A stretch of DNA of 64,000 nucleotides from Phycisphaerales bacterium (GTDB lineage Bacteria; Planctomycetota; Phycisphaerae; Phycisphaerales; JAGLTS01). The notes beneath the pieces are model-generated. The model saw nothing but the letters and a program-made list of their open reading frames with translations, did not search any database and was not told where the DNA came from. Positions 1 to 64,000 of the stretch are shown here, one piece after another. A program made the position numbers and the translations under genes. The DNA is taken from positions 1 through 64,000 of the forward strand of contig JAGLTS010000013.1 of the NCBI GenBank assembly GCA_023135165.1. The letters run 5' to 3'. Position 1 is the first letter of the stretch. Every line of letters starts with the position of its first letter.

Positions 1-19
1 CCGCGACCTATGATCCGGA

Positions 20-418
20 ATGCAAACCTCAAAGTCACCACGGATGGTGGCGGTCGCAGCGTTACGCATCGGCGAGCGGAGCTTGCCGCGTTACGCTCAT
101 CGCTTTGCGCCTCACACGTTCACCCAGCCGCAACTGTTCGCCTGTCTGGTGCTCAAGTGCTTCTTCCGCACCGACTATCGCGGCATCGTCGCCATCCTGC
201 ACGATGCTCCTTTGCTTCGCCAGACCTTGGGCCTCAGCCGCGTGCCGCACTTCACGACGCTGCAGAAGGCTGCCCAGCGGCTGTTGCGCTTCTCACGCGC
301 GGCGACGAAGGCAAACGCCTCAAGGCCGGCTGGGACCACGATGACCCGCTCACGCTGCCCACAGGATGACTTCGCGATTGCCCTGGCCCGGTTTGCCGGT
401 GGCCCGGTTCCGTCCTAG
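20..418 (+). pseudogene. Degraded N-terminal fragment of a DDE-type transposase
   Basis: Peptide 'RYAHRFAPHTFTQPQLFACLVLKCFFRTDYRGIVAILHDAPLLRQTLGLSRVPHFTTLQKAAQRLL' resembles transposase N-termini; no catalytic domain follows and purF starts at 428. Confidence 0.6.
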
Positions 419-427
419 GCTCAACGC

Positions 428-2362
428 ATGAGCGACAGGATCGGCCACCACTGTGGAATCGCCCTGGTCCGCCTGCTGAAGTCGCCGGAGCACTTCCGCA
501 GGCACTACGGGTCCGCTGCATGGGGACTGGCGCGCGTCTACCTGCTGCTGGAAAAGCAGCGCAACCGCGGTCAGGACGGGGCCGGGATCGCCTGTGTGAA
601 CCTCGACGCCAAGATGGGTGAGCCTGTCTACCGGATCAAGCGCGCACCCGGTCGTGACGCCATCGACACGATCTTCTCATCCTTCGGTGCCGGCCCGCAA
701 GCCGGGTTCAATGAGCCGGGCAGGCTGACCGCGGACGACCAGGAGAGCGCCACGCTTGCCGACTTCACGACGCATCTGTACCTCGGCCACGTGCGCTACG
801 GCACGGCGGGCGACAACAGCGAGCACACCTGCCACCCCCAGGCTCGTCACAGCAATTGGCCGTCACGCACGCTCATCCTTGCAGGCAACTTCAATCTGAC
901 CAACGCCGACGACCTCTTCCAAGAACTCATCGGCTACGGCCAGCACCCGGTCGTCGTCAACGACACCATGACGATCATGGAAAAGATCGGGCATTTTCTC
1001 GATCGCGAGAACGATCGCCTCTACCACGCTCACGGGCCTGAGTCCGCCCAACCGCTGGAAGGGCAGGCCTTGGCTGCGAGGATCGGCGAACAACTCGATC
1101 TCGTCCGCGTCCTGACGAGCGCCGCCAAGCGTTGGGACGGTGGGTACGTCTTTTGCGGGATGCTCGGGCACGGCGACTCTTTTGTCTGTCGCGACTCCGT
1201 TGGAATCCGCCCGTGTTTCTACGTTCATCACGAGGATTACTTCGCCGTCGCCTCTGAGCGTGCAGCCCTGGTGAGCGTCTTCGACGTGTCGCCCCGTTCG
1301 GTCCGCGAACTGCAACCCGGGCATTGCGTCATCATCAAGCGCGATGGTCGTGTGATGATCGAACCGTTCATCGAATCGGCCCGCCTCGCAGCCACGCCGA
1401 CGCGCGCCTGCTCGTTTGAGCGCATCTATTTTTCGCGCGGCAATGATGCCGACATTTACCAGGAGCGCAAGAACCTCGGGAGGAACCTCGCGGAGCGCGT
1501 GCTCGATGCCGTGGATTGGGATGTCGATCACACGGTCTTCAGCTATATCCCGAACACATCCGAGACGGCTTTTCTCGGCCTCGTGCAGGAGGCGGAGCGT
1601 CTCGTCTGCATGCGCGAGGCCGAGCGCATGGCGCAGCTCGTCAAGCGAGGCGAAGCATCAAGCGAGGAGATCGCGCAACTGTTTTCCGAGCGCCTTCGTG
1701 TGGAGAAGATCGCGCACAAGGACCAAAAGCTCCGCACGTTCATCGCTGACGAGGCGTATCGCGGCGCGCTTGTGTCACACGCCTACGACGTGACGCCCGG
1801 CATCGTCGGGCCTGATGATTCGCTGGTCGTCGTCGATGATTCGATCGTGCGAGGCACGACGCTTCGTGATTCAATCATCTTGATGTTGACGCGACTTCGC
1901 CCCAAGCGCATTGTCGTCGTCAGCTCCGCGCCGCCCATCAAGTACCCGGATTGCTATGGCATCGACATGAGCGAGCTGCAGCGGTTCGTCGCCTTTCAGG
2001 CTGCGGTCGTCGTGTTGCGCGACAACGGCGAAGAGCAGGTGCTCGAAGAGGTCCACCGGCGCTGCATCGCCCAGCAGGGCGCTCCGCTCGGCGAGTACGA
2101 AAACCATGTTCGGCTCATCTATGATCGTGTGAGCGATGAAGATCTCGCCGCGCGCATCGCCCGGATCGTCAGGCCGCCCGAGACGCCGTGGACCGGTGAA
2201 CTGCGCATCGTCTATCAGTCAATCAACGGGCTGCACGCCGCGCTGCCCGACCACACCGGCGACTGGTACTTCACAGGCGATTACCCGACGCAGGGCGGAT
2301 ACCGCGTGCTGAACACCTCGTATATCAATGCCCACGAGGGACGGGCCGGCCGGGCGTATTAG
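428..2362 (+). CDS. purF: Amidophosphoribosyltransferase-like protein (class II glutamine amidotransferase + PRTase)
   Basis: HHCGIALV near the N-terminus (catalytic Cys), 'KQRNRGQDGAGIA', PRPP motif 'VVVDDSIVRGTT'; 644 aa, a long variant. Confidence 0.8.
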   Translation: MSDRIGHHCGIALVRLLKSPEHFRRHYGSAAWGLARVYLLLEKQRNRGQDGAGIACVNLDAKMGEPVYRIKRAPGRDAIDTIFSSFGAGPQAGFNEPGRLTADDQESATLADFTTHLYLGHVRYGTAGDNSEHTCHPQARHSNWPSRTLILAGNFNLTNADDLFQELIGYGQHPVVVNDTMTIMEKIGHFLDRENDRLYHAHGPESAQPLEGQALAARIGEQLDLVRVLTSAAKRWDGGYVFCGMLGHGDSFVCRDSVGIRPCFYVHHEDYFAVASERAALVSVFDVSPRSVRELQPGHCVIIKRDGRVMIEPFIESARLAATPTRACSFERIYFSRGNDADIYQERKNLGRNLAERVLDAVDWDVDHTVFSYIPNTSETAFLGLVQEAERLVCMREAERMAQLVKRGEASSEEIAQLFSERLRVEKIAHKDQKLRTFIADEAYRGALVSHAYDVTPGIVGPDDSLVVVDDSIVRGTTLRDSIILMLTRLRPKRIVVVSSAPPIKYPDCYGIDMSELQRFVAFQAAVVVLRDNGEEQVLEEVHRRCIAQQGAPLGEYENHVRLIYDRVSDEDLAARIARIVRPPETPWTGELRIVYQSINGLHAALPDHTGDWYFTGDYPTQGGYRVLNTSYINAHEGRAGRAY

Positions 2363-2486
2363 GAAGCGAGCCCGACCCCTGCCTTCAAGTAGCCGCGCCG
2401 CGCATCTGAGCCCTCGCCCTGTCACAAATACCCCGACGACTCGGGTGAGCCGCCGGGGCGTTTCCCCTCCTCCGCCGACTGCGCCG

Positions 2487-4301
2487 CTATGCACTTATAC
2501 GGCGGCGCGGCGTCATCAGGGAGCCGGAGATCAGCAGGAGCATCGCGGTGCCCGGTGCGGGAACGACACCCAGGTCGAGCCAGTGACTCGCGCCGCCGGC
2601 AAGCTGAAGCGTGAAGCCCAGCTCGGACTCGCCGAACATCGTGTCGTAGATGTTCAGAAGCGGTGAGCCTGCGAAGTACTCGGTCGTGAACCCGAGGAAT
2701 CCGCCGTACATGTCGAGCTGCATGCCAAGTTCCATGGCCCATTCTTCCGGCGGCATGTCGTCGGGGACGAAGAGTTCGGTTGAGAAGATCGGGCTGTCTT
2801 CATCAAGACCTCGCCACACATCGAAGCTGACGAGACTGAGATCAGTCAGCGGTGACGCCCCACCCCCACCGCCTCGCTTGCCGACCTCGATCGTCGTCTC
2901 GCGCCCGCCGCCCTTGGTGATCCCGTTGAACAGGCCGTTGGTCTTCAGCGTCGGCTTGATGTCCTCGGTCGGCAGATCGGAGAAAAGCACGACTTGCCAT
3001 GTGCCGGTCGTCGGATGCTCAAGTGCGCGGAACTGGTAGTGATCGTGATTGACGATCTGGTCGAGCGATGCGATCGCCTCCATGACGTGTTGCGTCGTCT
3101 CACCCTCACCGACCATATAGTGCATCGTGAGCTTCCCATCGCGCGTCTCGACCGCGAAGTCGATCGGGCCGGTCCCCGTCGCGGGTCCGGGCAGCGACAT
3201 CGCCCACCGCTCGTGGAACATCGGCAGCGTGTCACCGATCTTCCCGCCGTAGCCGAAGAAGTCCTCATCGGTGGTGTATCGCAACGCGAGGTCGGCGTTC
3301 GTCGCGGCGGCGTCGAGCTTGAACTTGAACCCGCCGAGCGTGTCGAGCGGCTTGATGTCGGTCACCGCTGGATTCGACCAGAACTGGACGATCTTGGGTT
3401 CGTCCGCATCACCGCCGTCGACGAAGTTACCGCTCCAGTTGGCGGGCGAGGCCACGCCTCCGACGACCGTCCGCGCGCCGGTGCCGACGGTCAGCCGCCA
3501 GATGTCCTTCTCGCTGGTCGGTGCGTTCTCGACACGGAAGTTGTAGCTCTTGACGGTGCCGCGCCTAAGCAGCGTCGATGTATGCGTGCCCGCACCGTAG
3601 GCCGTCCGCACGCCCGCTCGGTCGTCCCCGGTGTCGGCGAACGAGCCTGCGAGCGGATAGACCCTGGCCTTGAGGCCGGCGTAGTCCATAGAGTCACCCT
3701 CCATCATTGGGATGACGTTCTCCGGCGCCGATTCATCGGTGTCGAAGTGGGCAAGCCCGATGGCATGGCCGAACTCGTGCGTGGCGATGTTCTGCATCGC
3801 CGTGGCGTTCGCGAGGTTCGGTCCACCTTGGACGATGCGAGGGCCGAGGATGACTTTGTTACGCGTGGGCGCATACCCCCAGCTATCCAAGTTGTCGTCG
3901 AAATAGAGCGCGAGGTACGGCTGGCCGGCGGGCGGAGTGGGTGCACCGCCCGAGGGGAAGAACTGGATGTCCGCGGCGGCGGTCTTGTAATCAAGACCCT
4001 TCGTTCCCGCTGCGAACGTCGTCTTGGGTGATCGGCCCAGCTCGGTCTCCCATGCGCCAAACGATGCGACGATCGCCGCCTTGTAATGGTCCCAGTACTT
4101 CGTGCCGACCGGGATGCCGTCGCCGTTCGCGCCGACGTTCTCGTTCTCGACGTAGAGCGTGATCGCCGTGCCCGGGTCCCACGGCTTGTCATTCGCAGCA
4201 CGGAAGTAGTCGAACGCCGGCGCGCTGGATGTGCCCGCCAGGATGACGAGCAGCGCTGCGGCGGCGGGTCGGCTCATTCGGTTGTGTGGTGTCCGTTGCA
4301 T
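2487..4301 (-). CDS. Matrixin-like secreted zinc metalloprotease with PEP-CTERM-like C-terminal anchor
   Basis: Signal peptide; HExxHxxGxxH 'HEFGHAIGLAHFD'; C-terminus 'VPAPGTAMLLLISGSLMTPRRRISA'. Confidence 0.8.
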   Translation of the reverse strand: MQRTPHNRMSRPAAAALLVILAGTSSAPAFDYFRAANDKPWDPGTAITLYVENENVGANGDGIPVGTKYWDHYKAAIVASFGAWETELGRSPKTTFAAGTKGLDYKTAAADIQFFPSGGAPTPPAGQPYLALYFDDNLDSWGYAPTRNKVILGPRIVQGGPNLANATAMQNIATHEFGHAIGLAHFDTDESAPENVIPMMEGDSMDYAGLKARVYPLAGSFADTGDDRAGVRTAYGAGTHTSTLLRRGTVKSYNFRVENAPTSEKDIWRLTVGTGARTVVGGVASPANWSGNFVDGGDADEPKIVQFWSNPAVTDIKPLDTLGGFKFKLDAAATNADLALRYTTDEDFFGYGGKIGDTLPMFHERWAMSLPGPATGTGPIDFAVETRDGKLTMHYMVGEGETTQHVMEAIASLDQIVNHDHYQFRALEHPTTGTWQVVLFSDLPTEDIKPTLKTNGLFNGITKGGGRETTIEVGKRGGGGGASPLTDLSLVSFDVWRGLDEDSPIFSTELFVPDDMPPEEWAMELGMQLDMYGGFLGFTTEYFAGSPLLNIYDTMFGESELGFTLQLAGGASHWLDLGVVPAPGTAMLLLISGSLMTPRRRISA

Positions 4302-4420
4302 GTCTTCGGCTCCTTCTCGGGATGTTGTGATGCGTGCTTACACCCACGTAAGCGACACCCCTGCCTGACACTCACGCAATCAACCCAGCCGCCGCGCACA
4401 AAACAGCCCGCATTCTCAAG

Positions 4421-4448
4421 TAGCCGTGTCATTACGCGACGCAGGTCC
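4421..4448 (+). repeat. 28-bp dispersed repeat copy (partner at 7508-7535)
   Basis: TAGCCGTGTCATTACGCGACGCAGGTCC versus TAGCCGCGTCGCTACGCGACGCAGGTCC, 25/28 identical. Confidence 0.75.
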
Positions 4449-4499
4449 GCTGGCGCCCCCCACTGACGCCGTGGCTCGCTTCACCACGTATAGCCCGCA

Positions 4500-5147
4500 T
4501 CAAGCCCGATCCAGCCGGCGAAGCGTCACCGCATGGAACGGCCGACCCTCACGCTGGTATTTCCGCTCGAAGTTCGTGCCGACGATCTCGTCATCACCCG
4601 CGCCGACCGCTTCAAACGGACACCGATCGAACAAATGCGTGTGGTGATCGATGTGCTCGTCGATCCAGCCCCAGTAGTCCGCATGGTCCGTCACGATGCG
4701 CAGCTCGCCGCCGGACACGAGAATCCGATGACAGTCGATGAGAAAGCGGTCCTGCACCATCCGCCGCTTGTTGTGCCGTTTCTTCGGCCAGGGGTCCGGG
4801 AAGTACAGGTGAATCACGGTGGCGATGTCATCGGGCATGCGCCAGTGAAAGAAGTCCGCAGCATCGGTGTGGAGGATTCGCACATGGTCCATCCCGTGCC
4901 GGCGCATGCGGTCCGCAGCGAGGCGGTAGTACTCCGCAGCCCACTCGATGCCGATAAAGTTCGTGGTGGGCATACGTTGCGCTGCTGCGAGGAGGAACGT
5001 CCCCTTCCCCGGGCCGATCTCGATCTCCAGCGACCGATCCGGCGAGGCGAACCACAGGCGGGGATCAAGCCTGCCCGCGTCAATCGGCGGCAGGTCGGCG
5101 TGATCGACCCCGATGTGGCCGACGTCGAGCTTTCTCGCACTGCTCAT
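4500..5147 (-). CDS. trmB: tRNA (guanine-N7-)-methyltransferase
   Basis: 'EIGPGKGTFLLAAAQ', 'NFIGIEWA', 'HLYFPDPWPKKRHNKRRMVQ' typical of TrmB. Confidence 0.9.
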   Translation of the reverse strand: MSSARKLDVGHIGVDHADLPPIDAGRLDPRLWFASPDRSLEIEIGPGKGTFLLAAAQRMPTTNFIGIEWAAEYYRLAADRMRRHGMDHVRILHTDAADFFHWRMPDDIATVIHLYFPDPWPKKRHNKRRMVQDRFLIDCHRILVSGGELRIVTDHADYWGWIDEHIDHHTHLFDRCPFEAVGAGDDEIVGTNFERKYQREGRPFHAVTLRRLDRA

Positions 5148-5435
5148 GGCTCCCGCAGTAACGGATTACGCCCAAGTTCGCAAAACGGACGTTTCCCGTG
5201 AGGAATCCACCGCCGCGCTGCAACTGCACGCGGGTTGAATCCGGATTATCTCTTGGCTGCGGGATGCACGGGACCCGATAGCAGTGGTGGATGCCGGCGC
5301 GGAGCATGTCTCGGGGTACTGGTCCAGCGTGACCGTCGCCCGGGCCGTGAAACCGCTCCCATCATGTCCCGTCGCCCGCATCCGAACAGCCCACGCCGCG
5401 CGGCGCGGCATAGGATCACGGGAGCGAGGTGCACC

Positions 5436-7499
5436 ATGTCCAGCCGTGACGAACTCCTTGACATCGTCAGTCGCAGACACGACCCCGAGACCTTCAAGCA
5501 GCAGCACTGGGAAGGCAGCTTCTGGGAGTACCTCGATCTTGTCCTCGACAAGCCGCAGGTCGCGCGCAATGCTTTCCAACGCATCTACGACATGATCATG
5601 TCGTTCGGCTCGGAAAAGTACACATCCCTGCGCAGCGAGTACACACGCTACCACTTCTTCACCGATCCGATCGACAACGGAACGGATGGGATCTTCGGCC
5701 TCGATTCGGCGCTGATGCAGCTCGTCAGCTTCATCCGCTCCGCCGCTGAAGGCTATGGCACGGACCGGCGCATCCTGCTTCTGCACGGGCCTGTCGGATC
5801 GAGCAAGTCCACCATCGCCCGCCTGCTTAAGAAGGGGCTTGAATCCTACTCGCGCACCGATCAAGGCGCGCTGTACACCTTCGCCTGGCGCGTCACCGAG
5901 CAGGGCGAGCAAGTCCTCCAGCCCTGCCCGATGCACGAAGAACCCCTTGTCCTTGTCCCTGACGAGGCGCGCGATGACATCCTTGACACGATCAACCAGC
6001 GCCATCGCGAACTCGGCGGGACCGGTCGTATCTCGCTGCCTCAAGAACTCTGTCCATTCTGTCGCAAGATGTTCAGCGACCTGATGATCGAGCACGAAGG
6101 CAACTGGGAGAAGGTCATCGACCACATCCAAATCCGCCGAATCGCCCTGAGCGAGAAAGATCGCATCGGCATCGGTACATTCCAGCCGAAGGATGAAAAG
6201 AACCAGGACTCCACCGAACTCACCGGTGACATCAACTACCGCAAGATCGCGCAGTACGGCTCGGACTCCGATCCGCGGGCGTTCAACTTCGACGGCGAGC
6301 TGAACATCGCCAACAGAGGCCTGTGCGAGTTCATCGAAGTGCTCAAGCTCGATGTCGCCTTCCTCTACGATCTCCTCGGCGCGAGCCAGGAACATCTCAT
6401 CAAACCCAAGAAGTTCGCGCAAACATACATCGACGAGATGATCATCGGCCATACCAATGAGCCTGAGTACAAGAAGCTCCAGGCCAACGAGCTGATGGAG
6501 GCCTTCCGCGACCGCACGATCAAGATCGACATCCCATACAACGTGCGCGTCGATGATGAGGTGAGGATTTACGAAAAGGACTTCAATCCCGACAGGATCA
6601 AGAGGATTCATATCGCGCCGCATACGCTCGAAGTCGCTGCGATGTGGGCGGTCCTCACACGACTGGAAGATCCCAAGAAGCAAGGCCTCACGCTCCTGCA
6701 GAAGATGAAGCTCTACAACGGCAAGGCCATCCCAGGATTTACCGAGGATTCCGTGAAGGAGCTGCGCGAGGAAACGACGCGCGAAGGCATGCAAGGCATC
6801 AGCCCGCGTTACATCCAGGATAAAGTTTCCAACACGCTCGTCAGCAGACAGGCGATCGACGAGCAGACGATCAGCGCGTTCATGGTGATGAACTCGCTTG
6901 AAGCGGGCATGGATCATCATTCGCTCATCAGCGATGAAGAGACCAAGAAGCGCTACCGCGAACTCCTCGCCGTTGTAAAGGATGAGTACGAGGACATCAT
7001 CAAGGGCGAGGTCCAGCGCGCCATCTCCGCCGACGAAGAAGCGATCAAACGGCTCTGCGTTAACTACCTTGAGAATGTGCGCGCGTATACGCAGCACGAG
7101 AAGGTCAAGAACAAGTACACGGGTAAGGATGAGGAGCCGGATGAACGGCTGATGCGGTCGGTCGAGGAGAAGATTGAGATCCCCGACAGCCGGAAGGACG
7201 ACTTCCGTCAGGAGATCATGAACTACATCGGCGCGCTCGCGCTTGAGAACCGCAAGTTCGAGTACAACACGAACGCGCGGTTGTACAAGGCGCTGGAGCT
7301 TAAGCTCTTCGAGGATCAGCGAGACACGATCCAGCTCAAGAACCTCGTTTCAAGCGTCGTCGACGATGAGACGCAGGCCAAGATCGACATCGTGAAGCAG
7401 CGCCTCATCAAGCAGTTCGGCTACAACGACCAGTCAGCGACGGATGTGCTGAACTACGTCGCGAGCATCTTCGCGCGCGGCGACGTCAAGAGCGAGTAG
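5436..7499 (+). CDS. prkA: PrkA family serine protein kinase
   Basis: '[14 protein letters not shown]', Walker A '[23 protein letters not shown]'; start taken at internal ATG 5436 (MSSRDELLD). Confidence 0.9.
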
Positions 7500-7507
7500 C
7501 ACGCCGA

Positions 7508-7553
7508 TAGCCGCGTCGCTACGCGACGCAGGTCCAGGGCTGCGTGGCAGCCC
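7508..7553 (+). terminator. Two consecutive hairpins downstream of prkA (possible terminator / REP-like)
   Basis: GTCGC-TAC-GCGAC followed by GGGCTGC-GTG-GCAGCCC, both perfect stems; no T-tract. Confidence 0.4.
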
Positions 7554-7599
7554 GGCTGCCTCCGGTGCAAGCCTGCCGATCGTCACCTACGATGACGCT

Positions 7600-9348
7600 G
7601 TGACGGACGCGGCGCGACAGGACGAAGGCAGCGCATCGGCGGCGACGGGCAGGCGGCGGGTTCGCGTCGCGCGGTCGGCGGTGCTCGCGCTTCTGCATAT
7701 CGTGCTCTTCGCCGCTGCATTCCCGCCGTTTAACGTGTGGCCGACGATCTTCCTCGCGCTGATTCCCATCGCGATGCTCGCCGACCCGCAGCCTCGCCGG
7801 GCTTTCTGGCGGCCGGGGCTGATGATGTGGCTCGCGGGCATACTGCTCTACCTCTTCGAGCATCGTTGGCAGCTCCCCGTCAGCGCGGTCGGCTACCCAT
7901 TGGGGACGATGGTGATGGCGGCCTACCCAGCCTGCTTCGTCATCCTGCTCCGGGCGATCCGCAGGCGCTGTCCGAGGATTCCCCTGACATTGCTGGTTCC
8001 CACGATCTGGACGGCCCTGGAAGTGGTCCGCGGCGAGATTGCGTTCGGCGGATATGCGTTCTTCCTCCTCGCCCATCCCACCATCGCAGCGACCGCGCTG
8101 CCCCAGTGCGCGGATCTGCTCGGTACGTATGCGGTGTCGTTTCTTGTCGCCATGCCCGCAGGCGTGGTGCTGGATGTGCTGCGTGCGAGGCAAGCACGCC
8201 GGGGGCTGGCGCGATGCTGGATCGCCTTGACGGTCGGCGCGTATGTCATCGCACTCAGCTACGGCTCCTGGCGTCTGACACAGGCGCCCGATCCGGCGAC
8301 CGCGCGTACGCTGCATCTGGCGGCGGTGCAAACGAACGTGCCGCAGAGCAACAAGCTGAGGTGGTCACTCGAACAGGCTGAGGCGGACTTCCTGCGTGCC
8401 GCAGCACTGACCTGGGAGGCTGCGGAACTCGGCCCGCTCGATGCGATCGTCTGGCCCGAGACGATGGTGCCCACAGGGTTCGGCCTGAACCGTGAGGCGG
8501 TCGATGAAATGCGGCGAGAGCGGATCGTCGGTGCGGACTTCGCGGATGCCATCTGCTCGCTGGAGCAGGCTGTGCAGGAGCGCTACGGCGCCTTGCTCAT
8601 CGTCGGCGCGGCGGCGACGGAAGGCCTGCGATTCGAGCCGATCGAAGGTAGCCCGGAACGCCTGCACCCGACCTTTGACCGGCTGTTCAACTCCGTCTTT
8701 CTCATCCGCGATGGCGTGCAGAGCGAGCAGCGATACGACAAGCTCTATCTCACACCGTTCGGCGAGACGATCCCATACGTGAGCGGCATTGACTGGCTCG
8801 AAAGGCTTTTCCTGGTTGTCGGGGCGGGCGGCATGTCCTTTGACCTCTCACCCGGCGACGCCCCAGTCGCCCTGACGATTCCAACGAGCAACGGCCCGGT
8901 CCACGTCGGCACGCCGATCTGCTTTGAAGCAACCTCAGCGCGCATCTGTCGCAGGCTCGTCTACCAGTCCGGGCCGGGCTGGGGCAAGTACGCTTCGGCG
9001 CTCATCAACGTGACAAACGACGGGTGGTTCGGCGACGCGGTCGGCGGCAGGGAGCAGCACCTCCAGGCTGCCCGCTTCCGGTGCATCGAACTTCGCGTGC
9101 CGATGCTTCGTAGCGCCAACACCGGCATCAGCGCCGTGATCGACAGCAGCGGAAGGCTCATCGCCGCAGGCCCGATTGGCCGAAGTGAGTCCTGGAATGT
9201 CGATGGCGTGGTGCGAGGCGACCTCCCGCTCGATCCGCGAGTCTCGCTGTTCGGCCGACTCGGCGGCGTGTTCGGCTGGGCCGTGCTCGTAGCGTTGGCG
9301 ATAATCGGCTTCACCGCAGCCCTCGCAGGGCGAAAGGAACACACGTGA
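7600..9348 (+). CDS. lnt: Apolipoprotein N-acyltransferase
   Basis: Multiple TM segments then nitrilase domain: 'IVWPETMVPTGF', 'TPICFEATSARICRRLV', 'NVTNDGWFGDAVGGREQHLQAARFRCIELRVPMLRSANTGISAVID'; GTG start. Confidence 0.9.
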   Translation: MTDAARQDEGSASAATGRRRVRVARSAVLALLHIVLFAAAFPPFNVWPTIFLALIPIAMLADPQPRRAFWRPGLMMWLAGILLYLFEHRWQLPVSAVGYPLGTMVMAAYPACFVILLRAIRRRCPRIPLTLLVPTIWTALEVVRGEIAFGGYAFFLLAHPTIAATALPQCADLLGTYAVSFLVAMPAGVVLDVLRARQARRGLARCWIALTVGAYVIALSYGSWRLTQAPDPATARTLHLAAVQTNVPQSNKLRWSLEQAEADFLRAAALTWEAAELGPLDAIVWPETMVPTGFGLNREAVDEMRRERIVGADFADAICSLEQAVQERYGALLIVGAAATEGLRFEPIEGSPERLHPTFDRLFNSVFLIRDGVQSEQRYDKLYLTPFGETIPYVSGIDWLERLFLVVGAGGMSFDLSPGDAPVALTIPTSNGPVHVGTPICFEATSARICRRLVYQSGPGWGKYASALINVTNDGWFGDAVGGREQHLQAARFRCIELRVPMLRSANTGISAVIDSSGRLIAAGPIGRSESWNVDGVVRGDLPLDPRVSLFGRLGGVFGWAVLVALAIIGFTAALAGRKEHT

Positions 9349-10379
9349 TGCACGTCGGACCCATCCGCCTGTCGCTCTTGATCGGCCTGTCCATCCTCAG
9401 CATGTCCGCCTGCCGAACGTCGCCTTCGCCGAGCGATGCCGCCCGAGCCGGCAACCGAGCTGCGCAGCTCACCGCGATCGAAGTCTCGCAGCTTCGTGAG
9501 GATGCGATCACATTGCTGCTCGAAGCGGCCGATTCGCCGAGCGCGCAGGCCCGCGCCAACGCGATCGAGGGGTTGCAGCCGGTCTGCTCGCGCGCGACCC
9601 GCATCGTCCGCGCCGCGCTGGCTGATGAGAATCTCGGCGTGAGGTATGCAGCCGTCGCGACCGTCGGGCACTGCGAGATGACCCGCCTCGTCCGCGCAGT
9701 GCGGCCGCTCTTGCGCGACCCGTCGCCATCGGTTCGCGCGATGGCGCTCTTTTCGCTCCACCGCTGCGGCGATCCCGTGGATCTGACGCCCCTCTCGGCG
9801 CTGCTCATGGATGACGATCCGACGACGCGAGCCAACGTGGCGATGATCCTCGGCGAGCTTGGCAATCCCAGCGCCATTCCAATGCTCCGCAACGCCGCCC
9901 GCCGGCCGATGCCCAGGGTGTCACCCGCGCGGGCGAGGATCGTGCAGCTTCAGATCACCGAAGCGATGGTGAGGCTCGGCGATAATGAGGCGCTCGAGTC
10001 GATCCGCGCCGCACTGCACGCGCCTCAGGAAGAGGGCGAAGCACAAGCCTTCGCCGCCTCGATGATCGGCCGCCTGGGCGATGAACGCTCCGTCGGCACG
10101 CTTGTCCTGCTCACCGCACGCAAGCGCGAGTACCTGAGCACCGAGGTTCGTCTCGCCTGTGCGGGCAGCCTGGCGCAACTGGGCCTCCCACAGGGCGGGT
10201 TCATCGCTGACGCCTACCGAGACGACCCGATCTCGGCCATCCGCACGCAGGCGGCGTACATCTACGGCCAGATCGGCGATCAGGCGAATCTCAGCATTCT
10301 GGATGAGATGATGCGAGATGGCGACGAACTTGTCCGCATCTCCGCGGCAGCGGCGATCGTGCGGATCTTGAGCCGATAG
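9345..10379 (+). CDS. HEAT-repeat lipoprotein
   Basis: Lipobox-like 'SILSMSACRT'; repeated HEAT-type units ('RAMALFSLHRCGDP...LLMDDDPTTRANVAMILGELGNPSAIPML'); overlaps the lnt stop. Confidence 0.65.
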   Translation: MMHVGPIRLSLLIGLSILSMSACRTSPSPSDAARAGNRAAQLTAIEVSQLREDAITLLLEAADSPSAQARANAIEGLQPVCSRATRIVRAALADENLGVRYAAVATVGHCEMTRLVRAVRPLLRDPSPSVRAMALFSLHRCGDPVDLTPLSALLMDDDPTTRANVAMILGELGNPSAIPMLRNAARRPMPRVSPARARIVQLQITEAMVRLGDNEALESIRAALHAPQEEGEAQAFAASMIGRLGDERSVGTLVLLTARKREYLSTEVRLACAGSLAQLGLPQGGFIADAYRDDPISAIRTQAAYIYGQIGDQANLSILDEMMRDGDELVRISAAAAIVRILSR

Positions 10380-10491
10380 ACAGGCCAGGGACGCTTCGGC
10401 TCGGATTCGCCGTCTCCCCGCCCGGCGTGGCGTTTTCGGACGTCGAACATATCTGATCCGAGACATTTGTCGCCGGAACGATCACCGGTCA

Positions 10492-10520
10492 TTGACACTG
10501 TGTGCCCGTTGGGGTACACC
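10492..10520 (+). promoter_or_regulatory. Candidate sigma70-like promoter
   Basis: TTGACA at 10492-10497, 17-bp spacer, weak -10 TACACC at 10515-10520; upstream of the CDS at 10605. Confidence 0.35.
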
Positions 10521-10604
10521 ACCCTACTTGAAATAGGCGGTCCGGTCTGTGCGACTGCGCTGATCGGGCCCGGCTGAATTGATGGAATCTGTGGAGAGGC
10601 GGCT

Positions 10605-11429
10605 TTGCACGTTCTTACCAAAATCTTCGTCGTGTTCGTCTCGTTCCTGAGCGTTTTGCTTGTCTCGCTTACCGTAGCTTATGCCAGCAACGCTGGGACG
10701 CTCGTCAACAAGGTGGAAGGGCTGCAGTCCCGCGTGCAGGGCCTCAACACCGAGCTGGCTGACGCCAACGCCCAGGAGAGCGTCGAGCTGGGCCGCATCG
10801 AGCTGCAGCGAGATCAGCAGGAGAACCTCGTGCGGGAGCGCGAGCAGGAAATCCTCGAGATCAGAGGCCGCGAGGCGGACTACAACCGACGCGTCGCAGA
10901 GGCCGGCCAGGAAATCGAAAGGCTTCAGGCGCAGATCACACAGTTCGCCTCCGCGATTCAGACGCAGGCCAAGCTCGTCGATCAACTCACCGAAGAGACC
11001 AACCGTCGCCGCGAGTCCGAGCTTTCGCTCGAACGTCAGGCCATCGAGTTGCAGGATCGCATCAACGATCTGGAGAGCCAGCTCGAAGTCGCCCGGGCGC
11101 ATGAGCAGCAGCTCAAAGAGCGCATCGCCAACATGGAACAGGGCGAGGAAGGCGACGATCGCCTGCCGCCGCTTCCGCCGACGCTCTTCGGCAACATCAC
11201 ATCCATCCAGGAAACGAACTCCGGCGAGCAGTTCGTCGAGGTCAATCTGGGCAGCAGCGACGGGCTCCGTGTCAACCATGAGCTGCGCGTCGTTCGCGAC
11301 GGCCAGTATGTGGCGACGATCAAGATCATCCGGGTCGATGTGAATCGTGCAGCCGGCCAGATCGTCAGCGCCGCCCGCGGCATGCAGATCCGCGTCAACG
11401 ACGGTGTCCAGAGCGCACTGACGCAATGA
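10605..11429 (+). CDS. Membrane-anchored coiled-coil protein
   Basis: N-terminal TM 'IFVVFVSFLSVLLVSLTVAYA' then long E/Q/R-rich heptad region and a globular C-terminus; TTG start. Confidence 0.65.
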   Translation: MHVLTKIFVVFVSFLSVLLVSLTVAYASNAGTLVNKVEGLQSRVQGLNTELADANAQESVELGRIELQRDQQENLVREREQEILEIRGREADYNRRVAEAGQEIERLQAQITQFASAIQTQAKLVDQLTEETNRRRESELSLERQAIELQDRINDLESQLEVARAHEQQLKERIANMEQGEEGDDRLPPLPPTLFGNITSIQETNSGEQFVEVNLGSSDGLRVNHELRVVRDGQYVATIKIIRVDVNRAAGQIVSAARGMQIRVNDGVQSALTQ

Positions 11430-11454
11430 AGCCCACGGCAGCCAGGAGAACGAA

Positions 11455-11637
11455 GTGAGCCAGTATCAAACACGCCTGCCCGGTGGAATGCGCGTCCGCA
11501 AGCCCTCGACGTTGAACATCTACACCGGATTGAGCCTCCTGGCGCTGCTGATCCTCATTGCCGGGGCGGCGTACATGTGGATGGCTGCGATGCAGGTCGC
11601 TCCGACCGACGCGGCCCACCCCTTCATGCTTCGCTAG
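11455..11637 (+). CDS. Small single-pass membrane protein
   Basis: 60 aa, one TM 'IYTGLSLLALLILIAGAAYMWMAAM'; closely follows the coiled-coil CDS; GTG start. Confidence 0.5.
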   Translation: MSQYQTRLPGGMRVRKPSTLNIYTGLSLLALLILIAGAAYMWMAAMQVAPTDAAHPFMLR

Positions 11638-11908
11638 CGAGATCGCACCGCAACTCGACGCATCTTCACATGCCTTATCGCGAGCCCGGCAGCTCCCCAC
11701 CCCTGGGATGGCCGATGTGCTGCTGTCGTCCCCGCGCCATGTGGGCGACCCGGCGCACCACAGCACATCTCGCCTTATGCTATCCTGCAACCCGGCCAAT
11801 GGCCGATAAGATCCATCGTGTCGCGCCGATGGTCCTCAGTGACGCGAGTTCAGCCGGGTGGCCGGCGCGGGGCGAGCAACCTCGCCGAACGGAAGGAGAT
11901 CAGGTCCC

Positions 11909-12961
11909 GTGTTCCTCGACAGGCTGCTGAGTTGGGTCAGCGTCGACATGGGGATCGACCTGGGTACGTGCAACACGATCGTGTGTGTGCGCGGAGAGGG
12001 TATCGTCCTGAACGAGCCTTCCGTTGTCGCTGTACGCAAAGGCTCCAACCGCGTCCTGGACAACGGCAATGCCGTGGGTTGGGTCGCCAAGGACATGATC
12101 GGCAAGACGCCCGGCTCCATCACCGCCATACGTCCGCTCAAGGACGGCGTCATCTCCGACTTCGAGATCACCGAGGCGATGCTCGGCTACTTCATCCGCA
12201 AGGTGAACGGCCGAAGCCGCGTCTTTGGGCCTCGCGTCGTCATCGCCGTCCCATCGGGCATCACTGCCGTCGAGAAGCACGCCGTCTTCGAGTCGGCTGA
12301 GCGCGCGGGCGCACGTCGCGTCTACCTCATCGAGGAGCCGATGGCTGCCGGTATCGGCGCTGAACTGCCCATCGCCGAACCGACCGCTTCCATGATCGTG
12401 GACATCGGAGGCGGCACCACCGAGGTCGCCATCATGTCGCTCGGCGGAATCGCCCAGTGCGAGTCCGTCCGCGTCGCAGGCGACGACATGGATGAGGCGA
12501 TCATCAGCCACATGAAAAAGCGGCACAACCTGATGATCGGCGAGCAGACCGCTGAACGCATCAAGATCGAGGCCGGCTCCGCCTCGCCCGTGTTCGAGGT
12601 ACAGACCGTCATCGTCCGCGGCAGGGACATGGTGTCCGGCCTGCCGAGGAAGACCGAAGTCAGCAGCGATGAGATCCGCGAAGCCTTGCAGGAACCCATC
12701 AACGCCATCATCGAGACCGTCACGCGAACGCTTGAGCGGGCTGAACCCGAACTCGCCGCCGACCTCGTCGAGAACGGCATCGTCCTGGCGGGCGGTGGCT
12801 CGCTGCTCCGCGGCATCACCGATGTCATCGAGAAGGCGGTCGGCCTTGACGTGCGCGTCACCGACGACCCGCTCGCCTGCGTCGCGCGCGGCACCAGCAT
12901 CTATCTCGACAACATCGAGCTTTGGAAGGCGACGATGGAATCCGACATGGATGAGTTCTAG
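11909..12961 (+). CDS. mreB: Rod shape-determining protein MreB
   Basis: 'MGIDLGTCNTIVCVRGEGIVLNEPSVVAV', 'VDIGGGTTEVAIMSLGGI', 'LAGGGSLLRGI'; GTG start at 11909 with GGAAGGAG upstream. Confidence 0.93.
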   Translation: MFLDRLLSWVSVDMGIDLGTCNTIVCVRGEGIVLNEPSVVAVRKGSNRVLDNGNAVGWVAKDMIGKTPGSITAIRPLKDGVISDFEITEAMLGYFIRKVNGRSRVFGPRVVIAVPSGITAVEKHAVFESAERAGARRVYLIEEPMAAGIGAELPIAEPTASMIVDIGGGTTEVAIMSLGGIAQCESVRVAGDDMDEAIISHMKKRHNLMIGEQTAERIKIEAGSASPVFEVQTVIVRGRDMVSGLPRKTEVSSDEIREALQEPINAIIETVTRTLERAEPELAADLVENGIVLAGGGSLLRGITDVIEKAVGLDVRVTDDPLACVARGTSIYLDNIELWKATMESDMDEF

Positions 12962-12990
12962 GTCGCATGGAACGCCCCCGCCACAACAAC

Positions 12991-13015
12991 AAAAAAGGGG
13001 TCAGGCTACTTTTTT
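12991..13015. repeat. AAAAAAGGGGTCAGGCTACTTTTTT inverted repeat between mreB and mreC
   Basis: AAAAAAG / CTTTTTT 7-bp inverted repeat in the 148-bp gap; possible terminator or dispersed element. Confidence 0.55.
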
Positions 13016-13109
13016 CGTATCCGTGTCGAACCGCGTGCGTCTTGACGACGCGGAACGCTCTACGTGCCCTCCACTCCGCGACCGCACCGTTTGCCAAGCC
13101 GACTGACCG

Positions 13110-14000
13110 ATGAGCCGACGCGCCTCCAGCCAGATTCCGCTGCTCCCACTTGTGCTGCTGGCGCTGGTGATCCTCGCGCTGCTCCCAGCCCGCTTCCTTC
13201 GCTGGACGCCCCTGCTCGCCGATCCCGTCGAGGCGGTCATCGCGCCGTTCGCACAACTCGGAAGCGCGACCGCGCATTGGCTTCGCCCGGCGAGCGATCC
13301 CCATGCGAACGAAAGCGAGTTGCTCGCCGTCCTCGGCCAACGCGTCGACAAGTACGAGCAACTCCTCCGCGAAATGAAGGGCAGAATCGACGAACTCACC
13401 GCCGAGCGCGACGGGCTGCTCCGCGCTCGTGCCCTCAACCCGGAAGTGCTCGAAGAACAATACGTCGAGGTCGTCGTGATCCGCGGCTCCTCCGATACCG
13501 CGAGCAGCCTCATCAAGGTGAAAGGCGGTCGCAACCGAGGCATCGTCGTCGGCGCGGTCGCCGTGTATCGCGGTGTCCATCTCGTCGGCCGAGTCAGCAG
13601 CGTCGAGGCGCTGACATCCACCGTCGAGCCGATCACCGACGCCGGCGCGAGCTATCTCAACTGCGTCATCATGCCGCCCGGCGATGAGTCGCTCCTCGCC
13701 CAGGGCGCTGCGTGCCAGCTTCGACCACACCCGACCCAGCCGAACCTGCTCACGGGCGATGTCGCCAAAACAGCGAACTGGCTCGATGACGAGATGATTG
13801 ATGATCTGATTGTTCGACTTGATGACGATCATTGGCCAGCCGGATCGCAGGCCTTGGTCGTGGGCCGGGTCGTTCGGCACTTCCGCGATGACGCTCACCC
13901 GTTGCGACTGCGCGTCGATGTCCGCCCCGTGTACCAGCCGCTGGATCGGCTGCCCAAGCTGCTCCTTCGCTTCCCGGTCGTTCGACGGGAGGATCAGTGA
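13110..14000 (+). CDS. mreC: Rod shape-determining protein MreC
   Basis: N-terminal TM, coiled coil, 'VEVVVIRGSSDTASSLIKVKGGRNRGIVVGAVAVYRGVHLVGRVSSVE'; position after mreB. Confidence 0.8.
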   Translation: MSRRASSQIPLLPLVLLALVILALLPARFLRWTPLLADPVEAVIAPFAQLGSATAHWLRPASDPHANESELLAVLGQRVDKYEQLLREMKGRIDELTAERDGLLRARALNPEVLEEQYVEVVVIRGSSDTASSLIKVKGGRNRGIVVGAVAVYRGVHLVGRVSSVEALTSTVEPITDAGASYLNCVIMPPGDESLLAQGAACQLRPHPTQPNLLTGDVAKTANWLDDEMIDDLIVRLDDDHWPAGSQALVVGRVVRHFRDDAHPLRLRVDVRPVYQPLDRLPKLLLRFPVVRREDQ

Positions 14001-14001
14001 C

Positions 14002-14565
14002 ATGCGATGGTGGGCGTACGCCATCCTGGCCTACCTCGCGCTCGGCATCGAGGTCTCCCTGCGCCCCGTCGTCGAGATCGGAGAAACGGGCGTCTCGCCG
14101 AGCATCATCATCATCTTCGCCGTCATCATCGCGCTGTACGCGCCGGGACGCATCGCGGTCTGGGCGTGCCTGATCCTGGGTCTGGCGATCGACCTGACCA
14201 ACATGCCACGCATGACCGACGGCGGCGGCTCGCTTGTCGTCATCGGTCCATACGCACTCGGCTATACACTTGCCGCATACCTATTGCTTCAGGTCCGGAT
14301 GATGGTGATTCGCCGCAACGCCATCACGCTCGCGTTCTGTGTTCTGATCGCAGCAACATTCGTACAGGTCGTGGTGATGGCCTTCATGACGGTGCGTGGT
14401 TGGATGGACCCCTTGGCATGGGATCTCTCGCACGAACTGTTGATGCGTCTCCTCATCGCGGTCTACAGCGCACTGCTCGCGTTACCATGCGCCGCAGCCA
14501 GCCCGTTCATCGTCGCCGCACTATCGCTCCCGCCCCAGGGTGTGCGCTGGTCCCAACGGCGCTGA
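14002..14565 (+). CDS. mreD: Rod shape-determining protein MreD-like membrane protein
   Basis: Hydrophobic protein of about 187 aa directly after mreC; ATG at 14002 adjoins the mreC stop. Confidence 0.7.
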   Translation: MRWWAYAILAYLALGIEVSLRPVVEIGETGVSPSIIIIFAVIIALYAPGRIAVWACLILGLAIDLTNMPRMTDGGGSLVVIGPYALGYTLAAYLLLQVRMMVIRRNAITLAFCVLIAATFVQVVVMAFMTVRGWMDPLAWDLSHELLMRLLIAVYSALLALPCAAASPFIVAALSLPPQGVRWSQRR

Positions 14566-14571
14566 GCGTGG

Positions 14572-14806
14572 GCAGAAGGGGCAAAGGCACAAAGGCACAA
14601 GTGCGATTCATATAATCCCTTTCGTCCGATCAACGTATCACGCACATCGCCCCCCGTATAGCCGCGACGCGCAGCGGAGCGCTGACCGCACAGACGTGTG
14701 CCATACGTTCCAAACGTAATGCAATACACAACCACCGCCGCCACGCAGCGCATCCCGCCGCCACGCGCCTTCCCCCCCTTCTGCCTTTGTGCCTATGCCC
14801 CTCTGC
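14572..14806. repeat. Imperfect inverted purine/pyrimidine-rich repeat arms
   Basis: 14572-14597 GCAGAAGGGGCAAAGGCACAAAGGCA versus 14782-14806 TGCCTTTGTGCCTATGCCCCTCTGC (near reverse complement). Confidence 0.55.
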
Positions 14807-14839
14807 CCCTTTCCCGCCTTCTGCCTGCCCCTTCCCCCA

Positions 14840-16957
14840 TCAATCCAGGCAAACACGGAAGCCGATGAGGAGGTTGCGGGTGGCCGGCGTGTCGATGCCG
14901 CGATACGCCGACTGGCAGCCCCACGGATTGCTGTACCAACTGCCGCCGCGCAACACGCGGTACGTGCCTGCTCGGGTATTGGTTGGGTCTTGTGCCGGGG
15001 AACGACCATAGTAGCCCGAATCATACCAATCCTGACACCATTCCCATACATTGCCGTGCATGTCATGCAAGCCCCAGGCGTTCGGCTGTTTCGACGCCAC
15101 CGGATTCGTCTCGTCGTTTGAGTTATCTTCGTACCACCCGTAGCGGCCGAGTCCGTCTTCATCATCGCCGAAACAGAATCGCGTCGTCATCCCCGCCCTG
15201 CACGCATATTCCCATTCCGCTTCCGACGGCAGACGGTACGTTCTGCCCTCCGAACGGCTGAGCTTCTCGCAGAACGCCACCGCATCGTCCCAGGACACTC
15301 GCTCCACAGGGAGGTCATCACCTTTGAATTCGCTTGGGTTCATTCCCATGACAGCGCGCCACTGTGCCTGTGTCACCTGTGTCACCCCCATGTAAAAGCC
15401 ACCCCTTAGCGTCACGCGGTGCTGCGGGCCTTCGTCGTCCTCATCCTCGTCGTCCTCATCCTCGTCGTCCTCATCCTCGTCGTCCTCATCCTCGTCGTCC
15501 TCATCCTCGTCGTCCTCATCCTCGTCGTCCTCATCCTCAGGGGTGCCCATCATGAACGTGCCCGGCTCGATGTGGACCAGTTCCATGCCGATTGAGTTGA
15601 TGAACGGCTCGCCGTATGTCGACACGCGCTCGAGACCTGATGAGGCAGTGCGCAGGCTCTCCTGCAACTCGTCCTGAAGTTCACCTGTGGACAGCCCGGC
15701 CTTCGCTGCGGTGATGGCCTCGTCGTACTCCCGCTTCTCAAGATGCGCCTTGGCTTGATCCAGCGCCGCTGTGGCCGTGCGGTATGCAGGCAGGTTCAGA
15801 CCGCACCCACCGCAATACTCGATGTCGATGCGGTTCTCTCGTGTGCACTTCGGGCATTTATGGAAGAGGCCAGAGCCGCACTTCTGACAGAACTGTACGT
15901 CGAGCGGGTTGTCGTAGCCGCAGTTGGGACACGCGCTTTCAGTGGAAGCCGTCACAGTCGGCGTCGTACGATCCTCTACTGCATCGCGCAGCGCTTCGCT
16001 GAGCGCCTTCGCGCTTGCGTAGCGCCGATCGGGATGCTCCTCCAGACACTTGCCGATGAGCTCACGCAGCTCGCTTGGTACGAGATCCAGTCGGACGATT
16101 CGCGGCTTCTGTCCCGTCGCCATGACGTACAGCGTCGCGCCGAGTGCGTAGATGTCGCTGCGCTCGTCAACGTGCTTGCCGCTGACAAGCTGCTCCGGCG
16201 CTGCGTAGAGCATCGTCCCCATGAGTGAACCGGTCATCGTGTACGCTGCATCCGCCGCCTGATCGCGCGCCAGGCCGAAGTCCGCGAGCTTCGGCGTGCC
16301 ACGATCCGTGAGCAGGACGTTTGCAGGCTTCACATCACGATGGATGATCCCCTTGTTATGGGCAACTGCCAGCGCATCGCAGAGTTGCCTGCCAATGTCG
16401 CACACACGCGCGATCGACAGTGCACCCTCCTGCTGAATCAACGCCTCAAGTGAGCCGCCCTCTACGAGTTCCATCTCAATCCAGAACGAGCCTTGCTCTT
16501 CCAGCACGTTGTAGATGCGGACGATGTTGAAATGGTCGAGCGCTGCGATCGTCCGGGCTTCGCGCCAGAACCGCTGCGCCGCGCGCTCATCACCCGCCCC
16601 GGTCGTCAGAAGCTGCTTGAGCGCAACGAGTCGGCCGAGCTTGCGATCGCGCGCCCGGTAGACGACACCCATCCCGCCTCGACCGATTTCCGTGAGTTCC
16701 TCGAATCGCTCGCCAACCAAAGCACCAGGCGCGACACCAGCGATCGTCCGCTCAAACTCATCCGGGGCCAGCCGACCCCCACGATCCCCATCACCCCCAC
16801 CACTCCGTCCATCGCGCGGGCTACCCTCACCTGATTCCAATGTGTGATCGAACTCATCCGGAGCACCCCCACCACCCCCACGACCTCGCCCGTCGCGCTG
16901 CTGCCCTTCACCTGATTCCAACGTGTGATCAAACTCATCTGGCGCCGGTCCGGGCAT
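14840..16957 (-). CDS. Serine/threonine protein kinase fused to zinc ribbon and formylglycine-generating-enzyme-like (SUMF1/FGE) domain
   Basis: Kinase motifs 'IHRDVKPANVLLTD', 'KLADFGLARD'; CxxC zinc ribbons; FGE 'GTFMMGTPEDE...RLPSEAEWEYACRAG...GNVWEWCQDWYD...VLRGGSW'; start at 16957 with AAAGGGG upstream. Confidence 0.85.
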   Translation of the reverse strand: MPGPAPDEFDHTLESGEGQQRDGRGRGGGGGAPDEFDHTLESGEGSPRDGRSGGGDGDRGGRLAPDEFERTIAGVAPGALVGERFEELTEIGRGGMGVVYRARDRKLGRLVALKQLLTTGAGDERAAQRFWREARTIAALDHFNIVRIYNVLEEQGSFWIEMELVEGGSLEALIQQEGALSIARVCDIGRQLCDALAVAHNKGIIHRDVKPANVLLTDRGTPKLADFGLARDQAADAAYTMTGSLMGTMLYAAPEQLVSGKHVDERSDIYALGATLYVMATGQKPRIVRLDLVPSELRELIGKCLEEHPDRRYASAKALSEALRDAVEDRTTPTVTASTESACPNCGYDNPLDVQFCQKCGSGLFHKCPKCTRENRIDIEYCGGCGLNLPAYRTATAALDQAKAHLEKREYDEAITAAKAGLSTGELQDELQESLRTASSGLERVSTYGEPFINSIGMELVHIEPGTFMMGTPEDEDDEDEDDEDEDDEDEDDEDEDDEDEDDEDEDDEGPQHRVTLRGGFYMGVTQVTQAQWRAVMGMNPSEFKGDDLPVERVSWDDAVAFCEKLSRSEGRTYRLPSEAEWEYACRAGMTTRFCFGDDEDGLGRYGWYEDNSNDETNPVASKQPNAWGLHDMHGNVWEWCQDWYDSGYYGRSPAQDPTNTRAGTYRVLRGGSWYSNPWGCQSAYRGIDTPATRNLLIGFRVCLD
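15433..15537. repeat. Seven perfect 15-bp tandem repeats (CGTCGTCCTCATCCT)n encoding (EDEDD)7
   Basis: Read directly, within the FGE domain of the kinase CDS. Confidence 0.97.
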
Positions 16958-17140
16958 CGTCGTCCCCTTTCGTCGCCGCAGTCTACACGACCGACGACTC
17001 CACATGCCCTACATGCTTCTCGGCGATTATCACCACCCTCACATCACCCCGCACCGCACGCACCATGCGCACCAGCACTGTCATCGCACCGCTTGCACGT
17101 ACATCCTCACCAATGCGCGCGCGATGCTGATCGAGCCTCG

Positions 17141-17229
17141 AAATGTCGCTCAAAACCGACCCAAAACGGGCCAAAACTGATCGAAAACGCGCCGAATCGA
17201 GCCAAAACCGGTCGAAACTCGCCCAAAAC
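17141..17229. other. Helically phased A-tract array (predicted intrinsically curved DNA)
   Basis: A-tract starts at 17141, 17152, 17163, 17173, 17184, 17195, 17204, 17215, 17225. Confidence 0.7.
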
Positions 17230-17345
17230 TCTGGCCCGATAACACGTTTTCGGCGATTCCGTGCGCACCGATCTGTCGTGCGGCCGTAATTTGGGCTGAA
17301 TACGGACCGCTGCGGCGCGCATCAGCGCAAAGGTACAATGCGGGC

Positions 17346-18692
17346 ATGTCCGATCTGTGGGCTGAGGAGCGGAGCAAGCGATGTCGAGCAGCCGAGCCGT
17401 TGGCTGCGCGGATGCGCCCTCGCACACTCGATGAGTTTGTCGGCCAGCGCCACATCCTGGGCGAAGGCAAGCTGCTGCGACGCATGCTCGAAGCGGGCAC
17501 GCTGACCAGCCTGCTCTTCCACGGCCCGCCCGGCACCGGCAAAACGACGCTCGCCCGGCTTATCGCCAGCCACACCGATGCCGCCTTCCACCAGGCAAGC
17601 GCACCGTTGATCGGCGTCAAGCAAATCCGCGAGATCATCACCGAGGCGACACGGCGCATGGGCGAGACCGGTCGCCGGACGATCCTGCTCCTCGACGAGA
17701 TCCACCGCTTCAACAAGGCGCAGCAGGATGTTCTGCTCGGCGATGTGGAGGCGGGGCTGCTCACGCTCATCGGCGCGACGACGGAAAACCCGTATTTCAC
17801 AGTGAATAGCGCCCTGGTGAGCAGGTCCACGCTGTTCCGTTTCGAGCCGTTGTCCGAAGACGACATCGCGGATGTGATCCGTCGGGCGGCGAGCGATCCG
17901 GAGCGAGGCTTCGGCGATCGCGACATCACACTGACCGACGAGGCTGTGCAACACTGGGCGACGATCAGCGACGGCGATGCGCGTCGGGCGCTGTCCGCAC
18001 TCGAGGTCGCTGTCCTTTCCATGCACAAGGACGGTGAGCAGCAGCTCGTCATCGACATGCGGATCGCGCAGGAGTCCATCCAGGCCAAGGCGATCGTGTA
18101 CGACGGCACGGGTGATCAGCACTACGACGTGATCTCCGCGTTCATCAAGTCGTTGCGGGGGTCCGATCCGGATGCGGCGATCTACTGGCTGGCGCTCATG
18201 ATCGAGGCAGGCGAGGACCCGCGGTTCATCGCCCGGCGATTGGCGATCCTGGCGAGCGAGGACATCGGCAACGCTGACCCGCGGGCACTGGAGCTGGCAG
18301 CGGCGACGTACACGGTGGTGGAACGGATCGGCATGCCCGAGGCGCAGCTCGCGCTCGCCCAGTGCACGACGTACCTCGCGCTGGCCCCGAAGTCCAATGC
18401 GTCAGCCAAGGCGCTGTGGCAGGCGCAGGAGGACATCCGTGAAGGCCGGACCCTCGATGTGCCCACGCCGTTGAAGGACTCGCACGCGCCCCCGGAAGCG
18501 GATGGCAGCCGACCTGGAAAGGGCTACGAGTACCCACACAACAGGCCCGACGCGTGGAGCGATCAGACACACCTGCCCGGCGAGAGGCAGTACTATCACC
18601 CGACCGACCGCGGCGTCGAAAAACGACTGGCTGAACATCTGGCGCAACTGCGGGCCAAACGTCGAAGAAACGGGATTGGATCAGACCCATGA
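17346..18692 (+). CDS. rarA: Replication-associated recombination protein A (RarA/MgsA AAA+ ATPase)
   Basis: 'RMRPRTLDEFVGQRHILGEGKLLRRML', Walker A 'FHGPPGTGKTTLARLIA', 'LLLDEIHRFNKAQQDVLL', 'LIGATTENPYF'. Confidence 0.92.
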   Translation: MSDLWAEERSKRCRAAEPLAARMRPRTLDEFVGQRHILGEGKLLRRMLEAGTLTSLLFHGPPGTGKTTLARLIASHTDAAFHQASAPLIGVKQIREIITEATRRMGETGRRTILLLDEIHRFNKAQQDVLLGDVEAGLLTLIGATTENPYFTVNSALVSRSTLFRFEPLSEDDIADVIRRAASDPERGFGDRDITLTDEAVQHWATISDGDARRALSALEVAVLSMHKDGEQQLVIDMRIAQESIQAKAIVYDGTGDQHYDVISAFIKSLRGSDPDAAIYWLALMIEAGEDPRFIARRLAILASEDIGNADPRALELAAATYTVVERIGMPEAQLALAQCTTYLALAPKSNASAKALWQAQEDIREGRTLDVPTPLKDSHAPPEADGSRPGKGYEYPHNRPDAWSDQTHLPGERQYYHPTDRGVEKRLAEHLAQLRAKRRRNGIGSDP

Positions 18693-19306
18693 CCGACCCT
18701 ATTTCAGCAAACCGCAGCGATACGAAGGAAGCGATCCGTGCTGAGGCAGCCGCTCGCGTCGGTGAGCTGACTACCCAGGCCCGGCACGATCTGTCATCGC
18801 GGGCATGTCTACACGTGGCGGAGACTGGCGCGTTTCGGCGGGCGGGCGTCGTGCTGCTCTACATGCCGATGCCCAGCGAGGTCGATGTCACGCCGCTCGT
18901 GCTGCGATGCTTTCAACTCGGCAAGACCGTCTGCGTGCCGAGGACCGAGTGGAAAGAGCGGCACATGATCGCCGTCGAGATCCACAGCATGGATGACCGC
19001 GAAATGACGACCAAGCACGGCGTGCGCGAGCCGATCGGCGGCATCCCGGTGAGTGAACGAGACATTGACCTGGTGGTCGTCCCAGCGGCGGCCTTCGACA
19101 CGCACGCCCGACGACTCGGACGCGGAGGCGGATTCTACGACCGGTTCCTCAGCAGACCAAAGCTGCGGGCGATCACGATCGGCATCGGGTTTGAAGCGCA
19201 GGTCTTCGATCGAATCCCGACTGAATCACACGACGTCCCGCTCGACATGGTCGTGACGGATCAGCGCACGATCCATCGCGACGGCCCGACGGGCGGATGC
19301 CGCTAG
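18689..19306 (+). CDS. 5-formyltetrahydrofolate cyclo-ligase
   Basis: 'VLLYMPMPSEVDVTPLVLRCFQLGKTVCVPR', 'DLVVVPAAAFDTHARRLGRGGGFYDRFL'; 4-nt overlap with rarA. Confidence 0.88.
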   Translation: MTDPISANRSDTKEAIRAEAAARVGELTTQARHDLSSRACLHVAETGAFRRAGVVLLYMPMPSEVDVTPLVLRCFQLGKTVCVPRTEWKERHMIAVEIHSMDDREMTTKHGVREPIGGIPVSERDIDLVVVPAAAFDTHARRLGRGGGFYDRFLSRPKLRAITIGIGFEAQVFDRIPTESHDVPLDMVVTDQRTIHRDGPTGGCR

Positions 19307-19349
19307 TCGGCAAACATAACGCTGAGCAACCTCACGGAGGAGTGTATTC

Positions 19350-20540
19350 ATGGCCTTGGCATCCCAGATACCGCGACCGGATCTGCTTCGTCCCGGAGGG
19401 TCTCGGCGATCACGCAAACGGGGACGTCGCAATCGCCTGGTCGGTGTGCTGTTCTTGTTCGCAATCATCGCCGGTGCGGTGTGGCTCGTGTTCTTCCGTG
19501 ATGGCGCCGTGGAGAACGGCAGCCCGACGCCCGACGCGGATGAGTCCACCGCCGTCGCAGCAGACACGCGCGACAGCGACATCATCGACCTGCTGAATCG
19601 GCGAGCCGATACAAGCGATGAGATACCCGCTGTCGTGCTCCCGCCCGAGCCGGCGCCCACGGACACGACGTCCGACGCTGCCCGCACCATTGAGCCGATC
19701 CCATCAGCCGATGAAACACCCGATGATTCGCCGCCCCCACCACAGACCAGCACCAGCCCGGCGACGATTCGCGCGATGGTCGCCGACGGGTCGCGCAAGC
19801 TGGCAGCAGGCGAGCTTGTCGAGGCGCGAGCGCTGTTCAACCGCGCGCTGCACGATCCGCGAACCACCGACCGCGACCAAGCCCGCTTGCGCGATCGGCT
19901 GACCGAACTGAATCAGACGCTGGTCTTTGAGCCGGTGCTGATGCCGACCGATCCGTATTTCCGCGAGTACATCCTTCAGCCGGGCGATGCACTGTCCAGG
20001 GTCGTCCGCCGAGAGAACGTCTCGGTCCACAGCATGTTCCTGCAACGGATCAATCAGATCAGCAACCCGCGCACGATCCGTGCCGGCCAATCGCTGAAGC
20101 TGCCGACGGGCGTGTTTCACGCGATCATCTACAAAGCACAGTACCGGCTTGACCTCTACATGGACGCGCCGGGCGGTGCGGACTGGATGTATGTGCGTTC
20201 GTTCGGCGTGGGATTGGGCGAATACGACTCGACGCCGGTGGGCAGTTGGGTTGTGACGCCGGACCGGAAGATGACGAACCCGGAGTGGCACAACCCGCGG
20301 ACCGGCGAGTATTTCGCACCTGACGATCCGAACAACCCGATCGGCGAGTACTGGCTGCCCCTGACCGGAACGGACCCGAATACACAGGTGCGCAGCGGGT
20401 ACGGCATCCACGGCACGATTGAGCCGGAGAGCATCGGCCGCGCCGTCTCGATGGGCTGCGTGCGGATGCTGCCGGCCGACGTCGCCATCGTGTGGGAGGC
20501 GCTCGCGGAAGGCAAGAGCACCGTCGAGATCCAGCCGTAG
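19350..20540 (+). CDS. LysM + L,D-transpeptidase (YkuD) membrane protein
   Basis: N-terminal TM; LysM-like 'YILQPGDALSRVVRRENVSVHSMFLQRINQISNPRTIRAGQSLKLP'; catalytic 'GIHGT...SMGCVRM'. Confidence 0.85.
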   Translation: MALASQIPRPDLLRPGGSRRSRKRGRRNRLVGVLFLFAIIAGAVWLVFFRDGAVENGSPTPDADESTAVAADTRDSDIIDLLNRRADTSDEIPAVVLPPEPAPTDTTSDAARTIEPIPSADETPDDSPPPPQTSTSPATIRAMVADGSRKLAAGELVEARALFNRALHDPRTTDRDQARLRDRLTELNQTLVFEPVLMPTDPYFREYILQPGDALSRVVRRENVSVHSMFLQRINQISNPRTIRAGQSLKLPTGVFHAIIYKAQYRLDLYMDAPGGADWMYVRSFGVGLGEYDSTPVGSWVVTPDRKMTNPEWHNPRTGEYFAPDDPNNPIGEYWLPLTGTDPNTQVRSGYGIHGTIEPESIGRAVSMGCVRMLPADVAIVWEALAEGKSTVEIQP

Positions 20541-20591
20541 CGTGACCGTTTCGATCACCGAATCGTGTCGGTTTCGTCTGTTGCGTACACA

Positions 20592-20621
20592 TCACAGCCT
20601 CGCCTTGCCGGGGGGCTGTGA
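20592..20621. repeat. Hairpin-forming intergenic element upstream of gyrB
   Basis: TCACAGCC-N14-GGCTGTGA perfect inverted repeat; shares CCTCGCCTTGCC and GGCTGTGA with 57486-57511. Confidence 0.6.
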
Positions 20622-20842
20622 AGGGGCTCTCTCCACCATCGCGTGTGATGAACAATCGGGCGAAACAAGGCCGATTCTGGTATGATATCGCTGTGATTTC
20701 AGGGCTCGAAGCGTCGTGCGGGACCGTGACATGAGCCCCTTCGCCGACCAAGCCTGCAGGCCTCGAGTGGATGCTCCGGCGCGGAGAGGGCTGGCGAGTG
20801 CGATGGTGCGGTGGTGCCCCGGCACGCGCGATGGATTGATGA

Positions 20843-23578
<2,736 letters not shown>

Positions 23579-23603
23579 TGAGCAGAGCGCATCGGCTCGC
23601 CGA

Positions 23604-24767
23604 TCATCGGGCCAAGGCTTCCAACCTCGCCACGGCGCTGCGCAGCGTCTCTTCACGCTTGCAGAACGCGAAACGCACCAGCGAGCGGCCGTGCTCGGGA
23701 TGGGCGTAGAACGACGTCGGAGGAATCGCCGCCACACCAATCTCCTCGATCAGCCGCCGCACGAACGCCACATCGTCACCCGTCCCGAACGCGGAATGAT
23801 CCGCCAGGATGAAGTACGTCCCGTCGGGCGGGCGCACCTTGAAGCCGATTCTCACGAGCGAATCGCACAGGTAGTCGCGCTTACTCCGATACTCAGCGAC
23901 GAACCGCTCGTAGTACGACGCCGGCGCGCCCAGCGCCGCGACCGCGCCGTGCTGAAACGGCGTGGCGGTGCAGAACGTAATGAACTGGTGCGCCGCACGG
24001 ACCGCTCGGCTCAACTCCTCGCTCGCAATCGCCCAGCCGACCTTCCACCCCGTGAGCGAGAACGTCTTGCCGAGCGATGACAGCGTGATCGTGCGCTCGT
24101 CCATGCCCGGCAGCGTCTGAAGATGAATGTGCGCGCCTTCGAACACGAGGTGTTCGTATACCTCATCGGTGATCGCAATCACATCCCGACTTCGGCAGAG
24201 GTCCGCGATGCACTCAAGCTCACTGCGATCGAACACAGTCCCCGTCGGGTTGTGCGGCGTGTTGACCATGATCGCGCGCGTGTGATCCGAGAAAGCCGCC
24301 TTGAGATCGTCGGGATCGAACGTGAATCGGCCTGATGCGTCAGGGCGAAGCGCGACGTAGCGAGGCGTCGCGCCAACGCGCGCGGTCAGCGCCGGGTACG
24401 AGTCGTAGTACGGCTCGAAGAGGATGATCTCATCACCCGGATTGAGCAGGCCAAGCAGCGCCGCGGCGATGCCCTCGGTGCATCCGGTCGTCACTGTAAC
24501 CTGCGTATCAGGGTCGATCTCGATGCCGGTTCGCGCGTGCCAGTTGTGGGCGATGATCCGATTGAGCGGCGCAATGCCGGCGGTGCGGGCGTACTGGTTG
24601 TGATGGTTGTCGATGGCGTCGATGGCTGCCTTCTTGACGAAGTCCGGGCCGTCGAAGTCAGGGAATCCCTGCGAGAGATCGACAGCGCCATGGCGCGCGG
24701 CGAGGGCGGTGATCTCCGCGAAGATGGTCGTTCCGAACGGGGCCAATGCTTCAGCAATGTGGTTCAT
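23604..24767 (-). CDS. Pyridoxal-phosphate-dependent class I/II aminotransferase
   Basis: 'AVDLSQGFPDFDGP', 'NTPHNPTGTVF', 'SLGKTFSLTGWKVGWAIA'. Confidence 0.88.
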   Translation of the reverse strand: MNHIAEALAPFGTTIFAEITALAARHGAVDLSQGFPDFDGPDFVKKAAIDAIDNHHNQYARTAGIAPLNRIIAHNWHARTGIEIDPDTQVTVTTGCTEGIAAALLGLLNPGDEIILFEPYYDSYPALTARVGATPRYVALRPDASGRFTFDPDDLKAAFSDHTRAIMVNTPHNPTGTVFDRSELECIADLCRSRDVIAITDEVYEHLVFEGAHIHLQTLPGMDERTITLSSLGKTFSLTGWKVGWAIASEELSRAVRAAHQFITFCTATPFQHGAVAALGAPASYYERFVAEYRSKRDYLCDSLVRIGFKVRPPDGTYFILADHSAFGTGDDVAFVRRLIEEIGVAAIPPTSFYAHPEHGRSLVRFAFCKREETLRSAVARLEALAR

Positions 24768-24834
24768 CGTGTGCCTACCGTGGTGGATGTGTCGTGTTCG
24801 GACGTGCCGGGGTTGACCGGCTATGATCGGACGC

Positions 24835-25902
24835 ATGGGTCGGATTCTCGGTCAAGATAGAGCGATTGCGACGTTGCGGGCAAGCCTTGCGTCCGATCGC
24901 GTGCATCACGCATGGATCTTCCACGGCCCGAAGGGCGTCGGGAAACACACCACAGCCGAGGCGTTCGCCCGCGTGCTCCTGGACCCCGATGCGGAGTTTG
25001 ACGACACCGGTGAGGTGCGAGTCGATGCGACGAGTGAGGCGGCGCAGCGGTTTGAGGCGGGGACGCATCCGGATCTGCATCTGGTGACCAAGGAACTCGC
25101 CCTGTATTCCGACGAGGCGGATGACCGGAAGAGGAAGCTCACCAACATCCCGATCAATGTGCTGCGTCGACATTTGGTCGAGCCTGCCTATCGACGAGCG
25201 GTGCTCGCTCCCAAACCGCGCCAACATGCCGCGAAAGTGTTCATTGTGGATGAGGCGGAGTTGCTGGACAAGGCGCAGAACTCGCTTCTCAAGGTGTTTG
25301 AGGAACCGCCACTGGGCACGGTGATCATCCTCGTGACGGCACATGAGGATCGGCTGTTGCCGACCGTACGCAGCCGATGCCAGCGCGTGGCGTTTGTGCC
25401 GCTGGACGACGAGGCGATGGCGGCGTGGGCGGCTGAACACTTGGCGGATGTCGATGCGGACGAGGCAAAGTGGGTGCTGACATTCGCCGCGGGCAGCCCG
25501 GGCGCAGCACTCCTTGCGGCGCAGGCAGGCCTTCGAGTCTGGGCGACGACGCTGGAACCGATGCTTCGCCGGCTGGAGGAAGGTCAAGTGCCCGCGAAAA
25601 TGGGCGGCGTCATGGCGGAGCTTATCGACACGTTCGCGCAGCAGTGGGTGAAGAAGCACACCAACGCAAGCAAGGAAGCGGCGAACAGGATGGCGATGCG
25701 CCTGATGCTCTCACTGCTGGCCCACCGGGCTGACGAGCAGCTTCGTCTCACGATCGAGCGGGGTGACGATCCCGAACCGGCTGCCCGTGTGATCGATTGC
25801 TTCGGGAATGCGGAGCGGGAGCTACACGCGAATCTGAACCTGCGGATGTTGCTGGATCACCTTGTCGTGCGGTGGGCCCATGCGCTCTCCCGGGCGTCGT
25901 GA
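24835..25902 (+). CDS. holB: DNA polymerase III subunit delta'
   Basis: 'ILGQDRAIATLRASLASDRVHHAWIFHGPKGVGKHTTAEAFARVLL', 'VFIVDEAELLDKAQNSLLKVFEEPP'. Confidence 0.85.
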   Translation: MGRILGQDRAIATLRASLASDRVHHAWIFHGPKGVGKHTTAEAFARVLLDPDAEFDDTGEVRVDATSEAAQRFEAGTHPDLHLVTKELALYSDEADDRKRKLTNIPINVLRRHLVEPAYRRAVLAPKPRQHAAKVFIVDEAELLDKAQNSLLKVFEEPPLGTVIILVTAHEDRLLPTVRSRCQRVAFVPLDDEAMAAWAAEHLADVDADEAKWVLTFAAGSPGAALLAAQAGLRVWATTLEPMLRRLEEGQVPAKMGGVMAELIDTFAQQWVKKHTNASKEAANRMAMRLMLSLLAHRADEQLRLTIERGDDPEPAARVIDCFGNAERELHANLNLRMLLDHLVVRWAHALSRAS

Positions 25903-25985
25903 CGATTCCAGGGCGCTCGTCTGCCGCAAGAGCCGAAACCCGGCGTCTTGCGTGCCAGGAGACGGGTGCTCGCAGCAGGAGAAAA

Positions 25986-27041
25986 ATGTTGACCGGACCG
26001 CTGCGATTCAAACTGCCCCCGTGGCGGAAGCACCGCCCACAACCGTTGCACACGCGCGATCGACGGGGCTTCACGCTTGTCGAACTGCTCGTCGTCATAG
26101 CGGTGATCGCCATGATCATCGCCATCCTGTTGCCAACCCTGAGCAAGGTGCGCGCTTCCGCGAAGAAGGGCGCCACGACAGCGCTGCTCGGCGATGTGGG
26201 CAAGGCGAGCGACAGCTTCATGCTCGATCGACGCCGCGTGCCCGGCTTCATCCCCGACAGTGATCTCTTCAACTTCGGCACGGCCATGCTGGGCTACACC
26301 GCAGCGGAAAACGCCATGCTCGACCTGATGGGCGGCGGGCGTGCCGGCAGCGCCCAGGAAGATGACGCCATCGAAATCCTCACGGACGACGAAGGTGTGC
26401 AGTTCTTCGTCTCACCTGGCGCGGTCGGCGAAAACGCGTACCTGAAACTGGATGGCAAAAACCTGGATACCGTGCCGCGCAATGATCTGAACGGCGCGGA
26501 GTGGTTGGGTGGCAATGTGCCGGAGATCGTCAGGAGTGTGCCGGTCGTCGTCGATGACTTCGGCGAACCGATCCTTTACTTCCGCCGCTCCGATGCGCGC
26601 TACTCAGCCGATCGCGATGCGTTCGAAGAGGTTGGATTCGCCACCTCGGGCGGATTCAGCATGGGGAAGTCGTACTGGTGGGATGCGATTCATGCCTATG
26701 GCTTTGTCAACCGCAATGGGCAAGGGCCGGATGAAGATCAGGAAGACACTACGGGAAGTTGGCTCACCTTTGCCGACGACAACATTGATGGCGAACAGGC
26801 GGCATCCTACCGAGCCGTGCTCGAGCATCCCACGCTCTATCCCGATGCGCCGCGCGGCAGGTACGCGCTCATCTCCGCGGGAAGAGACCGTGTGTACTTC
26901 AGTAAATCCCAATACAGCAGCGTGCGATTCTGGAAGGGTAGAGGGCAACTGCTGGAGGAAGACCCAGGCAACGCGTCCATCGTCGACCAAGCACCGGACA
27001 TTGACTCGACCTTTGATGACATCGTGTTGGACGGTGGGTAG
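25986..27041 (+). CDS. Type II secretion/type IV pseudopilin-like protein with prepilin N-terminal motif
   Basis: 'RRGFTLVELLVVIAVIAMIIAILLPTLSKVRASAKK'. Confidence 0.8.
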   Translation: MLTGPLRFKLPPWRKHRPQPLHTRDRRGFTLVELLVVIAVIAMIIAILLPTLSKVRASAKKGATTALLGDVGKASDSFMLDRRRVPGFIPDSDLFNFGTAMLGYTAAENAMLDLMGGGRAGSAQEDDAIEILTDDEGVQFFVSPGAVGENAYLKLDGKNLDTVPRNDLNGAEWLGGNVPEIVRSVPVVVDDFGEPILYFRRSDARYSADRDAFEEVGFATSGGFSMGKSYWWDAIHAYGFVNRNGQGPDEDQEDTTGSWLTFADDNIDGEQAASYRAVLEHPTLYPDAPRGRYALISAGRDRVYFSKSQYSSVRFWKGRGQLLEEDPGNASIVDQAPDIDSTFDDIVLDGG

Positions 27042-27147
27042 CGTTCATCCATCAGATTCGCAGAACCAGCTCCGCCCGACGCCAGCCGATGCATTCCAAC
27101 ACCAGGTGTGTTCATATATTAGACACCTGCTCCACTCCCGTCCCGTC

Positions 27148-29019
27148 TTATCCCTTCGGCCCGGCGGAGAATGCAAGGTGATAGGCGCCGTCACGCAATG
27201 TGCTCTTCACCGGCCCAAGCGCACAGCGATTGAAGAGACGAACCATCACCTTATTGTCCACCATGACCTCCGCGGTGAATGATGTGATGCCCCGATCTCG
27301 CCCGATAGCGACGAGTCGCTTGAACATATGCGTGCCGATACCTCTACCTTGCCACGCATCGCGCATGACAAACGCCACCTCTGCTTCGTCTGTTGCGGCA
27401 TCGACGCCATATCTCGCGACGCCGACGACCATTTCGCCTTCATCACATGGCGCGACGGCGACAATCGCTACGCGCTTCGCATAGTCGACGTTGACATAAT
27501 CCTTGAGTTGGGCATGCGGCATTGCCTTGAGGACATGGAAGAACCGGTGCAGAACCGTGTCCGGCGAGAGCGAGTAGAACATATCGCGCAGCAGTTCCTC
27601 GTCGGTCGGTCGAATCGGCCGGATGCGCAGAATCATTCCATCGGCGAGCGTTACGTCGCTTTGATAGATTTCCAACTCGGGAGCACCGGCCGACAGGACC
27701 ACGGGTTGATCGGCTGGAACGACGTGGCGTTCCCGAGCTTCCTTCATGAGTTGCTCACGGAAATCGGGATGTGCAATGTGAATGAGCGCCAGCGCCCGTT
27801 CACGCACCGTTTTTCCATGTAGATTCGCCGCGCCCCACTCGGTGACAACGTAATGCACATCCCCTCGGCTCGTCACGACTCCGGCGCCGGGGTAGAGCGT
27901 CGGTACGATGCGCGACACAGTGCCGTCCCGTGCCGTCGATGGGAGCGCGACGATCGGCTTGCCCCCGTTGCTTCTCGCGGCGCCCCGCACGAAATCCACT
28001 TGTCCGCCGATGCCGCTGTAAAAGTACTCGCCCAATGAGTCGGCACACACTTGGCCCGTGAGATCAATCTGTAGCGCCGAGTTGATGGCGATCATCTTGT
28101 CATTCTGTGCGATGCGGAAGGGATCGTTCGTGTATTCCGTCGGGTGGAACTCACACATCGGATTGTTATCGATGAAATCATACAGACGACGCGTACCCAT
28201 CACGAAGCTCGCGATGATCTTCCCACGGTGAAGCGTCTTGCGCGAGCCGTTGATGATTCCTCGCTCGACGAGATCGACGACGCCATCCGCGAACATCTCG
28301 GTGTGGATGCCCAGATCCTTCTTCTCCGTGAGGTTCGCAAGCACCGCGTCCGGGATTGTGCCGATCCCCATCTGTAGTGTTGATCCATCGTCGATGAGGT
28401 CGGCGATGTGCCGGCCGATTCGCTGCGCGATCTCGTCCGGCTCACGATGCTTCGACTCAAGGACCGGCTTGTCCATGGGGATCATGCCTGAAATGCGATT
28501 CACGTGGATGAAGCTGTCCCCAAGTGCTCGCGGCATGTTCGGATTAACCTCGGCATACACCTCACATGCACATTCGGCGGCTGACTTGACGATGTCGGTC
28601 GAGACGCCGTAGCTGCAGTACCCGTGCTCGTCCGGCGGCGACACCTGAATCAGCGCCACGTCGATCGGCATGCGCCCGTGGCGGAACATCCTTGGAATCT
28701 CCGAGAGGAAGGCCGGTGTGTAGTCGGCCCGGCCCTGCGACACAGCTTGGCGCGTGTTCGGCCCGATGAAGAATGCATTGTGGTGAAAGCGGTCGATCAT
28801 CGTCGGGTCGACGTACGGTGCCGTCCCAAGCGTCAGGATGTGAATGATCTGCGTATCGGCGAGCGATTCGCCGCGGGCGACAAGAGCTTTGACGAGTTCT
28901 TGCGGCTCAGCGCACCCCGAACCGATGAAGACGCGCTGACCTCGGCGGACGCCGGCCACCGCCTGATCAGCGCTGCGGAGCTTGTCACGATACCGGTCTG
29001 TCCAGTCAGTTCCGTCCAT
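27148..29019 (-). CDS. Acetyl-CoA hydrolase/CoA-transferase family protein with C-terminal GNAT acetyltransferase domain
   Basis: CoA-transferase region 'RVFIGSGCAEPQELVKAL...GIGGQVDFVRGAARSNGGKPIVALPSTA'; C-terminal 'LRIRPIRPTDEELLRDMFYSLSP...AFVMRDAWQGRGIGTHMFKRLVAIGRDRGI'. Confidence 0.85.
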   Translation of the reverse strand: MDGTDWTDRYRDKLRSADQAVAGVRRGQRVFIGSGCAEPQELVKALVARGESLADTQIIHILTLGTAPYVDPTMIDRFHHNAFFIGPNTRQAVSQGRADYTPAFLSEIPRMFRHGRMPIDVALIQVSPPDEHGYCSYGVSTDIVKSAAECACEVYAEVNPNMPRALGDSFIHVNRISGMIPMDKPVLESKHREPDEIAQRIGRHIADLIDDGSTLQMGIGTIPDAVLANLTEKKDLGIHTEMFADGVVDLVERGIINGSRKTLHRGKIIASFVMGTRRLYDFIDNNPMCEFHPTEYTNDPFRIAQNDKMIAINSALQIDLTGQVCADSLGEYFYSGIGGQVDFVRGAARSNGGKPIVALPSTARDGTVSRIVPTLYPGAGVVTSRGDVHYVVTEWGAANLHGKTVRERALALIHIAHPDFREQLMKEARERHVVPADQPVVLSAGAPELEIYQSDVTLADGMILRIRPIRPTDEELLRDMFYSLSPDTVLHRFFHVLKAMPHAQLKDYVNVDYAKRVAIVAVAPCDEGEMVVGVARYGVDAATDEAEVAFVMRDAWQGRGIGTHMFKRLVAIGRDRGITSFTAEVMVDNKVMVRLFNRCALGPVKSTLRDGAYHLAFSAGPKG

Positions 29020-29601
29020 GTATTATTGCTCGGAGTTGAGGTTATGTTATATCGCGCTTCACCATCATCACGGATCACAAGCTCCACTGGACATCCCATC
29101 GCATGGCGCGACGCGTGATCCCGGCTTACCGTTGCGACGCACCGGCGTGCCGAATGCCGCCTGCATCTTCCTCAAACGACGTAGCATTCTCTCGCCGTAC
29201 AACACGAAGCACAAGACACGGATGACCAACCACTGCGATTGTGGAACACACGGGCAGGAGGGGCGGAGGCGTCCGACCACATGACGGTGCTGCGGGCCGT
29301 CGCCTCACCTCCGATCGCTGCCCGATGGGTCGGCAAGCGTCTCTGCGAGCATGCTTCCTCCAACGCCAAGAACTCCACACACCTGTGCGCAGCGAAGCGA
29401 GGCTCCGGGCGTCCCCAAGGACGTTGCGCAGCTTCCCGCGCCGCACGCCGTGACGACTAACCTGTGTCCTCGGCGGTTCCTGGTGAGCGGATGTCGCCAT
29501 AAGCGCCTACACTGGTTCTCCGCAAACCAGAGATTTCCGGCCTGTCTGGTCGAACGGCGGGCCATCCGTGACGGCTGCGTGCCACAAAACGGAGATTGCC
29601 G

Positions 29602-31035
29602 ATGCTTGATGAGTTGGAAAAACGGTTTCGTGATGTCGCGCCGACGGCTGACTTCTGCTCGTTGCGGTTCGTTCGCGAACGTGCGGAGCAACTTCGTGTG
29701 CGACAGGATGTGGTGGAGCCGGTGGTCGCCGGTGAGGATGCGGGCGCGATGATTACGGTGCATGCCGGCGGCGGCGTGGGCTACGGCGCAACGAGCGATC
29801 TCACGACGGCCGGCCTTCGTCGAGCGGCGCAGCACGCCCTTGACTGGGCCAAGCAAGCTGCGGCAAGCGGCAAGACCGACGCTGATCTCCCGACCCCATC
29901 CCGGCCCCAAGGGGAGTACCGCTCCCAGGTACGCAAGCCGTGGCAATCGCTTCCGACACGTGAGAAGATTGAGATGCTGCGCGCGCTTTGCGCGCAGCTC
30001 AAGACCAATGATCGCATCGTGGATTGGGAGACCTCGCTCTGGCACACCGAGCGCGAATCGCTCTTTCTCACCGCGGACGGCGGGCGAGTCCATCAAACGA
30101 TCGACTGGCTGCTGCCCGGCATGAGTGCGAGTGCGAATGAGAAAGCCGAGACGCAAACCCGCACGTTCGGCGGGTTCGGCTCCGCACGCCAAGGCGGGCT
30201 CGAGGTGCTGGACGAAATCGGGTTCCTCGACGCAGCGCCGCGTGTCGCATCACAAGCGGTTGAGCTTCTCTCAGCGCCGGATTGCCCGACAGGCGCGATG
30301 GATGTTCTGCTCATGCCCGATCAAATGATCCTCCAGGTTCATGAATCGATCGGCCATCCGCTCGAACTCGATCGCATCCTCGGCGACGAACGCAACTATG
30401 CAGGCACCAGCTTCGTCACGCCCGACATGTTCGGCACGTACCGCTACGGGTCCGATCTGCTGAACATCACATTCGATCCCACGAGAACCGATGAACTCGC
30501 ATCGTACGCTTTCGATGACGAGGGATGGCCCGCCGCGAAGGAATACATCATCCGAGACGGCATCCTGCAGCGACCGCTCGGCGGACTGGCGTCACAGGCC
30601 AGGGCCGGCCTCCCCGGCGTCGCCAACGCACGCGCCAGCAGTTGGAACCGCCCCGCAATCGACCGTATGGCGAATCTCAACCTGGAGCCGGGCGCATCGA
30701 CGCTGGATGAGATGATCGGCGCGATCGAGCACGGCGTGTATATGGAAGCCAATCGCTCATGGTCGATCGACGACTCGCGGAACAAGTTCCAGTTCGGCTG
30801 CGAATACGGCCGGGTCATCAAGGATGGCAAGCTGGGCGGGGTTCTAAAAAACTGCAACTACCGCGGTATTTCCGCGACATTCTGGCGAAACCTGAAGATG
30901 GTCGGTGATGAAGAGACGTTCCAATCGCTTGGGACGCCGTACTGCGGCAAGGGTGAACCGAATCAATGCGTCTGCGTAGGCCATGCCGTCCCGGCGTGTG
31001 TGTTTGCTGACGTAGATGTCTTTGGAGGAGCATAG
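29602..31035 (+). CDS. tldD: TldD/PmbA family metalloprotease (TldD-like)
   Basis: HExxxH 'HESIGHPLELDRILGDERNYAGTSFV'; typical C-terminus; adjacent paralog. Confidence 0.85.
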   Translation: MLDELEKRFRDVAPTADFCSLRFVRERAEQLRVRQDVVEPVVAGEDAGAMITVHAGGGVGYGATSDLTTAGLRRAAQHALDWAKQAAASGKTDADLPTPSRPQGEYRSQVRKPWQSLPTREKIEMLRALCAQLKTNDRIVDWETSLWHTERESLFLTADGGRVHQTIDWLLPGMSASANEKAETQTRTFGGFGSARQGGLEVLDEIGFLDAAPRVASQAVELLSAPDCPTGAMDVLLMPDQMILQVHESIGHPLELDRILGDERNYAGTSFVTPDMFGTYRYGSDLLNITFDPTRTDELASYAFDDEGWPAAKEYIIRDGILQRPLGGLASQARAGLPGVANARASSWNRPAIDRMANLNLEPGASTLDEMIGAIEHGVYMEANRSWSIDDSRNKFQFGCEYGRVIKDGKLGGVLKNCNYRGISATFWRNLKMVGDEETFQSLGTPYCGKGEPNQCVCVGHAVPACVFADVDVFGGA

Positions 31036-31037
31036 TC

Positions 31038-32360
31038 GTGCAAGAGTACTTCTATCACTTGGCGGATGCTATCGAAGCGGACCTGCGGGGCAGCGAGCGA
31101 TGCACGACCAACTTCTCATCCGAGGAGTCGGACTTCGTGCGGTTCAACCATAATGACATCCGTCAGGCAGGCCACGTCACACAACACGAACTGTCGATTG
31201 ACCTGATCGACGGCCAACGGCACGCGACGGGCAGCCTCACGATCTCCGGCGACTCGGAGAACGACAAGGCTCGCGTATCGGCGCTCATCGCCGACCTGCG
31301 TGACAAGTGCAGCGCTCTACCGGAAGATCCGTTCCTGCTGTATTCCACGGATGTCCGACCAACGGAGCGAATCGGCGAAAACACACTGCCTGCAAGCGAT
31401 GATGCCGTCGGTGAAATCATAAGGTCAAACAACGGCCGAGATCTGGTCGGCGTTTACGCATCGGGGGGCATCGAGCGAGGCTTCGCGAACTCGCTCGGCC
31501 AGCGCAACTGGTTCCGCACGCACACGTTCAATCTTGACTGGAGTCTCTATCACGCTGCGGACAAGGCGGTGAAGACGAACTACGCGGGGTTCACGTGGGA
31601 CCCACGCGTGTTTGCGCAGAAAGTAGCGTGGTCCGGCGAACAACTCGGCGCGATTGGCAAACCCGCCAAGACGATCAAGCCGGGACGATACCGCGTGTTT
31701 CTTTCGCCGATCGCGCTCTATGAACTCATCGGCATGCTCTGTTGGGACGGCTTTGGCCTGAAGTCACATCGCACTCGACAGACGCCACTGCTGAAGATGA
31801 TCGAAGGTGAAGGCGGGTTCCATCCATCAGTCACCGTGCTGGAGAACACACGTGACGGCGTCGCGGCGAACTTCCAGGAGGCCGGGTTCATCAGGCCGGA
31901 TCAAGTGCCGCTGATTGACGGCGGCACATACGCGCAGTGCCTCAGCTCGCCGCGGTCGGCAAAGGAATACGACGTGCCCACAAACGGCGCTTCCGCCGAC
32001 GAGTCGCCCGAATCGATGGAGGTCGCGGCCGGGACGCTCCCGATAAACGATGCCCTGAGCCGGCTCGGCACCGGCATCTACGTCGGCAATCTCTGGTATC
32101 TGAACTACTCGGATCGCAACGCATGCCGCGTGACGGGTATGACACGATTCGCGACGTTCTGGGTCGAGCACGGTGTCGTGCAAGGCCCGCTCAACGTCAT
32201 GCGTTTCGATGAGACGCTCTACAGAGCGTTGGGTGAGAATCTTTCCGGTCTGACAGCCGATCGAGAGATGATTCTCGATCCTGGCACATACCTGCGGCGT
32301 TCAACAACCAGCGGCCGTATGCCCGGCGCGCTGATCGAGGATTTCACGTTCACGCTCTGA
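31038..32360 (+). CDS. TldE/PmbA-like partner protein
   Basis: Adjacent to tldD with a 2-nt gap; 'SDFVRFNHNDIRQAGHVTQHELSIDLIDGQRHATGSLTISGD' and 'NLWYLNYSDRNACRVTGMTRFATFWVEHGVVQGPLNVMRFDETLYRALGENL'. Confidence 0.8.
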   Translation: MQEYFYHLADAIEADLRGSERCTTNFSSEESDFVRFNHNDIRQAGHVTQHELSIDLIDGQRHATGSLTISGDSENDKARVSALIADLRDKCSALPEDPFLLYSTDVRPTERIGENTLPASDDAVGEIIRSNNGRDLVGVYASGGIERGFANSLGQRNWFRTHTFNLDWSLYHAADKAVKTNYAGFTWDPRVFAQKVAWSGEQLGAIGKPAKTIKPGRYRVFLSPIALYELIGMLCWDGFGLKSHRTRQTPLLKMIEGEGGFHPSVTVLENTRDGVAANFQEAGFIRPDQVPLIDGGTYAQCLSSPRSAKEYDVPTNGASADESPESMEVAAGTLPINDALSRLGTGIYVGNLWYLNYSDRNACRVTGMTRFATFWVEHGVVQGPLNVMRFDETLYRALGENLSGLTADREMILDPGTYLRRSTTSGRMPGALIEDFTFTL

Positions 32361-32433
32361 CAAGAGCACCGGATGCCGCACGGGATAGCGCGCTGCGTGT
32401 TCTCTCCGCGAACTCCTGGCCTCCCGGATCGCG

Positions 32434-33855
32434 TCAGCCGATCAGGCTGATGAGCCGGACGACCTGCGCGATGATGAACGTGACGAGAAGCGCGAGACCC
32501 AACGGCATCAGCGTGCCGAGCACCGTCCAGCGGATGCGCTTCGTCTCTTTCCAGATCGTGTAGATCGTCGTGGCGCATGGGTTGTGCAAGAGCGAGAAGA
32601 GCATCAGGTTCACTGCGGTGAGCAGCGTCCAACCATGTTTGTCGACGAACAAGGCTCGCCAATCGTCGGTCGAGGTAAGTTCCTCGGTCATCATGCTGTT
32701 GCCGAGGTAGAGCATGAGGATGGTCGGAACGACGATCTCGTTGGCGGGGATGGCGATGACGTATGCGAGCAGGATCACGCCGTCCAAGCCGATCGCCCGA
32801 CCGATGGGATCGAGCGCGCCGGTGCAATACTGCGCCAGGGATGTATCGCCGATGGTGATGTTGGCGAGGAGCCAGATGATCGCGCCCGCGGGCGCTGCGC
32901 AGACGATCGCCCGCCAGAGAACAAAGAGGGTGCGGTCGATCAGCGATGTGTAGAGGATGCGGAGGATGCTCGGCCGACGGTATGGGGGCAGCTCGAGCGT
33001 GAAGGCGGACGGTTCACCCCGCAGGACCGTGCGTGAGAGGATCGCGGAGATGACAAGCGTAGCGAGCACACCCAGCACGACGACCATTACGATTGAGCCG
33101 GCAGCAGCGACGGATGCGACGCCCGGCGGTGCGGACACGGCGACGAACACCGTCGCGAGCAGAATGAGCGTTGGCCAGCGACCGTTACATGGCACGAAGT
33201 TGTTGGTGAGGATCGCGATGAGGCGTTCGCGCGGCGAGTCAATCGTTCGGCATGCGATGACGCCCGCTGCATTGCATCCGAAGCCCATGCTCATCGTGAG
33301 GACTTGTTTGCCGTGCGCCCCGGCCTTGCTGAAGAGCCGATCGAGGTTGAAGGCGACACGTGGCAGGTAGCCGAGGTCTTCGAGGATGGTGAACATTGGG
33401 AAGAAGATCGCCATGGGCGGGAGCATGACGGCGACGACCCACGCCAGTGCGCGGTACACGCCGTGCCAGACCAAGCCGGTCAACCATGACGGCGCGCCGA
33501 GCCGCTCAAAGGCCGCGCTGCACACATCCTCGATGTGGAATAGGCCCGTGGCGAGCAGTTCGGATGGGTAGTTCGCGCCGGTGATCGTGATCCAGAAGAT
33601 GACGGCGAGCAGCACGAGCATGAGCGGCAGGCCGAAGGCGGGTGAGGTGATAAACCGGTCGAACGTGTGATCCCAGTCGCGGGTTCGGCGGTCGGTCCGC
33701 GTAACGGCTCGGCCGGCGATTCGATGTGCATCGTCGTAGATGGCTTGGACGAGGTCGTCTCTGAAGCTGCCGTGCAGCGTGCTGCGCAGCGAGGCGGCGC
33801 GCGACAGGATCGCCTCAGCAGGCGTTACGGCGGGATCGCTTTGCTCGGGCGTCAC
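32434..33855 (-). CDS. FeoB-like metal transporter, permease half (split FeoB C-terminus)
   Basis: 'TMSMGFGCNAAGVIACRTIDSPRERLIAILTNNFVPCNGRWP', 'YLPRVAFNLDRLFSKAGAHGK'; GTG start overlaps upstream TGA (GTGA). Confidence 0.85.
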   Translation of the reverse strand: MTPEQSDPAVTPAEAILSRAASLRSTLHGSFRDDLVQAIYDDAHRIAGRAVTRTDRRTRDWDHTFDRFITSPAFGLPLMLVLLAVIFWITITGANYPSELLATGLFHIEDVCSAAFERLGAPSWLTGLVWHGVYRALAWVVAVMLPPMAIFFPMFTILEDLGYLPRVAFNLDRLFSKAGAHGKQVLTMSMGFGCNAAGVIACRTIDSPRERLIAILTNNFVPCNGRWPTLILLATVFVAVSAPPGVASVAAAGSIVMVVVLGVLATLVISAILSRTVLRGEPSAFTLELPPYRRPSILRILYTSLIDRTLFVLWRAIVCAAPAGAIIWLLANITIGDTSLAQYCTGALDPIGRAIGLDGVILLAYVIAIPANEIVVPTILMLYLGNSMMTEELTSTDDWRALFVDKHGWTLLTAVNLMLFSLLHNPCATTIYTIWKETKRIRWTVLGTLMPLGLALLVTFIIAQVVRLISLIG

Positions 33856-34670
33856 TGCGAAGGCTCCGCGCTGATTGTCAGCGACGTGTGACGGCCCGGC
33901 TCGGCCTGGCGCGCCGCGATGTCGGCGAGTTCGCCGCTGAGGAGCGCCTGCTGAACGTGGTGATCGCCGTCGAGCAGACGCACAGCCACCCATCGCGCGT
34001 TTGGAAGTCCGGGCACAGCCTGTTCGATGAGTGGAACAAGCTCCGATACAGCCCGCTGGAACGCACCGTCTCGCATGACGTGGTGCGGCGAAGTCCTGAC
34101 TTCGCCTTGCACAATCCGATCGATCGTTTCGAGAAGCAGGGGCAGCCCCTCGCCTGTCCTCGCGCTTGTCGCCACGACAGGCACGCCGAGATCCGCTGCG
34201 AGGATATCCGTGTCAACGCGCAGTCCTTTCCGCCGCGCTTCGTCGATCAGGTTCACACACACGACGACCCGATCACTGATTTCGAGCACTTGCAGCACGA
34301 GGTTCAGATTCCGTTCCAGACACGTGGCATCCGTGATGACGACGGTGCAGTCCGGCTGACCGAAGAGGATGGAATCGCGCGCGATCTCTTCATCCTGTGC
34401 GGCGGAGAGCAGCGAGTATGTGCCCGGCAGATCGACGAGCTTGTAGCGTTTGCCCGCGAAGCTGTATCCGCCCTCAGCCCGGCTCACCGTCTTGCCCGGC
34501 CAGTTGCCGGTGTGTTGTCTCAGGCCTGTCAGGGCGTTGAAGACGCTGCTCTTGCCCGTATTGGGGTTGCCCGCGAGGACGATGATGTAATCAGCCTTGC
34601 CGACGTCCAGTCCCATTCGGGCGAGTCCCGCGGATGCCGGGCATGTCGAGCAGCGGGTGCGGTCAGCCAT
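33852..34670 (-). CDS. FeoB-like GTPase half (split FeoB N-terminus)
   Basis: G1 'AGNPNTGKSSVFNALTG', 'NWPGKTV', G3 'DLPGTYSL', 'NLIDEA'; N-terminal CSTC. Confidence 0.85.
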   Translation of the reverse strand: MADRTRCSTCPASAGLARMGLDVGKADYIIVLAGNPNTGKSSVFNALTGLRQHTGNWPGKTVSRAEGGYSFAGKRYKLVDLPGTYSLLSAAQDEEIARDSILFGQPDCTVVITDATCLERNLNLVLQVLEISDRVVVCVNLIDEARRKGLRVDTDILAADLGVPVVATSARTGEGLPLLLETIDRIVQGEVRTSPHHVMRDGAFQRAVSELVPLIEQAVPGLPNARWVAVRLLDGDHHVQQALLSGELADIAARQAEPGRHTSLTISAEPSQ

Positions 34671-35625
34671 GGCGCTGCTCCGATGAGCCTGCGGGTCGAA
34701 TCAACACGCGTTGGGCTTGATCGCGCCGCAGTGCGATGAGCGAGCCGCGCACGCGGTACGCCGTCGGATCGCCGAGGAAACCGGTGTACTGCGATGTGAC
34801 GACGGCGCCGGGTGTGAGGCCCAGGTCGAGCAATCGTCGTCGTGTGAAGCCGCGCAATGTATCGTCGAGTTCGTGGACGATCGCGTCTTGCCCCCGTTTG
34901 AGCGTGGTGAGCGGCGTGACGAACGGCAGCGTTGTGATGGGGGCTGCCGGCCCGACGAACACGTTGGCAGCGATGATCGGCGCGAGGGTGTACGTCTCGC
35001 GATCATCCGCGAAGACGATTCGCGCTGCGTCCGCTTCGATAACCTTGATGCGTTGGCCGGGGCGGAGACCCTCTGCTGCGAGTTGTGAGAAGACGGCGGC
35101 GGGTTCATCTTCGAGGTGAACGATCACGGCTGGCACGTCCGTGGGCCATTCGGTGAGGGGTTTCGAGGCGGGGTCGGGCAGTCGGCCGTCCGCTGTGGGG
35201 ATCGGATCGCCGTGCGGGTCCGTCGTGGGATAGCCCATCGCGGCTTCGAGCGCCTGGATGTCGCGCGGCGTGCGGCGGTGCTCTCGGCGGTCGGCGACGG
35301 CGTGGATGCTCGTGAGCGGCATGCGCGCCTCATCCGCGAGGTATCGCTCCCACAATCGGTGCGCGCGGATGACTTGCAGCGCCATGCGCGTGCCGTCGGG
35401 CGTCAGGCATACGCCGCCCGCTGTGGAGCGCAGCCAGCCCTGTGCTTCGATGTGCTGACAGAGGCGAACGACAGCGCGCGACGGGATGCCGATGGCGCCG
35501 GCGAGTGAGTCGATCGTCGCGCGGTGTCCTCGCCATTCGCAAGCGTGCAGGTGCTTGAGCGCATCTTCGATGAGTACGCGCCGGCGGGCCTCTCGTATTC
35601 GCGACCACCAGGTGAGCGGACCCAT
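34663..35625 (-). CDS. DtxR-like winged-helix regulator fused to two FeoA/SH3-like domains
   Basis: wHTH plus dimerisation-type 'RAHRLWERYLADEARMPLTSIHAVADRREHRRTP', then two FeoA-like units 'AAEGLRPGQRIKVIEAD' and 'RLLDLGLTPGAVVTSQYTGFLGDPTAYRVRGSLIALRRDQAQRVLI'. Confidence 0.75.
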   Translation of the reverse strand: MGPLTWWSRIREARRRVLIEDALKHLHACEWRGHRATIDSLAGAIGIPSRAVVRLCQHIEAQGWLRSTAGGVCLTPDGTRMALQVIRAHRLWERYLADEARMPLTSIHAVADRREHRRTPRDIQALEAAMGYPTTDPHGDPIPTADGRLPDPASKPLTEWPTDVPAVIVHLEDEPAAVFSQLAAEGLRPGQRIKVIEADAARIVFADDRETYTLAPIIAANVFVGPAAPITTLPFVTPLTTLKRGQDAIVHELDDTLRGFTRRRLLDLGLTPGAVVTSQYTGFLGDPTAYRVRGSLIALRRDQAQRVLIRPAGSSEQRHG

Positions 35626-35629
35626 CGTA

Positions 35630-36058
35630 CTAGTCCTTTTCGGCGCGTTGGTCGATGAACCGGGCCATGCAGCGCAGCGTGGCTTGGCCGACGTGGTGCT
35701 CAATCCCCTCAGCGTCACGGTGGGCGTCTTCATCCGGGACGCCGATGGCCTGGAGGAATGCGTGGACAATGTCGTGTCGGCGCCTGCTCTGTGCGGCGAG
35801 TTTCTCACCGGCTGCGGTCAGCCGAATCGGTCGATGCGGCTGGGTTTGGACCAGGTTCGCCTCCTGCAGTCGGGCGACGGTGCGCGTGACCGTGACGTGC
35901 GACACGCCCATGTGCGCAGCGAGATCCTTGACACGGCATTCACCTGTCTGGTGGAGGATGTCGGAGATCGCCTCGACGTAGTCCTCAGCCGTCTCGGTCA
36001 TGTGGTCACGACGGACTTTCGCGAAGGCGGTTGTGGGTGTTGAGCGGGCGCGGTTCAT
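35630..36058 (-). CDS. mntR: MntR-type (DtxR family) manganese-responsive transcriptional regulator
   Basis: 'TAEDYVEAISDILHQTGECRVKDLAAHMGVSHVTVTRTVARL...LTAAGEKLAAQSRRRHDIVHAFLQAIGV...RDAEGIEHHV'. Confidence 0.8.
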   Translation of the reverse strand: MNRARSTPTTAFAKVRRDHMTETAEDYVEAISDILHQTGECRVKDLAAHMGVSHVTVTRTVARLQEANLVQTQPHRPIRLTAAGEKLAAQSRRRHDIVHAFLQAIGVPDEDAHRDAEGIEHHVGQATLRCMARFIDQRAEKD

Positions 36059-36096
36059 CAGTGATCCCTAAAGCCAATTCCGGAGTGATTTATGAT

Positions 36097-36112
36097 TGTA
36101 GCACAGGCTACA
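36097..36112. promoter_or_regulatory. MntR-box-like palindrome TGTAGC-ACAG-GCTACA
   Basis: Perfect 6-bp inverted repeat with 4-nt spacer, 39 bp upstream of the mntR start codon; core resembles the E. coli MntR box ATAGC-N4-GCTAT (recalled). Confidence 0.6.
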
Positions 36113-36165
36113 TATCGGGACAAGTACGTCCTGCTGGAATCCGCACAGATGTCCCTTGAGATAGC

Positions 36166-38070
36166 ATGATTGGCGTGATTCAGCCGTCTTGTGGCCTTCG
36201 GCGGCACGGAGATCCGGGATGGCGGCTTGACGAACGGGTATCTTGTGCTACAAGGGGCGGCCCGGTGGAGGAATCGGACAGGGCAAGGCCCGGCGGGCAG
36301 GAGCAGACGCGAGTGACGGCAGATGAGTCTCGCACAGCCGATGGTCGGACGCACGCCGGCGTCCATACGGTCGCGCCGCTTCGGATCGCCGTGGCGTGCG
36401 ATCGCAGATTCGGCCTGATCTGGCTGCTCACGATCATCCTCCTGGCGGCGCTCTTGCCGCTGCTGACCGTCGCGGTGGTGACCTACGACGACTCCCGCAC
36501 GACGCGATGGCTGGAGGGGCTGTATCAACGCAAGACGCTCGCGGCTGAGCTTCGGGCGGATGACCCACAAGGGTGCATACTCATCCTCGGCGGGTCGAAC
36601 GCACTCTTCGGGCTGGATGCGGAACTGATCGAACGAATGTTGGATCGGCCTGTCGTGAACATGGCGACACACGCCGGTATGGGATTGGAGTATCACACAC
36701 TGCGCGCCCGGCGTCTTCTCGCGCCCGGCGACATCGTCCTGCTCTCGCCCGAGTATGAGATGCTCACCGCCAGCGACGCCATGATCGATGTCTGCTGGGA
36801 GTACATCATCACGCACGATGCGCGGTACTTCCGTGACATCGGCCTGCGGCGAAGCGCCAAGCTGCTGTACTCGGTCCCGATCGAGGAATACACCGGCTCG
36901 CTTGAGCGCTGGAGCAGACGCCTGCGCGGTCGGCACGCCGACTGGAAGGGCTACAACTTCCTTGAACTCAGCCCCAACGGTGACCTGCGACGATACTACG
37001 GCAAACGGAACTTCGAAGTGAAGCACCGATTCCTGGCGGAGAACTTCGAGACGGTTGCGATGCGCCGGTTCCGTTCATTCGTACAGTGGGCGCACGACCA
37101 TGATGTGACTGTGATGTTGACTTGGCCGAGCATTTGCAGGGATCCGGTGACGATGTCGGAGCAGGCGAGGAGTCGGCAGCGCAACCTTGCGAAGCGGATG
37201 CGCGACATGGGCGTCGTGCTGCTCGATGAGCCGGAGCAGCGCATCTACCCGCGCGAGTTCTTCGCCGACACGCCTTATCACCTCACGCCGGCTGTGCGCA
37301 GGCTGCGCAGCGAATCGGTGGCTCGCGGATTGAGGTCGACGCTCGGCGAAACTCCCGACTCAGATGATGAGGGCGGGCTGTTTGTGATGGCCGGTCCCAA
37401 TCATGTGTTGACGCCGGGAAACGTGTTTGCAGACGATCAGGATGTGCGCAGCGTGCTTCTGGTTCGTGAGCCGGTCGACCATCCGGATGCGGTGACAGCG
37501 GAGGATGTGCGGGCGGCGCTTGACGCGGGCCGACCGGTTTTCTTCGACGAACCCGCGGTTGAGCAGGTCTTCCGTAACGCCGGGCTCAGCGCCGAGGCTG
37601 TGGCTGCGGCGGATGTGTCGCTGTCCGATTTGATCGATCGGCATCAGAACCACCTGTTCTTCCTGACGTTTGTGGGTGCGGACTCGTGGGACGGCGAAGG
37701 GGCGTCGAATCTGCCCGAGCCGTTCGCCTCGTTCGTGGCGGGTGAGGGATATCGCGTGGCCTTGATCGGCACTGGGCGCGCCCGGTCGCACGACCGAATC
37801 GAGCGCAGTCCGGATGGCGCACGGATCGAGCGCAGGATGTACTACCGCCTCGGCACCGGCGACAGGTCGCCGCTGGATGTCGTGCTTCGTAGCGGGCCGG
37901 GCGACGAGGTGAGCGCACTGGTGCTGAACGGAATCGAATTGAGCGGGTCCAGAGCGGGGTTTCACATCGCAGTGCTCGACCCGGAGCTTGGGATCATTGT
38001 CGATCGCGCATTCTTTCCGAATGGTAAGCCGATCCGTGCGTGGAGGCTCATGCGAGCAGTTGGTCAGTAG
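36166..38070 (+). CDS. Membrane-anchored SGNH-hydrolase-like protein with C-terminal ILEI/FAM3-like domain (start uncertain, possibly downstream of 36166)
   Basis: TM 'LIWLLTIILLAALLPLLTVAVV'; 'CILILGGSNALFGLDAELIERML'; C-terminal 'SALVLNGIELSGSRAGFHIAVLDPELGIIVDRAFF'; 2 nt from the MBOAT gene. Confidence 0.55.
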   Translation: MIGVIQPSCGLRRHGDPGWRLDERVSCATRGGPVEESDRARPGGQEQTRVTADESRTADGRTHAGVHTVAPLRIAVACDRRFGLIWLLTIILLAALLPLLTVAVVTYDDSRTTRWLEGLYQRKTLAAELRADDPQGCILILGGSNALFGLDAELIERMLDRPVVNMATHAGMGLEYHTLRARRLLAPGDIVLLSPEYEMLTASDAMIDVCWEYIITHDARYFRDIGLRRSAKLLYSVPIEEYTGSLERWSRRLRGRHADWKGYNFLELSPNGDLRRYYGKRNFEVKHRFLAENFETVAMRRFRSFVQWAHDHDVTVMLTWPSICRDPVTMSEQARSRQRNLAKRMRDMGVVLLDEPEQRIYPREFFADTPYHLTPAVRRLRSESVARGLRSTLGETPDSDDEGGLFVMAGPNHVLTPGNVFADDQDVRSVLLVREPVDHPDAVTAEDVRAALDAGRPVFFDEPAVEQVFRNAGLSAEAVAAADVSLSDLIDRHQNHLFFLTFVGADSWDGEGASNLPEPFASFVAGEGYRVALIGTGRARSHDRIERSPDGARIERRMYYRLGTGDRSPLDVVLRSGPGDEVSALVLNGIELSGSRAGFHIAVLDPELGIIVDRAFFPNGKPIRAWRLMRAVGQ

Positions 38071-38072
38071 GC

Positions 38073-39494
38073 ATGCTGTTTATCAGTTTCCAGTTCGTGT
38101 TTGTGTTCCTGCCTACGGCGCTTGTGCTGTACTACGGATTGGGACGCCTCAAGAGCGATCAGCCGGCCAAGGCGAGCCTGGCGATCATGTCGCTCGTCTT
38201 CTATGCCTACTGGGATTGGCAATCCGGCTGGGAAACGAAGTATATCTTCCTGCTCCTCTCAAGCCTCGTCGTCAACTTCACGATCGGTACGCTGCTTGCG
38301 CGCCAACCCTCCAAGCCGCTGCTCGCGCTTGGGATCTCACTGAACCTCGGCGCGATCGCGTACTACAAGTACGCCGGTTTCCTGGTGGCGAACTACGCTG
38401 CCGTGACGGGCTGGGGCATACAGGTGCCGAGCATCGTTCTGCCGCTGGGCATTTCGTTCTTCACGTTTCAGCAGATCGCGTTTCTTGTGGATGCGCATCG
38501 CGGTGAGGCGGAGGAGCTGAATCCGGTCCGCTACAGCCTGTTCGTGGCGTTCTTCCCGCAGCTCATCGCCGGGCCGATCGTGCATCACAAGGAGATGATG
38601 CCGCAGTTCGCAAAGCGTGATGTGTGCCGATGGAAGTCATCCGCGATTTACGCAGGTCTTGCGGTCTTCACGATCGGGCTTGCGAAGAAGATCGTCATCG
38701 CTGACACGTGCGGGCCTTGGGCCGGGGCTGTGTTCGCGACGACGAGTGATCTGTCGATGATCGAGGCGTGGAGCGGGGCGCTCGCGTACACGATGCAGAT
38801 CTACTTCGACTTCTCAGGCTACAGCGATATGGCGATCGGGCTGGGGATGATGTTCGGCGTACGCATCCCGGAGAACTTCAACGCGCCGTACAAAGCCATC
38901 AGTATCATCGACTTCTGGCGGCGCTGGCACATGACGCTCTCGCGCTTTTTGCGCGATTACCTGTACATTCCGCTTGGGGGGAATCGGCGCGGCAAGTCCA
39001 GGCGGTATATGAACCTCATGCTCACGATGCTGCTCGGCGGACTCTGGCACGGGGCGAGTTGGACGTTTGTCATCTGGGGCGGGTACCACGGGCTGCTGCT
39101 TGTCGTCGTTCACGTCTGGCGGCGCTTCGGCCAACCAATGCCGATGTGGGTGGCGCGGACGATCACGTTCGTTGCGGTGGTTGCGGGATGGGTTGTCTTT
39201 CGAGCGACGAGCATGGGTCAGGCAGGTGAGATCCTGAAGTCAATGTGCGATGTGTCAACGCTTCGTTTCAAGGATCTCTCGCTCATTCCCGGCGGCTGGT
39301 GGCAGGCGGGCTTGCTCGGCGCGCTGGTGGTGTTTGTGAACTTCGCCCCAACGACGCGGTCGTGGACGGAAGGCCGAACGCTGCGGACGAGGCACGCGGT
39401 GCTGCTCGGCGCATTGTTCTTCCTGTGTCTACTCCTGATGCGCGACACGCACCTGGCGAAACGCACAAGTGAGTTCATCTACTTCCAGTTCTAA
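38073..39494 (+). CDS. MBOAT family O-acyltransferase (AlgI-like)
   Basis: 'MLFISFQFVFVFLPTALVLYYGL', 'LPLGISFFTFQQIAFLVDAHRGE', 'DFSGYSDMAIGLGMMFGVRIPENFNAPY', 'LLGGLWHGASWTFVIWGGYHG'. Confidence 0.93.
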   Translation: MLFISFQFVFVFLPTALVLYYGLGRLKSDQPAKASLAIMSLVFYAYWDWQSGWETKYIFLLLSSLVVNFTIGTLLARQPSKPLLALGISLNLGAIAYYKYAGFLVANYAAVTGWGIQVPSIVLPLGISFFTFQQIAFLVDAHRGEAEELNPVRYSLFVAFFPQLIAGPIVHHKEMMPQFAKRDVCRWKSSAIYAGLAVFTIGLAKKIVIADTCGPWAGAVFATTSDLSMIEAWSGALAYTMQIYFDFSGYSDMAIGLGMMFGVRIPENFNAPYKAISIIDFWRRWHMTLSRFLRDYLYIPLGGNRRGKSRRYMNLMLTMLLGGLWHGASWTFVIWGGYHGLLLVVVHVWRRFGQPMPMWVARTITFVAVVAGWVVFRATSMGQAGEILKSMCDVSTLRFKDLSLIPGGWWQAGLLGALVVFVNFAPTTRSWTEGRTLRTRHAVLLGALFFLCLLLMRDTHLAKRTSEFIYFQF

Positions 39495-39542
39495 CGGGGA
39501 AGATCGTCCGCGCGACGGCTCGCTGCGGAGGGGCGGACGAAA

Positions 39543-39631
39543 CGGACAGGGTGGGATTCGAACCCACGGTAGAGGTAACCCCCTACGCCGGTTTAGCAAA
39601 CCGGTGCCTTCAGCCGCTCGGCCACCTGTCC
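39543..39631 (-). tRNA. tRNA-Ser(GCT)
   Basis: Minus strand GGACAGG...CCGGT-TTGCTAA-ACCGG (anticodon GCT), long variable arm, T-arm GTGGGTTCGAATCCCAC, acceptor CCTGTCC + G. Confidence 0.95.
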
Positions 39632-39722
39632 TGTTAGGGGCGGCGATTGTCGCAGATCGAACTGATTGGGTCAATTGCCAAGCAGGGCGGGTGAGCGTCC
39701 CGGCTGCTGGCTGTGCGGTGGG

Positions 39723-41177
39723 TTACGCAGCCTTGACGAGTTGCACATCCTTGGGCAACTGCATGATGCGCTCGATGAGCTGTGCGAACCAAGGTCGCAG
39801 GCCGTCGCAGTCGTCGATCCATTCGGTGCGCGCCAGATCATCCGCGAGATCCTGACGGACGTACCGGCGGACATCACGGTCGGCAGCGGCGAGCGCGAGC
39901 GTGACGGCGGCGGCGACTCGGCCGGCTGCTGCGGGGTCGTACTGCCGCGTCGCCTCAAGCTCCTCCTGCAACCAGCGTTCGAGCTGCGTCTCGCTGGGAA
40001 TATGCTGCGTCCGAAGGAGCAGCGCAGCATCGACAAAGGCGCGGGTCGCCTCGTTGTACTGGCTGTCGAATACGAAGACAGCCCCTCGCTGGAGCATGGC
40101 GGCGGGTTCGTCGCGCAACCGATCGGTGGCGTCGGTGACGGCTCGGACCCAAGGCCCGATGTCGCCGGTCTGGCCGGTCAGGCCGAACCACGTCGTCACG
40201 AGTCGCGCGCAGGCAGTGTGGGCTGGGCCTGTTGCTTTACTGCGAAGGAGCGAGCCAATCGTGTGTGTGAGTTTCGCCGGTGCGTACGGCTGCCTCCCTG
40301 TGAAGAGGTCGTCGAGCGTCAGGCGATGTGGCGACCGGCTCAAAGCGGCGAGTGCGACCGCCAGATCGAATACTGCCCGGGCATGCGTTTGGTTCGCTAG
40401 ATCGACGCCCGGCAGGATCGTCTCACCCGCATCGGCGCGAGGGGAAAAGACATGCATCATCGTCGCCGGAAGAGGCTGGCCGTAGTCGAGCAGCGCGCCG
40501 GGCTTGTGCTCAGCCTGCGCGGTGACGATGTAGATCGTGTGCTTGCGATCGGACGAATCGTCCATCGCGCCGATGTCGGCGAAGAGCGATGGGCTGAGCG
40601 ACGGCTGCTCGGCGTGCACGTACGCATCCAGGCGGTCGGCGGCGATCACCTCCTGGGATGTGCGGTCGTCGCGCGGGTTGACATGGATGAATCGCACGTT
40701 GATGTCGCCGGGGAATCGGCTGGGCAGCGCGGCGAGGTCGATGCCTGCGACGCCGATGCGCAACGGGCAGTCGGGGATGCAGCGCAGCGCCGTGCGGGCA
40801 AGTGAGCCGACCAAGCCGTCGCTGCGGTGGATGACCTGCTCGGCGAGGGCGCGCTTGGCTTGCCGCGGCGAGACGGGCGGTGCGGCGTGGTCGGTGCTGC
40901 GGCGGCGGCGTGAGTCTTCGATGGTGTCGAACAGGCGTTTTCGCAGCGCAACGAGACGGAAGGCGGGCGTGATCGAAGGTCTTCCGCGAGCGTGCCAGAG
41001 GATGGCGATGCCGCCGGTCAGGGCGAGCCACAGACCGATCGGCGTTCCGAGAACCTTGGCGGTGAGCCAGGGCGTGCCGAGCAGTGAGGCTGCGATGAGG
41101 ATCAGTCCCGCAGCGACGCTGTAGAGGCAGAGCGTCACCAGTGTCCCGTTGCTGTTCTTCCGCATGTTGGATTGCAT
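39723..41177 (-). CDS. Hypothetical protein with two N-terminal TM segments (start uncertain: 41243, 41177 or 41165)
   Basis: Long ORF with TM segments 'LVTLCLYSVAAGLILIAASLLG' and 'GLWLALTGGIAILWHA'; no recognised family. Confidence 0.6.
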   Translation of the reverse strand: MQSNMRKNSNGTLVTLCLYSVAAGLILIAASLLGTPWLTAKVLGTPIGLWLALTGGIAILWHARGRPSITPAFRLVALRKRLFDTIEDSRRRRSTDHAAPPVSPRQAKRALAEQVIHRSDGLVGSLARTALRCIPDCPLRIGVAGIDLAALPSRFPGDINVRFIHVNPRDDRTSQEVIAADRLDAYVHAEQPSLSPSLFADIGAMDDSSDRKHTIYIVTAQAEHKPGALLDYGQPLPATMMHVFSPRADAGETILPGVDLANQTHARAVFDLAVALAALSRSPHRLTLDDLFTGRQPYAPAKLTHTIGSLLRSKATGPAHTACARLVTTWFGLTGQTGDIGPWVRAVTDATDRLRDEPAAMLQRGAVFVFDSQYNEATRAFVDAALLLRTQHIPSETQLERWLQEELEATRQYDPAAAGRVAAAVTLALAAADRDVRRYVRQDLADDLARTEWIDDCDGLRPWFAQLIERIMQLPKDVQLVKAA

Positions 41178-41486
41178 ACCGCAAGATCGGCCGGGGCGGC
41201 GTCCGTCGTGAGACGCCAGCGCAGAGAAGCGCGACGCGGGCATGCCCCAACGCGCACAACTGGACCGGCGGCGCGAATCCGTCGCATAGCTGGCGCATGC
41301 TGCGTATTCGGACGGCTGAGCATCAGGGCGCGGGGTGGGGGGATTCGTCGCCGGGGAGCGTGAAGCCGCGAGCGGCGTCGGCGGGCGGCAAATGCGTGTA
41401 TATTCGCCACCGAAGTGCAGCCGACGTGTCCCGCTGGTCGATGTCGGCCAAGTACGCGCGAGCGCAGCCCACCGGAGCCTATCGGC

Positions 41487-42437
41487 ATGGTCAAAGACCT
41501 TGTGCGCCTGGCACGTCCCCTAGATTGGACGAAGAACGTCTTCGTTCTGCCAGCCCTGATCTACAGCGGGGAGTGGCGAAGCACGATCGGACCCGGGCAG
41601 TGGGAACCGAACTGGACGGCGATCCTCGGCACGCTCGGAGCATTCATCGCATTCAGCCTGCTGGCCAGTGCGATTTATGCGGTCAACGACACGCTGGACC
41701 GTGACAAGGACCGTCTGCACCCGGTCAAATGCCGCCGGCCGGTGGCGAGCGGCGTTATCTCGCCATCGACGGCGACGACGTTCGCGCTCCTGCTCGCCGT
41801 GGCTGCGTTCGGCCTGTCCTCACAAATCAACCCACCTTACCTCACGGCGGCGCTGCTCATGTACGTGCTGCTACAAGTGGCGTACAACCTCGGGCTGAAG
41901 CGCATCATGCTGCTGGATGTGATGGCGATCTCCACGGGGTTCGTCCTTCGCGCGCTGGCGGGCGGTGCTGCGGTGCCCACTCGGGTTTCGCTGTGGCTGA
42001 TTCTCTGCGTCTTTTTCCTCTGTCTGTACCTGGGCTTTGTCAAAAGGATGTGCGACCTCCAGTCAGCCACCAAGCAAGGTGAGACGCAGTGGAGGTCACC
42101 GGCTGGGTACGACCACGAGGAGGACATCTCCTGGCTGCTCGGATTCACCGGCGTGCTGTCGATCGTGATGTACGTGATGTACGCGTTGTCGTCGCATACG
42201 ACTCGGCTCTTCGGGTACAGCGCGACGGCGTTCGTCTTGATGGTGCCGATCCCGATCATGGTGATGCACAGGATGTACATGTGCGCCAAGCGCGGCGAAT
42301 CGGACAGCCCGCTCGGGTCGCTTCGCCAAGACCCCGTGGTGATGATCGGCGGGATTTTGTTCCTGCTCGGCACGGTGACGATCATCTATGCACCGGGCGT
42401 CGACGATTTGATCCGGAAGTTCTTCCTTATGGAGTAG
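41487..42437 (+). CDS. UbiA family prenyltransferase, decaprenyl-phosphate phosphoribosyltransferase-like
   Basis: 'RPLDWTKNVFVLPALIYSGEW', 'NDTLDRDKDRLHPVKCRRPVASG' (NDxxDxxxD), multi-TM. Confidence 0.8.
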   Translation: MVKDLVRLARPLDWTKNVFVLPALIYSGEWRSTIGPGQWEPNWTAILGTLGAFIAFSLLASAIYAVNDTLDRDKDRLHPVKCRRPVASGVISPSTATTFALLLAVAAFGLSSQINPPYLTAALLMYVLLQVAYNLGLKRIMLLDVMAISTGFVLRALAGGAAVPTRVSLWLILCVFFLCLYLGFVKRMCDLQSATKQGETQWRSPAGYDHEEDISWLLGFTGVLSIVMYVMYALSSHTTRLFGYSATAFVLMVPIPIMVMHRMYMCAKRGESDSPLGSLRQDPVVMIGGILFLLGTVTIIYAPGVDDLIRKFFLME

Positions 42438-42446
42438 GAGCACGCC

Positions 42447-43721
42447 GTGCGCGGCAGCCTGTCACAGCGCCGGTGGTGGGGTGGAGCGGCGGTCGTCGCG
42501 CTCGTGTACATAGTGCTCGTCGGCGCGGTGATGGCGCTGACGTGGGGCTGGACGGACCGCACACCGGATTGGCCGATCGCGTCATACGATGAAAAAATGT
42601 ACCACAGGCCGGTGATTGAGCAGTTCGCACAGCAGTGGCCCGCGGTAGATCTGCGGGACTACGCGTCGGCGACGACGCCGGGATATCACCTGCTCGCCGC
42701 GGCGGTGTGGCGTCACACCAACCCGGCGACGGTGCGCGTGGTGAGCGGGCTTGCATGCGTACTTGCGCCGTTGTTGTTGTATGGGTTTGTGTCGCGCCGC
42801 CTCGGGCCAGGACCAGGCGCACTGATCACATGCACGGTCTGTTTGTGCAACTACGTGATCGGATCGGCTGCGTTTCTCACGACAGACAGCTTCAGCTTGA
42901 TCTTCGTGATCGTCGCGCTCGGGGCGATGCTGCGCGCGCTGGACGGGGCGGGTCGGCGGTGGCTGGTCATCGCGGCTGCGGCGGTCATCGCCGTCGTGCT
43001 CGTCCGGCAGATTCAGGTGTGGTTGTGCGGGCCGCTTCTTGTCACGGCGTGGCTGTGTCGAAAACACGATCGTGCGAGCCTGCCGATCGGCATGGCGGGT
43101 TGCGCAGCGGCGGGAGCTGCGGTCGCATACTTCCTGTGGCTGTGGGGCGGGCTGACACCACCCAGCTTCGCGGCGCAGCACGGCGGCGGATGGAACTTCG
43201 CGGCGATTCCATACATCCTCTCGCTCTTCGGACTGCTCGGGATCTGCTACATCGGGTTCCTCGCGCCGAGCCGATATGACAAGTCGGCTCTTCTCATCGG
43301 CGCTGCTGCGGGACTTGTCATTGCGCTTGTGTTCGTGACTGCGCCGAGCGAGCCGGCGGGTCGCTGGGCCGGTGTGATCTGGCTCGCGGCGGACAAGCTG
43401 CCGGTAATCGCCGGGCGGTCGGTGGTGTTCATCGTGCTGTGCCCGTTGGGCGGCGCAGCGGTGGCGCTGTGGGCATCGCGCACGTGGGACCGGGGCGGCG
43501 GGGTTCTGCTCTTGTCGCTGCTCGCATTCACCATCGCGCACACCGCCAACGCGCAAGCATGGCAGCGGTACTACGAACCGTTCCTCTTGATCCTCTGCGC
43601 CCTGCTCGCATCGCGCAGCGACGTGCGCCGGGCTTGGGCAATGCTCGGCATCGCCGTGCTCCTCATCGGGCTGGGCGTGGTGACAGCGGTGAAGGTGTAC
43701 GTGCCGATTGCGGGTGGTTGA
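42447..43721 (+). CDS. Multi-TM protein, possible GT-C-type glycosyltransferase
   Basis: First lumenal loop 'SYDEKMYHRPVIEQFAQQWPAVDLRDYASATTPGYHLLAA' (acidic pair, PGYH), many TM segments; follows the UbiA gene by 9 nt. Confidence 0.5.
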   Translation: MRGSLSQRRWWGGAAVVALVYIVLVGAVMALTWGWTDRTPDWPIASYDEKMYHRPVIEQFAQQWPAVDLRDYASATTPGYHLLAAAVWRHTNPATVRVVSGLACVLAPLLLYGFVSRRLGPGPGALITCTVCLCNYVIGSAAFLTTDSFSLIFVIVALGAMLRALDGAGRRWLVIAAAAVIAVVLVRQIQVWLCGPLLVTAWLCRKHDRASLPIGMAGCAAAGAAVAYFLWLWGGLTPPSFAAQHGGGWNFAAIPYILSLFGLLGICYIGFLAPSRYDKSALLIGAAAGLVIALVFVTAPSEPAGRWAGVIWLAADKLPVIAGRSVVFIVLCPLGGAAVALWASRTWDRGGGVLLLSLLAFTIAHTANAQAWQRYYEPFLLILCALLASRSDVRRAWAMLGIAVLLIGLGVVTAVKVYVPIAGG

Positions 43722-43736
43722 TGTGTGCGGGGGTCG

Positions 43737-44210
43737 TCAGGGCATCTGGATTCCGCCGGTCGGCGGCTGCGGGCTGGTCCCCGCCGGAGCACCTTGTGCG
43801 GGCATCGATGCGATGTGCTGGCTGATCTCGACGTACCGGTTGCGCAGCTCGTAGATGATCGTGGCGAGGTCCTTGGCCTCATCGTCCGTGAGGCTGCCCT
43901 TGCACTTGTCTTCGAGCACGGCGAGCAGGTCGATGTGGTGCCGTGCCAACTCAAGGCTGACAACAGCCTGACCCGTCTGTGGATCGGGGATACCGCCGAG
44001 GTAGAGCATCGCGGGCGTGACGAGCGTACTCATCAGTGTCTTGAAGTCAGCGGGAGGCAGTTCGCCCGGGCCGAGCTTCGCGCCAGTTGCGTCGCCGCCC
44101 TGGACCTTGGCATGGCGCTCCTTCTCGGCCATCTTGGACTTCTCCTGCTCAACCTCGGCCTTCCAGTCGGAGTCGATGTGCAGCTTCGGGCCTTCGTTCT
44201 GTTCTGCCAC
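43737..44210 (-). CDS. DUF1844 domain protein
   Basis: 'DFKTLMSTLVTPAMLYLGGIPDPQTGQAVVSLELARHHIDLLAVLEDKCKGSLTDDEAKDLATIIYELRNRYVE'; GTG start with AAAGGA upstream. Confidence 0.75.
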   Translation of the reverse strand: MAEQNEGPKLHIDSDWKAEVEQEKSKMAEKERHAKVQGGDATGAKLGPGELPPADFKTLMSTLVTPAMLYLGGIPDPQTGQAVVSLELARHHIDLLAVLEDKCKGSLTDDEAKDLATIIYELRNRYVEISQHIASMPAQGAPAGTSPQPPTGGIQMP

Positions 44211-44318
44211 TGGGGGGTCCTTTCGAGCGTGTATGTCCGGGCCAGCGTCGTCGTCGCAGCGCCAGCGTGACCACACTATAGGGGACAACGCGACGCAGCG
44301 GCGGCTGGATCGGGCACG

Positions 44319-44407
44319 GCTGAGGTCTATACACAACTCCGCCGCGGGGTTCGGATTGGTCGGGCTTGACGGTGAAGCGAGCCGCGGCGTCCCCGCCAGC
44401 GGTCCCC
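44319..44407 (+). repeat. Copy A of direct repeat
   Basis: GCTGAGGTCTATACACAACTCCGCCgcGGGGTTCGGA...AAGCGAGCCGCGGCGTCcCCGCCAGCGGTCCCC, matches copy B at 46986-47061. Confidence 0.9.
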
Positions 44408-44503
44408 CACACAGGCGAGCAACTCGCATCAGAGGGGCGGTGTGACCGCCTCGGGAAACGTGTATGAGGGCTGGATCGGGTACGGTGTGGTTGGGAGGTT
44501 GCT

Positions 44504-45355
44504 GTGTACTGCCGAGCGTGCGGGTACGCACTGTGGAGCATTTCTCCAGGCCGATGTCCCGAGTGCGGCGAGCCGTTCGCGCCGACGCAGTTCTCGTTTC
44601 GGCCGGGCGTGGTGAAGTTTCTCTGCCCACACTGCAAGCAGGCGTATGCCGGCACCGACCCGTTCGGGTTGCCCGCGCCGAGTCACTTCATGTGTGCCCG
44701 TTGCGGCAAGCCGGTGTCGGCGGATTGCATGATCGCGCTTCCGGGCGATGGCATTCCAGAAGAGGCCACCATCGCGCGGGATGCCCTGTGGCCCGATCGC
44801 AAGCGCATCGGACGACGGCGGGCCTTTTTCACGACCGTCGCGTGCGCCATGGTTCAGCCGGAGCGATTCGAAGGCGATCGCCTGCGGCGCGGTGATGTGG
44901 GTGAAGCCATCGGGTTTGCGAGCCTCGTTTCGCTGGGTGCGATTGTGCCGAACGCCCTGCTTCTCTTCCTGGCCGAAGCAATGATGAGCGGGTTGTCCGC
45001 GTGGCTCGCGCTCCGGCTCGTCGGCGTGTGCGTTGGGTTTGCCATCGCGTATCCGGTGATCGTGGTGAGTGTCTGGGCAATCGTGACGCATCTGCTGCTC
45101 AAGGTGATCGGTCGGCCGACCGAAGGGTTCAGCGCCACATACCGGGCGATGCTGTACGGGCAGGGCGCATTGTTGGTTGCGGCGATTCCCGTGATGGGAT
45201 GGGTTCTCGCCGCGACGTGGGTACTGGCCGCCTCCACCTTTGCGGTGAGTGCGGCTCAGCGAGTGGGCGCAGCCCGCGCGGCGCCGGCTGTACTGGCGCT
45301 GCCGGGACTGCTGATTGCGGGGATCGTGGTGGTCTTCGTGCTCTCGGTGATGTGA
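44504..45355 (+). CDS. Zinc-ribbon membrane protein (paralog 1)
   Basis: 'YCRACGYALWSISPGRCPECGEPFAPTQFSF...FLCPHCKQAY...FMCARCGKPV' followed by several TM segments; GTG start after GGGAGG. Confidence 0.75.
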   Translation: MYCRACGYALWSISPGRCPECGEPFAPTQFSFRPGVVKFLCPHCKQAYAGTDPFGLPAPSHFMCARCGKPVSADCMIALPGDGIPEEATIARDALWPDRKRIGRRRAFFTTVACAMVQPERFEGDRLRRGDVGEAIGFASLVSLGAIVPNALLLFLAEAMMSGLSAWLALRLVGVCVGFAIAYPVIVVSVWAIVTHLLLKVIGRPTEGFSATYRAMLYGQGALLVAAIPVMGWVLAATWVLAASTFAVSAAQRVGAARAAPAVLALPGLLIAGIVVVFVLSVM

Positions 45356-45479
45356 ACATCATCCGCCGGTGCGCGGCCACTGCGGTTCCGTCGCGTCCAC
45401 AGCGATGCCTCGCAAGTGGGGGTGACGTTCGCCGAAGAAATGGTTGATCGAGTAGGGTGTCATTGCGGGAGGTGCGTTG

Positions 45480-46940
45480 ATGCAGTGTCGCGACTGCGGC
45501 TATTCATTGTGGAACATCCCGCCGGGACGGTGCCCGGAGTGCGGCAAGGCGTTCGCGCCGACGGGTTTTACGTTTCGTCTCCGGGCGGTGAAGTTCCTCT
45601 GCCCGAACTGCAGGCAGGAGTACTACGGCACGGACTTGCAGGGGCTGCCCGTCCCGCGATCGTTCATGTGCGTGAACTGCGGCGAGCCCGTCGAGGCGGA
45701 CCAGATGATCGTGCTGCCGGCTGAAGGGGTGTCGGAGCGGATGGCATTGGCGGAGGCGGCGCCCTGGCGGATGCGGACAAACATCGGGTTGTGGAAGGCG
45801 TTCTGGAAGACGGTCGGCCGGTCCCTGACGCGCCCGGCGTCGGTCGTGCGGTGGTTACCCCCAGAAGGCGGGCTTGCCGAGGCGCTCGGCTTCGCGTGTC
45901 TGGCCGGGTTGTTCGTCACGCTGGTCGGGACGCTCCTTGTCGCGGCGGTCCTTCTGCCGATCGGTTTCTTCACAGGGGGCGGTCGGGGCATGCTCTCGCC
46001 GCTCTTGTTCCTTTCATCCGGCTGCGTGGGCGCTTCGATCGTGTATCTGGTCGTCGGCGTCGCGCTGTGGGCGGTGCTTGCCCATCTGGTGCTTCTTGTC
46101 ACGGGCAAGCGAGCGGGCGGATTCCGACTGACGTATCGCACAATGCTGTACGCGCAGGGGCCGATCGTCTTCGTGCTGATCCCTTCGTGTGGTTCGTACA
46201 TCGCCGGCGCATGGATGACTGTGAGCTGCGCTCTGATGCTGCGAGAAAGTCAAGGCGTGCACGGCGCTCGCGCGACGGCTGCGGCGCTGACGCTGCCCGT
46301 GTTGGCGATCATCGCGTACGCGGCCTTTATCATCACCGCTGTGACGATCGCATCCACCGTGAGCACGATGTCGGTTTCCGGACCGACGATGCCCTTATCG
46401 TCCGTGGCGGGCTTCGGACAGGGCCCGGCAGGGGCAATCACAGCGGCGGCGTCACCGGATGACGGTTCCGGGCCCGACCATGTGCTGCGGCTCGTGGCGG
46501 ACGGCTCGTTGTCCGTCGATGATCTCACGGACCCGTGGGCAGGCCCGCCAGCGACGAGCATCTTGATCGGCGAGCAAACGCTCGCGAGCATCGGCCTCCA
46601 ACCGCCCGGGGAGATCGATCAGTTGGCGAATGCGCTCGCCGCCGAGCGCGATGAGGCGGCATCGTGGTATATCTTCGTGGGCACCGTCTTCTGCTACGAC
46701 GGACTGGACCTGCGCACCACGCCCCCCGACGGCCACAGCGATGTGCTGGGATACATACTGGGCGGCAGCGGTAACGAAGGACCGGGGCAGCCCCGTAAGT
46801 ACACTGTCTGGTTCGCGGACGGCTCATGGCAGCGGATCTCGCGGAGCGAGATAAGTAATCTGATCGCACGAGAAAACGAACACCGCGCCTCGCGCGGCGT
46901 ACCGGCCATCCCGCTGCCTGAAGAAGCTGTTGCCCAATAG
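45480..46940 (+). CDS. Zinc-ribbon membrane protein (paralog 2) with extra C-terminal domain
   Basis: 'MQCRDCGYSLWNIPPGRCPECGKAFAPTGFTF...FLCPNCRQEYYGTDLQGLPVPRSFMCVNCGEPV' plus TM segments; collinear with 44504-45355. Confidence 0.75.
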   Translation: MQCRDCGYSLWNIPPGRCPECGKAFAPTGFTFRLRAVKFLCPNCRQEYYGTDLQGLPVPRSFMCVNCGEPVEADQMIVLPAEGVSERMALAEAAPWRMRTNIGLWKAFWKTVGRSLTRPASVVRWLPPEGGLAEALGFACLAGLFVTLVGTLLVAAVLLPIGFFTGGGRGMLSPLLFLSSGCVGASIVYLVVGVALWAVLAHLVLLVTGKRAGGFRLTYRTMLYAQGPIVFVLIPSCGSYIAGAWMTVSCALMLRESQGVHGARATAAALTLPVLAIIAYAAFIITAVTIASTVSTMSVSGPTMPLSSVAGFGQGPAGAITAAASPDDGSGPDHVLRLVADGSLSVDDLTDPWAGPPATSILIGEQTLASIGLQPPGEIDQLANALAAERDEAASWYIFVGTVFCYDGLDLRTTPPDGHSDVLGYILGGSGNEGPGQPRKYTVWFADGSWQRISRSEISNLIARENEHRASRGVPAIPLPEEAVAQ

Positions 46941-46985
46941 GCAGCATCGCACGATTCGGCAACGAACGGAACCGGGCGATCCCCC

Positions 46986-47061
46986 GCTGAGGTCTATACA
47001 CAACTCCGCCCTGGGGTTCGGACTAGCAAAGCGAGCCGCGGCGTCCTCGCCAGCGGTCCCC
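46986..47061 (+). repeat. Copy B of direct repeat
   Basis: GCTGAGGTCTATACACAACTCCGCCctGGGGTTCGGA...AAGCGAGCCGCGGCGTCtTCGCCAGCGGTCCCC-type; matches copy A. Confidence 0.9.
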
Positions 47062-47111
47062 GCTCAGCGTGCGTGATATGTACGCGAGGCGCCGATCACA
47101 CGACGACCGGC

Positions 47112-48536
47112 TCATCCGTTCCGTGGAATCACACGATCTGATGGGCCGAGCGTGTCCGCCACCTTCGTATTGAACTCCTCGTAGCCCGGCCGACCCATCA
47201 GGCCGAACGTCGCCTGCTTGCCGAGTTCGACAGCAGGTTGATCGTATGCGTTGATGTTCAGCATCAACCCGGCGTAGCTCGTCGCGATCTCCCACAGGGC
47301 GATGAACTGGCCGACGTAGTACGCATCGAGCGTCGGGAACGTGATCGTGAAGTTCGGTCGCTTGCTCTCGACAAGCGCATACTCCGTCGCGCGTTTCTCA
47401 GCGGCGAGCAGCGTCGTGAATGAAACGCCTTGCAGGTACTTCAGGTTCTCAACATCCAGGCCGGTCGGAATCGTGAGATCGCGCGGGAGCTTCCGCACGT
47501 CAACAAAGCCGATGACCTTGTCGTTCGGCCCTTCACGGTAGAGCTGGACCTGTGAGTGCTGATCCGTCGTGCCCAGCGCCTTGATGGGCGTCGCGCCCGC
47601 GAAGACTTCGTTGCCTTGTCGATCGACCTGTTTTCCAAGCGATTCCGCCCAGATTTGGCGATACCAGTCGGCGAGGCTGTAGAGCGCGTTGCAGTACGGC
47701 ATGAGCACGTGATTCGGTTTGCCTCGCTTGGTGAACTCGATCAGGAGAAACGCGAGCATGGCGGCGGGGTTGCTCGTCATGTCCCGGCGCGAGCACGGCG
47801 CATCCATGGATGCAGCCCCGTCGAGCAGCGCTTCGATGTCAATGCCGCACATCGCGGCGCTGAAGAGACCGACGGGTGAGAGCACGCTGAATCGCCCGCC
47901 CACGCCGTCCGGCACGGGGAGGTTGCGGTATCCCTCCGCATCGACGATCGATCGCATCGTGCCTCGGCTCGGGTCGGTGATCGCGATGATGTTGCGGTGG
48001 GCGTTGTCGCCGAGGCTGTTGATGAGAACGTCGCGCATGGTGATGAACTGCGCCGCGGTTTCCGCCGTCTCGCCTGACTTGCTGATGACGTTGACGAGCG
48101 TGCGCGACAGGCCGGGATCGACGGTCTCAGCGAAATCAAGGATGTCGCCCAGGAGCATGGGATCGACGTTGTCCACGACGAAGAGGCGAGGACCGGGCCT
48201 GATGCCGTCGGGAAGCAGGTTGTATGTCACCGGGTTCAGCGCGTTCTGCAAGGCGATGTTGCCGAGTGCGGAGCCGCCGATCCCCAGGACGATGAGCGTG
48301 TCGTACGTGCCTGCGCAGTCGTCGACGAGCCGGCGAATCGCCTTGGTGTGCGCACTGCGGGCAGGGTCGAACGGCAAGTCGCGGTAGGCGGTCTCGCCCG
48401 CTGCGCGCATAGCGTCAAGCTCTTCACCGTGCTCGGCGACGGCGGAGAGGGATGCTTCAAGATGCGCCGGGTCGAGGCCTTCATCACCGATGCGGTCGGA
48501 CAGGCAGTTGGCGTAGTCAAGAACGAGGTCGGGCAT
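47112..48536 (-). CDS. pgi: Glucose-6-phosphate isomerase
   Basis: 'VLGIGGSALGNIALQNAL', 'VISKSGETAETAAQFITMRD', 'ESLGKQVDRQG', 'EFNTKV' region. Confidence 0.88.
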   Translation of the reverse strand: MPDLVLDYANCLSDRIGDEGLDPAHLEASLSAVAEHGEELDAMRAAGETAYRDLPFDPARSAHTKAIRRLVDDCAGTYDTLIVLGIGGSALGNIALQNALNPVTYNLLPDGIRPGPRLFVVDNVDPMLLGDILDFAETVDPGLSRTLVNVISKSGETAETAAQFITMRDVLINSLGDNAHRNIIAITDPSRGTMRSIVDAEGYRNLPVPDGVGGRFSVLSPVGLFSAAMCGIDIEALLDGAASMDAPCSRRDMTSNPAAMLAFLLIEFTKRGKPNHVLMPYCNALYSLADWYRQIWAESLGKQVDRQGNEVFAGATPIKALGTTDQHSQVQLYREGPNDKVIGFVDVRKLPRDLTIPTGLDVENLKYLQGVSFTTLLAAEKRATEYALVESKRPNFTITFPTLDAYYVGQFIALWEIATSYAGLMLNINAYDQPAVELGKQATFGLMGRPGYEEFNTKVADTLGPSDRVIPRNG

Positions 48537-48621
48537 GGCATGACTCCGGGATGTGGGTTGCTGCTGGGGTGAGTTGCCGTCACGGGTCCGCGCTGAGACT
48601 GGTTTGGAGTAGGATACCGTG

Positions 48622-49200
48622 ATGCCCGGCGACATCGAAAATGACATCGACCGCGTGCTCATTGATCGAGACCGCATCGCCGCCCGCGTCGCGGAGCTTG
48701 GTCGTCAGATCGCAGCCGACCTGGAGCGTGACACGAAGCGTCACCCGAGTGACGAGCACGCCGGGGAGATCGTGCTGGTTCCAATCCTGACCGGGTCTAT
48801 CATCTTCCTGGCGGACCTGATCCGGAGCATGCCGCTGAAGATGCAGATCCGCGTGATTTCGGTGAGCAGCTATGCGGGGCGAACGACACAGAGCCGGGGC
48901 GCGCAGCTCGCCGGTGAGTTGCCGCCGGACATCGAGGGTTCGCATGTCTTGATCGTTGATGACATCCTCGATTCCGGACGGACGATTCGGCTGGTGCGAA
49001 AGCTGATCGCTGAGCGCAAGCCTGCGACCCTGCGGACGTGCGTTCTGCTTCGCAAGGAGATCCCCGAGGCTATGGCGACGCCTTGCGACTACGTCGGGTT
49101 TGACGTTCCCAACGAGTTCATCGTGGGGGCGGGGCTGGACTACAACGGGTACTACCGGAATCTGCCGGACCTTGTGACGCTTCGGCCGGAGGCGATGTGA
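48622..49200 (+). CDS. hpt: Hypoxanthine phosphoribosyltransferase
   Basis: 'VLVPILTGSIIFLADLIRSM', 'SSYAGRTTQSRG', 'HVLIVDDILDSGRTI', 'VGFDVPNEFIVGAGLDYNGYYRNLP'. Confidence 0.92.
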   Translation: MPGDIENDIDRVLIDRDRIAARVAELGRQIAADLERDTKRHPSDEHAGEIVLVPILTGSIIFLADLIRSMPLKMQIRVISVSSYAGRTTQSRGAQLAGELPPDIEGSHVLIVDDILDSGRTIRLVRKLIAERKPATLRTCVLLRKEIPEAMATPCDYVGFDVPNEFIVGAGLDYNGYYRNLPDLVTLRPEAM

Positions 49201-49802
49201 GCGTTCACGGTGACAAGGCGTGCTCTCGCGGTGCGGCCGATCCCTCACTGTCGAGCGAGGCAACGTCGGTTGCTGAGAGGCACGAGGCCCGGACGCTGCC
49301 CGCGCGTCTGCTCGACGACGGCGAACTCGTCATCCTGATGCTTCGGCCTCACCCGCTGTTTGTCCTCCTGCACCCGCTAGGTAGCCTCACCGGGCTGGCT
49401 GTCCTCACCGTGGTCGCCTGGTGGATCATCCGCCTCAGCCCAACCGGCCCGGGCGGCGGGCTGATGCTCACGGTCGGCGGGTCGCTCATTCTGCTTCGGC
49501 TCATCTGGTCCTGTCTGGAGTGGTACAACCGCGTCTACGTGCTCACCGATCGGCGCGTCATCAGGCGGCGCGGTGTGCTGCGGGTCAGCCTCTTTCAGGC
49601 CCCGCTTCGCCGCATCCAGCACCTGACGATGTACTTCTCAATCCGTGAACGGCTCTTTGGCATCGGCACGATCGGCTTCGCCACGGCGGGGACGGGCATC
49701 CCCGAAGCGTACTGGGTCATGGTTCGCCAGCCGCTCACCGTCCACCGCAGGATTCAGGAGACGATCGACAAGTACGCTGGCCATGTCGGCGATGCATCGT
49801 GA
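49197..49802 (+). CDS. Bacterial PH domain (bPH2/YdbS-like) membrane protein
   Basis: Two TM segments then 'YVLTDRRVIRRRGVLRVSLFQAPLRRIQHLTMYFSIRERLFGIGTIGFATAGT'; overlaps the hpt stop. Confidence 0.75.
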   Translation: MSVHGDKACSRGAADPSLSSEATSVAERHEARTLPARLLDDGELVILMLRPHPLFVLLHPLGSLTGLAVLTVVAWWIIRLSPTGPGGGLMLTVGGSLILLRLIWSCLEWYNRVYVLTDRRVIRRRGVLRVSLFQAPLRRIQHLTMYFSIRERLFGIGTIGFATAGTGIPEAYWVMVRQPLTVHRRIQETIDKYAGHVGDAS

Positions 49803-50045
49803 CACGTGCGATGTGAGATCCGACGCCTCGACCTGCCCGATCGCCGGCGTCGCCCGCAACCGGCGTGCGATGCGAAGCGTCGCGGGATCATCTACCATGA
49901 TGAGAGCGGCAGTTGGATCGGCGCAGCGGTTCGGTGGAACGCGCACAGCCGGCGTGTCTCCGTGAACCGGGGCGTTGCCAAGTTGTTGTGTGAGAGAGGG
50001 CATCGGGCTGCGCCCGTGCCCGGGCGGGGGTTGCTGGGAAGACCG

Positions 50046-50996
50046 ATGTCGTTGAATAGTGCGTCGAATTCGCGGATTCCGCAGGCCCTGTTGGGCGATG
50101 TGCCGTGCGTGCGATGCCGATACTCGCTGAAGGGTCTGTCGATCATCGGGGCGTGTCCGGAGTGTGGGACGCCGATCGGGACGACGATTCTCTTCACGGT
50201 GGACCCGCAGGCGCCACAGCTCCGACCGATGCGGCACCCCCGGCTGATGGGGGCTGCGGTGCTCCTTGCCTCGCTCTGTGGGTTGCTCTCCGCGCTGTTG
50301 CTGGTGACCCCCTCGGTGGCGGATGGCCTGCACGAGCTTCTCGGTTGGTTCACCGAGCCGAGCCTGCGCGCGATTCGCCGTCAGATGCCGTCGCTGGCCG
50401 TGATTCCGCTGCTGATCACACTCGTGTCGTGCTTGGTCATGTACCGCCCGGTGGTGGGGACGCCGATGAACTGCCGTGTGGGCGTGCTCGGCTCAATCAT
50501 CGGGTTTCTGCTGGTGATCGCATCGCTCTTGCTTCTGCAGTGGTTTGACGTTCAGCTCGGCCTGCGCGGGGCGTTCCACAAGGTGTCGCCGTACGATCGG
50601 CCGGATGAGATCACGCGGGCGCTGGTGCGCATCGTGTTCGACATCGGGCTCGTGACGATCTTCGTGCTGATTCGACCGTCGGCTCGGCTGCTCGTGTACC
50701 GCTCGCTGGCGCTGCGGATGGGGCGTGTCGGCCGACAGGCGCTGTACCCGATGGCAGCGGCAGCGGGGGCAGCAGCGATCGGGGATCTGCTGCGATACCT
50801 CGCGCTGCGGATGACTTCAGAGTTGGATATCGGGTCGTCGCCGCTTCAACTCATCGGCGACATCACTGTCTGGGTGAGTTGCAGCTTCATCGTGCTCGGC
50901 CTCCTGCGCTCGGTGGTTGATGGGTGGCACATCCGCCGTTCGCTTGTGGCGCCGAGCCCATCGCTTGATGACCTGCTCGCGTTTCGACGGTCGTGA
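50046..50996 (+). CDS. Zinc-ribbon multi-TM membrane protein
   Basis: 'VPCVRCRYSLKGLSIIGACPECGTPIGTTI' followed by several TM segments. Confidence 0.65.
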   Translation: MSLNSASNSRIPQALLGDVPCVRCRYSLKGLSIIGACPECGTPIGTTILFTVDPQAPQLRPMRHPRLMGAAVLLASLCGLLSALLLVTPSVADGLHELLGWFTEPSLRAIRRQMPSLAVIPLLITLVSCLVMYRPVVGTPMNCRVGVLGSIIGFLLVIASLLLLQWFDVQLGLRGAFHKVSPYDRPDEITRALVRIVFDIGLVTIFVLIRPSARLLVYRSLALRMGRVGRQALYPMAAAAGAAAIGDLLRYLALRMTSELDIGSSPLQLIGDITVWVSCSFIVLGLLRSVVDGWHIRRSLVAPSPSLDDLLAFRRS

Positions 50997-51229
50997 CTGC
51001 CAGCATGGCAGGCGGCAGAGGTCGACGGGGCGATCCTGTCAGATCCCAACAGGGCGCTTGTTTGTGTAACATCTTGTTGAATAGGTGTTTACAGTCATAC
51101 CGGGGGTGTCGCGGCTTGGCATCGCTGTTGCCATGACCGGGATGGCGAGGCGACCGTCTGCCAGGCGGTCTCCCGCGTCACTTCTTCCTGGAACGTCCAT
51201 ACACCCGCTGAGAAGTGGAGACCTGATTC

Positions 51230-52882
51230 ATGGCCGCAAAAGAACTGGCCTTTGACACCGATGCCCGCCAAGCCCTGCTCACCGGAGTTGAGAAACTCGC
51301 CGCCGCCGTCAAGGCGACACTCGGACCGCGTGGCCGCAACGCCGTCCTTGACAAGTCCTGGGGCGGACCCACCGTGACCAAGGATGGCGTCACCGTCGCT
51401 GAGGAGATCGAACTCCGCGACAAGACGCAGAACATGGGCGCCCAGCTCGTCAAGGAGGCTTCCAGCAAGACCTCCGATGATGCGGGTGACGGGACCACCA
51501 CCGCCGTCGTACTCGCCGAGGCCATCTTCCGTGAAGGGCTTCGCCAGATTACGGCAGGTGCCGACGCCAATGCCATGGTGCGAGGCATCCGCAGGGCGGT
51601 CGATACCGTCACACGCGAGATCGAGTCCATGAGCAAGCCCATCAAGGGCAAGGCCGACATCCAAAACGTCGCCACCATCTCATCCAACAACGATCGGGCC
51701 ATCGGCAAGATCATGGCGAATGCCTTCGAGAGGGTCGGCAAGGACGGTGTCATCACGATCGAAGAAGGCAAGACGATCGACACCTATGTCGATGTCGTCG
51801 AGGGTATGCAGTTCGATCGCGGCTACCTCTCGCCGAACTTCGTCACCAATGTTGACGACATGAAAGTCGAGCTTGAGAAGGCGCTCGTGCTGATCTACGA
51901 GGGCAAGATCGACTCGATCACAAAGTTCGTCCCCTTCCTTGAGAAGGTCATGGCCACGAAGAAGCCGCTTGTGATCATCGCGGAGGATGTCACGGGCGAA
52001 GCGCTCAGCACCCTGGTCATCAACAAACTGCGCGGCGTGCTCAACGTCGTCGCCGTCAAGGCCCCGGGCTACGGCGATCGTCGCAAGGCCATGCTCGCGG
52101 ACATCGCCGTTCTTACCGGCGGCGAGGCGATCATGAAGGATCTCGGCGTCGAACTTGATCAGATCCAGCTCAGCCAGCTCGGCATGGTCAAACGCATCGA
52201 GATCGACAGCGACAACACGACGATCATCGAAGGCGCGGGCAAGAACAGCGCGATCAAGGCGAGGATCGATCAGATCCGCCGGGAGATCGAGCTGTCCACC
52301 AGCGACTACGACACCGAGAAGCTCCAGGAGCGGCTCGCCAAGCTCGCGGGCGGCGTGGCGCAGATCAAGGTCGGCGCCGCGAGCGAAGCGGAACTCAAGG
52401 AGAAGAAGGCGCGCGTCGAGGATGCACTGCACGCCACCCGTGCAGCCATCGAGGAAGGCATCGTGCCAGGCGGCGGCGTCAGCTTCCTGCGGGCCGTACC
52501 CGCACTCGCCGCGGCGCGCAAGGCGGCGCGCGGTGACGAACGGCTCGGCGTCGATGTCGTCGCCAACGCAATGCAGCTTCCGCTTCGGACAATCGCTGAC
52601 AACGCCGGTGAAAAGGGCACCGTCATCGTCGCCAAGGTCAGCGAGCGGAAGGGCAGCTTCGGCTTCGACGCCCTGGCCCGCGAGTACGGCGACCTGATCG
52701 AGAAGGGCATCATCACGCCCGCCAAGGTCGATCGCACCGCACTGCAGAACGCGGCGAGCGTCGCCAACCTGCTGCTTGCCGCCGACTGTGTCGTCACCGA
52801 AAAACCACAGGACAACGAGCCCGCACCGGGCGGCGCGCCAGGCATGGACGGCATGGGTGGCATGGGCGGCATGGGCTTCTAA
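51230..52882 (+). CDS. groEL: Chaperonin GroEL, copy 1 (Gly/Met-rich tail)
   Basis: '[33 protein letters not shown]', '[10 protein letters not shown]', C-terminus '[13 protein letters not shown]'. Confidence 0.96.
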
Positions 52883-52969
52883 GCACACGTACCTGCCAAT
52901 CGGCTCGGACACACGAGAAAAACAACACGGCGTCAACGAACGCCGATGCAAGACAACGGAGACACCATC

Positions 52970-53260
52970 ATGGCAATCAAGCCACTCGACGATCGCATCC
53001 TCGTCAAGCCACAAGAGGCGGAAGACAAGACCGCAGCGGGGATCTACCTTCCCGAAGCCGCCAAGGAAAAACCTGTTCGCGGCACAGTCGTCGCGCTCGG
53101 CCCGGGCAAACTGCTTGACAACGGCAAACGCGGCGACATGAGCGTCAAGAAGAACGACATCGTCGTCTACGGCAAGTACGCAGGCACCGAGATCGAGATC
53201 AAGGGCAAGACCCACATGATCCTGCGAGAGTCGGAACTGCTCGGCATCATCGAGAAGTAA
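52970..53260 (+). CDS. groES: Co-chaperonin GroES
   Basis: '[44 protein letters not shown]'. Confidence 0.96.
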
Positions 53261-53354
53261 TCGCGCGCGTCGAGCGACTCCGCGATGGCGCGACGAAACA
53301 GGAAATCACCTCCGGCCTGCGAGCCGGGCAGCCACATACAGTTGGATACCAGCG

Positions 53355-54968
53355 ATGACAACGAAACAACAGTTGCGCGGTGAGACGGCTTTGCAGCACA
53401 TGAAGCGAGGCGTCCAGCGGCTCTCCCAAGCGGTCAAGATCACGATGGGACCCGTCGGACGCAACGTCGTCATGGAGAAATCCTATGGCGGCCCGGCGGT
53501 CACCAAGGACGGTGTCACCGTCGCCAAGGAGATCTCGCTTCCTGAGAAGTTCGAGGATATGGGCGTCAAGATGGTCGTCGAAGTCGCCAAGAAAGTCTCC
53601 GACAAGGCGGGCGACGGCACGACGTGCGCGACCATCCTGACCGAGGCGATCTTCGTGGACGGCCTGCGACACCTCGCCGCCGGCGCCAACCCCATGGCGC
53701 TGCAACGCGGCATCAACGCCGCTGCCAAGGTTGCCTGTGATGCGGTCGATGCGATCAGCGTCGAATGCACCGGCAAGGATGACTACCGCAAAGTCGCGAC
53801 CGTCTCGGCGAACCACGACAAGGAGATCGGCGAGACCATCGCGGAAGCGATCAACAAGGTCGGAGCGGAGGGCGTCGTCGAGGTCGAGGAAGGCAAGACC
53901 GCTGAAATGACGCTCGAATACGTCGAGGGCATGCAGTTCGACAAGGGCTATCTCAGCCCCTACTTCATGACCGATCCGGCAAACAGCGAGTGCATCCTCG
54001 AGGATGCGATGATCCTCATCCACGAGAAGAAGATCAGCAACCTCGCCGACCTGCTCCCGCTGCTCAACAAGGTGGCCGGCTCGGGCAATGCGTTGCTCAT
54101 CATCGCAGAGGATGTGGACAACGAAGCACTCGCGGCGCTGGTCGTCAATCGTCTGCGAGGCGTGCTGAAGGTCTGCGCGGTCAAGGCACCGGGCTTCGGC
54201 GATCGACGCAAGGCGATGCTCCAGGATCTCGCGGTCCTCACGGGCGGCACGTTCTTCAGCGAAGACCTCGGCAGAACGCTTGAGGACATCGATCTCACGG
54301 AACTCGGCAAGGCCAAGAAGCTCATCATCACGAAGGATGACACCACCGTCATTCGCGGTGCCGGTAAGAAGAAGGACATCCAAACACGCGCATCGCAGAT
54401 CCAGGCGCAGTACGACAAGTCCACGAGCGACTACGACCGTGAGAAGCTGCAGGAACGCCTGGCGAAACTGACGGGCGGCGTAGCGATCGTCAACGTCGGT
54501 GCCGCGACCGAGACGGCGATGAAGGAGCGCAAGGATCGCGTTGAAGACGCCTTGCACGCCACACGCGCCGCGGCGAAGGAAGGCTACGTGCCCGGCGGCG
54601 GCGTCGCGCTGATCCGCGCGATCGACGCCGTCGAGAAGAGCCGAGCCAAGGCCCGCGGCGATGAAAAGCTCGGCTACGACATCATCGCAGCCTCGCTGGA
54701 GAAGCCCGCATTCCAGATCGCCGACAACGCGGGCGTCGACGGCGACCTCGTCGTCGAGAAGATCAAAGATGGCCAGGGCAACTTCGGATACGACGCAGCG
54801 GCCGACACGTACACGGATCTTGTCCAGGCGGGTATCCTCGACCCGGCGCTCGTCGCCAAGCAGGCCTTGCAGAATGCCGCATCCGTCGCGGGCGTCATGC
54901 TGACCACCGATGTGCTCGTCACCGAACTGAAGGATGACGATGAACCGACGGACGACGCGGTGGTGTAG
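53355..54968 (+). CDS. groEL: Chaperonin GroEL, copy 2 (acidic tail, no GGM)
   Basis: '[33 protein letters not shown]', '[10 protein letters not shown]', C-terminus '[16 protein letters not shown]'. Confidence 0.96.
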
Positions 54969-54999
54969 CATGCCTCAATGAGCTCACGAGATCATGGCA

Positions 55000-55031
55000 A
55001 GGGTGCGATTGGCGTCGCGCCCTCGCCTTTT
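55000..55031 (+). terminator. Candidate rho-independent terminator after groEL2
   Basis: AGGGTGCGA-TTGGCG-TCGCGCCCT (9-bp stem with one G-T pair) followed by CGCCTTTT. Confidence 0.5.
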
Positions 55032-55171
55032 GGAAATGTCGAATGACGAATGTCCCATGGCTGGCGAGAGCGATGAAGCATCGACGATCAAGGAGTTCCG
55101 ATAGCGCATCGACAGCAACCGCGCCAGACTCATTCAGCATGAGACATTAGACATTCCCCGAAGGGCTCCCC

Positions 55172-56356
55172 ATGCCGGCCACACGCGATCGCGATTACTA
55201 CGAAGTGCTCGGCGTCACCCGCGACGCTGGCGCTGACGACATCAAGCGCGCGTACCGCCGGCTGGCGATGAAACACCATCCCGATCGCAACCCAGGCGAC
55301 GCCGAGGCTGAGGAGAAGTTCAAGGAAGCCGCCGCCGCCTACGAGGTTCTCAGCGACGACAAGCGCAAGCGGGTATACGACCAGTACGGTCACGAGGGCT
55401 TGCGCAGCACGCCCGGGCACGACTTCCGCTCGATGCACGCTGAGGACATCTTCTCGATGTTCAACGAGATCTTCGGCGCGGGGTTCGGCGGCATGGGCGG
55501 CGCACGTGGGGGACGTGGGGGCCGCGGTAGGCCGGGGCGCCGCGTCGCACGAGGCTACGACCTTGAAACACAGGTCGAGATCACCCTAGGCGATGTGCTC
55601 ACGGGCGTGGAGAAGGATGTCGAGTTCACGCGGATGGATGTCTGCGAGACGTGCAAGGGCACCGGCGCCAAGCCCGGGACTAAGCCGATCGCCTGTGGGA
55701 CGTGTGGCGGCATGGGACAGGTGACGCAAGTCGGGCTGGGCGGCATGTTCCGCATGCAGACGACCTGTCCGAACTGCCGCGGTAGAGGCTCGGTGATTGG
55801 CGAGCATTGCAACACATGCCGAGGCGTGGGGCGCACCGGCAGGCATCGAAAGCTCTCGATCAAGATCCCGGCGGGCATCCGTGATGGCCAGGCGGTCCGC
55901 GTGCAGGGCGAGGGTGAGCCGCCGCCGCAGGAATTGTCGCCTGAGGGAACAGGTGTGCGAGGCGATCTGCACGTCGTCGTTCGCGTGACGGAACATGAGC
56001 TGTTTGAACGTGATCCGAACAACCCGGATCATCTCGTGCTGGTCATGCCGATCAGTTTCACGCAGGCGACGCTCGGAGCCGATGTCGAGGTTCCTCTGCT
56101 GGACGGTTCGACGACGCTGACCATTCCCAGCGGTACGCAGCACGGGGCGATCTTCCGCATCGTTGGTGAAGGTCTGCCGAACTTGCGATCCGGAAGACGC
56201 GGCAGCCTCGTTGTTGCTGTCAAACTCGAAATACCAACAAAGCTCACGAAGAAGCAAGAAGAGCTCATCCGTGAGTTCGCCGAGACGGAAGACATGAGCG
56301 TCCTTCCGGAACGGCGCGGGTTTATGAAGAAGATCAAGAACATGCTCGGCAAGTAG
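55172..56356 (+). CDS. dnaJ: Chaperone protein DnaJ
   Basis: J domain with HPD '[11 protein letters not shown]', four CxxCxGxG-type zinc motifs, C-terminal substrate-binding region. Confidence 0.95.
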
Positions 56357-56382
56357 CCGGGCGAGGCGTTTCGAGGCGCGCC

Positions 56383-57012
56383 ATGAAGCGAAAGAAGAAC
56401 AAAGAACAGCTTGACGCGGAAGCGATCGACGACCAGGTCGACGACGCTGCGGTCGATGACCCAGCGCAGGACAAGGCATCGTCCGATGCGGACTACGATC
56501 CCGTCGAGCACATCGCCGAACTGGAGCAGGAGCGTGACGAAGCAATCGCGAAGTACCAACGCTCGCTCGCTGATTTCCAGAACTACCAGCGCCGCAGCAT
56601 CCAGAACGAGCGCCAAGCCAACGAGCAGGGCATCGCATCCGTCGCACGGGGTTTGCTCCCGGTGATGGACCATTTCACGCTTGCACTGGGTCAGGACCCT
56701 CAGCAGACGACCGTCGAACAGTTCATGGCGGGTATGCGCATCGTGCGAGATGAACTCGTCAAAGCCCTCCAGATCCACGGCCTGACTTCAATCCAAGTCG
56801 AAGTCGGCGACGCCTTCGACCCGAAATACCACGACGCCGTCGCCCGTGTCGCGGCTCAAGACGTTGATCCCGGATGTGTGTCAAATATCACACAGGATGG
56901 GTTCATGCTCGGCGACCGCGTTCTGCGCGCCGTGAAGGTAACAATCGCGCCCGAAGACGTGGAAGACGAGCCGACTGATGCGACGGATGATGATGCTGAG
57001 CGCAGCGAGTGA
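56383..57012 (+). CDS. grpE: Nucleotide exchange factor GrpE
   Basis: 'YQRSLADFQNYQRRSIQNERQ', 'LLPVMDHFTLAL', 'GDAFDPKYHDAV', 'GFMLGDRVLRAVKVTIA'. Confidence 0.9.
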   Translation: MKRKKNKEQLDAEAIDDQVDDAAVDDPAQDKASSDADYDPVEHIAELEQERDEAIAKYQRSLADFQNYQRRSIQNERQANEQGIASVARGLLPVMDHFTLALGQDPQQTTVEQFMAGMRIVRDELVKALQIHGLTSIQVEVGDAFDPKYHDAVARVAAQDVDPGCVSNITQDGFMLGDRVLRAVKVTIAPEDVEDEPTDATDDDAERSE

Positions 57013-57036
57013 GCCGCCGGCGAAAGGAAGTATGTG

Positions 57037-57366
57037 ATGCCGACGTATGAATACGAGTGTGAAACGTGCGAGCACGCGTTCGAAGAGTTCCAATCGATGA
57101 CAGCTCGCCCGCTGCGCAAGTGCCCCGAGTGCGGCGAACGGTCGCTGCGGCGGCTGATCGGCGCGGGCGCGGGTCTGATCTTCAAAGGCAGCGGCTTCTA
57201 CGAGACGGACTACCGTTCCGCAAGCTACAAGAAAGCAGCAGAAGCCGAGAAGAGTGCCCAGTCATCCAAGTCAGACAAGAAGAGCGACGGCGCATCCGGC
57301 AAAACAAAGCCCAAAGCAGGCAATCCCGACGCCAAGAAGGCGGCAACGGCCAGCAAGTCCGGCTGA
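57037..57366 (+). CDS. FmdB family zinc-ribbon protein
   Basis: 'MPTYEYECETCEHAFEEFQSMTARPLRKCPECGERSLRRLIGAGAGLIFKGSGFYETDY'. Confidence 0.88.
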   Translation: MPTYEYECETCEHAFEEFQSMTARPLRKCPECGERSLRRLIGAGAGLIFKGSGFYETDYRSASYKKAAEAEKSAQSSKSDKKSDGASGKTKPKAGNPDAKKAATASKSG

Positions 57367-57423
57367 GTGCGCGGGAATGCCCGTCTGCGTGTTCGCTGCA
57401 CCCGATGATTGACAGATCCCGCT

Positions 57424-57510
57424 CACAGCCCCGCCTGGCAAGGCGGGGTTCGCTTCACCTGTGGATAGCGCACTTAGACGACGAACCTCGCCTTGCCAGA
57501 CGAGGCTGTG
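57424..57510. repeat. Paired 29-nt hairpin arms in inverted orientation (REP-like)
   Basis: 57424-57452 and 57482-57510 are 26/29 reverse complements; each arm is itself a hairpin. Confidence 0.8.
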
Positions 57511-57562
57511 ATGCAGGCACAACGGATGAAACCGAAATATCACAATGGACGGCGCCTCTGCG

Positions 57563-58435
57563 TCAGTTGCCGGCGAGCGCTGCAACTTGTTCGCGGAGCA
57601 GACGGGTGAACTCGTCGGGCTTTTCGAGCATCGGGAAGTGACCGACCTCTTCCATGAGAACCACGTCGAACGACGGCGAGAACCGGCGGTTCGACTCGAC
57701 CTTCGTCTCGTTCGGCGCTGCTGCGTTGATGCATCGCACGGGGACGGGACAGGCTGCGAGGATCGCCTTCTGATCGAGCGTGATGTAGGACCGCATCAGG
57801 CCGACGCCGACCTTCGGGTCCGTGGCGCATGCGCCCTCTGTGATGCGATCGACCAGCGCCGGGTCGGTCCATTCAGGCAGCATGCTCTGCAAGAAGCCCG
57901 CGCACACGCCCGCGAAGTCAGCCTCCAGCGCTGCGACAAAAGGCGCCATCATCTCCTCGGTGAACTCCAAGGCCACATCCTGCAGCGTGTCGACGCCGAT
58001 CACGCCGATGACGCGATCGGGCATCATCGCCGCTGCCTGAAGCGACACAGGCCCGCCCATCGAGTGGCCGACGAGAACGACCCTGTTCAGGTCGAGATGC
58101 TCCACGACGGCGACGACATCGCGGGCAAGGTCCGCGGTGGTCCACACGTCTCGGTCGATCCCGGACTCACCCTGACCGCCTAAGTCGAGCGCGACGACTC
58201 GGTGCGCCTCGTCAAGCGCCGCCATCTGCGCAGCCCAATGCGTGCGGTCGCAGCACCAGCCGTGGATGAACACGATCGTCGGATCACCGCCGCCCTGCGC
58301 GTCGTAGGCGATCTCCAGGCCGTCGAACGATGCGGTTCGGCCTGTCTGCGGCGGCTGTGGGGAGTCGTCCGAGGCACATGCGGACAGCGCGCAGGCAAGC
58401 AGCACACACATCAGGAGTTGCGTCATCGTCTTCAT
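57563..58435 (-). CDS. Alpha/beta hydrolase lipoprotein
   Basis: Lipobox 'LLACALSACAS'; 'VFIHGWCCDRTHW', nucleophile elbow 'VGHSMGG', C-terminal 'EEVGHFPMLEKPDEF'. Confidence 0.85.
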   Translation of the reverse strand: MKTMTQLLMCVLLACALSACASDDSPQPPQTGRTASFDGLEIAYDAQGGGDPTIVFIHGWCCDRTHWAAQMAALDEAHRVVALDLGGQGESGIDRDVWTTADLARDVVAVVEHLDLNRVVLVGHSMGGPVSLQAAAMMPDRVIGVIGVDTLQDVALEFTEEMMAPFVAALEADFAGVCAGFLQSMLPEWTDPALVDRITEGACATDPKVGVGLMRSYITLDQKAILAACPVPVRCINAAAPNETKVESNRRFSPSFDVVLMEEVGHFPMLEKPDEFTRLLREQVAALAGN

Positions 58436-58475
58436 GTCAATCCTCTCGGGTTCGAGTCGCGCGCCTGGTGGGGCG

Positions 58476-60557
58476 TCATCCGATCGGCCCTCGCTCGATC
58501 AGGATGGCGATGCGCAACAGTTCCGCCACGCTCCACGCCTGGGCGATGCAGCCCTGCGGTCGCTGGTCGAGATCGGCTGCGGCGGGATCACCGCCGTCGT
58601 AGACCTCCGCGATCTGCCCGAGGCACTGCGAATCGAGCTGCGCCAGGAGCGGGCTGATGAACTCGCGCGCCTGCCTGCGAGCGTTCTCGGTGAACCCTTC
58701 GGATCGCAAGAATGCCTCGACAAACGGCCCGATCAGCCAAGGCCAGCACGTGCCTTGATGATACGCCGCATCACGCGCGAACATGTCACCTTCAAAGCGA
58801 GGCTGATACGCCGGGTCCGTCGGGCTGAGCGTTCGCAGACCCATCGGCGTGAGCAGGTGCTCACGACACACATCCACAACCGCTCGTTGCTGGGCGATTC
58901 GCAAAGGCGAGTGCGGCAGACTCACAGCCAGGAGCTGGTTGGGCCTGATGTCCGGCACGGGTCGCCAGCCGTCTTCGTATGCCGAGTCAGCCGTCAACAC
59001 GTCGTACAGGCATCGTGTGTCGTCATTCCAGAACGCCTGACGGAAGGACGCAGCCACTTCGCCGGCCAGCATTCGCAGCGATGCGGAGAGCGCAGCATCG
59101 TGTGAGGTCACCGCCTCGGAGACGGCGAGCAGCGCGTGATGCCAGAGCGCATTGATCTCGACCGCCTTGCCGTGCCGGGGCGTGAACACGGTCCCATCGC
59201 GCTTGGCGTCCATCCATGTGAGTTGCGTATTGGCGTCCCCGGCGAAGATCAGTTTGTCTCCCTCATCCATGCCGATACCGAGGTCCGTACCACGGCGGTA
59301 GTGCTCGATGATCTCCAGGCACGCGGGCAGGGCGTGCTCGGCGAAACCGTCGAAGTCCTTCGACATGGCCAAGTACTGCGATGCAGCGTGGATGTACCAC
59401 AAGCTCGCATCGACGGTGTTGTAGTGCGGTCTGCCGCCGTAGTCATCGAATCGATTGGGGATCAGCCCTCGCTGCACATGTCTGCCGAACGTCGAAAGCG
59501 TTTGCAGCGCTTCACCCCAGCGCCCGGTCGTAAGCAGCAGGCCGGGCAGGCAGATCATCGTGTCCCGTCCCCAGTCGGCGAACCACGGGAAGCCGGCGAG
59601 GATCGACGTGGAGAGCACGCCGTCCACGCGCCGGCCGACGACATACGCATCGCTCGCACGGGCCAGTCGCAACACCGGCTCAGCGGTCACGCCCGACGCC
59701 CGCACATGATCGGTGATTGCCGCGATGTGTCCCTGATGCTGCGCGATGGACTCCTCGATCGGCCGAACCAGATCCGACCCGACCCCTGCGTAGATCGTGA
59801 GCGGGTGCTTGGAAGTTCTCGGGTCGAACGTGTACTCGAAGCAGCCGGGTGTGAAGAGGCTCTCGGAATCGGCCAGACCTCGCTCCGCTTCGCGCGCGTA
59901 GTGGAACTGATGCCACCAGTCTTCATCTGGCACGAAGATCGCCTGTTCGCTTCCGATGCACAGTTCACACGCATCGGTGCAGAGCATGATCTGCTTCGGG
60001 CCGGGGACGAAGCCGAACCGGTCATCCGTCGTGTCGCGGAGCAACTCGTGGAAGTCGCGCACGCTGACGAGCGGCGCGATGCGGATGCGTACTGTTCGGC
60101 CGGGCGATTTCACATGGTAGGAAATCGCACATTCATCACGATCGTCGAAGAGATACAGCTCTCGCGTGATCTCGACATCGCCGATCTGATACACCCATCG
60201 GCAGGCGTGGTCGATCTCGAACCGCTTGAGATACGTGTGGCCCTGTGGGTGGATCGTACCGTCGGTGAATCGGTGGTTGCTGATCTCAGCAACCGTCTCC
60301 GCCGATCGGCCCGTCTGGATGGCGATGCGCTCGATCAGCCCGTTGAGCAGCATGATGCGTCCGACGGGCGGCTGCGTGGCGGCGATGAGCAGGCCGTGGT
60401 ACCGCCTTGTGTTCAGCCCGAGCGCTGAGCCCATCGCGAAGCCGCCTCGCTTATTCGTGAGGAGCCACTCGATGCCGCTGAATGCATCGACATCGCCGTC
60501 GTAGGACAAGACGCGAGCGCTGTCTGATGGTGCACGTTGCTCAGCGGTCACGCTCAT
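58476..60557 (-). CDS. Amylo-alpha-1,6-glucosidase / glycogen debranching enzyme family
   Basis: 'EWLLTNKRGGFAMGSALGLNTRRYHGLLIAA', 'AGFPWFADWGRDTMICLPGLLL', 'NTVDASLWYIHA', 'YHQGTCWPWLIGPFVEA'. Confidence 0.9.
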   Translation of the reverse strand: MSVTAEQRAPSDSARVLSYDGDVDAFSGIEWLLTNKRGGFAMGSALGLNTRRYHGLLIAATQPPVGRIMLLNGLIERIAIQTGRSAETVAEISNHRFTDGTIHPQGHTYLKRFEIDHACRWVYQIGDVEITRELYLFDDRDECAISYHVKSPGRTVRIRIAPLVSVRDFHELLRDTTDDRFGFVPGPKQIMLCTDACELCIGSEQAIFVPDEDWWHQFHYAREAERGLADSESLFTPGCFEYTFDPRTSKHPLTIYAGVGSDLVRPIEESIAQHQGHIAAITDHVRASGVTAEPVLRLARASDAYVVGRRVDGVLSTSILAGFPWFADWGRDTMICLPGLLLTTGRWGEALQTLSTFGRHVQRGLIPNRFDDYGGRPHYNTVDASLWYIHAASQYLAMSKDFDGFAEHALPACLEIIEHYRRGTDLGIGMDEGDKLIFAGDANTQLTWMDAKRDGTVFTPRHGKAVEINALWHHALLAVSEAVTSHDAALSASLRMLAGEVAASFRQAFWNDDTRCLYDVLTADSAYEDGWRPVPDIRPNQLLAVSLPHSPLRIAQQRAVVDVCREHLLTPMGLRTLSPTDPAYQPRFEGDMFARDAAYHQGTCWPWLIGPFVEAFLRSEGFTENARRQAREFISPLLAQLDSQCLGQIAEVYDGGDPAAADLDQRPQGCIAQAWSVAELLRIAILIERGPIG

Positions 60558-60799
60558 GCCGACTTCCGTTCGAACAGTGAAGCGAAGGGGCCATCCACCG
60601 ATGTGGGTACCCGACGGGTTGCACGATCGTACCGGGAAACGACCGGCTGGGCAGCGCCCGGCGCCACGGGTCGATCGAAAACGTGCAGATGATCTTCAGC
60701 GGTCTTCATGACCCACGATACGGCGTATGATGCCCATCGTGCGGCTGCGGGACGGCCGACAACCGGGTCGTTCGGGCAACCGGCCAGTGGAGATGCATC

Positions 60800-61714
60800 A
60801 TGCGTGTTGCTGTCACCGGCGTTTCTGGATTCATCGGTTCGTACATCGCCCGCGCGCTACGAGGCGCCGGACACGACGTGACGGGGCTTGTCCGTGAAAC
60901 GAGCCGGCGCGACCACATCGAACCCTACGTGGACCGCTTCGTGGTGGGCGATCACGCTGATGCCGGTGTTTGGCCCGCCCTGCTCGACGGAGCTGACTGC
61001 GTCGTCCACAACAGCGTCGATTGGGCGCCGCTGCGGAAGGGGGACGATCCCAACAACCACCTGGCGTCGAATCTCATCGGCTCGATTCAGCTCATGGAGG
61101 CAGCCAAGCCGCGACAGTTCGTCTTCATCAGCTCAATCGCGGTGCATCACGATATGCGGCCTCGCTGGGCCGGCGCGATCGACGAGGACCATCCGCTTCG
61201 CCCGTCCACGACCTACGGCGCGTACAAGGCTGCGGTCGAAGCACATCTCTGGGCTGCCCACTTCGGGTCGGGGCTGAACACGTGCGCGATTCGGCCATCC
61301 GGCGTGTACGGGCTTGACCCGAAGATTGAGAGGTCGCACTTTCATAAGCAGGTTGGCCAACTTCGCAGCCGCGCCGAGTCAGGCAAGGCGTTCGCCAAGC
61401 CGGGCGGCGGGAAGTTCGTGCATGTCGAGGATGTCGCAGCCGTGGTCGCCGCAGTGGTCGGGAACAGTGACGCTGCAGGCAGGGCTTTCAACCTCGTCGA
61501 CTGCTACGCGCGCTGGGCGGACTGGGCCAGGCTCGCCTGCGAACTCATGGGGATCAGCATCCAAATCGACTTCTCAACTCCGCCGAAGCCCAAGAACACG
61601 TTCACCAAGGATGCAGCCCAGTCGCTCGGCGTGGCGATGGATCGCGGACACGCAGGCATCCGCGCGTACCTGCGCGAGTTGATCGCCGCCGTGGATTCGG
61701 ATGCATCCGCATGA
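60800..61714 (+). CDS. NAD-dependent epimerase/dehydratase (extended SDR)
   Basis: 'MRVAVTGVSGFIGSYIARALRGAGHDVTGLVR', 'YGAYKAAVE', 'RPSGVYGLDP'. Confidence 0.88.
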   Translation: MRVAVTGVSGFIGSYIARALRGAGHDVTGLVRETSRRDHIEPYVDRFVVGDHADAGVWPALLDGADCVVHNSVDWAPLRKGDDPNNHLASNLIGSIQLMEAAKPRQFVFISSIAVHHDMRPRWAGAIDEDHPLRPSTTYGAYKAAVEAHLWAAHFGSGLNTCAIRPSGVYGLDPKIERSHFHKQVGQLRSRAESGKAFAKPGGGKFVHVEDVAAVVAAVVGNSDAAGRAFNLVDCYARWADWARLACELMGISIQIDFSTPPKPKNTFTKDAAQSLGVAMDRGHAGIRAYLRELIAAVDSDASA

Positions 61715-61781
61715 ATGACGAATCCCGTGCCCGCCGGGCGAGGTCGTGCAACCACGGCCACGCTCTGTGGTAGAGCCGTGC

Positions 61782-63683
61782 ATGACACACCTCTTTCTCC
61801 GTGGGATCGCTGCGGCTGCGCTGCTGTCGAGCGTCGCCTGGGCACAGGATGACATCATCGGCTTCGACTCCGACCGATGGGATCTCGCTGAGGCTGACGT
61901 CGTGACGCACCTCGGCAGGACGTGCCTTGTCGGGAGCGCATATATCACGGATGCGGAATTCACCAACGGTGTGATCGACGTCGATATCGCAGTCGACGGA
62001 TCGCGGTCCTATCCGGGGATTGTCTTCCGCGTTCAGCCGGATGGGAACTGCGAGCGCTTCTACATTCGGCCGCACCGGGCTGGGCTGTATCCCGATGCGC
62101 TGCAATACACACCTGTCTTCGGCGGTGTCGCCTGCTGGCAACTCCACCACGGCGACGGATTCACCGCTTCGGCCCGGTTCCCGATCGACCAGTGGTTCCA
62201 TCTCAAGATGGAGATCTGCGGCACGCAGGCACGCGTGTTCATCAACGATGCAGACGAGCCCGCGCTGGTGATCCATGATCTCAAGCAAGGCCGCAGCACA
62301 GGCTCGGTCGGGCTGGTCGGGCCGAGGAACGGCACCGCATGGTTCTCGAACTTCCGCTACACGGCCGATGATTCGCTTGAGTTCGACGACCCGCCGACGA
62401 TTGTCGCGCCCGAGCATGTCATCACCGAGTGGGAGGTGTCGCGTGTCGTCAGCGCAAGCCGAGTCGATCCCGACCAGTACCCGCCGTTCTTCTTTGTGTT
62501 TGCAGCACAGTGGCAGCCGGTCGAAGCCGAGCCGACGGGTCTTGTCAACCTCTCCAAGCACATCCAGCGCACGGGGCAGGAGCCGGATTGCGTCTTCGCG
62601 CGAACGATCTTTCGCAGCGATGAGGAGCGCGACATCGAGTTGACGTTCGGCTACAGCGATGATGTGACCATCTTCCTCAACGGCAAGAAGGTGTTCTCCG
62701 GCGCGAGTGCGTACCGGAGCAGGGATCCGTCGTTCCTCGGCATCGTCGGATGGAATGACGCGGTGCGTCTGCATCTGCGCAAAGGGCTGAACGAGATCCT
62801 GTTGACCGTGACCGAATCCTTCGGCGGGTGGGGATTCATGTGCAAGACGGATCGGGATTTGGCGCCGCCGATCAAGGAGCACAGTGTCGCTGCGAAGGTG
62901 TGGGAGACGCCCGATGTGTTCAAGATCCCCGAATCCGTGCTCTACGATCCGAAGCGCGATGTGCTGTATGTCAGCAGCTTCAACAAGGTGTACACGAGAG
63001 AGCCGCGGCTGGGGTTCATCTCCAGGGTCGGGCTGGATGGTGAGATCCTGGAAATAGAGTGGGTGACCGACCTGGATGGGCCGTGCGGCATGGGGATCCA
63101 TGAAAACACGCTCTACGTCGTCGAGTGCAGCGGGAATCTCGTCGCGATCGACATCGAGGCTGGGCGGATTGCCCATCGCTATCCGATTGACGGCGTGACA
63201 TTCCTCAACGATCTGGCGATCAACGACGACGGGTATGTGTACATCTCCGACACGACGCGGCCGCCGGAGGGTCGGGACATCATTCGATTCAAGGATGGCG
63301 AGTGGGAGGTCTGGAAGGACGGCTGGGCGATTCAGAGGGCGAACGGGCTATTCGTACACGGCGATCGGCTGCTCGTCGGAAGCACCGGCGACGGGATGCT
63401 CAAGTCGATCGACATGGTCGATGGGCGTGTGACGGAGATCGTAAGCCTCGGCGCAGGCGTGGTGGACGGAATCCGTGTGGACAACCAGGGCAACTACCTT
63501 GTATCGCACTGGGAAGGGCAGACGTACCGCATCTCACCTACCGGCGATGTCGTCGAGATCCTGGACACGCTCGGCGACGGGCTGAACAGCGCCGACTTTG
63601 AGTTCATCAAGGACAGGAACCTGCTCGTCATTCCGACGTTCCTCGGGAACAAGGTGGTCGCGTATCGACTCGACGAGGGTTGA
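61782..63683 (+). CDS. Secreted protein: LamG/DUF1080-like N-terminal domain plus SMP-30/NHL-like beta-propeller
   Basis: Signal peptide 'LFLRGIAAAALLSSVAWAQ'; 'GIVFRVQPDGNCERFYIRPHR'; propeller 'VLYDPKRDVLYVSSFNKVYTREPRLGFISRVGLDGEI...GPCGMGIHENTLYVVE...FLNDLAINDDGYVYISDTTRP'. Confidence 0.7.
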   Translation: MTHLFLRGIAAAALLSSVAWAQDDIIGFDSDRWDLAEADVVTHLGRTCLVGSAYITDAEFTNGVIDVDIAVDGSRSYPGIVFRVQPDGNCERFYIRPHRAGLYPDALQYTPVFGGVACWQLHHGDGFTASARFPIDQWFHLKMEICGTQARVFINDADEPALVIHDLKQGRSTGSVGLVGPRNGTAWFSNFRYTADDSLEFDDPPTIVAPEHVITEWEVSRVVSASRVDPDQYPPFFFVFAAQWQPVEAEPTGLVNLSKHIQRTGQEPDCVFARTIFRSDEERDIELTFGYSDDVTIFLNGKKVFSGASAYRSRDPSFLGIVGWNDAVRLHLRKGLNEILLTVTESFGGWGFMCKTDRDLAPPIKEHSVAAKVWETPDVFKIPESVLYDPKRDVLYVSSFNKVYTREPRLGFISRVGLDGEILEIEWVTDLDGPCGMGIHENTLYVVECSGNLVAIDIEAGRIAHRYPIDGVTFLNDLAINDDGYVYISDTTRPPEGRDIIRFKDGEWEVWKDGWAIQRANGLFVHGDRLLVGSTGDGMLKSIDMVDGRVTEIVSLGAGVVDGIRVDNQGNYLVSHWEGQTYRISPTGDVVEILDTLGDGLNSADFEFIKDRNLLVIPTFLGNKVVAYRLDEG

Positions 63684-63808
63684 CGCGGGCGCCGCTCGCA
63701 ATGCACTCCCCCGCCGGTCGCGGTGAAGCCGTCGCTTGATGTCCCTGCGCCGCCGGTGGTATCCTCGCTTCCTCTCAGACAGCGACTCCGGCTGTGAAAG
63801 GAAGCAAC

Positions 63809-64000
63809 ATGGCGGCTGGCAACGGCGAGCGAGGACATTGGAAAACCAGGACCGGCTTCATCCTCGCGGCGGCGGGGTCGGCGGTCGGCCTGGGAAATAT
63901 CTGGAAGTTCCCGTACATCACCGGTGAGAACGGCGGCGGACTCTTCGTCCTCATCTACCTCGTCTGCATCGCGCTCGTCGGCGTCCCAATCATGATGTCC
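63809..64000 (+). CDS. Sodium-dependent transporter (SNF family), truncated by the window edge
   Basis: Open frame from ATG 63809: '[55 protein letters not shown]'. Confidence 0.88.

Follow-up and report, generated by a model that had tools for sequence, protein, structure and literature searches.

RIB/RIP elements are enterobacterial BIMEs with an IHF site; they are dispersed and intergenic, carry a bend between inverted arms, and often lie at the 3′-ends of genes. The element described here (element E), found next to rarA in the 64-kb window (the whole stretch of DNA analysed, 64,000 nucleotides), resembles them in being a dispersed intergenic repeat, often 3′ of genes, with a bend between inverted arms. 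It differs in that the bend is inbuilt, via 9–10 phased A-tracts, in that it has no REP motif, and in that it is linked on one side only to accessory islets; in other genomes, moreover, a similar architecture is built from unrelated sequences. REP and BIME sequences have been described (PMC2817692, PMC1525189, PMC2229807), as have small bacterial repeats with an IHF site (PMC2229807).

Three other kinds of system offer partial parallels. In integrons, single accessory genes gather beside a fixed site (attI/attC), as they do at E; however, E is accompanied by no integrase scoring over the family cut-off, shows no folded attC-like stem over the array, and occupies about 43 separate chromosomal places with cargo in either orientation. 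Lambda-type att sites with bent arms share with E a core-like site at a chromosome junction and a curved arm on the element side, but E has no adjacent integrase, no second att site was found, and the islets often hold one gene. MITEs and Correia-type repeats are likewise short, with inverted ends and in some cases a site for a bending protein; E differs from them in lacking a target duplication and in its polar genomic context. A literature search on Planctomycetes A-tracts, dispersed repeats, integrons and defence hotspots returned no description of such elements, although it covered open-licence papers only and is hence no proof of novelty.

Architecture and predicted curvature of the element

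The minimal element consists of 9–10 helically phased A-tracts and a conserved GTCCGATAACAC block, placed between the inverted repeats TGCGCGCGCGA and TCCGTGCGCA (Table 1). These terminal repeats are imperfect and ~10 bp long; MITEs likewise have terminal inverted repeats. Most copies hold a further TGCGCAC site within a left extension; in copies L086, L091, L105, L106 and L109, which have a different left flank, similarity to the other copies extends leftward only as far as the left inverted repeat or its immediate vicinity. No target-site duplication was found at the ends of E, where common words were no longer than those shared between copies. The only long-range pairing in the consensus fold joined the two outer arms, the rest being short stems, and just 1 of 17 pairs was compensated; the outer-arm pairing is more readily explained by imperfect inverted repeats at the DNA level than by an RNA structure. 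A structured RNA was rejected, since an Rfam scan of the region was empty and the fold lacked covariation support. No REP-like motif was present in the alignment, the arms being inverted repeats of the TGCGC type.

Table 1. Positions, within the window, of element E, its parts and its neighbours
Feature	Position	Strand	Evidence or remark
Accessory islet left of E (kinase-FGE gene and flanking repeats)	14566..17113		Kinase adjoins rarA in 0/26 relatives
Islet gene, Ser/Thr kinase with FGE-sulfatase domain (Pkinase + FGE)	14840..16957 (about)	-	Domain matches
Left extension with outer CATGCGCACCA site	17048..17113	+	In most copies, not all
Minimal element E, ~155 bp	17114..17268	+	Inverted repeat to inverted repeat; 43-copy alignment
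Left inverted-repeat arm TGCGCGCGCGAT	17114..17125	+	Pairs with right arm in consensus fold; TGCGC nearly invariant
Nine phased A-tracts (curved DNA)	17141..17228	+	Position check, curvature model, conservation in copies
Conserved block GYCCGATAACAC	17234..17245	+	Almost no variation in alignment columns 0 to +11
Last phased tract, TTTT	17247..17250	+	AAAA instead in 8/41 copies
Right inverted-repeat arm TTCCGTGCGCAC	17257..17268	+	End of conservation across copies
Core gene rarA (MgsA_C), right of E	17346..18692	+	Domain match; partly conserved gene order

Phased A-tracts are an established source of intrinsic curvature. Rechecking the sequence gave the tract starts and spacings listed in the initial annotation, i.e. 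17141, 17152, 17163, 17173, 17184, 17195, 17204, 17215 and 17225, separated by 11, 11, 10, 11, 11, 9, 11 and 10 bp. Its description of the tracts as mostly AAAA holds overall, except that those at 17141 and 17215 are AAA and that at 17195 is AA only (GAAT). When the whole window was subjected to 30 dinucleotide shuffles, the longest chain of phased A-tracts comprised three, and the phasing of AAA/TTT at 10.5 bp, 0.92 in the element, was 0.33 in shuffles and was equalled by none of 1000; a chance origin of the array is therefore excluded. A wedge model predicted a bend of ~163° over 120 bp, compared with 42 ± 21° in shuffles (wedge parameters of the Bolshoy set; absolute angles are approximate), making the element the most curved of the 3194 120-mers tested in the window. 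Tracts in helical phase together with a strong predicted bend are what is expected of intrinsically curved DNA. This curvature prediction, a check that the initial annotation had itself named, supports its claim of an intrinsic bend, as does the conservation of the A-tracts across copies.

Copies in the host genome and conservation of their shape

The initial annotation had treated the stretch as a site belonging to the spacer between rarA and the kinase gene. The array is indeed there, but it is one of 43 dispersed copies, whole or cut, recognised by an HMM over fetched stretches of the host genome (3.9 Mb in 119 contigs, 92% complete). A similarity search of this genome with the A-tract stretch yielded ~40 copies with 82–92% identity on both strands, and a motif search yielded 41 places, with none for the reversed control. 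Several copies are cut by contig ends, which fall inside E on contigs C24, C26, C31, C37, C38 and C61; the assembly was thus broken by the repeat, and long reads would be required to fix the number of copies and the lengths of the islets. No copy was found in 60 genomes of the same order, all from other families, known plasmids, phages and viral contigs gave no matches, and a genome collection returned three single matches in unrelated taxa, a chance level. The host genome also holds a second family of phased A-tracts, with two inverted copies on contig C6 (L160; 6634–6716, plus strand, and about 8907–8989, minus strand). Its right end is the same as that of E (GATCCGTGCGCAC) and its left arm matches (GCGCGCYGGATC), but its array is different.

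The ungapped alignment of ~40 copies shows no indel from the first tract onwards to the right end, so that the spacing of the tracts is fixed. Substitutions were fewer in tract columns (0.047 per column over all of them) than in spacers (0.112; P = 2 × 10−4), and the three central As of the tracts were almost invariant (0.015). In four copies the first AAA is replaced by TTT, and in eight the last TTTT is replaced by AAAA at nearly the same place; in such swaps the tract is kept in phase on the other strand. The modelled end-to-end ratio, a lower value of which means more curvature, was 0.697 in the copies but 0.795 in the consensus carrying an equal number of random substitutions (40 simulations, minimum 0.783). 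Together with the substitution pattern, this modelling provides good evidence that shape, and not sequence alone, is maintained across the copies. One case in which the initial annotation would have abandoned a curved site was that of relatives keeping the sequence and losing the spacing; the opposite was found, both the copies and the arrays of other genomes keeping the spacing and not the sequence.

A polar genomic context and its possible readings

The minus-strand kinase gene and the plus-strand rarA diverge, as first annotated (the start of the kinase gene was chosen from the N-terminus conserved in L085). The order rarA-FTHFS ligase-YkuD is partly conserved, rarA being accompanied by FTHFS ligase and/or YkuD in 10 of 26 relatives of the order; neither mreD nor the kinase gene lies beside rarA in any of the 26 relatives with a rarA orthologue. 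Since the order downstream of rarA is partly conserved and the kinase gene is never adjacent, E stands at the break. Related kinase-FGE islets adjoin copies L084 and L085. Within the kinase gene, positions 15417–15553 hold a 15-bp tandem repeat in seven copies; it encodes an acidic linker, (DEDDE)n, that joins the kinase/zinc-ribbon part to the FGE domain. A 25-bp inverted repeat, AGGGGCAAAGGCACAAAGGCACAAG, lies at 14577–14601 and 14778–14802, between mreD and the 3′-end of the kinase gene, and other islets (L084, L085 and L094) have related sequences at their far ends.

All copies but one lie outside called genes, the exception (L120) involving a weak gene call. When every copy was turned to the orientation seen in the window, the 3.5 kb to the left had a foreign composition (GC ~0.60, raised tetranucleotide divergence) and the right side matched the background. 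The Kullback–Leibler (KL) divergence was greater on the left in 29 of 32 copies (P = 7 × 10−7; GC 0.604 left versus 0.636 right), and in 26 of 31 when the background was taken from the window alone; codon scores, obtained with a home-made gene finder, agreed (P = 9 × 10−4). Copies L090 and L103 have no compositional islet. The atypical left-hand DNA extends for ~3 kb and carries accessory or defence-like genes: left neighbours include kinase-FGE, FG-GAP, TIR-TPR, STAND, methylase-Mrr and DUF4268 (PDC-S11 in PADLOC) genes and a Y1 transposase gene, and are accessory, many of them of the conflict or defence type. Right neighbours, in contrast, are housekeeping genes, encoding FtsY, a XerD-like protein, TruD, CysC, Tgt, Ndk, S7, S9, PanC, GuaA, Pcm, a class II tRNA synthetase and RarA. 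In five copies whose left flanks are related, the right flanks belong to types R0, R1, R2 and R4, with one unclassified; left and right flanks therefore reassort across E, which behaves as a junction. Co-inheritance of E with its cargo was rejected on this ground, and also because the array sequence is independent of cargo type.

Curvature can aid promoters, and the initial annotation, noting the position of the array between divergent genes, had proposed that it might be a curved promoter. For rarA or the kinase gene such a role is very improbable. The copies lie beside ~40 unrelated genes, the 3′-end of the right gene faces E in 27 of 40 copies and the 5′-end of the left gene does so in 24 of 36, and with gene orientations so mixed no single promoter role fits; what E constantly accompanies is the border of an islet rather than a start codon. 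A private rarA promoter was rejected given the 43 copies.

We favour the reading in which E, being intrinsically curved, marks the border of accessory islets or serves as their attachment site, with a probability of roughly 0.45. In this model, E presents a curved segment of ~110 bp between two inverted TGCGC-type sites, which a near-half-circle bend would bring together. A protein complex, formed by a recombinase or an architectural protein, might assemble on the juxtaposed arms and define the point at which accessory islets join, or exchange at, the chromosome. With the junction so defined, E would remain beside the core gene and the cargo across from it would change.

The main rival is an architectural role similar to that of BIME/RIB elements, in which nucleoid proteins or gyrase bind to a bent site flanked by palindromic sites, or the bent site helps to form 3′-ends where core transcription units end, with accessory DNA gathering passively at tolerant intergenic spots. 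The copies are dispersed and intergenic, with a bent core between inverted arms, they lie downstream of the right gene in the 27 copies mentioned above, and the small repeats with an IHF site offer a precedent. E may be a bending site or a nucleoid-protein site, the latter as also proposed initially. The architectural role would account for the position and the bend but not for the one-sidedness, since passive build-up should load both sides; we consider it rather unlikely. Curved A-tract DNA beside horizontally acquired genes, with a constant polarity, would also suit a silencer or insulator, i.e. a curved nucleation site keeping foreign islets silent or apart from the core operon. Each islet would, however, need to gain such a site anew, and the left genes run in both orientations, which leaves this reading quite improbable. 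Scarcely better placed is a MITE-like non-autonomous transposon whose copies have spread into intergenic space: the copy number, the inverted-repeat ends and the minimal homology from the left arm in some copies agree with it, but target-site duplications are absent, no autonomous partner was found, and one would not expect such a transposon to keep a constant polarity with respect to islets and core genes.

Against the attachment-site reading, no recombinase tied to E was found in the host genome. Searches of that genome for an integron integrase (TIGR02249) gave nothing over the cut-off, only XerC/D-type matches and one decayed fragment, and no dif-like site was found at ≤3 mismatches to the consensus tried, which was proteobacterial only. 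The fragment (C60:18572–18814; L098 6573–6815) covers the C-terminal active-site region of a tyrosine recombinase ~2.4 kb left of a copy of E; integron-integrase-like by eye and lying inside the islet next to that copy, it is the only enzyme trace. The far ends of islets yielded no second copy of the E site and carry other, mosaic repeats; a far-end repeat common to all islets was rejected, those found being common to subsets only. A REP-like palindrome, GCCGCAGGAACTCGTTCCTGCGG, is dispersed in the far-side flanks of islets (L093, L087, L088 and L102), and a Y1 (IS200/RAYT-like) transposase gene adjoins copy L114; the two may reflect a separate RAYT/REP system.

Arrays of the same geometry in other genomes

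A pattern based on geometry (eight AAA with the same spacing) matched 17 of 298 genomes of the class, probably Phycisphaerae of the Planctomycetota, including the host (16 of 297 others), compared with 2 of 351 genomes in the rest of the phylum, each at a single place (Fisher's test, P = 2 × 10−4). The look-alike arrays in the other class genomes are of unrelated sequence and constitute independent families. Multi-copy arrays, each with its own family sequence, were present in genomes G070 (5 places), G189 (12 copies), G243 (about 30), G123, G263 and G272.

Several of these arrays adjoin restriction or defence genes (HisA, GuaB, XerD and MiaB assignments were made by eye from sequence). In G189 they lie beside a cytosine methylase and an HNH endonuclease with an EcoRII-like domain, near hisA/guaB; in G150 an array adjoins a subtilase + AAA pair; and in G243 two inverted arrays enclose an OLD-like nuclease gene, a XerD-like and a MiaB-like gene lying on opposite sides. 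One-sidedness of GC content was seen in G243 (0.473 versus 0.430, P = 8 × 10−4), where the islet, judged by the A-rich strand, lies on the side opposite to that found for E, and was not significant in G189 (5/10); both cases count against the border reading, as do copies L090 and L103. TGCGC-type flanks recur in G038, G243 and G272; in G243, TGCGCA was enriched (8/26 left and 5/26 right flanks, 0.4 expected). They are absent from G189, so TGCGC arms are not universal.

A wider proposal, which we advance tentatively and regard as rather unlikely, is that of a class-wide, distributed platform for gene acquisition: tens of chromosomal sites per genome would be marked by curved DNA that is variable in sequence and conserved in geometry (phased A-tracts, with TGCGC-type sites in several genomes), and at each of them, next to housekeeping genes, a recombinase would insert or swap one accessory or defence gene at a time, always on the same side. 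If true, accessory and defence islets of a poorly studied class could be sought by a signature in DNA shape instead of sequence, and the existence of a protein reading that shape would be suggested. Whether an intrinsically curved element serves as an acceptor or border site for single-gene islets is a testable question. On a more modest reading, E would still represent a new, class-restricted family of curved intergenic repeats with helical spacing under selection.

On contig C27 of G243 (L159, 5755–8501), two inverted arrays enclose one low-GC OLD-like nuclease gene, an arrangement that resembles a transposon-like unit. The 3′-ends of tRNA genes are classical places of integration, and on contig C39 of G243 (L218, about 1430–1490) an array follows shortly after the apparent 3′-end of a tRNA gene (GGTTCGATTCCCTTCGTCTCCA, assigned by eye).
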